Source: Gemmatimonadota bacterium
GTDB taxonomy: Bacteria > Gemmatimonadota > Gemmatimonadetes > Gemmatimonadales > GWC2-71-9
Direction of reading: 5' to 3'
Length of the DNA stretch: 64,000 nucleotides
Assembly: GCA_009692115.1 (NCBI GenBank)
Contig: SHZU01000003.1
Span: forward strand, 99,079-163,078
A program made the position numbers and the translations under genes. Within the stretch, counting starts at the first letter, position 1, and the number at the start of each line of letters is the position of its first letter. Of the stretch, positions 1 through 64,000 are shown piece by piece. Below the pieces are notes generated by a model. That model searched no databases. It was given only the letters and a program-made list of their open reading frames with translations, and was not told the origin of the DNA.

Positions 1-494
1 TGCGAGCCACGGCCGATCCGCTGTCCGAGAGCTTCGATCCGAGGTATAAGGTCAAGGACTCCGGTCACGGGGCCTTTACCCCGTTTATCCGGCTTTGGTA
101 CACCGAGAAGTATCCCGCGCTCGGCACCCCGATCCGGTTGGCCAGCGGTCGTGAGGCCCAGTTGATCCTGGCCGAGGCCAAGACCTATCCGGGGCCGCAG
201 CTGGACGTCGCTGGCGCGTTGGGGATTCTGAACGCCCGCCGCGGTCAGCTCGGACTGTCCTTGATCCCGGCGACGACCAACACGTCTCCGTTGGTGGCTC
301 GGACCGCGGTGATCAATGAGCGCCGGGCCGAGTTGTCGTTCGAGGGCGGCCACCGGACCAACGATCTGCTCCGGTACGCGCTGCCGTGGAAGGGCGCCAA
401 CGGCTCGACGAAGGTTGTGAATGAGTTCGACGGTCGGCCGTACGGCACGACCACCTGTTGGCCGCTTCCCACCAAGGAAGCCAACGGGGCCTGA
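1..494 (+). CDS. RagB/SusD family outer-membrane nutrient-binding protein, 3' part
   Basis: This is the C-terminal part of a gene that begins before the window; the reading frame is open from base 3 and ends at TGA 492-494. The translation has the typical SusD/RagB C-terminal layout: a helix REAQLILAEA, then a loop leading to ERRAELSFEGG-R-NDLLR, the ER-EL-EG-R--DL-R signature that closes these domains. SusD-like proteins are surface lipoproteins that cap a TonB-dependent SusC transporter and hand it oligosaccharides or peptides. The partner SusC would be expected upstream, outside the window. The substrate cannot be read from this fragment. Confidence 0.88.
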   Translation, partial: RATADPLSESFDPRYKVKDSGHGAFTPFIRLWYTEKYPALGTPIRLASGREAQLILAEAKTYPGPQLDVAGALGILNARRGQLGLSLIPATTNTSPLVARTAVINERRAELSFEGGHRTNDLLRYALPWKGANGSTKVVNEFDGRPYGTTTCWPLPTKEANGA

Positions 495-520
495 TCGGCT
501 CTTTAGGTTTGCGAGGCGAA

Positions 521-558
521 GAGGCGAGGGGCCGGGAAACCGGCCCCTCGCCTCGTTT
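521..558. terminator. Rho-independent terminator, probably bidirectional
   Basis: A perfect 15-bp inverted repeat (521-535 with 540-554) encloses a GAAA tetraloop and is followed by GTTTC. It lies between the SusD-like gene and the convergent aldo/keto reductase gene, so it can end transcription from both sides. Confidence 0.75.
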
Positions 559-563
559 CAGGG

Positions 564-1613
564 CTACCCGTCGCCGGCCTGGGCGTTGAGGTCGTATCGC
601 ATGATGGCAGCATGCCGGCCGCTCAAATCCCGCTCGGCCCCATAGACATCCCCGAACGGACCGGGGGCGGGTCCGGTCGCTTCAGCCAGGGAGGTCCGGT
701 CGGCGTCGGTCAACCGGAGGGCCAATGCCGACCGGAGTTCCTGGGCTCGCTCGGCGCTCGGCATCCCGACGATTATGGCCGCGACACCGGGCCGGTCGAG
801 AATGATCCGAGCGGCCACCGCCGACACCTCGACCCGGTGGCGGTTTGCGATTTCCGCGACGACCGCCAATATCCTCTGAAACACCGGCCATCCGCCGAGG
901 TCGTCGATCACGAGCCGGTACTTCACCAACGAGCGATTGAGAAGCTCGAGCGGCTCGGCCCGGCCGAGCCAACGCCTCGACAGAAACCCGCCCGCCAGCG
1001 TCCCGTAGCAGAGCAGGGCCACGTTGCCGCCTTGGCACGCGGCCGCCAAGCCTCGGGCGGGGCGCTGATCGAGGATGGAGTACTGGAGCTGCATCGAAAC
1101 GACCGGCACCCGAATGGCCAGGAGCTCGTGGAGCCGGGGGGTGTCGAAGTTGGTCAGGCCGATCAGCCGGATCTTTCCGTCTCGGGCCAGGTCGCCCAAG
1201 TACCCTAGCACCTCGGCGTAGCGCGCGACTCGGTAGTCCCACCAATGGAACTGGACCAGGTCAAGCCGCTCGAGGCCGAGCCGGGCCAGGGATCGGTCGA
1301 TGATTCGCTGGACGCCCCGGCGGTTGAGGGTGGGGAGCGTGGCCAGGTCGGGCACGAACTTGGTGTGAACCTGAGGCGGAGCCTGGCCCGCCGCCAGCCG
1401 GCGCCGAACGTACTCGCCGATCGTCGCCTCGACGCCGGTATAGATGTCGGCGCAATCAAAGGTGGTGAATCCCTGGTCCAAGAAGCTATCCCATCGGGAA
1501 AACAGCTCGGACCGCTCCAGAGTCCGATCGGCGTGGCCGGCCGAGAGTTGCCAGCCGCCCAGAATAACCCGTGGAATCGAGTACCCGGGTCCCAAATCGA
1601 TCAGTGGCATCAT
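564..1613 (-). CDS. Aldo/keto reductase
   Basis: A 349-aa NAD(P)H-dependent TIM-barrel oxidoreductase of the aldo/keto reductase superfamily. The catalytic tetrad can be placed: Asp53 and Tyr58 in FDCADIY, Lys85 in HTKFVPD and His123 in VQFHWWD. The cofactor end is suggested by the LIGLTNF and IIVGMPSAE stretches. Its ATG (1611-1613) overlaps the TGA of the upstream minus-strand gene (ATGA), so the two are probably translated together. The substrate is unknown; the family covers sugars, aldehydes and ketosteroids. Confidence 0.9.
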   Translation of the reverse strand: MMPLIDLGPGYSIPRVILGGWQLSAGHADRTLERSELFSRWDSFLDQGFTTFDCADIYTGVEATIGEYVRRRLAAGQAPPQVHTKFVPDLATLPTLNRRGVQRIIDRSLARLGLERLDLVQFHWWDYRVARYAEVLGYLGDLARDGKIRLIGLTNFDTPRLHELLAIRVPVVSMQLQYSILDQRPARGLAAACQGGNVALLCYGTLAGGFLSRRWLGRAEPLELLNRSLVKYRLVIDDLGGWPVFQRILAVVAEIANRHRVEVSAVAARIILDRPGVAAIIVGMPSAERAQELRSALALRLTDADRTSLAEATGPAPGPFGDVYGAERDLSGRHAAIMRYDLNAQAGDG

Positions 1614-1951
1614 CCGGCGAGCGGCTCGCCGGATTCTTCGCTATGCCGGAACGTCCGCTTGCCGGTTCGGGAAATCCGATAGATCGCGCCGCAGTGGACG
1701 TCGGGGCAGGCGATGTCCGAGTCGGTGGTCATCCAATCGTTCCGGTGGGTTTCCCGTTGCTTTGCCGGCAGCAAGGGCAACAGGGCCGCCATGGCGTACA
1801 GGGGAAAGCCCTGACCCGTCGGAAAGGCGATCCGGCCGCCGTGGACCTCGAAGTAGTCACCGACCTGCTCGTGACAGAGCATTCGGCCCCGGCCCTCGAT
1901 CACTTCGACCCGCAGGTCGTACAGACTGAACTGGTCGGATCCGGCGGTCAT
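1610..1951 (-). CDS. TIGR04076-family small protein
   Basis: A 113-aa protein whose layout fits the TIGR04076 family: an N-terminal YDLRVEVIEG strand, a VGDYFEV segment, FPLYAMAALLPLLPAKQRE, DWM-TDSDIACPD and a C-terminal IYRISR. The ATG at 1949-1951 was chosen over upstream starts because AGGGAGA lies just before it and homology begins there. Members are found in diverse bacteria and archaea with no settled function; several neighbour oxidoreductases, as here, where the gene is coupled by an ATGA overlap to the aldo/keto reductase. A redox-related role is only a guess from context. Confidence 0.75.
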   Translation of the reverse strand: MTAGSDQFSLYDLRVEVIEGRGRMLCHEQVGDYFEVHGGRIAFPTGQGFPLYAMAALLPLLPAKQRETHRNDWMTTDSDIACPDVHCGAIYRISRTGKRTFRHSEESGEPLAG

Positions 1952-2253
1952 GGCATTCTCCCTGGGGGTCGAGCCGAAAAGTAACGGGGCGGCGGGCCCG
2001 CCGAGCCCGATTGTGCTAGGACACTGATACGGTGGCTCGGGGTTTGGGTTGAGACCCGATATGTCTCCCAAGCGGCCCGGGCTCCTCCTCCCTGTGCGGC
2101 TGGCCGATCCGATCAACCCGCTGGCCGCCCAGCGCCGAACCATGTTCTAGGCCCGCGTTTCCTTTTATCCTGGCTTGGTTTAGGTTCCCCGACTCGATCC
2201 GGTCCGCTGGGATTCAGGGACCTTCACCCTCGGCCACGGGTGGCTACCGACCG
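1952..2253. other. Intergenic region between divergent units
   Basis: This 302-bp gap separates the minus-strand TIGR04076 gene from the plus-strand pepA and must hold promoters for both. It contains a 12-bp GC palindrome at about 1989-2000 and a 29-codon ATG ORF at 2061-2150 with no clear ribosome-binding site and no recognisable product. I could not assign a confident -35/-10 pair. Confidence 0.4.
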
Positions 2254-3738
2254 ATGCCGTTTGCCTCGACCATTTCCGTTCTCTCCGCTGAGTCATACCG
2301 CGGCCCGCTGCTGATTCTGCTGGTTCCACAAGCCCCGCTGCCGAGTTCGCTTCAGCCGCTCGATCACCAGACGGGGGGTGCTCTGAGCCGGGTGTTGGCT
2401 AGCGGGGATTTTTCCGGCAAAAAGGATGAGACCGTCACCCTCTATCCGACCGGCGACATCCCCCGGATTCTGCTGATTGGGTTGGGCAAGCAGCCGGACC
2501 GCGCGTTGATTCGGCGGGGAGCCGCGATCGGTGCCAAGCGAGCGCGGGTTCTTGGCGCGCCGCGCGCCGCGCTGGGGTGCCCGGCCGAATCCCGGGCCGG
2601 CGTCGCCACCAAAGACGCCTTCCAGGCCCTGGCCGAAGGCGCGTGGCAAGGGGCCTGGCACTTCGCTGAGATGAAGCGGCCGCCCGAGGATCCCAAACCG
2701 GCGTTCGAATCGATCGAAATCCTGGCCGAGGCCGCTGATCGGGCCGACGCGGAGGCCGGCCACCGCCTGGGCGCGGCCATTGGGGCCGGGCATCAGTTTG
2801 CCCGCGGGGTCCAGGTGCTTCCGCCTAACGTACTTACCCCGACGAAGCTCGGCCAAACGGCTGCCGACCTCGCGGCGCGGTATGGTTTCGGCTGCACCGT
2901 CCTCGATCAGGCCGGGTTGGTCGCCGAGGGCATGGGCGGGATTCTCGCGGTCGGGCAGGGGTCGGCTGAGGAGTCGCGGTTCATCGTGCTCGAATACCGT
3001 GGTTCGAGCGCGGCGCCGATTGTCCTGGTCGGCAAGGGCGTCACGTTCGATACCGGCGGGATCTCGATCAAGCCGGCCCAGAGCATGGAGGACATGAAGT
3101 ACGACATGTCGGGAGCGGCGGCCGTCCTGGGCACCTTCGACATGCTGGGGCGGCTCAAGCCGGCGGTGTCGGTGATTGGGCTGATTCCGAGCGCCGAGAA
3201 CATGCCGTCGGCCACGGCCTATCGCCCGGCCGACGTGGTGACGAGCCATTTGGGTAAGACGATCGAGATCATCAACACGGACGCCGAGGGACGGCTGTTG
3301 TTGGCCGACGCCCTGTCGTATGCCCGCCGTTACCAGCCGGCCTGTGTCATCGATATCGCCACCCTGACCGGCGCGATCGGGATCGCCCTCGGTCACACCG
3401 CCTCGGGCGTGATGGGGAACGATGCCGCGCTGATTCGGGAAGTGATCGAGGCCGGGCAGCGGGCGCACGAGCGGGCCTGGGAGTTGCCCCTCTGGGACGA
3501 ATACCGCGAACTGATCAAGTCCGACATTGCGGATGTCAAGAATTCCGGCGGCCGGGCCGCCGGAAGCATCACGGCCGGGTGGTTCCTGAAGGAGTTTGTC
3601 GAGGGCTATCCGTGGGCTCATCTCGACATCGCGTCCACGGCCTACACCGAACGCGATGACGCCGCCATGGTCAAGGGCCCGACCGCGATGGGCGTCCGTC
3701 TCTTTTCCGAGTTTGTGTTGGCTCGGGCCGGCGCTTAA
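2254..3738 (+). CDS. pepA: Leucyl aminopeptidase (M17 family)
   Basis: A 494-aa cytosolic di-metal aminopeptidase that removes N-terminal residues from peptides. The M17 signature NTDAEGRL is at residues 341-348. Metal ligands line up with E. coli PepA at a constant offset of nine: Lys261, Asp266, Asp284, Asp343 and Glu345; the catalytic Lys273 and Arg347 are also present. The N-terminal macro-like domain occupies about residues 1-165. Length is normal for the family (about 480-505 aa). Two bases separate its stop from the GTG of the lipoprotein gene downstream. Confidence 0.97.
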   Translation: MPFASTISVLSAESYRGPLLILLVPQAPLPSSLQPLDHQTGGALSRVLASGDFSGKKDETVTLYPTGDIPRILLIGLGKQPDRALIRRGAAIGAKRARVLGAPRAALGCPAESRAGVATKDAFQALAEGAWQGAWHFAEMKRPPEDPKPAFESIEILAEAADRADAEAGHRLGAAIGAGHQFARGVQVLPPNVLTPTKLGQTAADLAARYGFGCTVLDQAGLVAEGMGGILAVGQGSAEESRFIVLEYRGSSAAPIVLVGKGVTFDTGGISIKPAQSMEDMKYDMSGAAAVLGTFDMLGRLKPAVSVIGLIPSAENMPSATAYRPADVVTSHLGKTIEIINTDAEGRLLLADALSYARRYQPACVIDIATLTGAIGIALGHTASGVMGNDAALIREVIEAGQRAHERAWELPLWDEYRELIKSDIADVKNSGGRAAGSITAGWFLKEFVEGYPWAHLDIASTAYTERDDAAMVKGPTAMGVRLFSEFVLARAGA

Positions 3739-3740
3739 CA

Positions 3741-4319
3741 GTGTGGTGGCGGCTGGCGGCACTCGGCGGCGCCGCAGCCACGATCGCGTGCGGCGGGGGA
3801 TCGACGGCGCCCGCGGACGAGGCGCCGTTCGATTTCGAATTCACCGACGTCGCCGGGGATACGGTCGCGGCCACGGCCAACCCTGAGGCGCTCAAGGGCA
3901 TCGATGTGCTCAAGGTGTCGGGCCGAATCGACCGCGATAAGTTGATCGTAGTCCTGGAGTTTGCCGAGGCGCCGGCGCCGTGGAGTGCCAGCGAGCCGAA
4001 CTCCCTGGATGGCTTCATCGACTTCGACCCCGACATCACCGGCGACCTCAAGACCACCAGCGGCTACTACCTCGATCTTCGGGACAACGGCGCGGGCCAG
4101 GCAGCCCTGGTGGGCGTGAGGCAGCGAACCGTGACCCTGGTGAAGGTCAGGTTCGACGGGACTCGGATGGAAGCGGAAATTCCCCGCACGGCCATCAGCT
4201 CGACGCGGGATTCCGACAACCAGCTGCAGATGGCGGTCGAAGTCGGTCCTCGAGGCCGGTCTCCCTCTGACCGGTCACCCAATGTCGGGTCCCACACCCT
4301 GAAGCCTCCGACCCCGTGA
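3741..4319 (+). CDS. Predicted lipoprotein, unknown function
   Basis: A 192-aa protein starting at GTG 3741. The N-terminus has a short hydrophobic stretch ending in TIAC, so Cys17 is a plausible lipidation site and the mature protein would be membrane-anchored. The rest is beta-rich with acidic motifs such as DFDPDITGD, resembling secreted beta-sandwich domains, but I do not recognise the family. It starts two bases after pepA and its TGA overlaps the GTG of the receptor gene that follows, so it probably acts with or is co-expressed with that receptor. Confidence 0.7.
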   Translation: MWWRLAALGGAAATIACGGGSTAPADEAPFDFEFTDVAGDTVAATANPEALKGIDVLKVSGRIDRDKLIVVLEFAEAPAPWSASEPNSLDGFIDFDPDITGDLKTTSGYYLDLRDNGAGQAALVGVRQRTVTLVKVRFDGTRMEAEIPRTAISSTRDSDNQLQMAVEVGPRGRSPSDRSPNVGSHTLKPPTP

Positions 4320-6166
4320 TCCGGACCCTGGCGGCGGCGGGGATCGTCCTGGTTGCGGCGGGTAGCCTGGCCGCGCAGGTCCCGGACTCGGTGCGGGCCG
4401 ACACGACCGCCCGGGACTCCACCGACTTCTCGGAACTCTTCCTCAAGACCTTTGAGGCTGGACGACACCGCGTCCCGGTGTTTCCGCGGCTGGGCCGCGC
4501 GGAGTTGATGGCGCCGCTGGGCCGGATCGTATACCACCGCGATTCGCTCGAATGGCATAACATGGCCACGTTGTCGGATCTGCTGGCGAAAGTGCCGGGC
4601 GTGTTCGTCTGGAGGGGCGGCTGGCTCGGCCGGCCCGAGCCGATCAACTTTCAGGGCCGGGCCACGGCCTCGATGGAACTCGTCATCGACGGGGTCCCGT
4701 ACCAACCGCTCGGCCCCGATAGCGTCGCCGTCGACCCCAGTCTCTTGCCGATGACGTTTTTCGACCGGGTCGAGATCGAGCGCCTCCCTGGTCAACTTCG
4801 GGTCCACCTGTTCTCCCGGCGCCACGACCGCTTACCGCCTCGTACCAGGGTGGGGGTAGCCAGCGGCGATTTTCAGATCGCGCGGTATATCGCCTCGCTC
4901 GAAAAGCGAACCGCCGCTGGCTTCGGCTATGTCGTGGCGGCCGAGCACTTGGCGGTCCCGCTGCGAAGCGGCGACCAAGGCTCCTATTCCAATACCCAAA
5001 CCTGGTTTCAGGCCAGCTACGCCCCAGTGGGCCGGATCAAGGCCATGGTCCAGCTGTTCCGTTCGGTACCGAAACGCGAAGATGTGGTGGCGCTGTCGGC
5101 CACGGGAGGCGTCAATCCGGCCGGGGACACATTATCCCAGGGCCTCGATGGTCACCGCGCCGACTTTCAGGCCAGTGCCGTGTACCAGGCGAGACCTGAC
5201 GGACTCGGGTTCCGCGGCGTCGCGATCGCCGGCAGCAGCAGTTGGCGCGAGGATTCCACGGCCGTGTCCCTGGGAGGGCCGAACCGGCACGTCAAATATG
5301 TTGACCAGCAAGTTTGGCAACTCGGTGGCCAAGCCGGCTTTCGGACCCGGACCAGTAACCTCGAAGCGCGGGCATGGTACCGCAATCGGTGGACACCCCT
5401 CGAATTCCGGGCGACGGCCGCGAGCACGCCCGCTCGAGCCTTCGGAGCCGATCTCGAGGGGGTGTACCAGCGGCATGACGGCGATCGGCGCTCCGCGTAT
5501 CTGAGTGGGCGAGTCGGCGTCAATGGGCCGGGCGGGCTTCGGATCGGCGCCATGGGTCGCACCGGCTCGCGGGTGGTGTACCCGATGCTGGCCGCCGCCT
5601 CGGCTGTGCCACTGACCGATCTGGCCGGGACGGTCGCTTGGGAGCGAGCTCGGGTCGGCGTGGAGGTCGGGTATTGGCGAACGGCTGCCTTCTCGCCGGA
5701 GCGGTATCCACTCTATCGAACGATCGACACCATCGGACCATCGGGACCCACGCGGTGGCTGACGGTGGCCGGCCGAGTGGCGCCGAAGCAGTGGTTCATT
5801 CTCGATGGCTGGTATAGCAACCCGATCGGAACCAAGCCCGAGGGCATACCCCCGACCCATTCGATCGTCAACCTGACCATTCAGAGTCGGTTCTTGCCGA
5901 CCTTCCGAAGTGGGATCTTCGGACTCAAACTCCAGGGGTCGATGGAGACCTGGGGGACCGGAGTCATCGGGCGGGACCAGAAGGGTCTCCCGATTACCGA
6001 GCGGGGTGCCACCTTTTTCCGGGCGCAGATCCAGCTCAAGATCGGTGATTTCATCGCCTACTACGATCGGGCCAACTTCCAAGCGGCTCGGGCCGGATAC
6101 CTCCCCAATCTTCCGGTGCTACGCCTAGCCAGTTCCTTTGGGGTCCGTTGGGAGTTCGCCAACTGA
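4316..6166 (+). CDS. TonB-dependent receptor-like protein with plug domain
   Basis: A 616-aa predicted outer-membrane protein. Residues 1-20 form a signal peptide ending in SLAAQ. A plug-like domain follows, with LSDLLAKVPGVFV, INFQGR, MELVIDGVPYQP and the strand FFDRVEIERLPG at about residues 85-160. The remainder has the alternating pattern of a beta-barrel. No N-terminal carboxypeptidase-like domain is seen and no clear TonB box. The GTG start overlaps the lipoprotein stop. At 616 aa it is shorter than typical TonB receptors (650-1000 aa), so it may be a reduced or specialised member. The ligand is unknown. Confidence 0.72.
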   Translation: MIRTLAAAGIVLVAAGSLAAQVPDSVRADTTARDSTDFSELFLKTFEAGRHRVPVFPRLGRAELMAPLGRIVYHRDSLEWHNMATLSDLLAKVPGVFVWRGGWLGRPEPINFQGRATASMELVIDGVPYQPLGPDSVAVDPSLLPMTFFDRVEIERLPGQLRVHLFSRRHDRLPPRTRVGVASGDFQIARYIASLEKRTAAGFGYVVAAEHLAVPLRSGDQGSYSNTQTWFQASYAPVGRIKAMVQLFRSVPKREDVVALSATGGVNPAGDTLSQGLDGHRADFQASAVYQARPDGLGFRGVAIAGSSSWREDSTAVSLGGPNRHVKYVDQQVWQLGGQAGFRTRTSNLEARAWYRNRWTPLEFRATAASTPARAFGADLEGVYQRHDGDRRSAYLSGRVGVNGPGGLRIGAMGRTGSRVVYPMLAAASAVPLTDLAGTVAWERARVGVEVGYWRTAAFSPERYPLYRTIDTIGPSGPTRWLTVAGRVAPKQWFILDGWYSNPIGTKPEGIPPTHSIVNLTIQSRFLPTFRSGIFGLKLQGSMETWGTGVIGRDQKGLPITERGATFFRAQIQLKIGDFIAYYDRANFQAARAGYLPNLPVLRLASSFGVRWEFAN

Positions 6167-6331
6167 AGCCGAAGTGACCTAATCGCCCGGTTTCTCGTCT
6201 CTAAGAGTTTGTGCCACAATCGCTTACGACGTTTTTTCTCGCCGGGGTCCGATTCGGGCCGGCCAACCAAAGGGCTACCTCCGCGCCGGGCGTTCCGGTA
6301 TCTTCCGTGGCTCTGGGTGAAGGAGTTCGGC

Positions 6332-7204
6332 GTGGCGTACAGTATGACCGGGTTTGGAGCCGCCGAAGGGGCGGTCGGGCAGGGCATCCTGAGGATCGAA
6401 CTCAAGTCCGTCAACCACCGCTATCTGAGTCTCTCGCTCAAGGCGCCGAGCGAGTTGGTGGCCATGGAGCACGAGATTCGCGAACGGCTGCGCCGCGATT
6501 TCGAGCGCGGGCATTTCTCGGTGTCGGTTCGCTGGCTCGAAATGCCGGGGCGACAGAGCGGGCCGCGCGTCGATCCAGTCGGCACGGCTGCCGCCATGGA
6601 TCGGCTTCGGGCATTGGCCGTCGCCGCCGGGGTCGAACCGACGATCAGTCTCGAACTGCTGAGCCGTCAGTCGGAGGTGTTTATGTCCGCCGACCCCGCG
6701 GCCGCGGTTGAGTGGTCGGCCGTCGAAGCCGTATTGGCCCAGGCCATCGATGAGTGTCGGGAAACCAGGCGTCGGGAAGGTGGGGTTCTCTCCGCCGACC
6801 TCACGCTCCGGCTGAGCTTGATTCGGGGCCACGCGGCCCAGGCGGCCGAATTGGCGCCGGCGCGGTTGATCCGGGAACGCGATCGTCTCCGGACCCAGGT
6901 CGCCCAATTGTTGGAGGGGCGAACCGTCGACGAGGGCCGCTTGTCGCAGGAGTTGGCGTTCTTGGCCGACCGGCTCGATATCACGGAGGAGTTGGTGCGT
7001 CTCGCGGCCCACCTTGACGCCAGCGACGCCGCATTGGTCGCCGATCGACCGGTCGGCAAGCAACTCGGTTTCTTGGCCCAGGAAATCGGACGCGAAGTGA
7101 ACACCATCGGGTCCAAGGCTAACGAAGCCGCGATGCAGCATCTCGCCGTTGAGATGAAAGGGGAGTTGGAACGATTCCGGGAGCAGCTCGAGAACTTGGC
7201 CTGA
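6332..7204 (+). CDS. yicC: YicC-family endoribonuclease
   Basis: A 290-aa protein with the conserved YicC N-terminus YSMTGFG and the YicC C-terminal DUF1732 region (LG-LAQEIGREVNTIGSKAN-A, ending near LKGELE-like residues). The GTG at 6332 was chosen because AAGGAG lies nearby upstream and the family starts at this motif; the longer open frame upstream is not homologous. YicC/YloC proteins are RNases linked to RNA turnover and stress survival. It sits directly before gmk, as in many bacteria. Confidence 0.93.
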   Translation: MAYSMTGFGAAEGAVGQGILRIELKSVNHRYLSLSLKAPSELVAMEHEIRERLRRDFERGHFSVSVRWLEMPGRQSGPRVDPVGTAAAMDRLRALAVAAGVEPTISLELLSRQSEVFMSADPAAAVEWSAVEAVLAQAIDECRETRRREGGVLSADLTLRLSLIRGHAAQAAELAPARLIRERDRLRTQVAQLLEGRTVDEGRLSQELAFLADRLDITEELVRLAAHLDASDAALVADRPVGKQLGFLAQEIGREVNTIGSKANEAAMQHLAVEMKGELERFREQLENLA

Positions 7205-7218
7205 AGCCGTTTCTGCTG

Positions 7219-7839
7219 GTGCTTTCGTCACCATCCGGCGGTGGGAAGTCGACTATTGCCCGCCACCTGCTGGCCGGCCGGGACGATGTGGCGTACTCGA
7301 TCTCGGCCACCACCCGGGCGATCCGGCCGGGCGAGATTGATGGGCGGCACTACCACTTCCTCGGCCGGGACGAGTTCCTCCGGCGGGTGGCGGCGGGCGA
7401 CTTTCTGGAATGGGCGGAATACGGCGGGCAGTGCTATGGTACCCTGCGCTCCGAGGTCGACGCCGGACTCGGTACCGGTCGGCACGTCGTCCTGGATATC
7501 GAAGTGAACGGCGCCGAGCAACTGCGGACCCGGTTCGAGAATGCGGTGCATGTGTTCGTGCTGCCGCCTTCGGGGGCCGCGTTGGTTGGACGCCTGCGGG
7601 CCCGGCGGACGGAGGATGACGCCGCCTTGGCCAAGCGGATCGACATCGCGACCCGTGAGTTGGCGGTGGCCGACCGCTACGACTATGTCGTGGTCAACGA
7701 CGACCTGGTCGAGGCCGTGGCTGACGTGGCGGCGATCATCGACGTCGAGTCGCGGCGCCCCGCGCGGCTGGCAAATTTGCGGCAAGTCATTACGGCAATC
7801 CGGGCTGGATTGACCGGCGCAGTACCTAACGGAGGATGA
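7219..7839 (+). CDS. gmk: Guanylate kinase
   Basis: Phosphorylates GMP to GDP with ATP. The P-loop is SSPSGGGKST near the N-terminus, followed by SATTRAIRPGEIDGRHYHF, the GMP-binding region, and FLEWAEYGGQCYGT. The GTG at 7219 is the first standard start codon in frame, but it leaves only one residue before the first beta-strand. A CTG at 7201, overlapping the yicC stop, would restore the strand FLLVLSS and may be the real start. Length (206 aa) is normal. The genes yicC, gmk, rpoZ and coaBC follow the order seen in many bacteria. Confidence 0.93.
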   Translation: MLSSPSGGGKSTIARHLLAGRDDVAYSISATTRAIRPGEIDGRHYHFLGRDEFLRRVAAGDFLEWAEYGGQCYGTLRSEVDAGLGTGRHVVLDIEVNGAEQLRTRFENAVHVFVLPPSGAALVGRLRARRTEDDAALAKRIDIATRELAVADRYDYVVVNDDLVEAVADVAAIIDVESRRPARLANLRQVITAIRAGLTGAVPNGG

Positions 7840-7840
7840 C

Positions 7841-8068
7841 ATGGAAATTGTGACCCCGACCGATGCCGCACGGCATGCCGGCACCAAGTATCGGAGCATT
7901 TTGGTGGCCGCTCGCTTTGCCCGGATGGTCAATGAACTGCCGAAGGAGCGCCAGGTCCAGTTGGAGCAGGCGCACGGGTACAAGAAGCTCACGACGCTGG
8001 CGCTCCGAAAACTCGCCGCCGGCGAGTTGTCGTTCCGGGAATTGCGGCGCCGTCGGTCCGAGGTCTGA
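7841..8068 (+). CDS. rpoZ: RNA polymerase omega subunit
   Basis: A 75-aa small protein one base after gmk, preceded by a good ribosome-binding site (GGAGG). The stretch GTKYRSILVAARFARMVNE corresponds to the omega helix that binds the beta-prime C-terminus, and the motif KLTTLALRKLAAGEL matches the usual position of the E-K-T-A-L-E-A-A-G-like helix. Omega aids RNA polymerase assembly and is part of the ppGpp site in some bacteria. The position between gmk and coaBC supports the call. Confidence 0.9.
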   Translation: MEIVTPTDAARHAGTKYRSILVAARFARMVNELPKERQVQLEQAHGYKKLTTLALRKLAAGELSFRELRRRRSEV

Positions 8069-8070
8069 CC

Positions 8071-9264
8071 GTGTGGGCCGACCGTCACGTCGTGGTCGGC
8101 GTGACGGGTGGCATCGCGTGCTACAAGGCCTGCCATCTCGTCCGTCGACTCGTCGAAGCAGGCGCTCGGGTTGATGTCGTCCTGACTCGGGGGGCAGCCG
8201 AGTTCGTTCAGCCGCTGACGTTTGAAGCCCTGTCGGGCCGCCCGGTCCTGGCCTCGCTCTGGGAGCCGGAGCGCGCCCTCGACCACGTCCGCCTGGGCCA
8301 AACCGCCGATCTGATTGTCGTCGCGCCCGCCACCGCCCATTTCCTCGGCCGACTCGCCGCCGGCATGGCCGACGACTTCTTGACCGCCCTTTGCTTGGCC
8401 CGGACCAAGCCGCTGCTGGTTGCCCCTGCCATGAATGACGCGATGTTTGCCGCCGACGCCACCCAAGAGAACCTTCGACGGCTGACCGACCGGGGCGTGG
8501 CCGTGGTGGGTCCCGAGCGCGGGGCGTTGGCCGAAGGGCCGTCCGACCGTCCCGGCCGGATGAGCGAACCGGAGACGATCCTGCACCATGCCGCCCGGGC
8601 ACTCAGCGGCCGGTCGTCGTTGGCGGGACGTCGCGTCGTGGTGACGGCCGGGCCGACTCGCGAGGCTCTCGACCCGGTCCGGGTCATCACGAATCGGTCG
8701 AGTGGTAAGATGGGATTTCGGATTGCCCAGGCTGCCTGGTACCGGGGCGCCTCGGTCCGGCTCATTTCCGGGCCGAGTGGCGAACCGGACCCCGTGGGTG
8801 TCGAGGTCGAGCGGATCGAAACCACCGCCCAACTTGGGCAGGCCGTCCGACAGGCCCTCCCGACGGCCAACGTCCTGATCATGGCGGCCGCACCGGCCGA
8901 CTACCGGCCGACGGTTCCGCTCGATCGCAAGCGTCCCCGGCAAGCGGGCCCCTTGTCGGTTGAGCTCGAACCGACCGAGGATATCTTGGCCGCAACGAGG
9001 CCGATCAGGAAACCGGGGGCCCTGATGGTGGGCTTTGTGCCGGAAACCGGCCAGGCCGTCGAGAAGGCCGCCGCCAAATTGGTCAAAAAGGGACTAGATC
9101 TGATCGTGGCGAATGATGCCTTGGAGCCGGGGGCGGGGTTCGAGGTCGATACCAATCGGGTCACCATCATCGACGCGTCCTGGGGGAAGCAGGTGGTGCC
9201 GTTCGGAACCAAAGCTGAGGTTGCGGAAGCCATCGTCAAGGCGGTCGAGGTGCGGCTTGGATGA
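8071..9264 (+). CDS. coaBC: Bifunctional phosphopantothenoylcysteine decarboxylase/synthetase
   Basis: A 397-aa coenzyme A biosynthesis enzyme. The N-terminal flavodoxin-like CoaC half (about 1-180) shows [10 protein letters not shown], the [17 protein letters not shown] region and PAMN-AM. The C-terminal CoaB half (about 185-397) shows [24 protein letters not shown] and AAPADYRP. In the CoaC flap the usual active-site cysteine (Cys158 in E. coli, in ACG--GPGRM) aligns with Glu155 in [13 protein letters not shown], which is unusual. GTG start, two bases after rpoZ. Confidence 0.94.
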   Translation: [397 protein letters not shown]

Positions 9265-10036
9265 TCTTCGGCGGCGGTACCTCAAGCAACAAGCGGAACT
9301 CGGTGGAAAGGAACTGGTCATGAGCGGTGCCCGGCCGCGAGCCACCGCGTCGGCGGGGCCCGAGGAGAGTCCGGCTGCGGTGACCGCCCCGGCGGCCAAG
9401 GATTGGAGGGTCGGTGCGCCCCCCATTCCAGGGCCGGGGCTCACCATCGGCGAGCCGGACGGCCGCCTGGGGGCCGCGCCGTTGGCATGGGCCACTCTGG
9501 CCGACGTGGCCAAAGCGGCCAAGGCCTGTACCAGGTGTTTCTTGGCCCAGGGGCGCGCCAATGTGGTACCTGGGGAAGGCAATCCCCGAGCCCAACTGCT
9601 GCTCGTGGGCGAGGGGCCCGGGCAAACCGAAGACCAGACCGGCCGGCCCTTTGTCGGGCGGGCCGGTGAATTGCTGACCGGCATCCTTCGGGCCATCGGA
9701 TTCGAGCGAGACCAAGTCTTCATCTGCAACGTGGTCAAGTGCCGGCCGCCCCAGAATCGGAAACCGCTGCCGGACGAAATGGCGAGTTGCTCGCCGTTTC
9801 TCGAGGCGCAGTTGGCCCTGATCCAGCCCAAGGTCATTCTCGCGCTCGGTGCCACGGCGGCCGAGGCACTCCTCGGAAGCAAGCGGAGCCTATCCGATCT
9901 TCGCCTGAAGGTGCATTCTTATCGGGGCACGCCGTTGGTGGTGACTTACCACCCCGCCGCGTTGCTTCGAAACCCCAACTGGAAAAAGCCTACCTGGGAT
10001 GACGTCCGCATCGCCCGACAACTCGTCGAACGCTGA
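9257..10036 (+). CDS. Family 4 (iron-sulfur) uracil-DNA glycosylase
   Basis: A DNA repair enzyme that removes uracil from DNA. The core shows LLLVGEGPGQTEDQTGRPFVGRAGELL (motif A region), FICNVVKCRPPQNRKP with cluster cysteines, and VVTYHPAALLR near the end. The cluster ligands include the CTRC pair about 90 residues in. The TTG at 9257 was chosen because the N-terminal YLKQQAELGG helix is a common family feature; an ATG at 9320 with a better ribosome-binding site is the alternative. It overlaps coaBC at its start and dnaB at its end. Confidence 0.9.
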   Translation: MDDLRRRYLKQQAELGGKELVMSGARPRATASAGPEESPAAVTAPAAKDWRVGAPPIPGPGLTIGEPDGRLGAAPLAWATLADVAKAAKACTRCFLAQGRANVVPGEGNPRAQLLLVGEGPGQTEDQTGRPFVGRAGELLTGILRAIGFERDQVFICNVVKCRPPQNRKPLPDEMASCSPFLEAQLALIQPKVILALGATAAEALLGSKRSLSDLRLKVHSYRGTPLVVTYHPAALLRNPNWKKPTWDDVRIARQLVER

Positions 10037-11375
10037 TCCGCTCCGCGGGGCACCATGGAGCCAAGAGGCCGAACAGGCCGTCTTGGGGGCGATGATCCTC
10101 GACCAGGACGCGGCGCTTCGGGCCGCGGAGCAGATCGACCATTCGATGTTCTACAAGGAACCGCACCGGAGACTCTTCCGGGCCATGGTGGCCTTGACGG
10201 AACAGCGCGTGGTAATCGATCACATCACCCTTCGCGACGAGTTGGTCCGCCGCAACGAACTCGAGCTCGCCGGCGGCATGGAGTACATCGCCGAGATGGT
10301 CGAGTCGGTCTCGACGGCCGCCAATCTCGAGCATCATGCCCGGATCGTCAAAGACAAGGCGATTCTGCGCCGGCTGATCGAGGTGTCGACCAAGACCATC
10401 ACCGAGGCCTATGACGCCCGGCTGTCGACGGCCGAACTCGTTGATCAGGCCGAGTCGCGGATCTTCAAGATCTCTCAAGAGCGGCGGTCCGACGGCTTCG
10501 TCCGGATCAAAGAGATGCTGTGGCCGACCATGGAGCGCATTGAAACGCTTCAAAAGAGCGGCAAATCGGTTACCGGAGTTCCGAGCGGCTTTGCAGATTT
10601 GGATGAGATGACGTCGGGGTTCCAGAAGTCCGAGTTGATCATCGTGGCGGCGCGTCCGTCCATGGGCAAGACGGCCTTCTGTCTCAATATCGCAACCCAA
10701 GCCGCCGTCGATGGTCATGGGGTGGCCATTTTCTCCCTGGAAATGTCGAAGGATTCACTGGTGCAACGGATGCTCTGTGCGGAGGCCCGGGTCGACAGTC
10801 AGGCCGTGCGTCGCGGCCTGCTCAAAGACCGCGACTTCACGAACCTGGCTCGGGCGGCCGGCGTCATGGGGCAATGTCCGGTGTGGATTGACGACACGCC
10901 GGCTATCACCCTGCTCGAGATGCGGGGCAAGGCCCGCCGGCTCAAGGCGGACAACGATCTCGGGATGATTATCGTCGACTACCTCCAGCTGATGCGGAGT
11001 CCGGAATACGCGGAAAATCGGGTTCAGGAGGTCTCGGACATTTCGCGGTCCCTCAAGGCCCTGGCCCGGGAACTCGAAGTGCCGGTCATGGCCCTGTCGC
11101 AGCTCTCCCGGGCCTCCGAACAGCGGGGCGGCGATCGCCGTCCGCAACTGTCCGACCTCCGCGACTCCGGGGCGATCGAGCAGGACGCCGACATCGTGAT
11201 GTTCATTCATCGGCCCGAGTATTACGACCGGGAGGACGAGAGCAAAAAAGGCCTGGCCGAGATCATGCTGTCCAAGCATCGGAACGGCCCGACCGGTGAG
11301 GTCATCCTCCGGTTCACCAAGGAATACACCCGGTTTGACAGCTTTACCGCCCGGGACAACGCCGGTCACGGATGA
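9999..11375 (+). CDS. dnaB: Replicative DNA helicase DnaB
   Basis: A 458-aa hexameric helicase that unwinds DNA at the replication fork. The N-terminal domain (PWSQEAEQAVLGAMILD) is followed by a linker and a RecA-like domain with Walker A ARPSMGKTAF at about residues 218-227, Walker B IIVDYLQLM and the arginine-finger region SQLSR-SE-R. Length is typical and no intein interrupts the Walker motifs. The ATG lies 38 bases inside the end of the glycosylase gene, in another frame. Confidence 0.97.
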   Translation: MTSASPDNSSNADPLRGAPWSQEAEQAVLGAMILDQDAALRAAEQIDHSMFYKEPHRRLFRAMVALTEQRVVIDHITLRDELVRRNELELAGGMEYIAEMVESVSTAANLEHHARIVKDKAILRRLIEVSTKTITEAYDARLSTAELVDQAESRIFKISQERRSDGFVRIKEMLWPTMERIETLQKSGKSVTGVPSGFADLDEMTSGFQKSELIIVAARPSMGKTAFCLNIATQAAVDGHGVAIFSLEMSKDSLVQRMLCAEARVDSQAVRRGLLKDRDFTNLARAAGVMGQCPVWIDDTPAITLLEMRGKARRLKADNDLGMIIVDYLQLMRSPEYAENRVQEVSDISRSLKALARELEVPVMALSQLSRASEQRGGDRRPQLSDLRDSGAIEQDADIVMFIHRPEYYDREDESKKGLAEIMLSKHRNGPTGEVILRFTKEYTRFDSFTARDNAGHG

Positions 11376-12739
11376 TGGCCCGAGCCAAATCGGTGTATCT
11401 CTGCGCCGAGTGCGGCCATGAACATCCGAAGTGGGTCGGCCGGTGTGAGGCATGCGCCGCCTGGAACGCGGTGGCGGAGGAACGGCTGCCCGCCACCGCC
11501 GGACCTCGGCGGTCCGCGAAAGATGGGGCCCCGGCGCGGCGTCCGGATCGGGTCAAGGCGTTAGGCGATGTCGCCGGCGAGAAGCTCCACCGTTGGTCGT
11601 TGGGGATTCCCGAACTCGATTTTGTGTTCGGAGGCGGGTTGGTCCCCGGGTCGATGTCGCTGATCGGTGGCGAGCCGGGCATCGGGAAATCCACCTTGCT
11701 CCTCCAGGCCTCCGCCCGGATGGTCGAAAGCGGCCGTCGGGTGCTCTACGCCAGCGGGGAGGAATCGGCCGAACAGATCCGGCTCCGGTCCGATCGGATG
11801 GTCGAGGATGCGAGCGGGGTTCTGGTCCTTGGCGAGACCCACCTCGAGTCGGTGCTGGCCGCGACGCGGGAGGTTCGGGCCGACCTCCTCATTCTCGACT
11901 CGATCCAAACCGCCTTTTCCGATTCCCTCGAAGGCGCCCCCGGAAGTGTCGGCCAGGTTCGGGAGTCGGCCGCCCTGCTGATGCGGTTCGCCAAGGAAAC
12001 CGGCGTGGCCGTCATGGTCGTCGGTCATGTCACCAAGGGGGGCATGCTGGCAGGGCCCAAGACCTTGGAGCACATCGTCGATACGGTGCTTTATTTCGAA
12101 GGCGAACCCTCCCTCAACTACCGGCTGCTTCGGGCCACCAAGAATCGGTTTGGGTCGGTCGACGAGTTGGGCGTTTTCTCCATGACCGAGCGGGGCCTCC
12201 TCGGTGTCCCGAATCCATCGGCGGTGTTCCTCGCCTCGCGGTCGGCCGGAACGAGCGGCAGCGCCGTGACCGCCTTGATGGAGGGGACTCGGCCAGTATT
12301 GGTCGAGGTCCAGGCCTTGGCCGCGCCCTCCGGCTACGGGACCCCGCAGCGAGTGGCCACCGGGCTCGACCCCAAACGTCTCGCGGTACTGCTGGCGGTG
12401 CTGGAGCGACGCGCCGGCCAGCGGTTCGCCAACCTCGATGTGTTCGTCCAGGTTACCGGTGGGGTGCGGCTGAACGAACCCGGCGCGGACTTGGCCGTCG
12501 CGGCGGCGCTGGTCTCCAGTCTGACCAACTGCCCGACGCCTGCGGATGCCCTGTTCCTGGGTGAGGTCGGTTTGGGTGGCGAGGTCCGCCCGGTCGGCGG
12601 CGTCGACCGGCGCTTGGCGGAAGCCGGACGGTTGGGGTTCCTGCGGGCATTCGGATCGGGGCGCCACGTCTCGGTCAGCGGGGTCCGCACGATTCCACTG
12701 GATCATGTCGAAGAACTCGTTCGGGCCTTCGCGGCCTGA
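11372..12739 (+). CDS. radA: DNA repair protein RadA
   Basis: A 455-aa recombination protein that promotes branch migration. It has the N-terminal zinc finger (CAECGHEHPKWVGRCEAC), Walker A GGEPGIGKST at about residue 98, the RadA-specific KNRFG motif at about residue 256 and a C-terminal Lon-protease-like domain (VTGGVRLNEPGADLAVAAALVSS). The start overlaps the dnaB stop by four bases (ATGA); two ATGs in tandem are possible starts. Confidence 0.97.
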   Translation: MMARAKSVYLCAECGHEHPKWVGRCEACAAWNAVAEERLPATAGPRRSAKDGAPARRPDRVKALGDVAGEKLHRWSLGIPELDFVFGGGLVPGSMSLIGGEPGIGKSTLLLQASARMVESGRRVLYASGEESAEQIRLRSDRMVEDASGVLVLGETHLESVLAATREVRADLLILDSIQTAFSDSLEGAPGSVGQVRESAALLMRFAKETGVAVMVVGHVTKGGMLAGPKTLEHIVDTVLYFEGEPSLNYRLLRATKNRFGSVDELGVFSMTERGLLGVPNPSAVFLASRSAGTSGSAVTALMEGTRPVLVEVQALAAPSGYGTPQRVATGLDPKRLAVLLAVLERRAGQRFANLDVFVQVTGGVRLNEPGADLAVAAALVSSLTNCPTPADALFLGEVGLGGEVRPVGGVDRRLAEAGRLGFLRAFGSGRHVSVSGVRTIPLDHVEELVRAFAA

Positions 12740-13427
12740 CGTCGGCGTCGTGGTGGTCGCCGCCGGCCGGGGCCTTCGGGCCGGTGCCGGCCCGGCCAAG
12801 CAGTTTCGGCCCATCGCCGGCGTTCCGATGCTGCTCCGGTCCCTTCGTCCTTTTCTGATGCACCCGGCCGTCCACGTCGTCGTGGTCGTGGTGCCCGTCG
12901 AGGTGGCGGCCAAGCCCCCCGATTGGCTCGGGTCGCTGGCCGGTGAGCGACTCCGGGTGGTGGCTGGGGGGGCGGAGCGGCTCGATTCCGTTGAGGCCGG
13001 CGTGGCCGGCTGCGGAACGGACGTCGCGGTGATCCTGGTTCACGACGGGGCGAGGCCGTTCGTCGACCCGGGCGTGATCGGTGCCGTGATTGCCGAAGCC
13101 CGGTCGGGCCGGGGAGCCGTGGCGGCCGTCCCCCTCTCCGACACGCTGAAGTCCGCGACGAGGGGCCCCGGCCCGATCCATATTCTCGGCACGGTCCCGC
13201 GGGAGGGACTCTGGCGGGCCCAGACTCCGCAGGGCTTTCCCCGGACCATGTTGGCCGCAGCGCTCGCGGCGGCCCGCCGGGAGGGCCGTGGTGCCACCGA
13301 TGACGCCGCCCTCTGCGAGGCGATCGGCGCGCCGGTCACGCTGATCGAAGATCTGACGACGAACTTCAAGGTCACCTCCGCCGCTGATTTCGTGTTGGCC
13401 GAGGCGGTGGCCAAGGAGTGGCGCTGA
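12705..13427 (+). CDS. ispD: 2-C-methyl-D-erythritol 4-phosphate cytidylyltransferase
   Basis: Third step of the MEP isoprenoid pathway: CTP plus MEP gives CDP-ME. The N-terminal nucleotide-binding loop is AAGRGLRAGAGPAKQF, and the substrate motif LVHDGARPFV plus WRAQTPQGFP and TDDA are present. The ATG at 12705, inside the end of radA, gives a 240-aa protein of normal length; the longer open frame upstream is not homologous. Its stop overlaps the start of the next gene (TGATG). Confidence 0.93.
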   Translation: MSKNSFGPSRPDVGVVVVAAGRGLRAGAGPAKQFRPIAGVPMLLRSLRPFLMHPAVHVVVVVVPVEVAAKPPDWLGSLAGERLRVVAGGAERLDSVEAGVAGCGTDVAVILVHDGARPFVDPGVIGAVIAEARSGRGAVAAVPLSDTLKSATRGPGPIHILGTVPREGLWRAQTPQGFPRTMLAAALAAARREGRGATDDAALCEAIGAPVTLIEDLTTNFKVTSAADFVLAEAVAKEWR

Positions 13428-14074
13428 TGGTTCCGTTTCGGACCGAAGCGGAGGTGGCCGCCGCCACGGCGGCGATTCGCGATCACTTCGGCCGCGGGGG
13501 GCTGATCGGGTATCCCACCGAAACCGTGTATGGGTTGGGTTCTCTGCCTAACGATGCCGGACTTGACGCCTTGGCCGCTCTGAAAGGGCGCCCTCCCCGG
13601 AAGCCGTTTCTACTCCTGATCTCAGGCCGGCCGATGGCCGAGCGATTTGGGCTGGTGTTCAGCGCGGCGGCCCGGGCCATGGCCGAGGCGTTCTGGCCCG
13701 GCCCCCTCACCTTGGTCCTGCCCGGCGGCGAGGGCCATCTGCCGCGCCGGCTTCGGGGCCAAGGGGGCGGCGTCGCGGTCCGCCACACCGGCCACCGCGG
13801 GATGGCGTCATTGGTCGTCGCCCTCGATACCCCGATTACCTCGACCTCGGCCAATCGACCCGGCGGCCCGACGGCGCCGGGCGCGGCGAAGATCGAGGAG
13901 TTGTTTCCGGCGGCGGTGGCCAACGGAACCCTGATGATTCTGGATGGCGGAGTCCTCGGGAACGTGCCGCCATCGACCTTGATCGACTGCACCACCACGG
14001 TACCCTCGATGATTCGCGAAGGGGCGATCCCCCGAGACGAGTTACGCCGGGCCGTCGGGAGGCTGGCGCCGTGA
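13427..14074 (+). CDS. tsaC: Sua5/YciO/YrdC-family L-threonylcarbamoyladenylate synthase
   Basis: A 215-aa enzyme making threonylcarbamoyl-AMP for t6A tRNA modification. Family features are the YPTETVYGLG loop near the N-terminus, the KGRP-RKPF motif, FWPGPLTLVLP, VRHTGH and STSANRPGG. The ATG at 13427 overlaps the ispD stop; a GTG nine bases earlier is the alternative. The C-terminal Sua5 domain of about 130 aa is absent, so this is the short YrdC/TsaC form. Confidence 0.93.
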   Translation: MVPFRTEAEVAAATAAIRDHFGRGGLIGYPTETVYGLGSLPNDAGLDALAALKGRPPRKPFLLLISGRPMAERFGLVFSAAARAMAEAFWPGPLTLVLPGGEGHLPRRLRGQGGGVAVRHTGHRGMASLVVALDTPITSTSANRPGGPTAPGAAKIEELFPAAVANGTLMILDGGVLGNVPPSTLIDCTTTVPSMIREGAIPRDELRRAVGRLAP

Positions 14075-14535
14075 TTCGGGTTCTAGTGGTCTGTACCGGG
14101 AATACCTGCCGAAGCCCGCTGGCTGAGGCCCTCCTTCGCCGGACGATTGAGGAGACTGGGCGGACCGATATAGCCGTCACGTCCGCGGGGACTGGGGCGT
14201 GGGACGGGGCGCCCGCGTCTGAAGGGTCGTACCTCGTCGCCTTGGAGCACGGGCTCGATCTCTCCGCCCACCGGGCCCGGCTCCTGACCCGGGCCATGGT
14301 GGAGGAGAGCCAGCTGGTCCTCACCATGTCCCGGACCCACCTCGCCCGGGTTCGGGAGCTCGGCGGCGCGGGGCGGGCGCACCTCCTCGGGGAATTCAGC
14401 GGTTTCACCGGCGCTCGAGGCGAAATCGACGACCCGTTTGGCGGAGATCTCGAAGAGTACCGCGCCACGCTGAAAACCCTGGCGGGGATCATGCGGGCTG
14501 TAGTGGCCCGGCTCAACGGCAGCACCCCGTCATGA
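14071..14535 (+). CDS. Low-molecular-weight protein-tyrosine-phosphatase family protein
   Basis: A 154-aa protein with the C-x5-R-S phosphatase loop CTGNTCRSP near the N-terminus (Cys8, Arg14) and the acid loop EIDDPFGG near residue 127. In many bacteria genes of this type follow a Sua5-like gene, as here. Members dephosphorylate protein tyrosine or, in Bacillus YwlE, protein arginine phosphate. Residue five of the loop (Thr12) matters: YwlE uses Thr at the matching position to select phosphoarginine. The loop CTGNTCRS is the YwlE-type sequence, which suits a genome with McsB, so an arginine phosphatase role is plausible. Confidence 0.88.
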   Translation: MIRVLVVCTGNTCRSPLAEALLRRTIEETGRTDIAVTSAGTGAWDGAPASEGSYLVALEHGLDLSAHRARLLTRAMVEESQLVLTMSRTHLARVRELGGAGRAHLLGEFSGFTGARGEIDDPFGGDLEEYRATLKTLAGIMRAVVARLNGSTPS

Positions 14536-15300
14536 TCTCCGGTCGCACCAGAGTGTTCGCGCTGTTGGGCAATCCCGTCAGCCATTCCCTGTCACCCGCC
14601 ATGTACAACGCCGCCTTTGGGGCGCTCGGTCTCGATGCGGTGTACGTCGCCCTCCGATGCGAGGCCTCCGAGTTGGGATCGCTGATGCAGGGGCTGGCGG
14701 GGGGCGGGGGCGGGGGAAACGTCACCATTCCGCACAAACGCGCCGCGGCGATCCTGGTCCGACCGATCGCCGAAAGCCCACTGGTAGGCTGCAACACCTT
14801 TTGGGGTGAGGCAGGTGATTTGATCGGTGACGATACCGATTCACTCGGCATCCGGGCGGCGTTTGACTGCCTCGGCCGCCCGGCTGGGACCTGGCTGGTG
14901 CTCGGGAGTGGTGGGAGCGCCATCGCGGCGGCCCTGGCCGCCGGCTCGGTCGGGGCTGGCGTGGCGATTCGGTCTCGGTCGGTGGGCCGGCGAGCCGCGC
15001 TGGCCGCCCAACTCCGATCGTTCGGCATCGCCGTCGAGCCGGAGGCCGGTATCGGGCTGGTGCTTAACTGTACCCCGCTCGGCATGGATCCCTCGGACCC
15101 CTTGCCCCTCCCGGTCGGTGAAATCCCCGCCGGCGCGGCCGTGCTCGATCTGGTCTACGGGCGGCCCGAGACTCAGTGGGTCCGCCTAGCCAGGGCCGCC
15201 GGGCACCGGGCCGCCGATGGCCAGAAAGTGCTGATTGCCCAGGGAGCCGCGGCCTTCGAGCGGTGGTTTCCGGATTCGAAGGCCCCGATCGAGGTGATGC

Positions 15301-15329
<29 letters not shown>
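14532..15329 (+). CDS. aroE: Shikimate dehydrogenase
   Basis: A 265-aa NADPH-dependent enzyme converting 3-dehydroshikimate to shikimate in aromatic amino acid synthesis. The substrate site SHSLSPAMYNAAF, the catalytic lysine in NVTIPHK and the GDDTDSLG motif are present, followed by a Rossmann loop LGSGGSAIA. The glycine run AGGGGGGN just before NVTIPHK is longer than usual. ATGA overlap with the phosphatase gene upstream and a 29-base overlap with comF downstream. Confidence 0.94.
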
Positions 15330-18273
<2,944 letters not shown>

Positions 18274-18274
<1 letters not shown>

Positions 18275-19041
18275 TGGCTCGGGGAAGGATTTTTGCGGCG
18301 AACTGGAAGATGCACCTCGGGCCAGCCGAGGCGCGGGACTACCTGGCCACGTTCCTTGCGGGATTCGAACCGGATCCCGCCGCCCGTTATTGGTTCTTCC
18401 CGAGTGCCGTGAGTCTGGAGGCGGTCGCGGTTGCGCTCAATGGTCACCCCAACATCGCGGTGGGAGCCCAGGACGTGTATTGGGAGCCCAAGGGGGCCTT
18501 CACCGGCGCGACCTCCGCCGGGCTCGCGAAGGCTGCTGGGGCAAGCATCGCGCTGATCGGGCACTCCGAACGGCGCCACGTCTTTGGGGAAACCGTGCCC
18601 GAGACGGCGCGGAAGCTTCGGGCAGTGCTCGGGAACGGCCTGACGCCGCTGCTCTGCGTCGGGGAGACGGTGGCCGAACGGGAGGCCGGGACGACGCTCG
18701 AGGTGGTGCTCGGTCAATTGCACGGCGCGCTCGACGGACTGGTCGCGTCCGACCTCGCGAAGGTCGTGGTGGCCTATGAGCCGGTATGGGCCATCGGAAC
18801 CGGCAAGAACGCCCCCCCCGCCGCCGCCGCCGCGGTTCACTCGGCCATCCGGACTGATCTGCGAGGCCACGGGCACCCGGCCCCGGAGGTGCTCTACGGC
18901 GGCAGCGTCAATTTGGGCAACGTCGGCGCCCTGCTCGCCGAGTCGGAGCTCGACGGCGTCTTGGTCGGTGGAGCGAGTCTCGACCCCGCCGGCTGGCGCC
19001 GACTCGTATCGGGCACCTCGCCGCCCGGCTCAAAATCTTGA
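18274..19041 (+). CDS. tpiA: Triosephosphate isomerase
   Basis: A 255-aa TIM-barrel enzyme interconverting DHAP and GAP. Catalytic residues are Lys in NWKMH (about residue 12), His in IGHSERR (about 96) and Glu in AYEPVWAIGTG (about 169). The phosphate-binding GGSVN is present near the C-terminus. Last gene of the glycolytic trio; a promoter-like sequence for secG overlaps its very end. Confidence 0.97.
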
Positions 19042-19067
19042 CGTAGGCTGCCGCCAGCGGCTATCTT
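19038..19067 (+). promoter_or_regulatory. Predicted sigma-70-type promoter for secG
   Basis: TTGACG (19038-19043) and TATCTT (19062-19067) are separated by 18 bases, about 24 bases before the secG ATG. The -35 box overlaps the tpiA stop codon. It is one of the few good -35/-10 pairs in the window. Confidence 0.55.
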
Positions 19068-19090
19068 CACTAGCTAATTCCGAGGCCAAT

Positions 19091-19483
19091 ATGCTCTACG
19101 GGTTCATCCTAACGTTGCTAGTGATCGACGGGCTTCTTCTCGCCGTCGTCGTCCTGTTGCAGGCCGGACAAGGCGGGGGCATGGCCTCGCTTGGCGGCGG
19201 CACCACCGATTTGGTCATGGGCGGCCGTCAAGCGGTCACCATTCTCCACACTCTGTCGTGGTGGACCGGCGGCATCTTCATGACCTTGGCGCTGGTGCTG
19301 TCCTTGATCGCCTCGCGCAGTGCGGTCGGAGCCACGGACGTTCAGCAACGCCTCCGAAACGCTCCAGCTGCGATCGCACCAGCGCCGCTCAACCAGGCCC
19401 CGGCAACGACCGGAGCCGCGGCCCCTTCGGCATCCACGGCGGAGGCTCCAGCCCCCGCGACCCCGGCCGCGGCCACCAAGTAG
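19091..19483 (+). CDS. secG: Preprotein translocase subunit SecG
   Basis: A 130-aa inner-membrane protein of the SecYEG channel. Two transmembrane segments flank the conserved cytoplasmic loop LLQAGQGGGMASLGGG: residues about 2-22 and 50-72. A long Ala/Pro-rich tail follows. The ATG at 19091 begins at the first helix. Placement after tpiA is common among bacteria. Confidence 0.93.
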   Translation: MLYGFILTLLVIDGLLLAVVVLLQAGQGGGMASLGGGTTDLVMGGRQAVTILHTLSWWTGGIFMTLALVLSLIASRSAVGATDVQQRLRNAPAAIAPAPLNQAPATTGAAAPSASTAEAPAPATPAAATK

Positions 19484-19510
19484 ACTAATGATCCACACTG
19501 ACTGTCGTGA

Positions 19511-19538
19511 CGGGGCGCTTCGATGACGGAGCGCCCCG
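19511..19538 (+). promoter_or_regulatory. Hairpin holding the carA start codon
   Basis: CGGGGCGCT (19511-19519) pairs perfectly with AGCGCCCCG (19530-19538). The 10-base loop contains the carA ATG (19523-19525), and CTTTCG follows the stem. It resembles a terminator for secG, but ATG 19523 is the only standard carA start after an in-frame TGA at 19508, so the start codon must lie in the loop. Confidence 0.6.
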
Positions 19539-20659
19539 CTTTCGTATTGCTCGAGGATGGCACCTGGTACGCCGGCACCGCTCGGGACGACCAAAGACCT
19601 GGCTTCGGTGAAGTGGTGTTTACCACCAACCTCACCGGGTACCAGGAGACCTTCACTGACCCGAGTTACATCGGTCAGATCGTCGTGATGACGGCCCCGA
19701 TGATCGGCAACTACGGGGTGAATGACGGCGACATGGAATCCGGGCGCCCGCAGGTGGCGGGTGTGGTCGTCCGGGAAATGGCCCGGAGTTACTCGAACTG
19801 GCAGGCCACCGGCGGCCTTGATCAATGGCTGGCCGCGGCGGGCATCCCGGTCATTGAAGGGGTCGATACCAGGCGGTTGACGCGGCACATCCGAGAGCGG
19901 GGAGCGATGCGGGGCGTCATCGCGGTCGGCGCCGAGCCGAGCCCCGAACTCATCGCGGCACTCGCCGCGTCGCCGACGATGGTTGGCTTGGACCTGGCTT
20001 CGACCGCCGGGACCCGGGAAGTCTACGGTGAAGGTGGAGGCGGCAAGGGACCCCACGTCGTGGCCATCGACTTCGGTATGAAGCGGAACATCGTTCGGAT
20101 GCTGTCCGCGGCCGGCTGCCGGGTTACAGTAGTGCCCTCGGACACCCCGGCCGAGGCCATCCTGGCCCGGAATCCCGATGGGCTGTTCCTCTCGAACGGC
20201 CCCGGCGACCCGGGGGCATTGGGCTCCGCCATCAAAACCATTCGGGAGTTGGCCGACACCGGCCTTCCCACTTTCGGGATTTGTCTAGGACATCAGTTGT
20301 TGGGCTCTGCTTTCGGCGGCCGGACGGTCAAGCTCCCGTATGGCCATCGGGGCGGTAACCACCCAGTCAAGGATCTCAAGGGCGGCCGGGTCCTCATTAC
20401 GTCCCAGAACCATGGCTTTGCCGTCGAGGGCACCGCCGAAGGGGTCCCCGGAGCGCCCGACCTCGAGGTTACCCACCTCAATCTGAACGATGGGACGGTC
20501 GAGGGCGTGCGCCATCGGCACCTCCCGGTTTTTGCGGTCCAGTACCACCCCGAGGCCGCCCCGGGGCCCCATGATGCTTTCCCGCACTTCGGCGAGTTCC
20601 TTGACTTGATGGCCTCCCGGCCGTTGCAGGGACGCAACCCCTTGACACACAACAGTTAA
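19523..20659 (+). CDS. carA: Carbamoyl-phosphate synthase small subunit
   Basis: A 378-aa glutamine amidotransferase subunit that supplies ammonia to CarB for arginine and pyrimidine synthesis. The N-terminal domain has [24 protein letters not shown] and TDPSY; the amidotransferase domain has the nucleophile in [10 protein letters not shown] (Cys at about residue 253) and the His in YHPEAAPGP. carB is not in this window. The start codon lies in the loop of a GC-rich hairpin. Confidence 0.96.
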
Positions 20660-20723
20660 GCCCCTACTATCGGATCGCAAGAAGCCGCCCGAAGGTGGGG
20701 GGCATGACCCTTGAGGGGGGAGA

Positions 20724-21071
20724 ATGACGAAGGCCGATCTGGTTGAGCAGGTGACCGCCGCCATGGCTCGAACGGCGGGCCCGCTGATCTCGAAGAAAGA
20801 TTGCGCGCGCGTCGTTGATGCCTTTCTTGACGCCATTAAACTGGCGCTTCGAGATCAGCACAACATTGAAGTGCGCGGATTCGGCACCTTCAAGATCCGA
20901 CGCCGGAAGACCCGCATGGCGCGGAATCCGCGCACCGGTGATCCCGTCGAAGTGGCCGCCCGGCCGGTGCCGGTGTTCAAGCCTAGTAAGGAGTTACGAG
21001 CTTTGGTCGCCGAGGAGCATGACGGCGGACCGTTGCCGCCGTCGCATGACGACGACGATGATAACAATTAG
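20724..21071 (+). CDS. hup: HU-family DNA-binding protein with acidic tail
   Basis: A 115-aa nucleoid protein. The HU core (about residues 1-90) shows MTKADLVEQV, the helical dimer region, RGFGTFKIRRRKTRMARNPRTG (arm) and VPVFKPSKELR. About 25 extra C-terminal residues end in an Asp/Asn run, unlike standard 90-aa HU. GGGGGGAGA before the ATG is a strong ribosome-binding site, and a rho-independent terminator follows, so it is probably a single-gene unit. Confidence 0.93.
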   Translation: MTKADLVEQVTAAMARTAGPLISKKDCARVVDAFLDAIKLALRDQHNIEVRGFGTFKIRRRKTRMARNPRTGDPVEVAARPVPVFKPSKELRALVAEEHDGGPLPPSHDDDDDNN

Positions 21072-21099
21072 CGAGTAACGCACCACTGTCGTCTCCAAG

Positions 21100-21125
21100 G
21101 CGAGCCTCGGGCGGCTCGCTTTTTT
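21100..21125 (+). terminator. Rho-independent terminator after the HU gene
   Basis: GCGAGCC (21100-21106) and GGCTCGC (21113-21119) form a 7-bp stem with a 6-base loop, followed directly by a run of six T. It is the clearest intrinsic terminator in the window. Confidence 0.88.
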
Positions 21126-21146
21126 GTTCCTTGCCCGTTTCGGATC

Positions 21147-21410
21147 ATGTACCCATTATCCGTCATGGCCTCAGTCCAAGTCCTGCTCTTCGCCCGCTAT
21201 GCCGAGTTGCTCGGGAGTTCGCGCCTGCCTGTTTCGCTCGATCACGCCGCGACGGTTGGCGATCTGGTGGCGGTTCTCAGAACATTGCCCGGAGGTAACT
21301 CGTTGCCGGAGCGTCCGTTCGTCACCGTCAACCTGACTCAGGCCGGATTCGAACACCGACTGGCGGCCACTGACGAGGTGGCCCTGCTTCCTCCAATGGC
21401 CGGCGGCTGA
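21147..21410 (+). CDS. moaD: Molybdopterin synthase small subunit, MoaD/ThiS family
   Basis: An 87-aa ubiquitin-fold protein ending in the required Gly-Gly, which becomes a thiocarboxylate that donates sulfur to precursor Z. Core motifs are VQVLLFARYAELLG, the central VTVN strand and DEVALLPPMAGG. A second ATG at 21165 could be the true start. It is followed without a gap by moaE, its enzyme partner. Confidence 0.92.
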   Translation: MYPLSVMASVQVLLFARYAELLGSSRLPVSLDHAATVGDLVAVLRTLPGGNSLPERPFVTVNLTQAGFEHRLAATDEVALLPPMAGG

Positions 21411-21842
21411 GTGTCACATTTAGAGATGGCCCCGTTGGACGTGGCAGGTCTGATGGCCTCGGTCGGCGCCGCTGATCGGGGTGGCGTCGCCAGCTTTGTC
21501 GGGTTGGTGCGCGATCACCATGGCGGCCGCGCGGTGGTCGAATTGGAATACACGGCTTACGAAGCCATGGCGGATGCCGCGCTGGCGGCGATCGTGGCCG
21601 AAGCCGAAGGCCGGTGGCCGGTGGCCGTCGCGGTCCGCCATCGTCTGGGCGTCCTCGCGATTGGGGATGCCGCCGTCGTCGTTGCGGTCGGCGGGGCCCA
21701 CCGTGACGAGACCTTCGCCGCCTGCCGGTATGTCATCGAAGAACTGAAGCGCCGGGTTCCGATTTGGAAACGAGAGCGCTATCTCGATGGGACCGAGGCC
21801 TGGGTGGACCCGACAGTGCCCGGCGGGATCGTGTCGGCATGA
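21411..21842 (+). CDS. moaE: Molybdopterin synthase large subunit MoaE
   Basis: A 143-aa catalytic subunit of molybdopterin synthase. Family signatures are GGVASFVGLVRDHH, LEYTAYEAMA, HRLGVLAIGDAAVVVAV, HR-ETFAACRYVIEELKRRVPIWKRE, the last holding the two active-site lysines. GTG start directly after the moaD stop; the stop overlaps the moaA ATG. Confidence 0.94.
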   Translation: MSHLEMAPLDVAGLMASVGAADRGGVASFVGLVRDHHGGRAVVELEYTAYEAMADAALAAIVAEAEGRWPVAVAVRHRLGVLAIGDAAVVVAVGGAHRDETFAACRYVIEELKRRVPIWKRERYLDGTEAWVDPTVPGGIVSA

Positions 21843-22861
21843 CGGCGGTTCTTGACCGGTTCGCCCGGCCGTTAGGCAGCCTTCGGCTGTCGGTCACCGA
21901 CCGCTGCAACATGCGGTGCGGCTACTGCATGCCGAACGCCGACTATGTCTGGCTCCCCCGTAGTTCGATCCTTTCCTTCGAGGAACTCGATCGGCTGGCC
22001 GGCATCTTCGCGTCCCTCGGCGCCGGGAAGGTGCGGCTGACCGGCGGGGAACCGTTGCTTCGGCATGACCTCCCGGCGCTGGTTCGCTTGGTGGCCGCCC
22101 GATCGGCCATCGGCGAGGTGACGCTCACCACGAACGGCATTCTCCTCGCCGATCAAGCCAAGGCGCTTCGGCAGGCGGGACTCGGCCGCGTCACCATCAG
22201 CCTCGACACCCTGAGCCCCGCCCGTCTCAAAGCCTTTGCCAAAACCGACCGGCATGGGGCGATTCTCGCCGGCCTCGACAGCGCCCGGCGGCATTTCCCG
22301 TCCGTCAAGCTCAATTCGGTCATCATCCGCGGGTATAACGAGGATGAAGTCGTCGGGCTGCTCGAGTTTTCGATCGAACGCGGCATCGAGCTTCGGTACA
22401 TCGAATACATGGACGTCGGCGGCGCCACGGGGTGGGACCGCGACCAAGTGGTGAGCCGCGCGGAGATTCTGGACCTCGTGGCGAAACACTTCGGTCCGCC
22501 CATTCCAATCGATGGCCGTGGTCAGGCTCCGGCCGAAACCTTTGAATTGCCGGGCGGACACCGGTTCGGCGTCATTGCCTCGACGACGGCCCCGTTCTGC
22601 GGGAGTTGCGACCGGAGCCGGGTAACCGCGGACGGCACCTGGTACCTTTGTCTCTACGCCGATCGAGGCGTCGATCTCCGCCAACCGCTTCGCGACGGGG
22701 CCACCGATGCGGACCTCGCGGCGCTCGTGTCGGCGACCTGGGCGGCGCGAACCGATCGCGGGGCCGAACAGCGCGTGGCGTTGGCAGGACGTGGCGTGCT
22801 CCACGCCATCGAAGGCCTTCGGGCCGATCCTCGCCGAGAGATGCACACCCGCGGAGGGTGA
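21839..22861 (+). CDS. moaA: GTP 3',8-cyclase MoaA
   Basis: A 340-aa radical-SAM enzyme catalysing the first step of molybdenum cofactor synthesis. The N-terminal cluster motif is CNMRCGYC (C-x3-C-x2-C), and the C-terminal second cluster is FCGSCDRSRVTADGTW followed by a third Cys in YLCLYA. The protein ends in Gly-Gly, needed for activity. The ATG at 21839 overlaps the moaE stop. moaC and moeA are not in this window. Confidence 0.95.
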   Translation: MTAVLDRFARPLGSLRLSVTDRCNMRCGYCMPNADYVWLPRSSILSFEELDRLAGIFASLGAGKVRLTGGEPLLRHDLPALVRLVAARSAIGEVTLTTNGILLADQAKALRQAGLGRVTISLDTLSPARLKAFAKTDRHGAILAGLDSARRHFPSVKLNSVIIRGYNEDEVVGLLEFSIERGIELRYIEYMDVGGATGWDRDQVVSRAEILDLVAKHFGPPIPIDGRGQAPAETFELPGGHRFGVIASTTAPFCGSCDRSRVTADGTWYLCLYADRGVDLRQPLRDGATDADLAALVSATWAARTDRGAEQRVALAGRGVLHAIEGLRADPRREMHTRGG

Positions 22862-22869
22862 CCGATCGC

Positions 22870-23343
22870 ATGGCCTTACATATCGCCTTGATCCAACCGG
22901 AGATTCCGCCAAACACCGGCAATATCGCTCGGCTCTGTGCCGCCACCGATACCAGTCTTCATTTGATTGAGCCGCTCGGCTTCTCGATTGAAGACGCCGA
23001 CCTGAAGCGCGCCGGGCTCGACTATTGGGAGCACGTCGACCTCTGGCGCCATCGCAACTGGTTCGCCTTTCGCGACGCGATGGCCCGGAGTCGTTGTCTC
23101 TACTTTTCAGCCAACGCGGACCGCCCCTATTGGGAGGCCCCGTACCGGCCCAATAGCTGTCTCGTCTTCGGGAACGAGACGGAGGGGATGCCGGCCCGGA
23201 TTCTGGAGAAGCATCCGGACGAGTGCTTTACCATTCCGATGTCCTCGGGCCACGTCCGAAGTCTCAACCTCGCCACGGCCGCCGGCATCGTCCTCTATGA
23301 GGCGATCCGAACCATGACCACCCTGCCGGTCAGGTCCGCCTAA
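22870..23343 (+). CDS. trmL: tRNA (cytidine(34)-2'-O)-methyltransferase TrmL
   Basis: A 157-aa SPOUT-class methyltransferase acting on the wobble base of tRNA-Leu. The family motifs are ALIQPEIPPNTGNIARLCAA, LVFGNETEGMP and the trefoil-knot region PMSSGHVRSLNLATAAGIVLYE. The ATG at 22870 was preferred over an in-frame GTG at 22858 that overlaps the moaA stop. Length matches the family. Confidence 0.94.
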   Translation: MALHIALIQPEIPPNTGNIARLCAATDTSLHLIEPLGFSIEDADLKRAGLDYWEHVDLWRHRNWFAFRDAMARSRCLYFSANADRPYWEAPYRPNSCLVFGNETEGMPARILEKHPDECFTIPMSSGHVRSLNLATAAGIVLYEAIRTMTTLPVRSA

Positions 23344-23547
23344 CCCACCACCGCGTCAGTCGGTGGGCTCGATCTCCCGGAGTTCGATCCGCCCGAATCG
23401 AAGATCCGGGCAGCTCCGGTCGATCTACCTGGAAGCCAAGCGCCGTCAGGGATCGGACTTCGTTGTCGGTCGGTTCGTCGACTCAATGATCTCGCTTGGG
23501 TCGGTACCGATTGCTAACTACCGCAGCGTGGTCTTGGGCCCGAAACC
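23344..23547 (+). pseudogene. Unrecognised gene remnant after trmL
   Basis: This stretch has an open + frame up to TAA 23549-23551 whose last part reads like real protein (YLEAKRRQGSDF, then FVDSMISLGSVPIANY), faintly like the C-terminal end of DUF885 proteins, but it lacks an upstream gene body. A 6-bp stem (23344-23349 with 23362-23367) may terminate trmL. I read it as a probable 3' remnant of a lost gene; the family is uncertain. Confidence 0.3.
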
Positions 23548-24783
23548 CTAACGGCACCCGTGGCCGTGATCGGCCGGCGTGCTCAGTCCATACCGGCCCA
23601 TAGATCGGTGGTCGGCCCAGGAAACCTTGAGCCCGATACTCAGCGAGGTGAAGGTGGTCTTGCCGTAGGTGGCGGCGACATCGAATACGGTGCCGGCCGT
23701 TGACCGAACCCCGCCGGCCGTGACCTCGCCGAACGTGACGACGCAGCCTTTCGAGAGGAAGCGGCCCACCGGGACGGTGGCGCCGATCGTGTGCGAGGTC
23801 CAACGAGACATGCCCAGAATGCTGTTTTCGAGGTGGGGGCGGGCGGATCGGAACGGCGAGATCCGTTCTTCCTCCGGCCGGTCGGTCGTCTCGAAGCGAT
23901 ACTGGATCTGGAGGCCCGTCGTCCGCCAGGCTACCTCCGTAAGCCACGTGTCGTAGACGAAGAACCCGTCGAGCTCCGAGGTTCGAGCCCATTCGCCGAA
24001 AACAGCCAGCGCGGGTCCGGCCGGCCGGACGGTCAGGCCGAGGTGGCGTTTGGCCTGATTGGCTCCGGCGCCCGGCCGGTGCTCGGGGGAGCTGACGCCG
24101 GCCAACGAGGCCGCCACCTCGGCAACATCCCGATGCCGGATCGTGGCGCGAAGGGACCACGAATCGCCGAATCGGCCTCGGATCCGGGGCCATTGGCCGG
24201 GCCGCTCCGGTTCGTCTCCGTTGAAGACTGACCCCTCGATCAGGGCCGGACCGACTCCCAACTGGATTCCGGCAACGGCCCGCTCGAGGATTTGCGCCAA
24301 GTGGTGGTTGGTTGGATAGCGCGCAAAGGGTCGGGTCATCGGGTCGGCGGAACCAAAGGGAACGAATCCCTTGCCGGCAAAACCACCGACCCGGCATTGG
24401 AGTCGACGGCCGCACGGCAGGCGGGACGCTCCTTCGAGGATGATTTCGTGCCAATAGGTGTGGGGGTGGCGGCGGTCGACGAATCCTTCACCCCAGGCGC
24501 CCGGCGTCAGCTCCCCGTTCGGGATGGTGAGTCCTTCCAGGTTGACCGTGGCTCGGGCACCGAACCCCCGACCCAGGCGGACGGTTGCGGCGATCATCGG
24601 CTGGACCAGTTGGAACGCGGATCCGATCCGGGCTTCGGCAGTTGGATTAACCCGGTGGACCAGGCCGATGGCCTGGGCCGCCACGGTCACCCGAGTCTGG
24701 GCCCGCCCGTCCGTGGCCCCGGGCCATGCCAAGCCTGCCCCAAGGAGCCCGATCGCGGTCACCGCCCGAATCATAGACTTCAT
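23548..24783 (-). CDS. Predicted outer-membrane beta-barrel protein
   Basis: A 411-aa protein on the minus strand. The ATG at 24781-24783 gives a signal peptide (MKSMIRAVTAIGLLGAGLAW, cleavage near GRAQT). The body has alternating strands typical of porin-like barrels and the motif FVDRRHPHTYWHEI, a DRRHPH signature that recurs in outer-membrane proteins near metal-resistance genes. I do not recognise a specific family. A longer open frame upstream of this ATG shows no signal peptide. It is isolated, with gene remnants on both sides. Confidence 0.65.
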   Translation of the reverse strand: MKSMIRAVTAIGLLGAGLAWPGATDGRAQTRVTVAAQAIGLVHRVNPTAEARIGSAFQLVQPMIAATVRLGRGFGARATVNLEGLTIPNGELTPGAWGEGFVDRRHPHTYWHEIILEGASRLPCGRRLQCRVGGFAGKGFVPFGSADPMTRPFARYPTNHHLAQILERAVAGIQLGVGPALIEGSVFNGDEPERPGQWPRIRGRFGDSWSLRATIRHRDVAEVAASLAGVSSPEHRPGAGANQAKRHLGLTVRPAGPALAVFGEWARTSELDGFFVYDTWLTEVAWRTTGLQIQYRFETTDRPEEERISPFRSARPHLENSILGMSRWTSHTIGATVPVGRFLSKGCVVTFGEVTAGGVRSTAGTVFDVAATYGKTTFTSLSIGLKVSWADHRSMGRYGLSTPADHGHGCR

Positions 24784-25069
24784 GTTAGCGGGGACAGTAC
24801 ATTTTTCACCATCTCTGACGATTGCCTGGTTCAACCCGGCTCGGCTGACCTTTCCGATCCGGGCCACCAATCTGTTCTCGATCGAGTTCTTCGCCTACAC
24901 GTCGATCCTCGAGTGGGGGGAGGAAGAAGCTCCGGATTCCACTCGAAGACGATGCGGTCGTGACCGGCCGGGGGGTGGAGTGGCTCTACCCGGTGAACCA
25001 GCGGATCCTGGTGATCAAGTGAGGGGCGACCGGGTTATCCTTGGCTGTCGACAAGGATAGGCATTCGGA
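24784..25069. other. Intergenic region with possible coding debris
   Basis: This 286-bp gap upstream of era has two short protein-like stretches in different + frames: about 24830-24920 (including FPIRATNLFSIEFFAYTSILEWG) and about 24925-25022 (RIPLEDDAVVTGRG, then WLYPVNQRILVIK, ending at TGA 25020-25022). They could be one frameshifted gene end. I recognise no family. The promoter of the minus-strand barrel gene must also lie here. Confidence 0.3.
25036..25059 (+). repeat. Perfect inverted repeat before era
   Basis: TATCCTTG (25036-25043) and CAAGGATA (25052-25059) are perfect complements around an 8-base loop, ending 10 bases before the era ATG. The right arm contains the AAGGA that would serve as ribosome-binding site, so the hairpin could hide it; a protein operator is the other possibility. 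Confidence 0.5.
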
Positions 25070-25942
25070 ATGGCCCAAGGCCCCAAACTAATGACGAGAT
25101 GCGGTCGAATTGCGATCGCCGGCCGGCCCAACGTCGGCAAGTCGTCGCTTCTGAACGCCCTGGTGGGCGACCGGCTGGCCATGGTGAGCCCGAAGGCCCA
25201 AGCCACCCGCGAACCCGTGATCGGCTTGCGCTCCGAAGGCGAGAATCAGTTCATCTTCGAGGATCTGCCGGGCCTCTTGGACCCGTCGTACTTGCTGCAG
25301 CGCCGAATGGTGGCGTTGGCGGTTGCCGCGATCGAGCGGGCTGACGTGATCCTGCACCTCCATCCCGCAGCCGAATTTCCCGCGCCTGATTTGGTGACCT
25401 TGCTGCCGAGTGGGGTCCGGCCAACCCATCCGGTCGTGGTGGCATACACCAAGGCCGATGTCGTTCCGCCGGCCAAGAGGGTGGCAGGGCAGTTGTATGT
25501 CTCGACCGAACCGGTGCAGGGACTCGACGTCCTCACCGCGATCCTCGCGCGGCATCTCCCGGAGCGGCCGTGGCAGTATCCAGGGGACGATCTCGGGACC
25601 CAGCCGGTCCGGTTCTTCGTCACGGAGTACCTCCGCGAAGCCGCCTTCCAGCACCTCGAAGACGAGGTCCCCTACTCGTTCGCTTCGGTGGTGGAGGAGT
25701 TCCGCGAAGCCGCCGACCCCATATACATTCGGACGACGCTTTTCGTCGAACGCGAGTCCCAAAAACGGATCTTGATCGGGGCTGGGGGCCGCACGATCAA
25801 ATCCATTGGCCAGCATGCGAGGCTCCGGCTCGAACAACTGCTGGGCGGGCGGGTGTTTCTCGAGACCTGGGTCAAGGTGGTGCCGCATTGGCGTCAGTCG
25901 AGCGAGGTGCTCGCCCGTTTGGGATTTCCAGAACATTCATGA
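25070..25942 (+). CDS. era: GTPase Era
   Basis: A 290-aa GTP-binding protein that binds 16S rRNA and assists 30S assembly. G1 is GRPNVGKSS, the switch I region KAQATRE holds the G2 Thr, G3 is EDLPG instead of the usual DTPG and G4 is TKAD instead of NKxD. The C-terminal KH domain ([26 protein letters not shown]) is intact. An ATG at 25091 is an alternative start. The variant G3 and G4 loops may alter nucleotide affinity. Confidence 0.9.
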
Positions 25943-25955
25943 TGGAGACCGCTTG

Positions 25956-26123
25956 ATGAGCCTCGCGCCGGAATTGCTGGAAATCTTGGTGTGTCCGAAG
26001 TGCAAAGGGGACCTGGAGCACCGGCCGGACGAGCAGGTGCTGATTTGTCGCGCCTGCCGGCTGGTCTACCCAATCGAAGACGATATTCCCGTGATGCTGA
26101 TCGACGAGGCCCGCCCGCTGTGA
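25956..26123 (+). CDS. Trm112/UPF0434-family zinc-ribbon protein
   Basis: A 55-aa protein with Cys13, Cys16, Cys31 and Cys34 forming a zinc ribbon (LVCPKC and ICRAC) and the conserved tail [17 protein letters not shown]. Bacterial members are often found near lpxK or kdsB; eukaryotic and archaeal Trm112 activates methyltransferases. Its TGA overlaps the GTG of the large Clp-N/antiporter gene (GTGA), implying coupled translation. Confidence 0.88.
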
Positions 26124-27805
26124 CCGAAGGCTCCCTGCTCGAACGAACCGTGGCCACCGCCACGGACCTAGCCGCCAGTCATCGCCACAACTTCGTTGGC
26201 ACCGAGCACCTCCTGGCGGGGCTGTTGCAGGACTCCGATGGGTTTGCCGCCACGCTCATTGCGAAGACCGGCCTCGATCTTGGGGTGGTCCGGGCCGGTT
26301 TGATGGATGGCCTCCGACAGGCCTCCGAGTCGGAATCGGCGGCGCGACTGTCCGTCAGCCGGTTTGCCGAGCGGGCCCTCGAAATGGCCAAGGCCTCGGC
26401 GGCGGCCGACGGTCGGGCCGCAGTGGAAGAGCGGGACCTGCTCCAGGTCTTGATTGCCCAACCCAAGGGCCGAATGGCGCAGCTGCTCAAGGGCGATGGG
26501 ACGGCATTGCTGGCGCTTCGGGCGGCGCTCGGAACGCCGCCGCCCGCACCGGCGGCCCCGAGGCCCGAACGGAAGGCGCCGGACCGGCCCGAGCCCAAGC
26601 CAAAGCCGGCCGAGGCCAAGCCGGCCCGGCCTGCCCGGGAACCCAGGCCGCCGCGGGGGGGACCGGCCCCCTCTCAGCCGAGGCCGCCCCGGGGGGCTCC
26701 GGAGCCTGAGGAACGGGATCCTCGGCCGCTCCGGATTGCCAGGCCGGATCCGCCCAGGCGGTTTCGGTGGTCGCTCCTGTTGCTGCTCGCGGTGCCCGCG
26801 AGTGTCGGTCTCAGCATGATGAACGCGGCCCCCATCCTCGTCTTCGTGACGGCGTGCGTCGCGGTCTTGCCGCTGGCGGGCTTGATGGGTGAGGCCACTG
26901 AATCGTTGGCGGAACGGACCGGCCCGACGATTGGCGGGTTGCTCAACGCCACGTTCGGCAACGCCGCCGAATTGATTATCGCGATCGTAGCCCTCAAGGC
27001 CGGTCTGATCGAGCTGGTCAAGGCCTCGATTACCGGCAGCATTCTCGGGAACCTGTTGCTGATTCTCGGACTCTCGTTCATTGCTGCCGGCACCAAAACG
27101 CCGATCGTGAAGTTCAACCGGGCCAATGCCGGGATGAGCGCCGCGATGCTCGCCCTCGCGGTGATTGGCTTGGTCTTTCCGGCGCTGTTTCATGCCACGC
27201 ATGGGCCGCCGAACGCCACCGCTGAATTGTATTTGTCCGAGGCGGTGTCGGTCATCCTGATCGCCACGTACCTCTTGTCGCTCCTGTTCTCGCTCAAGAC
27301 CCATCGAGCCCTGTTCGGCGGCGGCGATCATCCGGCCATCGAGCCCAAGTGGCGGGTTGGGCCGGCGATTGGGATTCTGGCGCTGGCCACGGCCGGGATC
27401 GTGATCGAATCCGAGCTGCTGGTCCACTCGGTGCAGTCGGTGACGGCCACCTTCGGTCTGACCCAGACCTTCGTCGGGCTGGTCATCATCCCGATCATCG
27501 GGAACGCCGCGGAGCATGCCACGGCCATCGTGGTGGCCCGGAAGGGTCAGACCGACCTGGCCCTCCAGATCGCCCTTGGATCAAGCACACAAATCGCACT
27601 TTTGGTGGCACCGGTCCTGGTGTTTGTCGGGTTATTCCTGGGCACCGACATGAATTTGGTCTTCCCGGTGTTCGATGTCGCGGCGCTCGCAGTGTCGACC
27701 ATCGTGATTGCAATTATCACCTTGGACGGCGAGACCCATTGGTTCGAAGGGGCCCAATTGCTAGCGGTTTATGCCATGATGGCGGCCGCCGCTTTCTTCA
27801 TTTGA
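26120..27805 (+). CDS. Fusion of ClpC-type N domain and Ca2+/H+-type antiporter
   Basis: A 561-aa protein with two parts. Residues about 1-140 match a Clp N-terminal domain: repeat 1 has [11 protein letters not shown] (GTEH at 27-30), repeat 2 is degenerate ([10 protein letters not shown]). A Pro/Ala/Arg-rich linker runs to about 214. From about 217 to the end is a CaCA-superfamily antiporter of about 11 membrane segments, with the paired ion-binding repeats [16 protein letters not shown] (about 280) and [16 protein letters not shown] (about 460), as in ChaA/VCX1 proteins. Such antiporters export or store Ca2+ or Na+ against H+. The Clp N domain normally recruits substrates or adaptors to Clp ATPases and in ClpC binds phosphoarginine. 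The GTG start overlaps the Trm112-like stop. Confidence 0.88.
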
Positions 27806-27863
27806 CTTGGGTGACTGGTGGTCCTAAGTTACTAAGCCATAACCTTTTACGAAAGAGACCCGG

Positions 27864-28817
27864 GTGAGGAATCGCCCGACCATCTTGATGTTTGGCCTGG
27901 CGGGAAAGCCGGTCCCCGAGTTGGTCCAGACATGGGCCACGGAGAAGGATTTCCCCATCGAGATCCTGGACCAGCCGGACGACGTCGAGTCGATCATTCT
28001 CCGGGGGCACCCCTGCTTCCTGGTGGTGGACGGCGATGCCGCCGACGGCATGGGCCCGGAGTTGGTCCGGCGTCTGAAGAGCGATTCCTTTACCGCAATT
28101 GTCCCGACCCTGGTTCTGGCCACCCAGCACCACCCGGACCGGACGCGACAGTGGTTCGCGGCCGGGGCGGAGGAGATCCTCACCGAAGTGTTCCCGCCGG
28201 AGGAACAGCGGGCCCGGCTGGACGCCCTCCTGGTTCGGAGCCAACGGGACGTCTCGGTCCACCCCTCGACCCGGCTGCCCGGCGCTCCCGAAATTGACCG
28301 CGAAATCCGGCGCCGGCTCGATGCGACCCTGGACTTCGCGGTGTGCTACGCCGACCTGGATCACTTCAAGGAATACAACGACCGGTACAGTTACAATGAC
28401 GGCGACCGGGTCATCTACATGCTGTCCCGGATTCTTCACGATGTGGCCAAGGGGCTCCTCGGCCCGCGGGGCTTCGTCGGGCATATCGGCGGCGACGACT
28501 TCATCTTCATCATCCCGGCATCCGAGATTAGCCTGGTGTGCACCGAGATCTTGTCGGTGTTTGACACGTTGGTCCCATATCAGTACAACGAGCAAGACCG
28601 GCGGGCAGGGTACTACCTCGGCAAGGACCGTCGAGGGCCACTGCACCGGGTACCCTTGATGACGCTGTCCGTCGGCATTGTCACCAACCGCCACCGCTCG
28701 TTTGCTCACCCGGCTGAAGTGAGCGAACTCGCCACTGAAATGAAGAGCTACGCCAAGACCCTGCCTGGCTCTGTTTTCGTGGTTGATCTCCGGCAGGCAC
28801 GTAGCGACGAGAAGTAG
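27864..28817 (+). CDS. GGDEF-domain protein with degenerate GGDDF motif
   Basis: A 317-aa protein. Residues about 1-130 look like a receiver-type domain (ILMFGLAG, FLVVDGDAADG, PTLVLATQHH, AAGAEEIL). Residues about 145-310 resemble a GGDEF domain: FAVCYADLDHFKEYND, then GGDDF at 209-213, then LSVGIVT. The active site reads GGDD rather than GGD/EEF, with a long insert before the LSVGI strand. Diguanylate cyclase activity is therefore doubtful; it may be a c-di-GMP or nucleotide sensor. GTG start with GAAAGAG upstream. Confidence 0.8.
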   Translation: MRNRPTILMFGLAGKPVPELVQTWATEKDFPIEILDQPDDVESIILRGHPCFLVVDGDAADGMGPELVRRLKSDSFTAIVPTLVLATQHHPDRTRQWFAAGAEEILTEVFPPEEQRARLDALLVRSQRDVSVHPSTRLPGAPEIDREIRRRLDATLDFAVCYADLDHFKEYNDRYSYNDGDRVIYMLSRILHDVAKGLLGPRGFVGHIGGDDFIFIIPASEISLVCTEILSVFDTLVPYQYNEQDRRAGYYLGKDRRGPLHRVPLMTLSVGIVTNRHRSFAHPAEVSELATEMKSYAKTLPGSVFVVDLRQARSDEK

Positions 28818-28828
28818 GGGACTGGGGA

Positions 28829-29560
28829 ATGAACGTTACCTGCACCGCCTGCCAAACTGTTTTCCGAGTCGACCCGGCTAAAGTTCCCGCGGCCGGTGTC
28901 CGGGCCCGTTGCTCGGTCTGAAGCGGGGTATTCTGGGTCCGCCACCCGGTCGCCATCCCCATCAGCAGCGCGCCGCCGTTACCGGCCGATCCGGTACCAG
29001 TGGTGGCGACCGGATCCTCTCCGGCGTCGGCGCCGGTTGCCCCGGCCGTCGCACCGCCGGCCCGGGTCGAGGTCGCATCGTCGGTGCCGGCACCGCTGTT
29101 GGCGCCGCTCTCCCTGATCGCTCCGCGACCGGAGGGTCCTGCTGTGGCGCCTCCGGTGTGGCGGCCCGAGCCGACCGAACCGCTGCGATTGCCGCCGAAC
29201 CTCGTCCAACCGTCGGGCTGGCCGGCATTGCGTCCGACCTCGAATCCAAGCCCTCGTCCGGCCCCGCCGGCGGATCCCGGGGCCAAGAAGCCCCGGGGGA
29301 ATCCTTTCCTCAGCCAGGATCCGGCCGCCAAGGCCCGACGGCTGGCCCGGGCCCTGATCTCGGACATGGTTGTCTACCACCCCGCCAAGCGGCGCGAAGG
29401 CCTCCAAAACGCCTCGCTCAAGCGGCTCTTCGACGAAGAAATTCGGAAGAGTTGGGAAGAGTATGTCGACCAAGTGGGCAAGGACGTGGCCGAGTCGACC
29501 CCGTTTTTCCACGAAGCATTGAATGAGATCCTGGCCGGGGGCAGTCCGGTTTTCCCGTAG
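28829..29560 (+). pseudogene. Zinc-ribbon protein gene interrupted by in-frame TGA
   Basis: The ATG at 28829 opens an MJ0042-type zinc ribbon (MNVTCTACQTVFRVDPAKV, then VRARCSV), but codon 31, at the position of the fourth zinc cysteine, is TGA (28919-28921). The same frame continues open for more than 200 codons to TAG 29558-29560, through a Pro/Ala-rich linker and a conserved-looking C-terminal helical domain (AKARRLARALISDMVVYHP). One base change separates TGA from the TGC/TGT Cys codons. A point mutation, sequence error, readthrough or selenocysteine are possible; no convincing SECIS hairpin follows. Confidence 0.7.
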
Positions 29561-29592
29561 AAACCATCGCCCTTTCCCCCTATATTTCGTTT

Positions 29593-29626
29593 GAGCCGGC
29601 CCTCCGGTCCCACGGAAGGCCGGCTC
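29593..29626 (+). terminator. Long hairpin between the zinc-ribbon gene and prfB
   Basis: A 14-bp stem with one mismatch (29593-29606 with 29613-29626) and a 6-base loop is followed by GCTTCTTTCTC. It lies 31 bases before the prfB ATG and either ends the upstream transcript or forms a leader structure in the prfB mRNA. Confidence 0.55.
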
Positions 29627-29656
29627 GCTTCTTTCTCGAAACCGGAGAGTATTCCC

Positions 29657-30761
29657 ATGGCCGATACTGCCGAGCGCTTGACGACGTTGGACCGGCGGAT
29701 GACCGAACTTCGAGACTTTCTTTGACTTGCCTGCCAAGACGGAGCGCCTCGCGGTTCTCGAGACCGACCAACTGATGCCCGGCTTTTGGGCCAACCAGGA
29801 GCGGGCTCGCGTGGTGGTGCAAGAGGTCAAGTCCCTGAAGGGATGGATCGGCCCGTCGGCCGATATCGCGCGCCGGCTCGCCGACGCTCGGGGTCTTGTT
29901 GAGTTGCTGGCGATCGAGCCGGACCCCGACCTGGCCGAGGACCTCGAGGGCGAGATCACGGCGCTGGAGCGGGCCACCGAGTCGTTCGAGCTCAAGTCGA
30001 TGCTCCAGGGCGCGGACGACCATCGGGACGCGCTGCTGACGGTCCATCCCGGGGCCGGGGGTACTGAGTCGCAAGACTGGGCTGAGATGCTGACGCGAAT
30101 GTACCGACGGTGGGCGGAACAGCACGGCTATCGGGTCAACGTGCTCGACATCGAACCGGGCGAAGAGGCCGGGATCAAGTCCGCGTCGCTCGAGATCATC
30201 GGTGAATATGCGTATGGGTTCTTGAAGGCGGAAAAAGGCGTCCACCGGCTGGTTCGGATTTCGCCGTTCGACTCCCAAGCCAGGCGGCACACCTCGTTCG
30301 CGTCGGTCTTCGTGTATCCGGAAATCGACGATACGATCGAAATTGACCTCCGGGACGAAGATATCAAGATGGATGTGTTCCGGGCCTCGGGGGCCGGCGG
30401 ACAGCACGTCAATAAGACGTCCTCCGCGGTGCGCCTGACCCACATGCCGACCAAGACGGTGGTGTCGTGCCAGCAGGAGCGGAGCCAGCACAAGAACAAA
30501 GAAACCGCGATGAAGATGCTCCGCTCGGCCCTCTACCAACTCAAGCTGGAGGAACAGGAGGCGGCCCGTGCCAAAGTGGAAGCGACCAAGACGGACAACT
30601 CATGGGGCAATCAGATCCGGTCGTACGTGTTCCAGCCGTACACTATGGTGAATGACCATCGGACCGAGCTCAAGATCTCCGACGTTCAGCGGGTCATGGA
30701 TGGCGATTTGGACGCCTTCATCCGGGCCTATCTCAAGCGGTTTGGAAGGTCGATCGGATGA
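29657..30761 (+). CDS. prfB: Peptide chain release factor 2 (programmed +1 frameshift)
   Basis: RF2 ends translation at UGA and UAA. The ATG at 29657 gives 22 codons ending CTT, then TGA (29723-29725) and C: the classic CTT-TGA-C slip site. Reading resumes in +1 at GAC 29724, giving a 367-aa protein. Downstream are the codon-recognition motif SPF (in ISPFDSQARRHTSF) and the catalytic GGQ (GAGGQHVNKTSSAVR). When RF2 is scarce the ribosome slips and makes more RF2. Its stop overlaps lysS (ATGA). The usual Shine-Dalgarno-like AGGGGG just before the slip site is not obvious. Confidence 0.96.
29720..29726 (+). promoter_or_regulatory. RF2 autoregulatory frameshift site
   Basis: CTT TGA C at codons 22-23 of prfB is the canonical slippery stop. 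Peptidyl-tRNA-Leu moves from CTT to TTT, and the 22-codon zero-frame leader joins the main frame that starts with GAC. Confidence 0.93.
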
Positions 30762-32296
30762 CCAGCGCTGACGAACGGAATTACGTCGAGCAGGCCCGGC
30801 GCGACACTCGGACTCAACTCGAAGCGCTGGGCGTTCGGCCATACGCCTATCGGTTTGACCGGAGTCATACCGCCTCGGCTGCTGTGGCGGCCTACCAGGA
30901 CGAGATGGCCGACGCGGGCCCGGTGGTTCGGGTCGCCGGCCGGGTGGTGGCGCTCCGTTCCCAGGGCAAGACCATGTTCGCCCACCTTGAAGATCACACC
31001 GGCAAGGTCCAGGTGTACATTCGCCAGGATCAGCTCGGTGACCAGTATGCGGTCGCCAAGCTGGTGGACCTCGATGACTTCCTGGGCGTTTCGGGACAGT
31101 TGTTCCGAACCCGGACCGGGGAGGTCACCGTGAAGGCCTCGGCGGTCGAAATCCTGACCAAGAGTCTCAAGCCGCTGCCTCGAGGCAAGGCCCAAACGTC
31201 GGAGACCGGTGAGGTCGTGACGTTCGGTGGCGTCCATGATCCGGAGTTTCGGTACCGGCAGCGGTATGCGGACTTGGCGGTGCATCCCGAGGTCCGCCAG
31301 GTGTTCGTGACTCGGGCCGCGGCCATTCGATTTATCCGGCGGTTCATGGACGATCGAGGCTACCTCGAGGTTGAGACGCCGATTCTGCAGCCCTTGTACG
31401 GTGGCGCGGCGGCCCGGCCGTTCGTCACCCACCACAACGCGCTCGACATGCCGCTCTACCTGCGGATTGCCGACGAACTCTATTTAAAGCGGCTGATCGT
31501 GGGCGGGTTCGATCGGGTGTACGAGATCGGCCACGACTTCCGTAACGAGGGCATGGACCGGACTCACAATCCGGAATTCACCATGCTGGAGTTCTATGAG
31601 GCCTACGCCGACTATACCGACATGATGGCCATGATGGAGGCGATGATTCCCGGTCTGGTCGAGCATTGCCGGGGAAGCACGACGATCGACGTGGAGGGCC
31701 GGGCCATCGACTTCACGCCACCGTGGCCGCGGCTCCCGTTCGCCGAGTCGGTGGCCGAGCGGTCCGGGGTTGATATTCTGACAGCGTCGGAGTCCGCGAT
31801 GCGGGATCGGTTGGTCCAGGCGGGCGCCACGAGGGAGGCGGCGGCCGCCATGACCGGCGGCAAGCTGATTGACGAAATGTTCAAGACATTCGTGGAACCA
31901 CATTTGATCCAGCCGACGTTCGTTACCGAGCATCCGGTGATGATCTCGCCGTTGGCCAAGAAGCACCGGTCGAAGCCGGGAGTCGTGGAGCGCTTTGAAC
32001 TTTTCGTCAATGGCCGGGAGATCGCCAATGCCTTCAGCGAACTCAACGATCCGGACGATCAGCGGGCCCGGTTTGAGGATCAGGTCCGACAACGAGCGGC
32101 CGGTGACGACGAGACGCAACTCTACGACGCGGACTACGTGCGGGCCTTGGAATACGGGATGCCGCCAACCGGCGGGCTTGGCCTTGGGATCGACCGACTG
32201 GTCATGCTCCTGACCGGGCAGGAGTCGATCCGTGATGTGATCTTGTTTCCGGCCATGCGCCCGGAGCGGGTGTCCGGGGAGGAAGGCGGCGGGTGA
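30758..32296 (+). CDS. lysS: Lysyl-tRNA synthetase, class II
   Basis: A 512-aa aminoacyl-tRNA synthetase. The N-terminal OB-fold anticodon-binding domain (VRVAGRVVALRSQGKTMFAHL) is followed by class II motif 2 (YEIGHDFRNEGMDRTHNPEF, with FTMLEFYEAYADY) and motif 3 (GLGLGIDRLVMLLTGQESIRD). ATGA overlap with prfB and GTGA overlap with the next gene. Linkage of prfB and lysS is ancient and also seen in E. coli. Confidence 0.97.
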   Translation: MTSADERNYVEQARRDTRTQLEALGVRPYAYRFDRSHTASAAVAAYQDEMADAGPVVRVAGRVVALRSQGKTMFAHLEDHTGKVQVYIRQDQLGDQYAVAKLVDLDDFLGVSGQLFRTRTGEVTVKASAVEILTKSLKPLPRGKAQTSETGEVVTFGGVHDPEFRYRQRYADLAVHPEVRQVFVTRAAAIRFIRRFMDDRGYLEVETPILQPLYGGAAARPFVTHHNALDMPLYLRIADELYLKRLIVGGFDRVYEIGHDFRNEGMDRTHNPEFTMLEFYEAYADYTDMMAMMEAMIPGLVEHCRGSTTIDVEGRAIDFTPPWPRLPFAESVAERSGVDILTASESAMRDRLVQAGATREAAAAMTGGKLIDEMFKTFVEPHLIQPTFVTEHPVMISPLAKKHRSKPGVVERFELFVNGREIANAFSELNDPDDQRARFEDQVRQRAAGDDETQLYDADYVRALEYGMPPTGGLGLGIDRLVMLLTGQESIRDVILFPAMRPERVSGEEGGG

Positions 32297-33570
32297 CGCC
32301 GCGGCAGGGATGGTGGCCGAACGCGGTCGAGCGCACGATTGCGGTTCGGTATCTCCGGGGGCGCCCGTCCTCGCGGTTTACCAGCCTCAACACCAAGATC
32401 GCCACCGGTGGCGTCGCCATCGGGGTAGCGGCGCTCGTCGTTGTCTTAGGAGTCATGAACGGGCTCCACGACGATCTCCGGGACAAGATCCTGATCGGCA
32501 ACCCCCACATTCATGTGTTGACCTACGGGGCCAACCTCAAGGTCGACAACTGGCGGGCGGTGCTCGATTCGGTTCGGCAGGATCCCGAGGTGGTGGCGGC
32601 GGCCCCCGAAGTGCTCGTCAAAGGGCTGCTCATCAATAGCTCGAACTACCCGGCCGGTGTGGATGTCGTTGGATTCGATCCGGACACCGGGGCGGTGGCG
32701 GTGACGACACTTCCCCAGGCGGTGGCCGGCGGGGCGCTGTCGTTCACCCCCACATCCGACACCGTCGACGGTGGCATCATCTTGGGCTATCGCCTCGCCG
32801 AGCGGCAATCAGTCCTGGTTGGGGACATCGTCACTCTGTTTTCGGCCGGCGACATCGGGAAGATCAACCGGGCATTGGGCGTTCGAACCCCGCGGCCGTG
32901 GGTCTTCGAAGTCACCGGGACGTTCAACACCGGGATGTACCAGTACGATGACCAGTTTGCGGTGGTGCGGCTCGACGTCGGCCAGCGCGTGGCCGGTCTT
33001 GGGACGGCCGTCTCGGGGATTCAGGTCCGGGTTACCGACGCGTGGCGGGCCCAGACCGTGGCGCGGCGGCTTGAAGACCGGCTCGGCTATCCGTACCGAA
33101 CGTCGGCCTGGCAGGATCAGAACCAGAGTCTGTTTGGCGCGATGAAACTCGAGAAGATCGGCATGGGTCTCATCATCACGTTCATTTCGATCGTGGCGGC
33201 GTTCAACATCCTCGGCACTCTGACCATGATCGTGGGCGAGCGGACCCGGGAAATCGGTATCCTCCTGGCCATGGGCCTGACCTCGCGGTCGATTGGGCGA
33301 ATTTTCGTGACTCAGGGGGCGGTCATTGGGGTCGTTGGGACCGGCCTGGGTCTGGTCGCCGGCTTGGTCCTGGGGTTCATCCTCGATGGATCAGCGCTGA
33401 TCCGGATCGACCCGTCGGTGTATTTCATCGATCACCTGCCGGTGCACACCGAACCGCTCGATGTGGCGCTGGTCGTCTTGGTGAGCTTTGCGATTACCCT
33501 GGCCGCCACGATCCCGGCGACCCGATCCGCCTCGCGGCTCGAACCGGTGGCAGCGATTCGTCACGAATGA
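32293..33570 (+). CDS. lolC: LolC/LolE-type lipoprotein-releasing permease
   Basis: A 425-aa inner-membrane protein of the MacB/FtsX permease family. The N-terminal FTSLNTKIATGGVAIGVAALVVVLGVMNG is the LolC/E signature start; the periplasmic domain spans about residues 50-280, and three more membrane segments follow (FISIVAAFNILGTLTMIV; GVVGTGLGLVAGLVLG; LVVLVSFAITLAATIPA). With LolD it releases outer-membrane lipoproteins to LolA. One permease gene is present, so it probably forms a homodimer, as LolF does elsewhere. Confidence 0.92.
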   Translation: MTPRQGWWPNAVERTIAVRYLRGRPSSRFTSLNTKIATGGVAIGVAALVVVLGVMNGLHDDLRDKILIGNPHIHVLTYGANLKVDNWRAVLDSVRQDPEVVAAAPEVLVKGLLINSSNYPAGVDVVGFDPDTGAVAVTTLPQAVAGGALSFTPTSDTVDGGIILGYRLAERQSVLVGDIVTLFSAGDIGKINRALGVRTPRPWVFEVTGTFNTGMYQYDDQFAVVRLDVGQRVAGLGTAVSGIQVRVTDAWRAQTVARRLEDRLGYPYRTSAWQDQNQSLFGAMKLEKIGMGLIITFISIVAAFNILGTLTMIVGERTREIGILLAMGLTSRSIGRIFVTQGAVIGVVGTGLGLVAGLVLGFILDGSALIRIDPSVYFIDHLPVHTEPLDVALVVLVSFAITLAATIPATRSASRLEPVAAIRHE

Positions 33571-34277
33571 CCGTCATTCTCGAGGCCCGCGAACTCGGGC
33601 GAACCTACCTCGGGGGTGACGGCTCGCCGATTACGGTGCTGGACGGGCTCGAGGTGGCGGTTGCCGCCGGTGAGTTCGTCGCCATCGTCGGCGCCAGCGG
33701 CGCCGGGAAGAGCACCCTGCTGCACCTCCTCGGGGCGTTGGATGGGCCAAGTCATGGTTCGGTGCACCTCGAGGGACGTTCGGTCGGTTCGCTCACGCCG
33801 GTCGAGAAGGCCCGGGTGCGGAACGAACGGGTCGGGTTTGTGTTTCAGTTTCACCACCTGCTTCGGGATTTCACGGCCGTTGAAAACGTCATGATGCCGC
33901 TGGTCATCGCCGGGGTCAGCGAGGCGGAGGCGACGGGGCGAGCGGTCGAGGTTCTGAATCAACTTGGACTCGGACACCGGCTGGGCCATTACCCGGCTCA
34001 GCTGTCCGGAGGGGAACAGCAGCGAGCCGCGGTGGCGCGGGCGGTGGTTACCCGGCCGGCCGTGGTGCTCGCGGATGAACCGTCAGGAAATCTCGATCCG
34101 GCGAACGCCCGGGTGCTGCATGAGGTGCTGGCCGCGCTTCGGGAGCGGTTCAACACCGCGCTGGTCGTCGCCACCCACAACAGCGAATTGGCCTCCCAGG
34201 CCGACCGGGTGCTTCGGCTCGAGGGCGGACGCCTCACCGAGCTCGATCGATCCGCCGAGCGACCGGCCGCTCTGTGA
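33567..34277 (+). CDS. lolD: Lipoprotein-releasing ABC transporter ATPase LolD
   Basis: A 236-aa ATPase with Walker A GASGAGKST, Q-loop VFQFHHLL, ABC signature LSGGEQQR, Walker B VVLADEPSGNLD and the switch His in VVATHN. FQFHHLL is the LolD/MacB-type Q-loop. Coupled by ATGA to the permease gene; the two form the Lol export complex in the inner membrane. Confidence 0.95.
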   Translation: MTVILEARELGRTYLGGDGSPITVLDGLEVAVAAGEFVAIVGASGAGKSTLLHLLGALDGPSHGSVHLEGRSVGSLTPVEKARVRNERVGFVFQFHHLLRDFTAVENVMMPLVIAGVSEAEATGRAVEVLNQLGLGHRLGHYPAQLSGGEQQRAAVARAVVTRPAVVLADEPSGNLDPANARVLHEVLAALRERFNTALVVATHNSELASQADRVLRLEGGRLTELDRSAERPAAL

Positions 34278-34768
34278 GTCAATGCAGCGGATGTGGTCAG
34301 GCCAAAGGGGTCGTCGACTTGACTCACATTGAGGCCGGCGAGGTCAAGACGATTCATTTGTGTGCCCAGTGCGCTGCCGCGAAGGGGATTCAGACCCCGG
34401 CCGCGGTGGCCGAAACGCCCCTTGGCGGGCTCTTGGCTGCGCTCGGAACCGCGACGTCGGCATCCGCGGGGCGGGTGGTCGAGGCCACCTGCGGCCGGTG
34501 TGGGAGCACGCTCGCGGAGTTTCGGGAAACCGGGCGGGTCGGCTGCGCCGATTGCTATGACGCCTTCGGCGAACCGCTCCGGGAATTAGTGCGACGGCTC
34601 CACGGCTCCACGCATCACACGGGGAAGGCATACCGGGCGCCTGGCGCAGTGCAGCCAGTCCCAGCTGAGGCAACGTCCGAACTCAAGGAGCGGCTCCGCC
34701 AAGCGGTCGAGCGGGAGCAATTCGAGCTGGCCGCCGCGCTCCGGGACCGGCTGAAGGAGCGGGGATGA
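34274..34768 (+). CDS. mcsA: McsA-like adaptor with zinc fingers and UVR motif
   Basis: A 164-aa protein with four CxxC pairs at Cys4/7, Cys30/33, Cys73/76 and Cys91/94, and a C-terminal UvrB/UvrC-type helix (about residues 135-163, LKERLRQAVEREQFELAAALRD). This is the McsA layout: McsA activates McsB and binds heavy metals in Firmicutes. GTG start overlaps lolD, and its stop overlaps mcsB, so the adaptor and kinase are made together. Confidence 0.92.
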   Translation: MSQCSGCGQAKGVVDLTHIEAGEVKTIHLCAQCAAAKGIQTPAAVAETPLGGLLAALGTATSASAGRVVEATCGRCGSTLAEFRETGRVGCADCYDAFGEPLRELVRRLHGSTHHTGKAYRAPGAVQPVPAEATSELKERLRQAVEREQFELAAALRDRLKERG

Positions 34769-35853
34769 TTGACCTCAACCTGTTGCCGGACGGCGGGCTC
34801 GGCTGGCTCGACGCCAGCGGGCCGGCCAGCCACATGGTGCTATCGACCCGGATCAGATTGGCCCGAAATCTGGCCGGAACCCGGTTCAGTACCCGGATGG
34901 ACCGACAGGACCGACAGGCCGTTCTCCAGTCGGTCCTGGCGGCGGCGGGGCGGACCGCCTCCCTGGGCCGGGCGGTCACCTTCCGGATCGACCAACTCGA
35001 TCCCACCGATCGCCAGATGTTGGTCGAGCGGCACCTGATCAGCCGGGAACTGGCCGGCAACGACGACCAAACCAAGGGGCTGGCTGGCCGGGCATTGCTC
35101 CTGCAGGACAGTTCGGCGGTGATGGTCAACGAGGAGGACCACCTTCGGCTCCAGGGGTTGGCTTCGGGGGCCGATTTTGGGCCGATTTTTGAACGGATCG
35201 AAAGCGTGGACACCGAACTGGGGCAACAACTTGCCTTCGCGTTTCACCCAGATCTCGGTTACCTTACTTCGTGTCCGACGAACGTCGGAACTGGGCTTCG
35301 GGCATCGGTTTTGATCCACCTTCCCGGGCTGGTTTTGACGAAGGAAATCAACAAGACGCTGCACGGTTTGACGAAGATGGGCCTGACCTATCGGGGTTTG
35401 TACGGGGAAGGCAGCGAGGTGGTCGGCAACTTTTTCCAATTGTCGAATCAGACCACGCTTGGCAAGACGGAAGCTGAGTTGCTGGATCAGTTGCGGGCGA
35501 TCGTTCAGCATGTGATGACGGTGGAGGAGCGGGCTCGGCAAGTGCTGCTCCGGGATGCGACGGCCGTACTGGAAGACAAGTGTTGGCGGGCATTTGGACT
35601 GCTGCGGTATGCCCGATCACTAGGCTTCGAGGAAACGATGAATCTCTTGTCCGGCGTGCGTCTGGGTGTGAGCCTCAAGCTGATTCCAAGCGTCGGAATG
35701 TATGCGCTCAATAAATTGTTGGTGTTCGCACAGCCCGCTCACTTAGGGGCGTTGGCAGGGCGGGAACTCGATCCCGAAGCGATGTCGATCCGGCGGGCGG
35801 AATTCGTCCGTCGGACGCTGGAAGATGAAGTCCGACGCGGACAGGTCACATGA
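34765..35853 (+). CDS. mcsB: Protein-arginine kinase McsB
   Basis: A 362-aa phosphagen-kinase-fold enzyme that phosphorylates arginines on damaged proteins, marking them for ClpC. Key features are STRIRLARNLAG near residue 28, the NEEDHLRLQ substrate-loop motif (about 119), CPTNVGTGLRASVLIHLP with active-site Cys170, and an ATP-site RGLYGEGSEVVG region. It sits between mcsA and clpC, the typical module, but in a diderm genome and without a visible ctsR repressor gene. Confidence 0.94.
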   Translation: MIDLNLLPDGGLGWLDASGPASHMVLSTRIRLARNLAGTRFSTRMDRQDRQAVLQSVLAAAGRTASLGRAVTFRIDQLDPTDRQMLVERHLISRELAGNDDQTKGLAGRALLLQDSSAVMVNEEDHLRLQGLASGADFGPIFERIESVDTELGQQLAFAFHPDLGYLTSCPTNVGTGLRASVLIHLPGLVLTKEINKTLHGLTKMGLTYRGLYGEGSEVVGNFFQLSNQTTLGKTEAELLDQLRAIVQHVMTVEERARQVLLRDATAVLEDKCWRAFGLLRYARSLGFEETMNLLSGVRLGVSLKLIPSVGMYALNKLLVFAQPAHLGALAGRELDPEAMSIRRAEFVRRTLEDEVRRGQVT

Positions 35854-38327
35854 ACGGTTACAACTTTACTGACCGGGTACGGAAGGTCCTCCAGATGGCT
35901 CGGGAGGAGGCCGCCCGGCTCCATCACGAATATGTCGGCACCGAGCACATTCTGCTTGGTCTGATTCGCGAGGGCGAGGGTGTCGCCGCCGCGGTCTTGA
36001 CCAATCTCAGTGTCGATCTCGAGGAAGTTCAGCAGAAGATCGAGGAAACGGTCAAGAAGGGCAAAGCCTCCTCGGCGCCGGGTCCGGATCTGCCGTATAC
36101 GTCACGGGCCAAAAAGGTTCTCGAGCTGGCCATGACCGAGGCCCGGGAGCTCAACCATTCCTACGTCGGCACCGAGCACTTGTTGCTGGGGCTGCTGCGC
36201 GAGGAAAAGGGCATTGCCGCCCAGGTGCTGACGGATGCCGGCGTGACGCTGGAGCAGTCCCGGGCGGAGACGCTCCGGTTGCTTGGCAGTGAAATGCCGC
36301 CCCAATCGTCGGGCGTTGCGCCCTCGCCGCCGCCGAGTTCCCCGGCCCAGAAATCCGAGAAGAAGTCGAAGACGCCGGCGCTCGATCATTTCTGCCGTGA
36401 CCTGACGCAGTTGGCCGCCGAAGGCCAACTCGATCCCACGATCGGACGCCACAAGGAAATCCAGCGGGTCATGGAGATTCTGGCCCGCCGGAAGAAGAAC
36501 AACCCGGTACTGATCGGCGAGCCGGGAGTCGGCAAGACGGCCATCGTCGAGGGGCTCGCGATCATGATCGCGACCAATACCTGTCCCGATGTGTTGCGCG
36601 ACCATCGGGTGCTGTCGCTCGACATGGCGGCGGTGATTGCCGGAACCAAGTATCGGGGCCAGTTCGAGGAGCGGCTCAAAGCGGTAATGAACGAAATCGC
36701 CCAGAACAAGAGCATCATCCTGTTCATCGACGAGTTGCACACCCTGGTCGGGGCCGGGGCCGCCGAAGGCGCCATCGATGCGTCGAACATGTTGAAGCCG
36801 GCGTTGGCCCGTGGCGAGTTGCAGTGTGTCGGCGCCTCAACGCTGAACGAATATCGCAAGTACATCGAGAAGGATGGGGCGCTCGAGCGCCGGTTCCAGG
36901 CCGTGGTCGTCGATCCGCCATCGGTCGACGAGACGATCGAGATCCTCAAGGGCCTCCGTAAGAAATACGAAGACCATCACCGCGTGGTGATTCCGGACGA
37001 GTCGCTCAAGGCGGCGGCGGAACTGTCCGAGCGGTACATCACCGATCGGTTTCTCCCGGACAAGGCGATCGACGTGATCGACGAGGCGGGCGCCCGGGCC
37101 CGGTTGGCCACCCAGGCTCCTCCGCCGGAGTTGTCACAGCTCAAGGCCGAGCTGGACAAGGTCAATCAGGAAAAAGAGAACGCCGTTCGCGACCAGAACT
37201 TCGAGCGCGCCGCGGCGCTTCGGGATTCCGAGCGCGATCTCCAAAACAAGATTCGGTTGAAGCAAGAGGAGTGGGAGCGTGACCGCCAGAGTCGGCGGCC
37301 GGTGATCGACGAGGAAGCCATTGGGTTCATCGTGTCCCGGTGGACTGGGATTCCGCTGACTCGGCTTCAAGAAGCGGAGACGTCGCGGCTGCTGCGGATG
37401 GAAGACGAGATCCACAAGTCGGTGGTCGGCCAGGAAGAGGCGATTGCGGCGGTGTCCCGAGCGATTCGGCGGTCGCGGGCCGGCCTGAAGGACCCCCGTC
37501 GACCCATTGGCTCCTTCATCTTTTCCGGACCGACCGGCGTCGGGAAGACCGAAGTGGCGCGTTCGCTCGCCATGTTCTTGTTCTCCGACCCGGCGGCCCT
37601 GATTCGGGTCGACATGTCCGAGTACATGGAGAAGTTCTCGGTGTCGCGGCTGATCGGCGCGCCTCCCGGATACGTCGGCTACGAAGACTCCGGTACGCTG
37701 ACCAAAGCGGTCCGTCGGAAGCCGTACTCAGTGGTGCTCCTCGACGAAATCGAGAAGGCTCACCCGGATGTATTCAATATCCTGCTTCAGGTGCTCGATG
37801 AGGGTCATCTGACCGACAATTACGGGCGCATCATCGACTTCAAGAACACCGTCGTGATCATGACCTCGAACGTCGGCGCCCGGGACATCACCCAGAACAA
37901 GTCGCTGGGATTTCACCAGGCCGGGGGGGCGCACTCGTTCGCCAAGATTGCCGAAACCGTGAAGGAAGAGATCGGCAAGGTGTTCAACCCGGAGTTTCTC
38001 AACCGGGTCGATGACGTGATCGTGTTCCACCCGCTCGACAAAGAGCACATCGTCAAGGTGGTGGCGATTCTGCTCAAGGACCTCGACAAGCGGGTGGGTC
38101 GTGAGGTTCGCTTGACGGCCGCCGCGGCCGACTTCTTGGTGACCAAGGGCTATGATCAGAACTACGGCGCCCGGCCGCTGAAGCGGGCGATCCAGAAATA
38201 CATCGAGGATCCGCTCTCAGAGCGGCTCCTGTCTGGCGAAATTACCCGGGGCGAGGAGTTCGAAGTCGACATCGCCCCTGAAGGGGACCGACTCATGTTC
38301 CGGGCTTTCTCCGGTACCCATCCGTAA
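35850..38327 (+). CDS. clpC: AAA+ unfoldase ClpC
   Basis: An 825-aa unfoldase that feeds proteins into ClpP. The N domain has two repeats, each with GTEH ([16 protein letters not shown] and [16 protein letters not shown]), the glutamates of which bind phosphoarginine in Bacillus ClpC. D1 has Walker A GEPGVGKT at about 223, then a UVR-containing middle domain, then D2 with Walker A GPTGVGKT at about 560 and a ClpP-docking LGF loop near 686. It is the end of the mcsA-mcsB-clpC module; its start overlaps mcsB. Confidence 0.97.
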
Positions 38328-38328
38328 G

Positions 38329-40764
38329 ATGACGGAGCGGGTGGTGAGGAAACGGGTACGCCTTTGGCGGCATGGCCTTGCAGCCGTCGTGGTCATCGGG
38401 CTGGTTTCGGCCATGGCCCGCGGGGCCGTGGCCCAGGATCCGGCGGTGCCTGCCGCGCCGCCCTCGGTCGACAGCATTGCCGTCGAGGGCAATGCTCGGC
38501 TCCGGGCGGAGGAAATCATCAGCTTTACCGGTATCCAGCTGTTCCAACCCTTCAACTATCGAAGCATCCAACGGGCGATCACGGCGCTCTACGCGACCAG
38601 CCAGTTCGACGACGTGCAGGTAGATGGCAAAGAGCTTGACACCGGTGGGTACTTGCTGACGATCTTCGTCAAAGAGCGCCCGGTGCTGCAGCGGTGGAGC
38701 GTTCGGGGGGTCGAGAAGCTCGACGAGTCGAGTGTTCGCAAGAAAGTGGCGGTCCTCGAGGGGCGAGCGATCGACCGCGTGGCGGTGGCGCGATCGATGG
38801 CCGCCATCGACTCGTTGTACAAGAAGAAAGGCTACTTCGCGGCGGAAGTGTCCGTCGAGGAGACCACGCGCGACTCGGCCAATGCGGTCGAGGTCGCCTT
38901 CGTGGTCAAAGAAGGCGGCAGGGTTGCCATCAGCCAAGTGGTGATTGAAGGCAACGAGAAGTTCAAGGACCAAGCGGTCATCGGCGGGATGACTTCCAGG
39001 CCCGAGGGATTCTGGTGGTTCCGCAAGGGCGAGTACACCGAAGACAAGGTCGAGGACGACGTCCGGAACCGGATCCCGCAGTGGTATGCCGATCGCGGGC
39101 ATGTCGATCTCCGGGTGCTTCGCGACACCCTGGTGACCGACAGTACGCCGGGGAAGGCGATCCTCAAGATCACCGTCGACGAGGGCAAGCCGTACGTGGT
39201 CGGGGCCTTCGATGTCGTCGGGAACCGTCGGTTTTCGGCCGATCAGTTGAGTCTGTTTTTTCCGTTCGGCCTTGCCGTCGTGGCGGGTAGCGGCACCGAT
39301 GTCGGCGCCGCGTTCAGCAAGGCCGATTGGGAGACCGCCACGGGCAAGGTCCGCGATCTCTACTCGAACAACGGATACATCTCCTCGCAAGTCGAACCCG
39401 AGGAAGTCCGCCGAACCGGTGCCGACGGGAAGCCGCTGGTGGACCTCCGGTGGCGGATTTTTGAGGGGCAGCCTGCCACGATTAACAAGATCATCATTCT
39501 GGGCAATGATGTGACCCACGAACGGGTCATCCGCGAACAGATCGTGTTGGTGCCGGGGGCGACGTTCAACCGAGATCTGTTGATTCGGTCGTATCAGAAC
39601 GTGTCGAACCTGAACTTCTTTGAGCAGCCGTTGCCGGCGCCCGACGTGCAGTCGGCCGAGAACGGGACCGACGTCGATGTGATTTTCCGAGTCACCGAGC
39701 GGAACACCGGCAACGTGAACTTCGGGGCTTCCGTCGGGCAGGGGGTGGGGGTCGGCGGTTTCTTGGGGCTCGAGGAGCCCAACCTGTTCGGCAAGGGAAA
39801 GCGCGGCAAGATCCAGTGGCAGTTTGGCCGGAACATCAACGATTTCAATCTCAGTTATTCGGATCCGGCCATTCGCGATAGCCGGATTTCAGGGACCCTC
39901 ACGTTGTTCAACAGTCGCCAGCGCTATACGGTCGGTGACTTGGGCCGGATTCGTCGCGAAGGCGCCAACGTTCAACTCGGCTTTCCGCTCTTCGGGTCGC
40001 GCTACACCAGGGTGTTCGCGTCATACGGGTTCCAGCGGAACCGGTTTACCGATACGCCCGCCGACCTAGCCGACCGGTTCCGCTGTGATGAGAGTTGCAG
40101 CCGTTCCTCGTTAGGTCTGAGTTTGGTCCGCGATACCCGGGTCGGCCTGCCGTTCCCGGTGGGCGGGAGCTCGATCACGACCTCGGGGGAGTTCAACGGC
40201 GGATTTCTCGGCGGTAGCGGTCAGTATCAAAAAGTGGACCTCGAGGGGAACTGGTTTACCCCGCTCGGCCGGACCGGCGGAGACAACTTCGGCGGCGGGA
40301 TCCAGTTTACCCTGGGGTTCAAAGCCAAGAGCGGCTTTGTCTTTGGTGAGGTTGGCCCGTTCTTCTACGAGCTGTATTCGCTGGGCGGCGTGCAGTACGG
40401 GATTCCGCTCCGTGGCTACGACGAGTTCTCGATTACGCCGCTTGGGTTTGATCCGACGGCCAGCGGCTCGCAGGTCCAGCCGGGCTCCTTCGGGAAGGCT
40501 TATGCCGCCTTTACGATCGAGGCCGGCGCCCGATTGAGCCAGCAGTTCTATGTCAACATCTTCTCGGACGCGGGCAACGTGTACGGCCGGGCCCGGCAAT
40601 TCAATCCGACCCGTTTGTTCCGCAGCGTGGGTGCCGGGGTGGCGTTGATTTCGCCCCTCGGGCCCATCGGGATCGATCTAGGCTATGGCCTGGATCGGAT
40701 CGATCAGACCGGTAAGCCCAAACCCGGCTGGCAGCTGCATTTCCGCTTGGGCAATTTCTTTTAA
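38329..40764 (+). CDS. bamA: Outer-membrane protein assembly factor BamA
   Basis: An 811-aa Omp85 protein. A signal peptide (ends near GAVAQD) is followed by about five POTRA domains (residues about 45-425) and a 16-strand barrel. The barrel contains the Omp85 signature near GNVNFGASVGQGVGVGG and ends with the aromatic LHFRLGNFF. BamA inserts beta-barrel proteins into the outer membrane. The ATG is one base after the clpC stop; a GTG at 38341 is possible. Confidence 0.96.
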   Translation: MTERVVRKRVRLWRHGLAAVVVIGLVSAMARGAVAQDPAVPAAPPSVDSIAVEGNARLRAEEIISFTGIQLFQPFNYRSIQRAITALYATSQFDDVQVDGKELDTGGYLLTIFVKERPVLQRWSVRGVEKLDESSVRKKVAVLEGRAIDRVAVARSMAAIDSLYKKKGYFAAEVSVEETTRDSANAVEVAFVVKEGGRVAISQVVIEGNEKFKDQAVIGGMTSRPEGFWWFRKGEYTEDKVEDDVRNRIPQWYADRGHVDLRVLRDTLVTDSTPGKAILKITVDEGKPYVVGAFDVVGNRRFSADQLSLFFPFGLAVVAGSGTDVGAAFSKADWETATGKVRDLYSNNGYISSQVEPEEVRRTGADGKPLVDLRWRIFEGQPATINKIIILGNDVTHERVIREQIVLVPGATFNRDLLIRSYQNVSNLNFFEQPLPAPDVQSAENGTDVDVIFRVTERNTGNVNFGASVGQGVGVGGFLGLEEPNLFGKGKRGKIQWQFGRNINDFNLSYSDPAIRDSRISGTLTLFNSRQRYTVGDLGRIRREGANVQLGFPLFGSRYTRVFASYGFQRNRFTDTPADLADRFRCDESCSRSSLGLSLVRDTRVGLPFPVGGSSITTSGEFNGGFLGGSGQYQKVDLEGNWFTPLGRTGGDNFGGGIQFTLGFKAKSGFVFGEVGPFFYELYSLGGVQYGIPLRGYDEFSITPLGFDPTASGSQVQPGSFGKAYAAFTIEAGARLSQQFYVNIFSDAGNVYGRARQFNPTRLFRSVGAGVALISPLGPIGIDLGYGLDRIDQTGKPKPGWQLHFRLGNFF

Positions 40765-40804
40765 CCCGCCGGCCTTCGGGACGACGGTCTTTTTGGAGGA
40801 TACG

Positions 40805-41401
40805 ATGTTGTCTGTTCGCAATGCCCTGGTGATGCTGGCGCTCACGCTCACGCTCACGATCACGATCGGAGCCGGATCCGCCGTGGCCCAGGCCACGCCC
40901 CTCAAGCCCCAGCCCCAGGCACCGCCACCGGCGGCGACCGGGAGCAAGATCGCGTTCATCAACGCTCAGGCGCTGCTCCGGGGTATGCCGGGCTATGCCC
41001 AAGCCGAGAGCACATGGACGAAGGACAACGAAACGGCCACCGGCGAAGCCCAGAAACTCCGGGCGGTGTTCGATTCGGCCGTCGCCCAGTATCAGCAGCA
41101 ACAGGCGCTGATGACCCCGTCCGCGCGCACCACCCGGGAAAAGGCGTTGCAGGCGCAGGGCGATTCGCTGCAAGCCAAACTCCAGGGTCTGCAAGCCCGG
41201 GTTGGGAACAAGGAGCGGGAGTTGATGGGTCCGATCCAAGAGCGGCTCAAGTCGATTATCGACGGGATCAGGGCCGAAGGGAATTACCTGATGATTATCG
41301 ACCTGTCGAGTGACGCGGCGGCGAGCGTGGTGTCGTACGACAAGTCCGCTGACATCACCCTTCGGGTTGCTCAACGGCTGGCGCAGGGGCAGTCGAACTA
41401 G
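40805..41401 (+). CDS. skp: Periplasmic chaperone Skp/OmpH family
   Basis: A 198-aa secreted protein. The signal peptide contains an LTLTLTIT repeat encoded by a short ctcacg-type DNA repeat, with cleavage near AVAQA. The mature part starts with KIAFINAQALLRGMPGYAQAE, the Skp core strand, then a long coiled coil (about 75-155) and a C-terminal strand. Skp holds unfolded outer-membrane proteins for BamA, encoded just upstream. GGAGGA precedes the ATG. Confidence 0.92.
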   Translation: MLSVRNALVMLALTLTLTITIGAGSAVAQATPLKPQPQAPPPAATGSKIAFINAQALLRGMPGYAQAESTWTKDNETATGEAQKLRAVFDSAVAQYQQQQALMTPSARTTREKALQAQGDSLQAKLQGLQARVGNKERELMGPIQERLKSIIDGIRAEGNYLMIIDLSSDAAASVVSYDKSADITLRVAQRLAQGQSN

Positions 41402-41402
41402 G

Positions 41403-42434
41403 GTGCCCGATGCCGCGGTGGTCCTGACCGCGGCGGCCGTAGCCTCGTTGGTCGGTGGCCGCCTTGAGGGGGATGAGTCCGTCGAAATTCGCGCCGTGGG
41501 TCCGCTCGACCGGGCCCACGGCGGTGCGCTTTCATTCCTGACGTCAGCGAAGTATGCCGATCAGTTCGCGGCGTCGACCGCCGGCGTGGTGTTGGTCCCG
41601 ATCGGATTTCACCAGCCCGCCACGGGGCCCGGCACCCGGATTGCCGTCGCCGACCCGCAGCGGGCCATGGCCATAGCGGTACGGGCTTTGTTTCCGGCCC
41701 CGCCACCGGCGCCGGGCATCGATCCGACCGCCTCACTCGGCCGGGGCGTCCGAGTGGCCCCCACGGCTTGGGTCGGACCGTACGCGATGCTCGGGGCCGG
41801 CGTCGAACTTGGGGACGGTGTCAGGGTGGGCGCCGGCGCCGTCCTCGAGGACGGCGTGATCGTCGGGCAGGGCTCGGTCATCGAGGCGCGGGTCGTCTGT
41901 CATGCCGGGGTGTCGATCGGTGAGCGTGTGGTCGTGAAGGCCGGGGCGGTGCTCGGCGGGGCCGGGTTCGGCTTCGTGTCGGATCGGGGCGGACATCAGC
42001 CGATTCCCCATGTGGGAGGCTGCCGGATTGGGAACGACGTTCAGATCGGAGCCAACAGCTGTATCGATCGAGGCAGCGTCGATGACACGGTCATCGGCGA
42101 CGGCTCCAAGATCGACAACCTCGTGCATATTGGGCACAACTCCCGGTTAGGCAAGCGGTGCCTGGTGATGGGCGGCGTCGTGGTGGCCGGCAGTGCCCGG
42201 ATCGGCGACGACGTGATCTTGGCCGGCCACAGCGCGGTCGGGGGTCATTTTACCGTCGGCGACCGGGCCCGGATCGGGGCCAAGGCGGGGGTGATTTCCG
42301 AGGTGCCGGCGGGGGCCGACGTCAGCGGGTTTCCGGCCCGTCCGCACCGCGAATTCCTGCGGGCGCAGGCCGCCTTGTACCGGCTCGCCCCGATTATCGA
42401 TGAGTTGGAAACGCTCGTTCACGATCGGTCCTGA
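41403..42434 (+). CDS. lpxD: UDP-3-O-(3-hydroxymyristoyl)glucosamine N-acyltransferase
   Basis: A 343-aa left-handed beta-helix acyltransferase adding the second acyl chain in lipid A synthesis. The N-terminal uridine-binding domain (ALSFLTSAKY) precedes hexapeptide repeats; the catalytic His is in HIGHNSRLG. GTG start two bases after skp. Acts between LpxC and the pyrophosphatase step. Confidence 0.95.
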   Translation: MPDAAVVLTAAAVASLVGGRLEGDESVEIRAVGPLDRAHGGALSFLTSAKYADQFAASTAGVVLVPIGFHQPATGPGTRIAVADPQRAMAIAVRALFPAPPPAPGIDPTASLGRGVRVAPTAWVGPYAMLGAGVELGDGVRVGAGAVLEDGVIVGQGSVIEARVVCHAGVSIGERVVVKAGAVLGGAGFGFVSDRGGHQPIPHVGGCRIGNDVQIGANSCIDRGSVDDTVIGDGSKIDNLVHIGHNSRLGKRCLVMGGVVVAGSARIGDDVILAGHSAVGGHFTVGDRARIGAKAGVISEVPAGADVSGFPARPHREFLRAQAALYRLAPIIDELETLVHDRS

Positions 42435-42438
42435 GACT

Positions 42439-43710
42439 ATGTCGAGACGCACCCTGGCGGCACCCGTCGAGCTTTCCGGTACCGGCCTGCATACGGGCGT
42501 GGTCACCACCGTGCGGTGCCGTCCCGCCGCACCTGGCAGCGGCATCCGATTCCGCCGGGTCGATCTGGCCGGCGCGCCGGAATTCCTGGCCCGGGTCGAT
42601 CAAGTGGACGCTACCGAGCGCCGCACGGCCATCGGGCATGGGGACCAGACCGTTCACACGGTCGAGCATCTCCTGGCGGCCGTCGCCGCGCTCGAAATTG
42701 ACGACTTGGTTGTCGAGGTCAACGGGCCGGAAGCCCCGATCCTCGACGGGTCATTCTCCCCGTTTCTGGAGGCGCTCTTGGCCGGGGGCGTCGCGGTCCA
42801 GGAGGGTGAGCCGACCGTGTTCACCGTCGCCGCGCCGTTTACGCTGACGGTCGGCGAAGCGAACTACGTGGTGTCGCCGGCTAAGGGCCTTCGGGTCACG
42901 GCCACGATTGAGTGGGACCACCCGTCGATCGGGCGGCAGACGGCCTCTCACGACGTGACGCCCGATTCATTCCGGCGGGAATTGGCCCCCGCCCGCACCT
43001 TCGGCTTCGCCCACGAAGTCGACGCCCTGCGGGCCAAGGGACTGCTCAAAGGGGGGTCGATCGAGTCGGCGGTCGTGTTGTCCGCCGATGGGGTCGTCAA
43101 CGGCCCGCTTCGGTGGCCCGATGAGTTCGTGCGGCACAAGATCGGCGATGTCATCGGCGACCTCGCCTTGACCGGCGGCCGGGTCCGGGCCCATGTCATT
43201 GCGACCCGACCCAGTCACGAGGGCAACGTGGCGTTGGCCAAGGTTCTGGTGCGGACGGCGGCGCAGGGCGGGGGACGGGTCCTCGATATCAGCCGGATTC
43301 TCTCGGTTATTCCCCACCGCTATCCGTTTCTCTTGGTCGATCGGATTCTCGAAATCGAACCGAAGAAACGGGTGGTGGGGATCAAGAACGTCACCATCAA
43401 CGAGCCGTTTTTTCAAGGACATTTTCCCGGCCATCCGGTCATGCCGGGGGTGTTGATCGTCGAGTCGATGGCGCAGGTCGGCGGGATGCTGCTGATGGAC
43501 GAATTCGACTCGCCCGGCGAGAAGGTCGTCTACTTCATGACCCTCGATAACATCAAGTTCCGCCGCCCGGTGGTGCCTGGTGATCAGATCCGGCAGGAGG
43601 TCGAAATGGTCCAACTCCGGGGGCGGACCTGCCGGCTCAAAGGGGTGGCCTACGTCGAGGGCAAAGTCGTGTGCGAGGCCGAGATGATGGCCATGGTGGT
43701 CGACAAATGA
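42439..43710 (+). CDS. lpxC-fabZ: Bifunctional LpxC-FabZ fusion
   Basis: A 423-aa fusion. The LpxC half (about 1-275) is the zinc deacetylase that commits sugar to lipid A: ligands by alignment His77, His233, Asp237, and catalytic His260. The FabZ half (about 285-423) is a hot-dog 3-hydroxyacyl-ACP dehydratase with HRYPFLLVDRILE and the catalytic pair His328 (in GHFPGHP) and Glu342. Joining them may balance use of hydroxyacyl-ACP between lipid A and phospholipid. Such fusions are known in Bacteroidota-related phyla. Confidence 0.96.
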   Translation: MSRRTLAAPVELSGTGLHTGVVTTVRCRPAAPGSGIRFRRVDLAGAPEFLARVDQVDATERRTAIGHGDQTVHTVEHLLAAVAALEIDDLVVEVNGPEAPILDGSFSPFLEALLAGGVAVQEGEPTVFTVAAPFTLTVGEANYVVSPAKGLRVTATIEWDHPSIGRQTASHDVTPDSFRRELAPARTFGFAHEVDALRAKGLLKGGSIESAVVLSADGVVNGPLRWPDEFVRHKIGDVIGDLALTGGRVRAHVIATRPSHEGNVALAKVLVRTAAQGGGRVLDISRILSVIPHRYPFLLVDRILEIEPKKRVVGIKNVTINEPFFQGHFPGHPVMPGVLIVESMAQVGGMLLMDEFDSPGEKVVYFMTLDNIKFRRPVVPGDQIRQEVEMVQLRGRTCRLKGVAYVEGKVVCEAEMMAMVVDK

Positions 43711-44498
43711 CCCTGGCGCCGGCCGTGACGGCCATCCACCCGACCGCTGTGGTGGATCCCACGGCGGTGCTCGGTGAGGGCGTCGAGGTCGGGCCCTTCG
43801 CGATCGTCGGGCCGAGCGTCACGGTGGGTGATCGAAGCCGGATCGGACCGCGGGCCACGCTCGAACGGAATGTCAGGCTGGCGAGCGGCGTCGTCGTCGG
43901 GACCGGGTCGGTCGTCGGCGGCGATCCGCAGGATCTCAAGTTCAAGGGCGAGGAGACCTGGGTCGAGATTGGGGCGGACACGGTCATCCGAGAGTATTCG
44001 ACGATCAACCGGGGGACGACCGCTTCGGGCGTCACCACCGTGGGGTCGCGGTGCTTTATCATGAGCTATGTCCATTTGGCGCACGATTGCCACGTCGGCG
44101 ACCACGTCATCATCGCCAACGGCACCCAGCTGGCTGGGCATGTCACGGTCAACGACCGGGCGATCGTGTCCGGGCTGGTGGCCGTCCATCAGTTCGTGAC
44201 CATCGGGGCTCTCGCGTTCGTCGGGGGTTGCTCCCGGGTCAATCAGGATATTCCGCCGTTCGTCAAGGCGGTCGGGAATCCAGTGGAACTCTATGGCCTC
44301 AATAGCGTCGGGTTGCAGCGGGCAGGCTTGGCGGAGGACACCGTTCGGGCGCTCAAGCGGGTCTACCGGCTGTTCTTCAACTCGGATTTGAACCTGTCGC
44401 AGGCGGCGGAGCGGGTCCGGGCGGAATACCCAGACCTCGCGGAGGTCCGCCAGTTCCTCGATTTCGTCGGCCGCTCCAATCGGGGCATCCCTTCCTGA
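43707..44498 (+). CDS. lpxA: UDP-N-acetylglucosamine acyltransferase LpxA
   Basis: A 263-aa trimeric left-handed beta-helix enzyme, first step of lipid A synthesis. Hexapeptide repeats begin at IHPTAVVDPTAVLG; the catalytic His126 is in LAHDCHVGDH; the C-terminal helical domain (GLQRAGL) closes it. The start overlaps the lpxC-fabZ stop (ATGA). Confidence 0.96.
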   Translation: MTLAPAVTAIHPTAVVDPTAVLGEGVEVGPFAIVGPSVTVGDRSRIGPRATLERNVRLASGVVVGTGSVVGGDPQDLKFKGEETWVEIGADTVIREYSTINRGTTASGVTTVGSRCFIMSYVHLAHDCHVGDHVIIANGTQLAGHVTVNDRAIVSGLVAVHQFVTIGALAFVGGCSRVNQDIPPFVKAVGNPVELYGLNSVGLQRAGLAEDTVRALKRVYRLFFNSDLNLSQAAERVRAEYPDLAEVRQFLDFVGRSNRGIPS

Positions 44499-44499
44499 C

Positions 44500-45453
44500 A
44501 TGAGCCGGATCCCCATTGGGGTGATCGGGGTCGGAGCGTTAGGCCGCCACCATGCGAGACATCTGGCCACGTCGACCGTGGCCCGACTGGTGGGCGTCCA
44601 CGATCTGGATGCCGCCCGAGGCCGGGAGGTGGCCGACAGCGTCGGCACCCGGTTCTACCCTGACCTCGACGCCCTCCTCCAGGACACCGAGGCCGTCACG
44701 ATCGCCGTTCCGACGCCGGTCCATGCCGCGGTGGGTCTCCGGGCGCTGGAGCGCGGCCAAGCGGTCCTGATGGAAAAGCCGCTCGCCGTCACGATCGCCG
44801 AAGCCGACGCCCTGATTGCTGCCGCGGCGCGACGTGGCGTGCCGCTTGTGGTGGGCCATGTCGAGCGATTCAATCGGGCCGTGCGGGCCGCGGCCCCGTA
44901 TCTTGGCGACATCAAGTACTTCGAGAGCACCCGATTGGCCCCGTTCCAGGCCAGGGGTTCCGATGTCGCGGTCATCCTCGACTTGATGATCCACGACCTC
45001 GATTTGGTGCTGCACCTGACCCGTGGCGACCCGGTGTCCGATGTTCGGGCCAGCGGCGTCGCGGTGCTCAGCCCCCATATTGACGTGGCCAACGCCCGGG
45101 TCGAATTCCAGGGCGGTGGCGTGGCGAATATCACCGCCTCGCGAGTGGCGCGGGACCGGGTCCGCAAGCTCCGCCTGTTTCAGCCGAATGGGTATCTGTC
45201 CCTCGACCTGGCGGCGGGGACCGGTCTCTTCATGCGGCTCCGCGGGGATCGCCCCGCCGGCCCGGCCAGCAACCTCGAGGATGTCGCGGAGGTCGTGCCG
45301 CTCGAGGCGCCCGAAGGGGACGCGTTAGGCGCCGAGTTGGAGAGCTTCGTCCGGTTTCTCCGGGGCGACCCGAACCCGGTGGTGACCGCCCTCGAGGGGC
45401 GGGCGGCCTTGGCCTTGGCCCTCCAGGTCAGCGAAGCGGTCGCCGGCCGGTGA
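44500..45453 (+). CDS. Gfo/Idh/MocA-family oxidoreductase in the lipid A cluster
   Basis: A 317-aa NAD(P)-dependent dehydrogenase with Rossmann GVIGVGALGRHHARHLA and the family EKP motif (MEKPLAVT). It sits between lpxA and lpxB. In Acidithiobacillus and Leptospira that position holds gnnA-gnnB, which make the 3-amino sugar for amide-linked lipid A. A gnnB-like aminotransferase is not seen here, so GnnA activity is only a possibility; it may act in lipid A sugar or core modification. Translationally linked to lpxB by a GTGA overlap. Confidence 0.8.
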   Translation: MSRIPIGVIGVGALGRHHARHLATSTVARLVGVHDLDAARGREVADSVGTRFYPDLDALLQDTEAVTIAVPTPVHAAVGLRALERGQAVLMEKPLAVTIAEADALIAAAARRGVPLVVGHVERFNRAVRAAAPYLGDIKYFESTRLAPFQARGSDVAVILDLMIHDLDLVLHLTRGDPVSDVRASGVAVLSPHIDVANARVEFQGGGVANITASRVARDRVRKLRLFQPNGYLSLDLAAGTGLFMRLRGDRPAGPASNLEDVAEVVPLEAPEGDALGAELESFVRFLRGDPNPVVTALEGRAALALALQVSEAVAGR

Positions 45454-46559
45454 CGCCGCGGGTCTTCATTTCCGCCGGGGAGCCGTCGGGCGACCTCCAT
45501 GGGGCGCCGGTCGTGCAGGCCCTGCGGCGCCGGTTTCCCGGCGCGACCATCGAAGGATTCGGCGGGGCCAAGATGGCCGCGGCCGGGGCCACCATTCTTT
45601 GGCCCATGGACCGGTACACCGTCATCGGCTTCGTCGAGATTTTGGCCAAGATCCCAGCTCATGTCGCCCTCCTGCACGCCATGGCGCGGCGTTTCCGGAC
45701 CGGGCAATACGATCTCGTGGTGCTGATCGATTATCCCGGATTCCACCTTCGGGTGGCGGAAGCTGCCAAGGCGGCGGGTGTCCCGGTCCTCTATTATGTC
45801 GTCCCCCAACTCTGGGCCTGGCGCCCGCAACGGGCCAAGCGGTTCCGGAAGGCCGTAGATCGCTTTGCCGTCATCTTTCCCTTTGAGGAGGCATTCTTCC
45901 GGGGATTGGGGCTCAAGGCGGACTACGTCGGGCATCCGCTGGTCGAAGCGGCGGTCCGGCCCGGTCGGGAGGAGGCGCGGGCCACGTTAGGCATACCACC
46001 CGGGGCCCGAGTCGTCGGCTTGTTTCCCGGGAGCCGGCCTCAGGAGGTCGACCGGCACTGGGCCGCCTTTCGGGATGCGGGCCGGTCGCTGATCGACGGG
46101 GGCTTTGCGGACCAGGGACTGGTGGCGGCGATTCCCCAGGGCCACTATCCCGACGCGGGGGTGCTCCGGTTGGCCCGCACCAATCCAGCGATGGTGCTCG
46201 CGGCCGTCGATGCGGTCATCGCCAAGTCGGGGACGACCACGCTGGAGGCGGCATTGACCGACACCCCGATGGTGGTGGCTTATCGGGTCCATCCGTTGAC
46301 CGCTTGGTTTGCCCGTCGGGTGATGCGGGTCCAGTGGATCAGTCTGGTCAATCTGATCGTGGACGGACCGGTCGTGGAGGAACTCGTCCAGGAAGATGTC
46401 ACGGCCGATCGGCTGGCCGGGGCGGTCCGCCGACTGTTAGATCGCGACCATCCGGACACCCGGGCCCAACTCCTCGGATTGGCCGAGGTCCGGAAACGGC
46501 TGGGCGGCGCCGGGGCGGCCGACCGGGTTGCGGCGATGGCCGCCGATCTGATCGGATGA
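45450..46559 (+). CDS. lpxB: Lipid A disaccharide synthase
   Basis: A 369-aa GT-B glycosyltransferase joining lipid X and UDP-2,3-diacylglucosamine. The start ISAGEPSGDLHGA is diagnostic, followed by YYVVPQLWAW, GLFPGSRPQEV and the donor-site SGTTTLEAAL. GTG start overlaps the preceding gene. Confidence 0.96.
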   Translation: MTPRVFISAGEPSGDLHGAPVVQALRRRFPGATIEGFGGAKMAAAGATILWPMDRYTVIGFVEILAKIPAHVALLHAMARRFRTGQYDLVVLIDYPGFHLRVAEAAKAAGVPVLYYVVPQLWAWRPQRAKRFRKAVDRFAVIFPFEEAFFRGLGLKADYVGHPLVEAAVRPGREEARATLGIPPGARVVGLFPGSRPQEVDRHWAAFRDAGRSLIDGGFADQGLVAAIPQGHYPDAGVLRLARTNPAMVLAAVDAVIAKSGTTTLEAALTDTPMVVAYRVHPLTAWFARRVMRVQWISLVNLIVDGPVVEELVQEDVTADRLAGAVRRLLDRDHPDTRAQLLGLAEVRKRLGGAGAADRVAAMAADLIG

Positions 46560-47212
46560 AGTGGCCCCTCTCACCGAAGGCGACCGCGATCGCGGCAGGG
46601 ACGCTGGTCTCGGCCGTGGCGGCGAGCTGGCGGGTCGAGGTGGCAGGGACGGAGTCCTACCGGACCGCCGCGCACGACGGGAGGGGCTTTCTGTTTCTCC
46701 TCTGGCACGAGGCGCTCCTGCCATTGCTGTGGCACCACCGACGGCAGGACATTGCGATCGTCGTCAGTGAGGCGCAGGATGGCCGCTACTTGGCCGAATA
46801 CGCCGAACGGTTGGGGTATCGTTGTCTGCTTGGGTCGAGCACCCGGGGCGGGGCCCGGGCCCTGCTGGGCGCCGTCCGAGCCCTCGAGGCTGGTACCACC
46901 GTCGCCTTTACGCCCGATGGTCCCCGAGGGCCTCGTCGGGTGGTGAAGCCGGGTATCTTGGCCGCCGCCGCCCGGAGTGGCGCTTGGGTGCTGCCCATCC
47001 ACGCGGAGGCCGATCGGTGCTGGCGGCTCCGGTCCTGGGACCGGTTCGTTGTGCCCCGGCCGTTCGCCCGGGTGCGGATCGGGTACGGTGACCCGTTTCA
47101 GGTCCGAGCCGGCTCGGATTTGGAGACGGCGGCGGTGGACGCTGCGTTTCGGCTTACCCTGGTGGAACAGGAGATCTCATGGCAGGACGGCGGGGCGACG
47201 GCCACCGGCTGA
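46556..47212 (+). CDS. DUF374-family lysophospholipid acyltransferase-like protein
   Basis: A 218-aa protein of the DUF374 family, related to LPLAT acyltransferases. The motif FLLWHEALLPLL (His near residue 45) and FTPDGPRGPRRVVKPG are typical. Members are found beside lpx and KDO genes and are thought to act in lipid A or lysophospholipid acylation. ATGA overlap with lpxB and a 34-base overlap with lpxK. Confidence 0.85.
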   Translation: MKWPLSPKATAIAAGTLVSAVAASWRVEVAGTESYRTAAHDGRGFLFLLWHEALLPLLWHHRRQDIAIVVSEAQDGRYLAEYAERLGYRCLLGSSTRGGARALLGAVRALEAGTTVAFTPDGPRGPRRVVKPGILAAAARSGAWVLPIHAEADRCWRLRSWDRFVVPRPFARVRIGYGDPFQVRAGSDLETAAVDAAFRLTLVEQEISWQDGGATATG

Positions 47213-48222
47213 TTCGTTGGCTCTGGACGAGTCGGCGGGTCGATGCCAAACTGGCGCGGGCCGGGTTGGCACCCCTGTCGGCTCTTTGGCGGTCTGCGGT
47301 TGCATTGCGAAACATTGGGTTTGACCGGGGTTGGCTCCCGGTTCGGAGCCTGCCGCTGCCATCGGTGGCGGTGGGCAACCTGACGGTCGGTGGTTCCGGG
47401 AAAACCCCGATCGCCGGTTGGATCGCGAAACACTTTCTAGTCCGGGGGGTAACGCCCGGCATCCTGCTCCGCGGCTACGGGCACGACGAAGTGCTGCTGC
47501 ATGAGCGGAATGTGCCGGGGGCGGTGGTGGTGGCGAATCCCGATCGAGTCGCCGGAGGAGAGTTGGCGGAGGCCCGGGGTGCCCAGGTTCTGGTGATGGA
47601 CGACGCCTTCCAACGCCGTGATGTCCGCCGCGACTTCAACCTGCTGCTGGTGGCGGCGGAGTCGGCCCGGGCGGTTCGATGGTGCTTGCCGGCGGGACCG
47701 TGGCGGGAGCCGATCGGATCGGCCCGCCGGGCGGAGGGGTTGATCGTGACCCGGAAACGTGCCGACCTGGCTGCGGCCTTGACGGTAGCCCGGGATCTGG
47801 CGCCGTTGATCGCGGGGCCGGTCAGCGTCGTGCACCTCGGCACAGCCCGGTACGTCGGGATGCTGAGTGGCAAGGCCTACGGGGCCGATGCTTTGTCGGG
47901 GCGACGGGTGGTGGCGGCGTCAGCCATCGCTGACCCGGAGGCGTTCGTGGCCCAGACGAAGGCCACGGGGGCTCAGGTGCAGGTCGCGACGTGGCGGGAC
48001 CATCACGACTTTCGCGACGAGGACGTGGCCTGGCTGGCCCGGGCGGCTCGAAAGTCGGACTTTGTCGTCTTGACCGAGAAGGACGCGGTCAAGCTCAGGG
48101 ACCGGTGGCCGGCCAGCATTCCGGAACCCTTGGTCGCCGATTTGGTGGTAACGTGGGAGGAAGGCGAGGCTGAGATCGTGGCCCGGCTCGACCGCCTCCA
48201 CAGCCCCGGACAACTGGTGTAA
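47179..48222 (+). CDS. lpxK: Tetraacyldisaccharide 4'-kinase
   Basis: A 347-aa inner-membrane-associated kinase phosphorylating the 4' position of lipid A precursor. The P-loop [12 protein letters not shown] is at about residue 66, followed by LLRGYG and VMDDAFQRR. The protein is normal length. The last lipid A gene; kdtA and late acyltransferases are not in the window. Confidence 0.94.
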
Positions 48223-48266
48223 CTTTATCATCCTTCACGACTTGGAAGGGAGAAACTGGAGCGCGG

Positions 48267-49562
<1,296 letters not shown>

Positions 49563-49574
49563 TGGCTGGTTGCC

Positions 49575-50033
49575 GTGATCACCACCCTGATCGCGGTTGG
49601 GAAGCTCCGGCCGTCGTTGCAGGAGGCGTGCGATGACTACCTCGCGCGCCTTCGCCGCTATGGCGATGTCGTGACCCGCGAGGTGCGGGAGGCACCGGCC
49701 AGCGCGTCGCCCCCCGAGCAGCGGCGGACGGAAGCGAAGCGACTGTTGGACAAGGTCCCCGAGCGCGCCGTCGTCATCGCGCTCGACCGCACCGGCACCG
49801 GATGGACCAGCGAAGGCCTGGCAAGCCATCTCGGTCGATGGCGGGAGGGGGCACGGCCGCTCGCCCTGGTCGTCGGCGGGTCAACCGGGCTTGATGCCAC
49901 CGCGCTCGCCCGGGCGGATCACCGATGGAGCCTTGGGCCGCTGACCCTGCCGCATCAACTGGCCCGGCTGGTGGTGCTCGAACAGTGGTATCGTGCCTGG
50001 ACGATTCTTCGTGGCGAACCGTATCACAAGTAG
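49575..50033 (+). CDS. rlmH: 23S rRNA (pseudouridine(1915)-N3)-methyltransferase RlmH
   Basis: A 152-aa SPOUT methyltransferase. It shows VIALDRTGTGWTSEGLA, the SAM-binding loop LVVGGSTGLD and the invariant C-terminal TLPHQLARLVVLEQWYRAWTI...GEPYHK. GTG start. The usual family length is about 155 aa. Confidence 0.94.
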   Translation: MITTLIAVGKLRPSLQEACDDYLARLRRYGDVVTREVREAPASASPPEQRRTEAKRLLDKVPERAVVIALDRTGTGWTSEGLASHLGRWREGARPLALVVGGSTGLDATALARADHRWSLGPLTLPHQLARLVVLEQWYRAWTILRGEPYHK

Positions 50034-50043
50034 ATCGGACCCG

Positions 50044-50766
50044 ATGGGCGATTGGTTTCAAAAATGGTTTGGCGAGGAGTACCTTCAGCTCTACCCCCAT
50101 CGGGACGGCCTCGATGCGGAGGAGATGGTGGCCCTGATCGAACGGACCCTTCCGGACCAGCCCCCGGGCCGGGTGTTGGACATCTGTTGCGGAGCCGGCC
50201 GCCATGCGCTCGCCTTTCGGGATCGCGGCTTTGGGCCGATCGGCGCCGACCTCTCGGCTCATTTGCTGGAGCGAGCCCGGGAGGTAGCCCATGTCCCGCT
50301 GGTGCGGGCCGATCTTCGGGCGTTGCCGTTTCGACCGGGTTCGGTCGGGCTTGTGGTCAATCTGTTTACCAGCTTCGGATACTTCGAGCATGATCGTGAG
50401 CATGTGGCCGCGCTGCGGGAGATGATCAAGCCCTTGCGTCAGGGAGGTTGGTTCGTCATCGACTACCTCAATACCACCCAGGTCATTGCGACGCTGACGA
50501 GCTGGGAGGAAACGACGTTGGGTGGCATGCCGGTGGTCATCGAACGATCGTTGAAGGACGGCGTCCGCTTTGTGATCAAGACGATTACGACCCCGGACGG
50601 TCGTCAGTTTCTCGAGCGAGTCCGGTTGTATCCGCCGGCCGAGTTGATCGCCATGATCGAGCAGGCCGGCGGCCGGGTCCGCCATCAGTTTGGGGACTAT
50701 CACGGGGGGCCGCCGGGCCCCGACCGGCCCCGAGTCATTCTCTTCGCCCAGGCGGCGGCATGCTGA
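50044..50766 (+). CDS. Class I SAM-dependent methyltransferase
   Basis: A 240-aa protein with the SAM-binding motif VLDICCGAGRHALAF, an acidic loop IGADLS and a later LVVNLFTSFGYF strand. The N-terminal DWFQKWFGEEYLQLYPHRD is found in a family of methyltransferases of unknown substrate often next to bshC or folate genes. Its last seven bases overlap the bshC start. The substrate cannot be assigned. Confidence 0.85.
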   Translation: MGDWFQKWFGEEYLQLYPHRDGLDAEEMVALIERTLPDQPPGRVLDICCGAGRHALAFRDRGFGPIGADLSAHLLERAREVAHVPLVRADLRALPFRPGSVGLVVNLFTSFGYFEHDREHVAALREMIKPLRQGGWFVIDYLNTTQVIATLTSWEETTLGGMPVVIERSLKDGVRFVIKTITTPDGRQFLERVRLYPPAELIAMIEQAGGRVRHQFGDYHGGPPGPDRPRVILFAQAAAC

Positions 50767-52280
50767 ACTTCTTCGATACGCCGTTAGGCACCGCGCCGGC
50801 ATGGCCCGAGCCGCGGCAGGGTGGCGTGGCCGCTGCGCTTCTCTCCGGATTCGTTGGTGGCACGGAGGCCGTCCGCGACAAGCTCCGCCATCCCGAGGTG
50901 TTGGTGGTGACCACGGGTCAACAGCCCGGCCTGTTTACCGGCCCGCTCTACACCATTCACAAGGCCCTGTCGGCTCGGGCGCTGGCGGTGTTGTTGGAGG
51001 AACGGTGGCACCGCCCGGTCGTCCCGGTGTTTTGGTTGGCCGGCGATGATCACGACTACCCGGAAGCCGCCGGGACCCATTGGTTCGGGCCGGACGGGGC
51101 CTTGGTCGCGGCGGCGCTCGACCCGCGGCCGGCGGAGGCGCCCCAGCGGCCGATGTTCCGGGAGCCGGTTCCGGCCAAGGCGGCGGAGCTCATGGCCGAA
51201 ATGGTGGCGGCGCTTCCCCCGGGACTGGCCCGAGACCAGACCTCGGCGTGGTTGGCCCGCCACTACCGGCCTGACAGCACGCTCGCGGCGGCGTTCGGTG
51301 GGGCGTTGGCCGAGGTCCTCCGTCCCCTGGGAGTCATCTGCTTCGACCCGACGGGAGCTCCCGCCAAAGGCGCCGCGGTTCCAACCCTGGTGGCGGCCAT
51401 CCATCGGGCGGAGGAGCTCGACCGTCTGCTGGTGGCCAAGGCCGCCGAGTTAGAAACTCGCGGTCAGACGGTGAGCGTCAAAGTCGGCGACGGCGCCACG
51501 CTGGCCTTTCTCGACGGGCCCGGTGGCCGCGACCGCCTCGTGCTCGATCCGGGCGGGTTTCGGACCCGGCGGGGCGGGGAGGTCGTGTCGGACCAAGATC
51601 TCGATCGAATCGCCCGCGAAGAGCCGATCCGGCTGTCGCCGAACGTCCTGCTCCGCCCGGTCATCGAGAGCGCCTTGTTGCCCACGGTCGGCCACATCGC
51701 CGGTCCCGGGGAGCTTCGGTATCTCGCCCTGGCCGGCGGGTTGTACGAAGCCCTGGGCGTCCCCAAGCCGGCCGCCATCCCGCGATGGTCCGGTGTGCTG
51801 GTCGAGCCGCGGGTCGAGCGGAGCCTCGAGAAATTCGGCACGACGGTCGCACTGGTCTCCGAGGCCGGAGCTGAGGTTGAGCGGCGGGTTCTTCGCGGGC
51901 TCGTTCCACCCGATTTCGACCCGGCGTTCGCCGACGCCAAACAAGCGATCGCCACGGCCTACGAACGAATCGTGGCCGTGGCGAGGGCCATCGACCCAAC
52001 GCTCGAGCGGCCCGCGACCGCCAGCCGGGGTGGGGCGGAGAGCGGTTTGGCCGACCTCGAGAAGCGGCTCCTGCAGGCTCAAAAACGCCGGCAGGGCGAA
52101 GTCCTGGCGCAGTGGGAACGGGCGCGAACCGCCATTCGGCCGGCGGGAGCTCCCCAGGAGCGGATTGTGGGCCTTCCGGCCTTTGCCGGACGGTATGGTT
52201 TCGGTTTCTTGTCCGCGCTCGCGGACCATATCGTCACGTGGTACCGGCGCGCCCTTGAAGGTGGGGCGCCTCCCGCCTAG
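50760..52280 (+). CDS. bshC: Bacillithiol synthase BshC
   Basis: A 506-aa enzyme that adds cysteine to glucosaminyl-malate to make bacillithiol, the low-molecular-weight thiol of Firmicutes, Deinococci and Bacteroidota. Diagnostic stretches are VVTTGQQPGLFTGPLYTIHKALSA, VPVFWLAGDDHDYPEA, PNVLLRPVIESALLPTVGHIAGPGE and a C-terminal coiled coil. bshA and bshB are not in the window. The ATG at 50760 overlaps the methyltransferase stop. Confidence 0.94.
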   Translation: MLNFFDTPLGTAPAWPEPRQGGVAAALLSGFVGGTEAVRDKLRHPEVLVVTTGQQPGLFTGPLYTIHKALSARALAVLLEERWHRPVVPVFWLAGDDHDYPEAAGTHWFGPDGALVAAALDPRPAEAPQRPMFREPVPAKAAELMAEMVAALPPGLARDQTSAWLARHYRPDSTLAAAFGGALAEVLRPLGVICFDPTGAPAKGAAVPTLVAAIHRAEELDRLLVAKAAELETRGQTVSVKVGDGATLAFLDGPGGRDRLVLDPGGFRTRRGGEVVSDQDLDRIAREEPIRLSPNVLLRPVIESALLPTVGHIAGPGELRYLALAGGLYEALGVPKPAAIPRWSGVLVEPRVERSLEKFGTTVALVSEAGAEVERRVLRGLVPPDFDPAFADAKQAIATAYERIVAVARAIDPTLERPATASRGGAESGLADLEKRLLQAQKRRQGEVLAQWERARTAIRPAGAPQERIVGLPAFAGRYGFGFLSALADHIVTWYRRALEGGAPPA

Positions 52281-52290
52281 ACTCGGACCC

Positions 52291-52572
52291 ATGGTGTTTC
52301 TCGGACTGATGATCCTGGCGGCCCTCCTGATTCCCGTGGCGGTGGTGTTGGTCGACTCGCCAATCGGCAAGGCGCTCGCCCGTCGTCTCGAAGGACCAAA
52401 CTACCCGCCACCCGACTTGGCCGCCCTGGCCAAGAAGGTCGAGGTGCTCGAAACCGAGGTCGATGATCTCGGCCGGTCCGTCGCGGCGCTTCGAGACGAG
52501 AACCAGTTTCTACAAAAGCTGATCGAGGCGGCGCCGAACCGATCCATCCTGCCACCCCGAACCGACTCCTGA
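52291..52572 (+). CDS. Small membrane protein with coiled coil, unknown function
   Basis: A 93-aa protein: one transmembrane helix (about residues 2-22), then a helix with heptads (LAALAKKVEVLETEVDDLGRS...) and a short tail. It starts ten bases after bshC and its stop overlaps the murJ region. The layout suggests an envelope-associated accessory protein, perhaps for MurJ, but no family is recognised. Confidence 0.75.
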   Translation: MVFLGLMILAALLIPVAVVLVDSPIGKALARRLEGPNYPPPDLAALAKKVEVLETEVDDLGRSVAALRDENQFLQKLIEAAPNRSILPPRTDS

Positions 52573-52598
52573 CCACCCAGCGCCGCGGTGCCGCGGCG

Positions 52599-54122
52599 GT
52601 GGTCGCGGCCGGGATCTTCGTGAGCCGCGTCGTTGGGTTGGTCCGCCAACGCGTCCTCAGTCACTACCTCGGCCAAAGCGCGGTCGCCGACGCGTTCAAT
52701 GCGGCGTTCCGGATTCCTAATGTTCTCCAGAATCTCTTTGGGGAAGGGGCCCTCTCCGCCTCGTTCATTCCGGAGTATGTCAGGCTTCGATCGTCGGGCG
52801 ATGAGGCGGGGGCCCGGCGGCTCGCGGGGGCCGTCGCCGGGTTGTTAGGCACCGTGGTGCTGGTGCTGGTGGCGGTCGGGGTCGCGGCCGCTCCCTGGTT
52901 GGTCGATATCCTGGCCCTGGGGTTTTCCGGGCCGACCAGGGAACTCACCGTGGCCCTGGTCCGGATCCTGTTCCCGGGCATCGGCCTTCTGGTCCTGTCG
53001 GCCTGGTGTCTCGGGATCCTCAACAGCCACCACCGGTTCTTTCTGTCCTATGCGGCGCCCGTGGTGTGGAGCCTTGCCATCATCGGGGCGGCCCTGGCGG
53101 CGGCCGGCGGTGCCCCTGAGCGGCTGGTGATCTGGGCGGCCTGGGGCGCGGTGGCGGGGAGCGCGCTCCAGCTGTTGGTGCAGTTGCCGACGGCCCTGCG
53201 ATTGGCGGGCTCGGTTCGACCGAGCCTCGACCGGACGGCCCCCTCGGTTGGGGTCGTGCTCCGGAACTTTGGTCCCGCCTTCTTGAGTCGCGGCGTTGGC
53301 CAGATCAGCGCCTACTTCGATACCATCATCGGAAGCCTCTTGCCGGCGGGGGGGCTGACCGCGCTCACCAACGCCCAGGCTCTCTACACGCTCCCGATCA
53401 GTCTGTTCGGCATGTCGGTAGCCGCGTCCGAGCTGCCGGCCATGTCGGTGGCTGCCGGATCGTCGGTGCCCTCGGAGGCGCTCCGGGCCCGGATCATGGC
53501 GGGCACCGACCGGGTGGCGTTCTTCGTGATCCCAACGGTGTTCGCCTTTCTCTTCTTCGGACATTTGGTGGCAGGCTTGGTATTCCAAACTGGGCGATTC
53601 GGGGCGGAGGATGCCCGGTGGGTGTGGGGGACGCTGGCCGCCAGCTCGCTCGGGCTCTTGCCCCAAGCCTCCGGGCGGATCTTGAGCTCGGCCCACTACG
53701 CGTTAGGCGACACTCGGCGACCGCTTCGGTTTGCCGCGATTCGCCTCGCGGTTGGGGTCGTGATCGGGTATGCCGCTTCGCAGTTTGGCCCCGGACTCCT
53801 CGGCATTGACGATCGCTGGGGCACGGCGGGCCTCGGGCTGGCGGCGGCCATCGGCGGCACCCTCGAGTTTGGGCTGCTGCGCCGGTCGCTCGAGGGCACG
53901 ATCGGATCGCTGGCGGTTGATCGGGTGGCCCATGCCAAACTCTGGGCCTCCGGTCTCGTGGCGACGGCCGTTGGCTGGCTGGTGGCCGTGGCGGTGCCAC
54001 CCGGGGCCCCGTTTCGTACGGCCGCCCTGGTGCTCGGTGTTTTCGGTCTGACCTATCTCGGTGTCACGGCCGTCGTGGGCGTGGGGCGGGTCCGGGACTT
54101 CCTTGCCCGGATCCGCCGATGA
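52599..54122 (+). CDS. murJ: Lipid II flippase MurJ
   Basis: A 507-aa MOP-superfamily membrane protein with about 14 membrane helices. The N-terminal FVSRVVGLVRQRVL and AFNAAFRIPNVLQNLFGEGALSASFIPEY are signature MurJ sequences. It flips lipid II for peptidoglycan synthesis. The GTG at 52599 is the first standard start; a CTG at 52569 overlapping the upstream stop would add ten residues. Confidence 0.95.
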   Translation: MVAAGIFVSRVVGLVRQRVLSHYLGQSAVADAFNAAFRIPNVLQNLFGEGALSASFIPEYVRLRSSGDEAGARRLAGAVAGLLGTVVLVLVAVGVAAAPWLVDILALGFSGPTRELTVALVRILFPGIGLLVLSAWCLGILNSHHRFFLSYAAPVVWSLAIIGAALAAAGGAPERLVIWAAWGAVAGSALQLLVQLPTALRLAGSVRPSLDRTAPSVGVVLRNFGPAFLSRGVGQISAYFDTIIGSLLPAGGLTALTNAQALYTLPISLFGMSVAASELPAMSVAAGSSVPSEALRARIMAGTDRVAFFVIPTVFAFLFFGHLVAGLVFQTGRFGAEDARWVWGTLAASSLGLLPQASGRILSSAHYALGDTRRPLRFAAIRLAVGVVIGYAASQFGPGLLGIDDRWGTAGLGLAAAIGGTLEFGLLRRSLEGTIGSLAVDRVAHAKLWASGLVATAVGWLVAVAVPPGAPFRTAALVLGVFGLTYLGVTAVVGVGRVRDFLARIRR

Positions 54123-55936
54123 CCGGGCCGGACCATCTGCTCGAACGGAAGTTGGAGACCTTGCCGGACGGGCCCGGCGTGTACCTCTGGAAGGACCGGA
54201 CCGGCCAGGTCCTTTATGTCGGCAAGGCCAAGAATCTCCGAAGCCGGGTCCGGAGCTACTTCCCATCCGATCATTCGGGAAGCCTCAAGAACCAGCTGCT
54301 GGTTCGCCAGATTGTCGATGTCGAGACCATCGTCGTGGCGAGTGAAACCCAGTCCTTGCTGCTCGAGAACAATCTGATCAAGGAGCACCAACCCCGCTTC
54401 AACGTCCGCCTCAAAGACGACAAGAGCTATCCGTCGATTGCCGTGACGATGAAAGAGCCGTTTCCAAGGGTTCTGGTGACCCGCCGCCGCGATCTGCCGG
54501 GTGCCCGCTACTTTGGCCCGTACACCGATGTGGCCGACATGCGGCGGAGTCTCGCTTTGATTCGGCGAATTTTTACAGTCCGGACCTGCAGCGACGACTT
54601 GCCGGCGTCCCGGCGTGAGCGACCCTGCCTCGACTATCACATCGGGCGCTGCAAGGCCCCGTGCGTCGCCCGGCAGGAGCAGGCGGACTATCGGTCCATG
54701 ATTGACGAGGTGATCCGGTTTCTCGAGGGAAAGACCGGCGACGTCCGTTCACGGCTCCGGGACATGATGCTGGCCGCGAGCGGCGGCGAGGATTTCGAGC
54801 GGGCCTGCGATCTCCGCGATGCCTTGAAGTGGCTCGAACAGGTCGATGCTCCCGCGGCCGTGGATCTCCTTGCTGGCGGCGATGCCGATGTCGTGGGTTA
54901 TGCCCGCGACGGTGACGACGTCGTCTGCGTACTGCTCCGGGTCCGGGACGGCCGGATGATTGCACGCGACCATCGGATCTTGGATAACCTCGAGGATGTC
55001 GCCGATGGTACCGTCCTCGAACACTTCCTCATCCGCTACTACTTGCACGCGGACGACCGGAGCCGGCGAGTCCAGATCCCGTTTCCGCCCACCGACTTCG
55101 ACGCCGTGCAGGCGGTGTTTGCCGATGCAGAGTTCGCGACGCCGATCCGGGGCACCGGCAAACGATGGCTCGATCTCGCGGACCGGAACGCCCAGCACCT
55201 GCTCGAGAGCCTCAAGCTCGAGTCGTTCGAAACCGATGAGCGGTCCGACGATCCGGTGTATGCCCTCGGACGGGCGTTAGGCATGGCGACGGTACCCAGG
55301 ACCTTGATTTGTGTCGACATCTCCACCAATCAAGGCCGGGACACCGTGGGGTCGTTGGTGTGGTTCGAAGCGGGGCGTCCTAAGAAAGCCGAGTACCGGA
55401 AGTTCAAGATCAAGGGGCCGGGCCAGCAGGATGACTTCGCCGCCATCCATGAGGTCGTGACCCGGTATTTCAGCCGCCGGGTGGAGGAGCAGCGGCCACT
55501 CCCGGATTTGGTGGTCATTGACGGCGGCAAGGGGCAACTCAGTTCGGCCCTCGACGCGATGTCGGCGCTCGGCCTGGCCGCGATTCCACTGATCGGACTC
55601 GCGAAGAAGGAAGAGGAGATCTTCGTCCCCGGCGCCGCCGAGTCGCTCCGCCTCTCTCGGCGGAGCACAGCCCTCAGACTGCTCCAGCGGGCCCGCGATG
55701 AAGCCCACCGGTTCGGGGTCACCTACAACCGGAAGCGGCGGACCGACCGGACCATCACCTCCGCGCTCCTGACCATTCCCGGCGTTGGGCCAAACCGGCG
55801 GCGGGCGCTGATCGAGCGGTTCGGGAGCCTCGCGGGCGTCAAGTCGGCCAACGCGGCCGAGATCAGTACCTTGGCGGGGTTCTCTACCAAGCTGGCCGAA
55901 CGGATTCTCGAACATCTGAAGACCCCATCGACCTGA
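54119..55936 (+). CDS. uvrC: Excinuclease ABC subunit C
   Basis: A 605-aa repair nuclease. The N-terminal GIY-YIG domain is GPGVYLWKD...VLYVGKAKNLRSRV; a UVR motif lies near residue 210, the RNase H-like endonuclease region near CVDISTNQGRDTVGS and VVIDGGKGQLSSA, and two helix-hairpin-helix motifs at the C-terminus (IPGVGPNRRRALIERFGSL). ATG overlaps murJ. Confidence 0.97.
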   Translation: MTGPDHLLERKLETLPDGPGVYLWKDRTGQVLYVGKAKNLRSRVRSYFPSDHSGSLKNQLLVRQIVDVETIVVASETQSLLLENNLIKEHQPRFNVRLKDDKSYPSIAVTMKEPFPRVLVTRRRDLPGARYFGPYTDVADMRRSLALIRRIFTVRTCSDDLPASRRERPCLDYHIGRCKAPCVARQEQADYRSMIDEVIRFLEGKTGDVRSRLRDMMLAASGGEDFERACDLRDALKWLEQVDAPAAVDLLAGGDADVVGYARDGDDVVCVLLRVRDGRMIARDHRILDNLEDVADGTVLEHFLIRYYLHADDRSRRVQIPFPPTDFDAVQAVFADAEFATPIRGTGKRWLDLADRNAQHLLESLKLESFETDERSDDPVYALGRALGMATVPRTLICVDISTNQGRDTVGSLVWFEAGRPKKAEYRKFKIKGPGQQDDFAAIHEVVTRYFSRRVEEQRPLPDLVVIDGGKGQLSSALDAMSALGLAAIPLIGLAKKEEEIFVPGAAESLRLSRRSTALRLLQRARDEAHRFGVTYNRKRRTDRTITSALLTIPGVGPNRRRALIERFGSLAGVKSANAAEISTLAGFSTKLAERILEHLKTPST

Positions 55937-55945
55937 GCGGCTCTA

Positions 55946-57091
55946 ATGCTTGATTGGCATCTCGAATGCTCGAAGTGCGGCGTCACTCGCGGCCCCGAAG
56001 GGCTGCCGAGCGTGTGCGACGCCTGCGGCAAGCCCTGGCTGGTCCGTTACCCCGAGCGGAGGCCCGCGCTGGCCGATCGGGATCATCCGACTGGTGGCCG
56101 CGGGATGTGGCGGTTCCGCGCCCTCTTGCCGGTGGCCGCGGGAGAGACCCCCCTGACGTTGGGGGAGGGAGATACCCCGCTCCTTCGGGTCGATCGGCTC
56201 GAGCGGGACCTCGGGTTTCGGAGCCTCTGGGTCAAGGACGAGGGCACCAATCCAACCGGCTCCTTCAAGGCCCGGGGGCTCTGTGCCGCCCTCCACCGAG
56301 CCACTCTGGCGGGTGCCTCCGCGTTCACCTTGCCGACCGCTGGGAATGCCGGGGTAGCCGCGGCGGCTTACGGGGCCCGGGCCCGCGTGGCGGTTCGGGT
56401 GTACGCACCCCGGACTACCCCGGCTCCGATCTTGACCCAAATCCGCGCGTTCGGTGCCGATCTCCAACTCCTCGACGGGCATATCGGCGATTGCGGCAAG
56501 GCCAGCCGGGCGTTTGCGGCAGAGTCGGGGGCGCTCGATCTCTCGACACTTCGAGAGCCATATCGGATCGAAGGCAAGAAGACGATGGGGCTCGAACTGG
56601 CGGAGCAGTTTGATTGGAAGCTACCCGATGTCATCATTTATCCGACCGGCGGCGGAACCGGCTTGATCGGGATGTGGAAAGTCTTCCAAGAAATGGCCGC
56701 CCTTGGCTGGGTGACTGGAACATTGCCGCGAATGTTCACCGTCCAGTCTGACGGATGCGCGCCGGTCGTTCGGGCCTTCACCACCGGTGCCGACGAATGT
56801 GTTGCCTGGGAAAACCCCTGGACCGTGGCCAGTGGCCTCCGGGTGCCTGGCCCCCTTGGTGATCGCCTGATGCTGGAGGCGCTCCGCCAGAGTGGTGGCG
56901 GGGCGGTTTCGGTCACCGACGAGGAGCTCGGCCGGGAGGCCGCCCGGGGCTCGAGCCGGGAGGGTATCGACTTCTCCCCCGAGGGCGGTGCCGCGCTGGC
57001 CGCCGCGGTCGAGCTCAAAGCCCAAGGCGTCATCCGGGCGGACGATCAGGTGCTGCTTTTCAATACCGGAGCCGGCTGGCTCTATCGGTAG
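55946..57091 (+). CDS. thrC: Threonine synthase
   Basis: A 381-aa PLP enzyme making threonine from O-phosphohomoserine. The N-terminus has a zinc-ribbon-like CSKCG...CDACG, then GEGDTPLLRVDRL and the PLP lysine Lys108 in TGSFKARG; IIYPTGGGTGLIGMWK binds the cofactor phosphate. Some related enzymes are threonine dehydratases or cysteine synthases, but the N-terminal ribbon and GEGDTPL favour threonine synthase. Confidence 0.88.
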   Translation: MLDWHLECSKCGVTRGPEGLPSVCDACGKPWLVRYPERRPALADRDHPTGGRGMWRFRALLPVAAGETPLTLGEGDTPLLRVDRLERDLGFRSLWVKDEGTNPTGSFKARGLCAALHRATLAGASAFTLPTAGNAGVAAAAYGARARVAVRVYAPRTTPAPILTQIRAFGADLQLLDGHIGDCGKASRAFAAESGALDLSTLREPYRIEGKKTMGLELAEQFDWKLPDVIIYPTGGGTGLIGMWKVFQEMAALGWVTGTLPRMFTVQSDGCAPVVRAFTTGADECVAWENPWTVASGLRVPGPLGDRLMLEALRQSGGGAVSVTDEELGREAARGSSREGIDFSPEGGAALAAAVELKAQGVIRADDQVLLFNTGAGWLYR

Positions 57092-57134
57092 GGCGGTTGC
57101 CGAGAGCCCGATCGGGGGCGATATTTGTAAGTCT

Positions 57135-58466
57135 ATGTCGTCTCAACGGTTCGCCCTGATCGACCCGGCCGCTGGCATTAGCGGGGACATGCTGCTCGGC
57201 GCCTTGATCGAACTCGGTGCTTCGCCGGCGTGGCTCCAGGGCCTTCCGGCTCGGCTCGGGGTTACGGGTGTTGGGATCACCATCGACGCCGTCATGCGAT
57301 GCGGGATGCAGTGCACCAAGGTGACCGTGACCGTCAATGGTGCAACCGAGGGGCCTGGAGACGTCATTGATGGGCAGCCAGCGAGCGGGCCTGAGCGCCC
57401 GGCCCATCACCACCACCATCCGCAGCACCCGCATGACGCCGGGCATCATCACGAAGCCGGCCACGACGCCCACCGGCATGTGGGCGAATTGCTCGAGATG
57501 ATTGCCAGGGCGGAATTGTCCCCGGCTACCAAGCAAAGAGCCACCGAGGTTTTCCGGTTGTTGGCAGAGGCTGAGGGCCGGATTCATGGCGTTGCCGCGG
57601 AGTCGGTGGCCTTGCATGAGGTCGGGGCATTCGATGCCTTGGTCGACATCGTTGGCGTGGTCGAGGGGTTTGAGCAACTCGGGATCACCGACATTCGGAC
57701 CCGCCCAGTGGCGCTCGGGAGTGGCTGGGTCCGGGCCGCTCACGGCCTGATGCCGGTGCCAACCCCAGCCACCGCGTTGCTGGTCGAGGGGCTGGCGGTG
57801 GCGCCGGATGGGCCGATTCAAGGCGAGGCCACCACCCCGACCGGCGCAGCCCTCCTCCGGGTCCTCGCCACGCCGGCGGCGCTCGGCGAATGGTCGACCG
57901 TCAAGACCGGTTGGGGGGCTGGGAGTCGAGACCCAGCGGGCTACGCCAACACGCTCCGAATCGTGATCGGAGAACCCGCCGATCGAGGGGCGGAAGATGT
58001 CGTGGTCATCGCCACTGACCTCGATGACCTGAGTCCCGAGTACCTCGAGCCACTCCGCAGCGCGCTGGTCGCGGCCGGGGCGATGGATGTCCAGACCTGG
58101 CCGATCCAGATGAAGAAGGGCCGCACCGGGTTTCGGGTGGAGGCGCTTACCCCGTCGGATCTGGTTGGCTCGGTTACGGGCGCGTTCTTTACCCACAGCC
58201 CGACGGCCGGAGTTCGCCGATGGACGGCGGCTCGTTCGACGCTCCGCCGGGATCATTGGGTGCTCCAAACCGGCGACGGCGAGCAGTTTCGGATCAAGAC
58301 CATTCACGGGCCTGCCGGGGCCCAGCTTAAGCCGGAGTTCGACGACGTGGTTGCCGCGGCCGAACGGTCCGGACAACCGGCGTATCAGGTGTTCCGCAGA
58401 GTTCAAGCACAGGCCCTCCGGGCGGAGGAGTCTGCATTCGCCCCCACGAAGGAGTCACAACCATGA
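57135..58466 (+). CDS. larC: Nickel-pincer cofactor biosynthesis protein LarC
   Basis: A 443-aa protein. The start RFALIDPAAGISGDMLLGALIELG is the LarC signature, and PVALGSGWVRAAHGLMPVPTPATALL and the VVIATDLDDLSPEYLEPL stretch are typical. A His-rich segment of about 25 residues (about 91-115) probably binds nickel. LarC inserts Ni into the pyridinium cofactor of lactate racemase-type enzymes using CTP. It is one ORF here, not split by frameshift as in Lactobacillus. larA, larB and larE are absent from the window. Confidence 0.93.
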   Translation: MSSQRFALIDPAAGISGDMLLGALIELGASPAWLQGLPARLGVTGVGITIDAVMRCGMQCTKVTVTVNGATEGPGDVIDGQPASGPERPAHHHHHPQHPHDAGHHHEAGHDAHRHVGELLEMIARAELSPATKQRATEVFRLLAEAEGRIHGVAAESVALHEVGAFDALVDIVGVVEGFEQLGITDIRTRPVALGSGWVRAAHGLMPVPTPATALLVEGLAVAPDGPIQGEATTPTGAALLRVLATPAALGEWSTVKTGWGAGSRDPAGYANTLRIVIGEPADRGAEDVVVIATDLDDLSPEYLEPLRSALVAAGAMDVQTWPIQMKKGRTGFRVEALTPSDLVGSVTGAFFTHSPTAGVRRWTAARSTLRRDHWVLQTGDGEQFRIKTIHGPAGAQLKPEFDDVVAAAERSGQPAYQVFRRVQAQALRAEESAFAPTKESQP

Positions 58467-59878
58467 AGCGCATTTGGTCTGGGGTACTCGCGACCGCCAT
58501 CGCGGGCACGGCGTACGCCCAGGGGCCGGTGTTGCAGCCCAAGCTCGCCGAACTGCAGGCTGCCAAGTTTTCGGTACCCCTCTGCCCGCTCAAGGCCCAG
58601 GGCAGTGTGCAAAAAGGCCTCGATGCCCTTCGCAAGGCCTACGATCCCAAGGCCGACCGAGCCGCCAAGCTCGCCGAGGCCAAGGATCTGATTCTTCAAG
58701 GCATCGCCAAGGAAGCTCAGGGCATCTCGGCGGCGGCTTGGTATTACCTCGCCCGCGTCTATCTGATGCAGGGCGACGTTGGCGGGGTCGACTCCACGCT
58801 GCGGAAGGCGCAGGAACTCCAACCCCAGTGCGAAATCGACATCGACCAGATTCGCCAGAACAACTGGGCCCAGTTGGCCAACGCCGGTCTCGAGATTCAA
58901 AAAGCCGGCAACATCGACGGTGCGATCGTCCTCTTCCGCGACGCCGACCGGCTCTTTTCGGGGATGCCCCATGTCGCGTCGAACCTCGGCGTGCTGTTTG
59001 CCAATGCCGGGAAAGACGACAGCGCGGTCGTCTACTTCGCCAAGGCCATGAAGATCGCGGCGGCCGGTGACACCTCGATGATTGGCGACCGGAATTCCAA
59101 CGGGCTCAACCTGGCGCTGATGTATCAGCGACTGGACCGGCACACAGAAGCGGTGCCGGTCCTGCGGCAGTACTTGGAGTGGGAACCGAACAACATGGAT
59201 GCGCGGAAGGCCCTGTCGCAGTCGTTGCGAGCCGCCGGGATGGCGGCCAGCGCCGATTCGCTCGAGAATGCCATGGTCGAGGAGATGTCGAAGCAGAATC
59301 TCGACTCGCTCGACACCCAGGACATTCTGGCCATTGGTGTTGCCGCGTTCAACGCGGAACGGTATGCCGATGCTGCGACCGCCTTCGATAAGGCCGTCTC
59401 CCGCAACCCGTACAGCCGGGATGCCGTCTACAACCTTGCCAACGCGTATCTGGCCCTCAAGGACCACGAGAACCTGGTCAAGACGGCCACGAAATTGATC
59501 GAGCTCGAGCCGATGAACGAGGACGTCTACCGGCTCCAGGGGCAGGGCTACAAAGGCTTGAAGAAGGACGCCGACGTCCTGAAAGCCGCCGAGAAATTGG
59601 TTGGCCTCCAAGTCACGATCGAGATGACCGGCTTCCAGCTCGGCCGCTCGAACGTCAAGCTCGAGGGCACCGCCACCGGGCGGGCGCCGACGGATGCCCA
59701 AGGGAAGACCATCAAGCCGGATTCCGTCTCCCTCGTCGTCGAGTTCGTCACCAGTGCCGGGACCGTGGTGGATACCAAGAACGTCGTCCTGCCGATTCTT
59801 CCGGCCGGGACCGTCCACAAGATCAGCGTCGATGCCAAGGGCGCTGATATTGCCGGCTGGCGGTATCGCAGCAAGTAG
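58463..59878 (+). CDS. Secreted tetratricopeptide-repeat protein
   Basis: A 471-aa protein with a signal peptide (MKRIWSGVLATAIAGTAYAQ). Helical repeats fill residues about 40-375 (for example AAWYYLARVYLMQGDVGG and DAVYNLANAYLALKDHENL). A C-terminal beta domain (about 385-470) resembles an Ig-like FxLYD fold. It is periplasmic or surface-exposed, with partner unknown. The ATG overlaps larC. Confidence 0.8.
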   Translation: MKRIWSGVLATAIAGTAYAQGPVLQPKLAELQAAKFSVPLCPLKAQGSVQKGLDALRKAYDPKADRAAKLAEAKDLILQGIAKEAQGISAAAWYYLARVYLMQGDVGGVDSTLRKAQELQPQCEIDIDQIRQNNWAQLANAGLEIQKAGNIDGAIVLFRDADRLFSGMPHVASNLGVLFANAGKDDSAVVYFAKAMKIAAAGDTSMIGDRNSNGLNLALMYQRLDRHTEAVPVLRQYLEWEPNNMDARKALSQSLRAAGMAASADSLENAMVEEMSKQNLDSLDTQDILAIGVAAFNAERYADAATAFDKAVSRNPYSRDAVYNLANAYLALKDHENLVKTATKLIELEPMNEDVYRLQGQGYKGLKKDADVLKAAEKLVGLQVTIEMTGFQLGRSNVKLEGTATGRAPTDAQGKTIKPDSVSLVVEFVTSAGTVVDTKNVVLPILPAGTVHKISVDAKGADIAGWRYRSK

Positions 59879-59894
59879 GGCACTTGCATGGCCC

Positions 59895-59922
59895 GGATGG
59901 CGGAACCATTATTCCGCCATCC
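59895..59922 (+). terminator. Hairpin after the TPR gene
   Basis: A perfect 11-bp inverted repeat (59895-59905 with 59912-59922) with loop ccatta, four bases before the tRNA acceptor stem. It lacks a T-run, so it may end the TPR mRNA weakly or mark the 5' processing region of the tRNA. Confidence 0.5.
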
Positions 59923-59925
59923 TAT

Positions 59926-59998
<73 letters not shown>

Positions 59999-60008
59999 CT
60001 CAAGCGAA

Positions 60009-60040
60009 CAACGGCCGTCGCATCTATGCGGCGGCCGTTG
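60009..60040 (+). terminator. Hairpin after tRNA-Gly
   Basis: A 14-bp stem with one wobble pair (60009-60022 with 60027-60040) and loop TCTA lies ten bases past the tRNA and before sbtA. It is a likely terminator for the tRNA transcript, though no T-run follows. Confidence 0.5.
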
Positions 60041-60076
60041 GTGTATCCACCTTCCGTTCGTGAGGCCCCAGCCGGA

Positions 60077-61063
60077 ATGAACGGTACCTCGACCGCCGAT
60101 CTGTTGGCCGCCAATCTGCTGTCTCCCTTCGTCCTGGCCTTCACCCTCGGCGTGGTCGCAAAGCGGCTCGGGAGTAACCTCTCCCTGTCGAAGGACGTCT
60201 ATGACGGGCTTTCGACTTATTTGCTCTTGGCGATCGGCCTCAAGGGTGGGGCCCGAATCGCCCAGGCACCGGTGGACCAACTCCTGGCCCCAACGGGCGC
60301 GGCCCTCGCCCTCGGGCTGATAACCCCCGTGGTGGCTTTCGCGGTTCTTCGGCTGGCGGGCCGTCTGTCGCGGGTGGACGCCGGCGCGATTGCCGCCCAC
60401 TATGGTTCGGTGTCGGCGGTCACGTTTATCGCCGCGCAAAGCCTGGTTGAGCAGCGGGGCGATGTCACCGAGCCGTTTCTTCCGGCTCTATTGGCCATCA
60501 TGGAGGTGCCCGGTTTGGTGGTTGGGCTGGCCCTCGGGATTACGGGCCCCGGTCGGGGCGATCGACCCCTTCGCCAGGTGTTCCACGAGATCGTCCTCGG
60601 CAAAACCCTGGTGCTGCTGCTCGGCGGCTTGGTGATCGGCGCGGCAGTGGGGGTCGAACGCTTGGCACCGGTGCAGCCGTTTTTTGAAGGACTCTTCCCT
60701 GGTGCGCTGACGCTGTTCCTGCTGGAACTCGGGGTCGTGGCCGGTGCCCGGCTCGGCGACCTCAGACGGATCGGGCCGTTCCTGCTCGGGTTCGGCACCG
60801 TTGTTCCGATAGTCCATGGCGTACTCGGCGTGCTGTTGGGCAGCTGGGCGGGCCTGTCGGTCGGCGGCGCCACGGTACTTGGAGCCATGGCAGCGAGCGC
60901 CTCCTATATCGCGGCACCCCCGGCGGTTCGACTTGCCCTGCCGGATGCCAACCCGACGTACTATCTCACGGCGGCCTTGGCGATCACGTTCCCGTTCAAC
61001 CTGATCGCCGGGATTCCGCTCTACTATTGGACCGCGTTGTGGGTTGCGGAAAGGATGACCTGA
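60077..61063 (+). CDS. sbtA: Sodium-dependent bicarbonate transporter family protein SbtA
   Basis: A 328-aa inner-membrane protein with about ten helices. The N-terminal half has LLLAIGLKGGARIA and IAAHYGSVSAVTFIAAQ, the SbtA substrate-site motif; the second half mirrors it (VLGAMAASASYIAAPPAVRLALP). Cyanobacterial SbtA imports bicarbonate with Na+. It is followed two bases later by an SbtB-like PII protein that would gate it. Confidence 0.92.
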   Translation: MNGTSTADLLAANLLSPFVLAFTLGVVAKRLGSNLSLSKDVYDGLSTYLLLAIGLKGGARIAQAPVDQLLAPTGAALALGLITPVVAFAVLRLAGRLSRVDAGAIAAHYGSVSAVTFIAAQSLVEQRGDVTEPFLPALLAIMEVPGLVVGLALGITGPGRGDRPLRQVFHEIVLGKTLVLLLGGLVIGAAVGVERLAPVQPFFEGLFPGALTLFLLELGVVAGARLGDLRRIGPFLLGFGTVVPIVHGVLGVLLGSWAGLSVGGATVLGAMAASASYIAAPPAVRLALPDANPTYYLTAALAITFPFNLIAGIPLYYWTALWVAERMT

Positions 61064-61065
61064 CG

Positions 61066-61380
61066 ATGGCAACCACGTCCCTCAAGTTGGTGACGATCGT
61101 GGCCGAGCCGGTTCTGGAGTCGCAACTCGTCAAGGATCTCCGTCACCTCGGGGCCACAGGCTGGACCATCGTCGAAGGCCGGGGCGAAGGGTCCCGCGGC
61201 ATGCGGGCCAGCGATCTGCCGGGGACCAACGTCCGAGTCGAAACGATCGTGACGGATGAGGTGGCTGACCGGATCATCAGCCACGTTGCGGATCGGTACT
61301 TTCCCCATTACGCGGTCATCGCCTACGTCACCGACGCCGCGGTCGTCAGGGGTGAGAAATACGCCCGGCGGGCGCGTTAG
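61066..61380 (+). CDS. sbtB: PII-like regulator SbtB
   Basis: A 104-aa protein with a PII-type ferredoxin-like fold (KLVTIVAEPVLESQLVKDLRHLGATGWT, then a short T-loop GRGEGSRGMRA and VRVETIVTDEVADRIISHV). SbtB binds adenyl nucleotides and inhibits SbtA. The C-terminal CGPEGC disulfide of cyanobacterial SbtB is absent. Its TAG overlaps the stop of the convergent terC piece, with no terminator between them. Confidence 0.9.
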   Translation: MATTSLKLVTIVAEPVLESQLVKDLRHLGATGWTIVEGRGEGSRGMRASDLPGTNVRVETIVTDEVADRIISHVADRYFPHYAVIAYVTDAAVVRGEKYARRAR

Positions 61381-62133
61381 TTCCCGGGCCCCGGTACCGA
61401 CTCCCCGACCGCACCGCGGGTCTTGACCAGGGAAGCGACAATCGACGCGGTGATCGTGCTCAGCACGACCGCCAACGAGAGGGCGGTCGGGATCTTGTAG
61501 ATGTCAATCAGGATCATCTTGATTCCAACGAACAGCAGGACCGCCGCCAGTCCGTATTTGAGGTACACGAATCGGTGCACCACGCCCGCCAGCAGGAAGT
61601 ACATCGACCGCAAGCCGAGGATCGCGAACACGTTGCAGGTATAGACCAGGAACGGTTCCTTGGTGACGGCAAAGATCGCCGGGATCGAGTCGATCGCGAA
61701 CCCCAGATCGGTCAGCTCGACCATGACGAGGACCAAGAAGAGCGGCGTTGCCAACCACTTGCCACCCTCCTTGATCCAGAAACTTTGGCCGTGGTACCGA
61801 TCGGTCAAGGGCAAGACGCGGCGCATCCACCGGAGAACGGGGTTGTTCTCAGGCGAGTGCGATTCCTGCCGCATCATCATCTTGATCCCGGTAAGGATCA
61901 GGATCGCGCCAAAGAGGTACAAGATCCAATGGAATTGTTCGAGGACGTAGGCACCCACCCCGATGAAGACACCCCGCATCAGCAAGGCGCCCAGGATGCC
62001 CCAGAATAGCACCCGGTGCTGGTATTGGCGGGGCACCGCGAAGTAGCTGAACAGGATTACGAATACGAAGATGTTGTCGATCGAGAGGGACTTCTCGATC
62101 AAGTAGCCGGTCAGGAACTCCAGGGCCGGTCCC
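61377..62133 (-). pseudogene. TerC-family membrane protein, 5'-truncated
   Basis: The minus-strand frame encodes the C-terminal two thirds of a TerC-family integral membrane protein: GPALEFLTGYLIEKSLSIDN (homology starting at 62133), then YLFGAILILTGIKMMM, ELTDLGFAIDSIPAIFAVT and a C-terminal LLFVGIKMILI. Full members have about 300-330 aa; about 70 N-terminal residues and two helices are missing, replaced by sequence reading as nhaR on the other strand. A TTG at 62102 could start a 241-aa remnant. TerC proteins are linked to tellurite resistance and metal export. Confidence 0.8.
62116..62133. other. Breakpoint joining terC and nhaR pieces head-to-head
   Basis: On the minus strand these bases encode GPALEF of TerC; on the plus strand, LysR-type NhaR homology begins at about 62129 (VPDALPKLLVHRLL). 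The two homologies meet within a few bases with no start codon or intergenic space for either gene. Confidence 0.65.
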
Positions 62134-62692
62134 TGACGCCCTGCCGAAACTCCTGGTGCACCGCCTCCTCCGGCCGGCGTTCGACCAAGCGCCTGGGGTC
62201 CGGATGATCGTCCACGAAGACAAGTTAGGGTGGTTGCTCGCCGACGCGCCGGCCCCCGCGAGCCTCCACGTCCGGACCTACAGCCACTTGGTCGTCGAAA
62301 GCGGGGTCAGCTTCTTCGCGGTCCCAGAGAGGGCGGCGGCCCTCAAGCGCAGGTTTCCGCCGAGCCTGCATGGTGCGCCGATGCTGCTGCCGACCGGCAA
62401 TACCTCGCTTCGTCGGGGGCTCGACGCTTGGTTTGCGGCGCAGGAGATCGTCCCGGTGGTGGTCGCGGAAATCGACGATAGCGCCGTCCTCAAGATCTTC
62501 GGTGTGGAGGGGCTCGGGGCCTTCGCCGCCCCCACGCTGGTCGATCAGGATGTGACCAGGCGGTCCGGGGTCCGCCGTTTCGGCGGCACCGAGGCGGTCC
62601 GAGAGAGTGTCTACGCCATCACTGTGGAGCGGCAGATTACCAACCCGGCGGTCCGGGCCATTACCCAACTCGGAGCCGGGAAGAAGCCTTAG
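62129..62692 (+). pseudogene. nhaR: LysR-family NhaR-like regulator, 5'-truncated
   Basis: The plus frame encodes the effector-binding domain of an NhaR-type LysR regulator: VPDALPKLLVHRLLRPAF, ESGVSFFAVPE, GAPMLLPTGNTSLRRGLDAWF and ESVYAITVERQITNPAV. The winged-helix DNA-binding domain and about 100 N-terminal residues are missing. Between EDKLGWLLA and DAPAP about 12 residues expected from the family (AELAVHRLDVVL-like) are also absent. Translation could start at GTG 62156 or ATG 62204. A truncated, probably non-functional copy; no nhaA is adjacent. Confidence 0.75.
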
Positions 62693-62793
62693 AAATGAGG
62701 TGAGATGCAGTGGGTTAAGTCTTGATAAAACAAGCCACTAGGGCCATCTTTATCCCCGGTTGATTTGGTGTTTTCCTGAGATGGGGCTCTCTT
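62693..62793 (+). promoter_or_regulatory. AT-rich leader of the DUF512 gene
   Basis: This 101-bp gap is AT-richer than its surroundings and holds TTGATA followed about 18 bases later by ATCTTT, a weak promoter candidate. No hairpin with a T-run was seen. Confidence 0.3.
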
Positions 62794-64000
62794 GTGATTC
62801 GTGTGGCGACGGTGGTGGAGGGCTCGATTGCCGATCAGCTCGGGCTCGTGACCGGGTCGGAGTTGGTGAGCGTGAACGGCAACGAGCTCGAGGACTTCCT
62901 GGACTGGGAGTACCATACGGCTGACGAGGAGTTCCTGCTCCACATCCGGCAGCCGGACGGCGAGGAGATCGAGTTCGAGGTGGAACGTGATCTCGACGAC
63001 CCGATCGGCCTGACGCTCGAGCCACCCCGGATCCGCCGGTGTGCCAACCGCTGCGACTTCTGCTTTGTCGACGGGAACCCCGCGGGGCTCCGCGAGGCCC
63101 TCTACATTCGGGACGACGATTACCGGCTGTCCTTCCGGTATGGCAACTTCGCGACCTTGACGAACCTGAAGCCGAAGGACGTCGAGCGGATCATCGCGTA
63201 CCGGCTGTCGCCCCTTTATGTCTCGGTCCACGCCACGGAACTGGTGGCGCGCCGATACCTGCTTCGGAACCCGACCGCCCCCGACATCATCCCTCAACTC
63301 CGCCAGTTTGCCGATCACGGGATTCAGTTCCACACCCAGATCGTGATGTCGCCCGGGGTGAACGACGGCCCGGTGCTCGATCGGTCGCTCCGGGATCTGT
63401 ACGAGTTCGGGCCCGAAGTGCTGAGTGTCTCGGTGGTGCCGGTCGGGTTGACGGAGTTCAGCAAACACAGCCTCTGTCGCGAGCCGACCGTGGCGGAGTG
63501 CCGGGACGCCGTGGCGATGGTGGAACGGTGGGGTCGGCGCGCCCAAACCGAACGGGGCATGACCTGGGTTCATGGGGCCGACGAGCTGTATTTGCGGGCT
63601 GAGCTGGATCTCCCGCCGGCATCTTTTTATGGGGCCTTCGAGCAAGTGGAGAACGGCGTTGGTGCGGTCCGGTTTCTCCAGCAGGAGATCGCCGAATCCG
63701 CCCCGGCGTTTGCCCAGTGGAAGGGAAAGCGGGTCGGGGTCCTGACCGGGATCTCGATGGGGGCGCTGATGCCCCAGGTGCTCGAACCGCTGACCCGCGT
63801 CTCGGGGGCAACCATCGATCTGATCCCGATCGAAAACACCCTGTTCGGCCCCCGGGTCACCACCGCGGGTCTCTTGCCCGGGCGGGATTTTCTGGCGGCC
63901 CTCCAGCGTCGGCCGGGGCTCGATCTGGCGCTGCTCCCGGGCGAGGCCTTGAATGATGATCAGCTGTTCATTGACAACATGCCGTTGACCGAGCTGGTGG
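62794..64000 (+). CDS. DUF512 radical-SAM protein with PDZ domain, 5' part
   Basis: An open frame from GTG 62794 to the window edge (402 codons). Residues about 1-70 form a PDZ-like domain (VVEGSIADQLGLVTGSELVSVNG). The radical-SAM cluster is C-x3-C-x2-C in CANRCDFCFVDG, followed by LREALYIRDDDYRLSFRYGNFATLTNL, diagnostic of the DUF512 family, and PLYVSVHAT. The C-terminal DUF512 part runs beyond the window. The function of the family is unknown; it is often near der or fused to other radical-SAM parts. Confidence 0.92.
   Translation, partial: MIRVATVVEGSIADQLGLVTGSELVSVNGNELEDFLDWEYHTADEEFLLHIRQPDGEEIEFEVERDLDDPIGLTLEPPRIRRCANRCDFCFVDGNPAGLREALYIRDDDYRLSFRYGNFATLTNLKPKDVERIIAYRLSPLYVSVHATELVARRYLLRNPTAPDIIPQLRQFADHGIQFHTQIVMSPGVNDGPVLDRSLRDLYEFGPEVLSVSVVPVGLTEFSKHSLCREPTVAECRDAVAMVERWGRRAQTERGMTWVHGADELYLRAELDLPPASFYGAFEQVENGVGAVRFLQQEIAESAPAFAQWKGKRVGVLTGISMGALMPQVLEPLTRVSGATIDLIPIENTLFGPRVTTAGLLPGRDFLAALQRRPGLDLALLPGEALNDDQLFIDNMPLTELV

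Follow-up and report, generated by a model that had tools for sequence, protein, structure and literature searches.

We analysed a 64,000-nt stretch of a Gemmatimonadota genome (the window), in which a gene at 28829-29560 on the plus strand is interrupted by a TGA codon. Translation gave a single frame of 243 codons, MNVTCTACQTVFRVDPAKVPAAGVRARCSV*SGVFWVR..., ending at TAG, with the TGA at codon 31 as its sole internal stop and no further stop in the 212 codons beyond it, linker included (Table 1). This confirmed the frame as it was described in an earlier note made from the sequence, which had considered a single-base change from Cys to stop, selenocysteine insertion and stop readthrough as explanations. 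Elsewhere in the window, prfB (RF2, recognised by a congener match, 29657-29726) carries a CTT TGA C frameshift site at 29720, in frame with ATG 29657, which we take to be the known frameshift signal, unrelated to selenocysteine. ARAGORN reported tRNA-Gly (ccc) at 59926-59999 as the sole tRNA gene of the window.

Table 1 Features of the interrupted frame (window coordinates)
Feature	Position	Strand	Basis
Predicted zinc ribbon, codons 1-30, ligand positions C5, C8 and C28	28829..28918	+	Translation; PF13717 and TIGR02098 matches; ZitP ligands (PMC5182065)
In-frame TGA (codon 31) where relatives have Cys, the fourth zinc ligand	28919..28921	+	Translation; codons of relatives
Remainder of ribbon (SGVFWVR), then a linker of low complexity rich in Pro/Ala; frame open	28922..29317	+	Translation; mean pLDDT 52-64 (blocks, residues 41-160)
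Hairpin CUGGGU-CCGCC-ACCCGG, unlike the selD/fdhA SECIS (no GGU loop)	28933..28949	+	Stem search and SECIS comparison
Predicted C-terminal RomX-like helical domain, residues 164-236	29318..29536	+	phmmer, profile and Foldseek against PDB 8zna
Normal end of frame, TAG	29558..29560	+	Translation

Judged by its sequence, the product begins with a zinc ribbon, followed by a Pro-rich linker and, at the C-terminus, a RomX-like domain. Scored with cysteine in place of the stop, the ribbon matched the MJ0042 domain (TIGR02098) at 36.2 bits against a cut-off of 20.9 and Pfam Zn_ribbon_4 (PF13717) at 48.2 bits against a cut-off of 30.3, and the fourth Cys of the MJ0042-type CxxC...CxxC pattern is itself the TGA in the candidate gene. 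The zinc ligands of Caulobacter ZitP are C5, C8, C28 and C31 (PMC5182065), and this numbering, together with the match of the predicted model to 2nb9, indicated that the stop sits on the fourth zinc ligand. In the structure prediction, folded with C substituted at residue 31, residues 1-40 had a mean pLDDT of 93-96 per block. The C-terminal domain matched no Pfam family at E up to 1, and was matched to Myxococcus RomX (PDB 8zna) by phmmer (4.9e-07) and by profile (1.3e-10). Foldseek also placed RomX at rank 1 (probability 1.00, 30% identity over 77 columns), so that sequence and fold both point to a RomX-like domain, although the Foldseek E was just 0.013 and nothing reached E 0.001 or better with the predicted model. 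Considering that RomX assists loading of the polarity GTPase MglA (PMC9481161), the candidate gene may, by analogy, be a polarity or motility regulator in these bacteria; one roadblock-domain (MglB-type) hit was found in the genome. Among the 288 genomes examined in the order, 247 had matches to the family of ribbon, Pro-rich linker and RomX-like domain, some of these matches covering one part only.

Gene content indicated that this genome decodes UGA as selenocysteine. The earlier note had advised looking for selA, selB, selC and selD, and all four turned out to be present, with SelA at 525.5 bits, SelB at 303.5 bits (above its cut-off), SelD at 379.2 bits and tRNA-Sec at 67.3 (above gathering; ARAGORN also calls SeC tca). 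SelD itself has one in-frame TGA (GAG*ASKL), as does a formate-dehydrogenase-like FdhA (CNRT*HAPS), whose match lies under the TIGR01553 curated cut-off. SelD scored above the cut-off in 204 of the 288 genomes of the order, with one TGA in many of the matches listed. The presence of this machinery removes one ground on which selenocysteine at codon 31 might have been dismissed.

The selD (L068, L100-L126) and fdhA (L062, L169-L198) loci share a hairpin with a GGU apical loop after the UGA, at two spacings, 32 nt in selD versus 18 nt in fdhA; the same loop is that of E. coli fdhF. Across 56 placed sites this GGU-capped hairpin paired 5-7 of 8 flanking positions. These sites comprised 26 from selD (25 of 26 TGA-bearing loci plus this genome's) and 30 from fdhA (29 of 30 loci plus its own), leaving out selD locus L113, with no motif placement, and fdhA locus L192, with no site. 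Pairs out of 8 were counted because the length of the unbroken stem can mislead, the real-looking fdhA site L198 pairing 7 of 8 with an unbroken stem of 2. As the selD SECIS, a hairpin nearer the TGA was set aside in favour of the GGU-capped one, which lies at spacing 32. The motif search yielded 32 distinct SECIS sites (16 selD, 16 fdhA), and 3 of 7 stem pairs were changed on both sides (15 sequences), mostly between the non-homologous selD and fdhA groups. In a covariance model that included both of this genome's sites, selD scored 26.8 and fdhA 23.6 bits, while a model built without them (R2) gave 23.1 and 15.6 bits, with other hits in those stretches at 15.6 and 19.7. The R2 score alone would not single out fdhA, 15.6 bits being the level of chance hits, and the SECIS argument therefore rests on the GGU loop, the fixed spacing and the 2.4 bits of the candidate described below. 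One further strong match to the SECIS model (L072:16962-16982, 23.6 bits, loop 16 nt past a TGA) lies in no recognisable gene and may reflect a terminator or chance.

No SECIS of the kind found in this genome's selD and fdhA follows the candidate TGA. Its two GGU places had 1 and 2 of 8 positions paired, its longest unbroken GGU-capped stem was 2 bp, and the covariance model gave 2.4 bits at best on the plus strand past the TGA. By chance, at least 5 of 8 positions were paired at 128 of 1572 window TGAs, indicating that absence of the signature is the ordinary state for a TGA. A GGUCU at 28914-28920, running from before the candidate TGA into it, scored 4.0 bits in the model, lies upstream and has no stem. 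The best uninterrupted stem with G followed by G or U at the head of its loop had 4 bp, a 9-nt loop and a spacing of 15, which is outside the 16-37 of the general model for bacterial SECIS elements (PMC13188914); this search discriminates little, as 776 of the 1572 window TGAs reach 4 bp. The statement in the earlier note that no clear bacterial SECIS is seen thus holds against the locally built signature. Its GGGT/ACCC stem at 28935-28947 is likewise present without a GU loop, but the stem extends to 6 bp rather than 4, with the loop CCGCC. In strength this hairpin did not exceed chance expectation (over four stretches, z was -0.33 to 1.38), and of 38 relatives whose codon is an ordinary Cys one, 12 have an equally strong hairpin in the same place. 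Hairpin strength alone was discarded as a SECIS test, the candidate's energy being reached by 36 of 400 sampled window TGAs and by 14 of 97 in-frame TGN codons; the count of positives from this comparison is left aside, as 2 of its 12 proved to be false motif matches.

We then turned to codon 31 in relatives. The family is present in 50 of 61 genomes (own included), and among 42 distinct sequences, with any residue permitted at codon 31 and fetched loci without the N-terminus left out, the codon was TGC in 34, TGT in 7 and TGA in 1, which is this genome. The comparison with close relatives that the earlier note had proposed thus returned ordinary Cys codons in 41 of 42 sequences and, with the profile matches and the ZitP numbering, bore out its placement of the TGA at the last zinc Cys. 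Four congeners of the same genus (G001, G002, G003 and G005) have Cys at this position; G003 and G005 carry a one-TGA SelD yet an ordinary Cys codon in the ribbon, and no match to the ribbon family was found in G004, another congener whose SelD has one TGA. A G005 hit with one TGA was rejected, since this stop lies in unrelated-looking sequence at a contig end and the G005 ribbon, on another contig, has Cys. A DNA pattern was used for the TGA form because the search that matched 247 of 288 genomes showed the best matches only. Applied to 288 genomes of the order, the pattern found this form once, and it did so once again among 395 genomes sampled from the phylum, in this genome on both occasions; the two sets overlap, and the pattern may have missed some carriers. 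The TGA is therefore aligned to a conserved Cys, and no second species keeping it was found by pattern in these overlapping sets.

The downstream part of the gene showed no sign of decay. Over 85 C-terminal codons, 1 residue was unique to this genome, compared with 0, 3, 0 and 3 in the four congeners, and dN to these congeners was 0.07-0.13 (dS 0.77-1.67), against 0.05-0.12 among the congeners themselves, indicating that the gene is no old pseudogene. Both flanks of the TGA are intact, in agreement with the earlier note. Together with the stop-free linker, the undecayed C-terminus indicated that the TGA arose recently, is an error or is decoded. Cys codons make up 16.3% of the codons that a single step separates from TGA in the 223 coding-like ORFs of this genome, so that a nonsense change to TGA would land on Cys about once in six if changes are equally likely, which makes the stop on a Cys a mild coincidence. 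Besides 28919, we judged no in-gene stop convincing in the ~204 kb covered by congeners, out of 391,879 bases, in a screen that was noisy enough for one filter version to drop 28919 itself. The other hits of the screen looked like shadow frames or upstream extensions, with cases such as L147:623 (TAG) judged by overall look.

These cumulative results suggested that the TGA at codon 31 is most probably a recent nonsense change or a consensus error. The fourth zinc-ligand codon, TGC or TGT in relatives, would have become TGA by a recent single-base change in this genome alone, either because the sampled population really carries a nonsense mutation or through an error of the consensus, two origins that the data cannot tell apart. 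Not being followed by a SECIS like those that the genome has in selD and fdhA, the UGA would then act as an ordinary stop; termination at this codon and the recency of the change are both inferred. It is the combination of no second TGA-bearing genome and no local SECIS signature that makes a young nonsense change or consensus error most likely. Several observations weigh against it: the genome decodes selenocysteine, so that UGA is not invariably a stop; the open frame over the 212 later codons would also fit a decoded UGA; C28-S-V-[TGA]31 would form a CXXU motif, which occurs in other selenoprotein families (PMC1088965); and the lack of another convincing in-gene stop in ~204 kb suggests that such changes are uncommon here. 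Of the three explanations considered earlier, the single-base change from Cys to stop, real or in error, is the best supported, whereas selenocysteine, possible given the machinery, is unlikely without the local SECIS signature.

Selenocysteine at codon 31 would give a ribbon whose zinc ligands are three Cys and one Sec, directed by a SECIS that differs from the selD and fdhA type. The machinery, the in-frame TGA found where expected in two genes, the position of the TGA precisely on a conserved Cys between intact flanks, the undecayed downstream sequence, the CXXU motif and the 6-bp hairpin with its loop at +21 to +25 are all consistent with this, and for some transporters and small proteins a role of Sec as metal ligand has been proposed (PMC13188914). 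The same source notes that the general bacterial SECIS model misses some elements, which makes a different SECIS type thinkable. Nevertheless, at most 2 of 8 pairs form around a GGU loop, the hairpin is no better than those of shuffled sequences or of the Cys-bearing relatives named above, and the TGA was seen in no second genome by pattern. A Sargasso Sea survey treated lone TGA sequences as mere candidates owing to sequencing errors (PMC1088965). We consequently regard selenocysteine here as improbable, and rate somewhat lower its fuller version, namely a polarity-type ribbon in which Sec replaces one structural zinc ligand under a SECIS lacking the GGU loop of the cell's other selenoprotein genes. 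Among the matches listed in a limited literature search, no paper on Sec in a zinc ribbon was found by title or abstract opening.

Two further readings leave selenocysteine aside. The gene may now be split: its first part would give a peptide of 30 residues, and an internal start, for example GTG 29000, which opens an ORF of 186 aa (29000-29560), would yield the RomX-like domain on its own. In Myxococcus, RomX is itself small and encoded separately (95-aa chain in PDB 8zna), but no clear ribosome-binding site was seen by eye ahead of 29000, and we consider this very unlikely. Least likely of all is that a near-cognate tRNA reads the UGA through at a low level to make some full-length protein with another residue at this position. 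The open downstream frame and the conserved RomX-like domain would fit such readthrough, but TGA is a working terminator in this genome, ending 127 of the 223 coding-like ORFs, and the ribbon of the product would be without its fourth ligand.

If true, Sec as a structural zinc ligand would imply a wider use of selenocysteine and an unusual SECIS. With a recent nonsense change or consensus error as the preferred reading, the case mainly shows that a locally built SECIS signature can sort a one-genome TGA from real selenoprotein sites in a Sec-decoding group. SelD and FdhA of this genome resemble the candidate in having a lone in-frame TGA within an otherwise open frame, but they differ in their GGU-capped SECIS and in a TGA that recurs in many relatives, neither of which the candidate has. 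The zinc ribbon of Myxococcus GltJ/AgmX (PDB 7zok) matched the candidate ribbon by profile (E 0.003), with weak matches in the single-sequence (E 0.23) and fold (E 3.2) comparisons. The zinc-finger domain of ZitP (PDB 2nb9) is a ribbon of the same ligand numbering (Foldseek rank 2, 32% identity, E 0.029); ZitP, however, keeps its four Cys and also has a membrane segment and DUF3426, where the candidate has TGA at 31 and a RomX-like C-terminus. RomX, a component of the Myxococcus polarity GEF (PDB 8zna), resembles the C-terminal 73 residues of the candidate by sequence and fold alone, and in the candidate this RomX-like domain is fused to a zinc ribbon.
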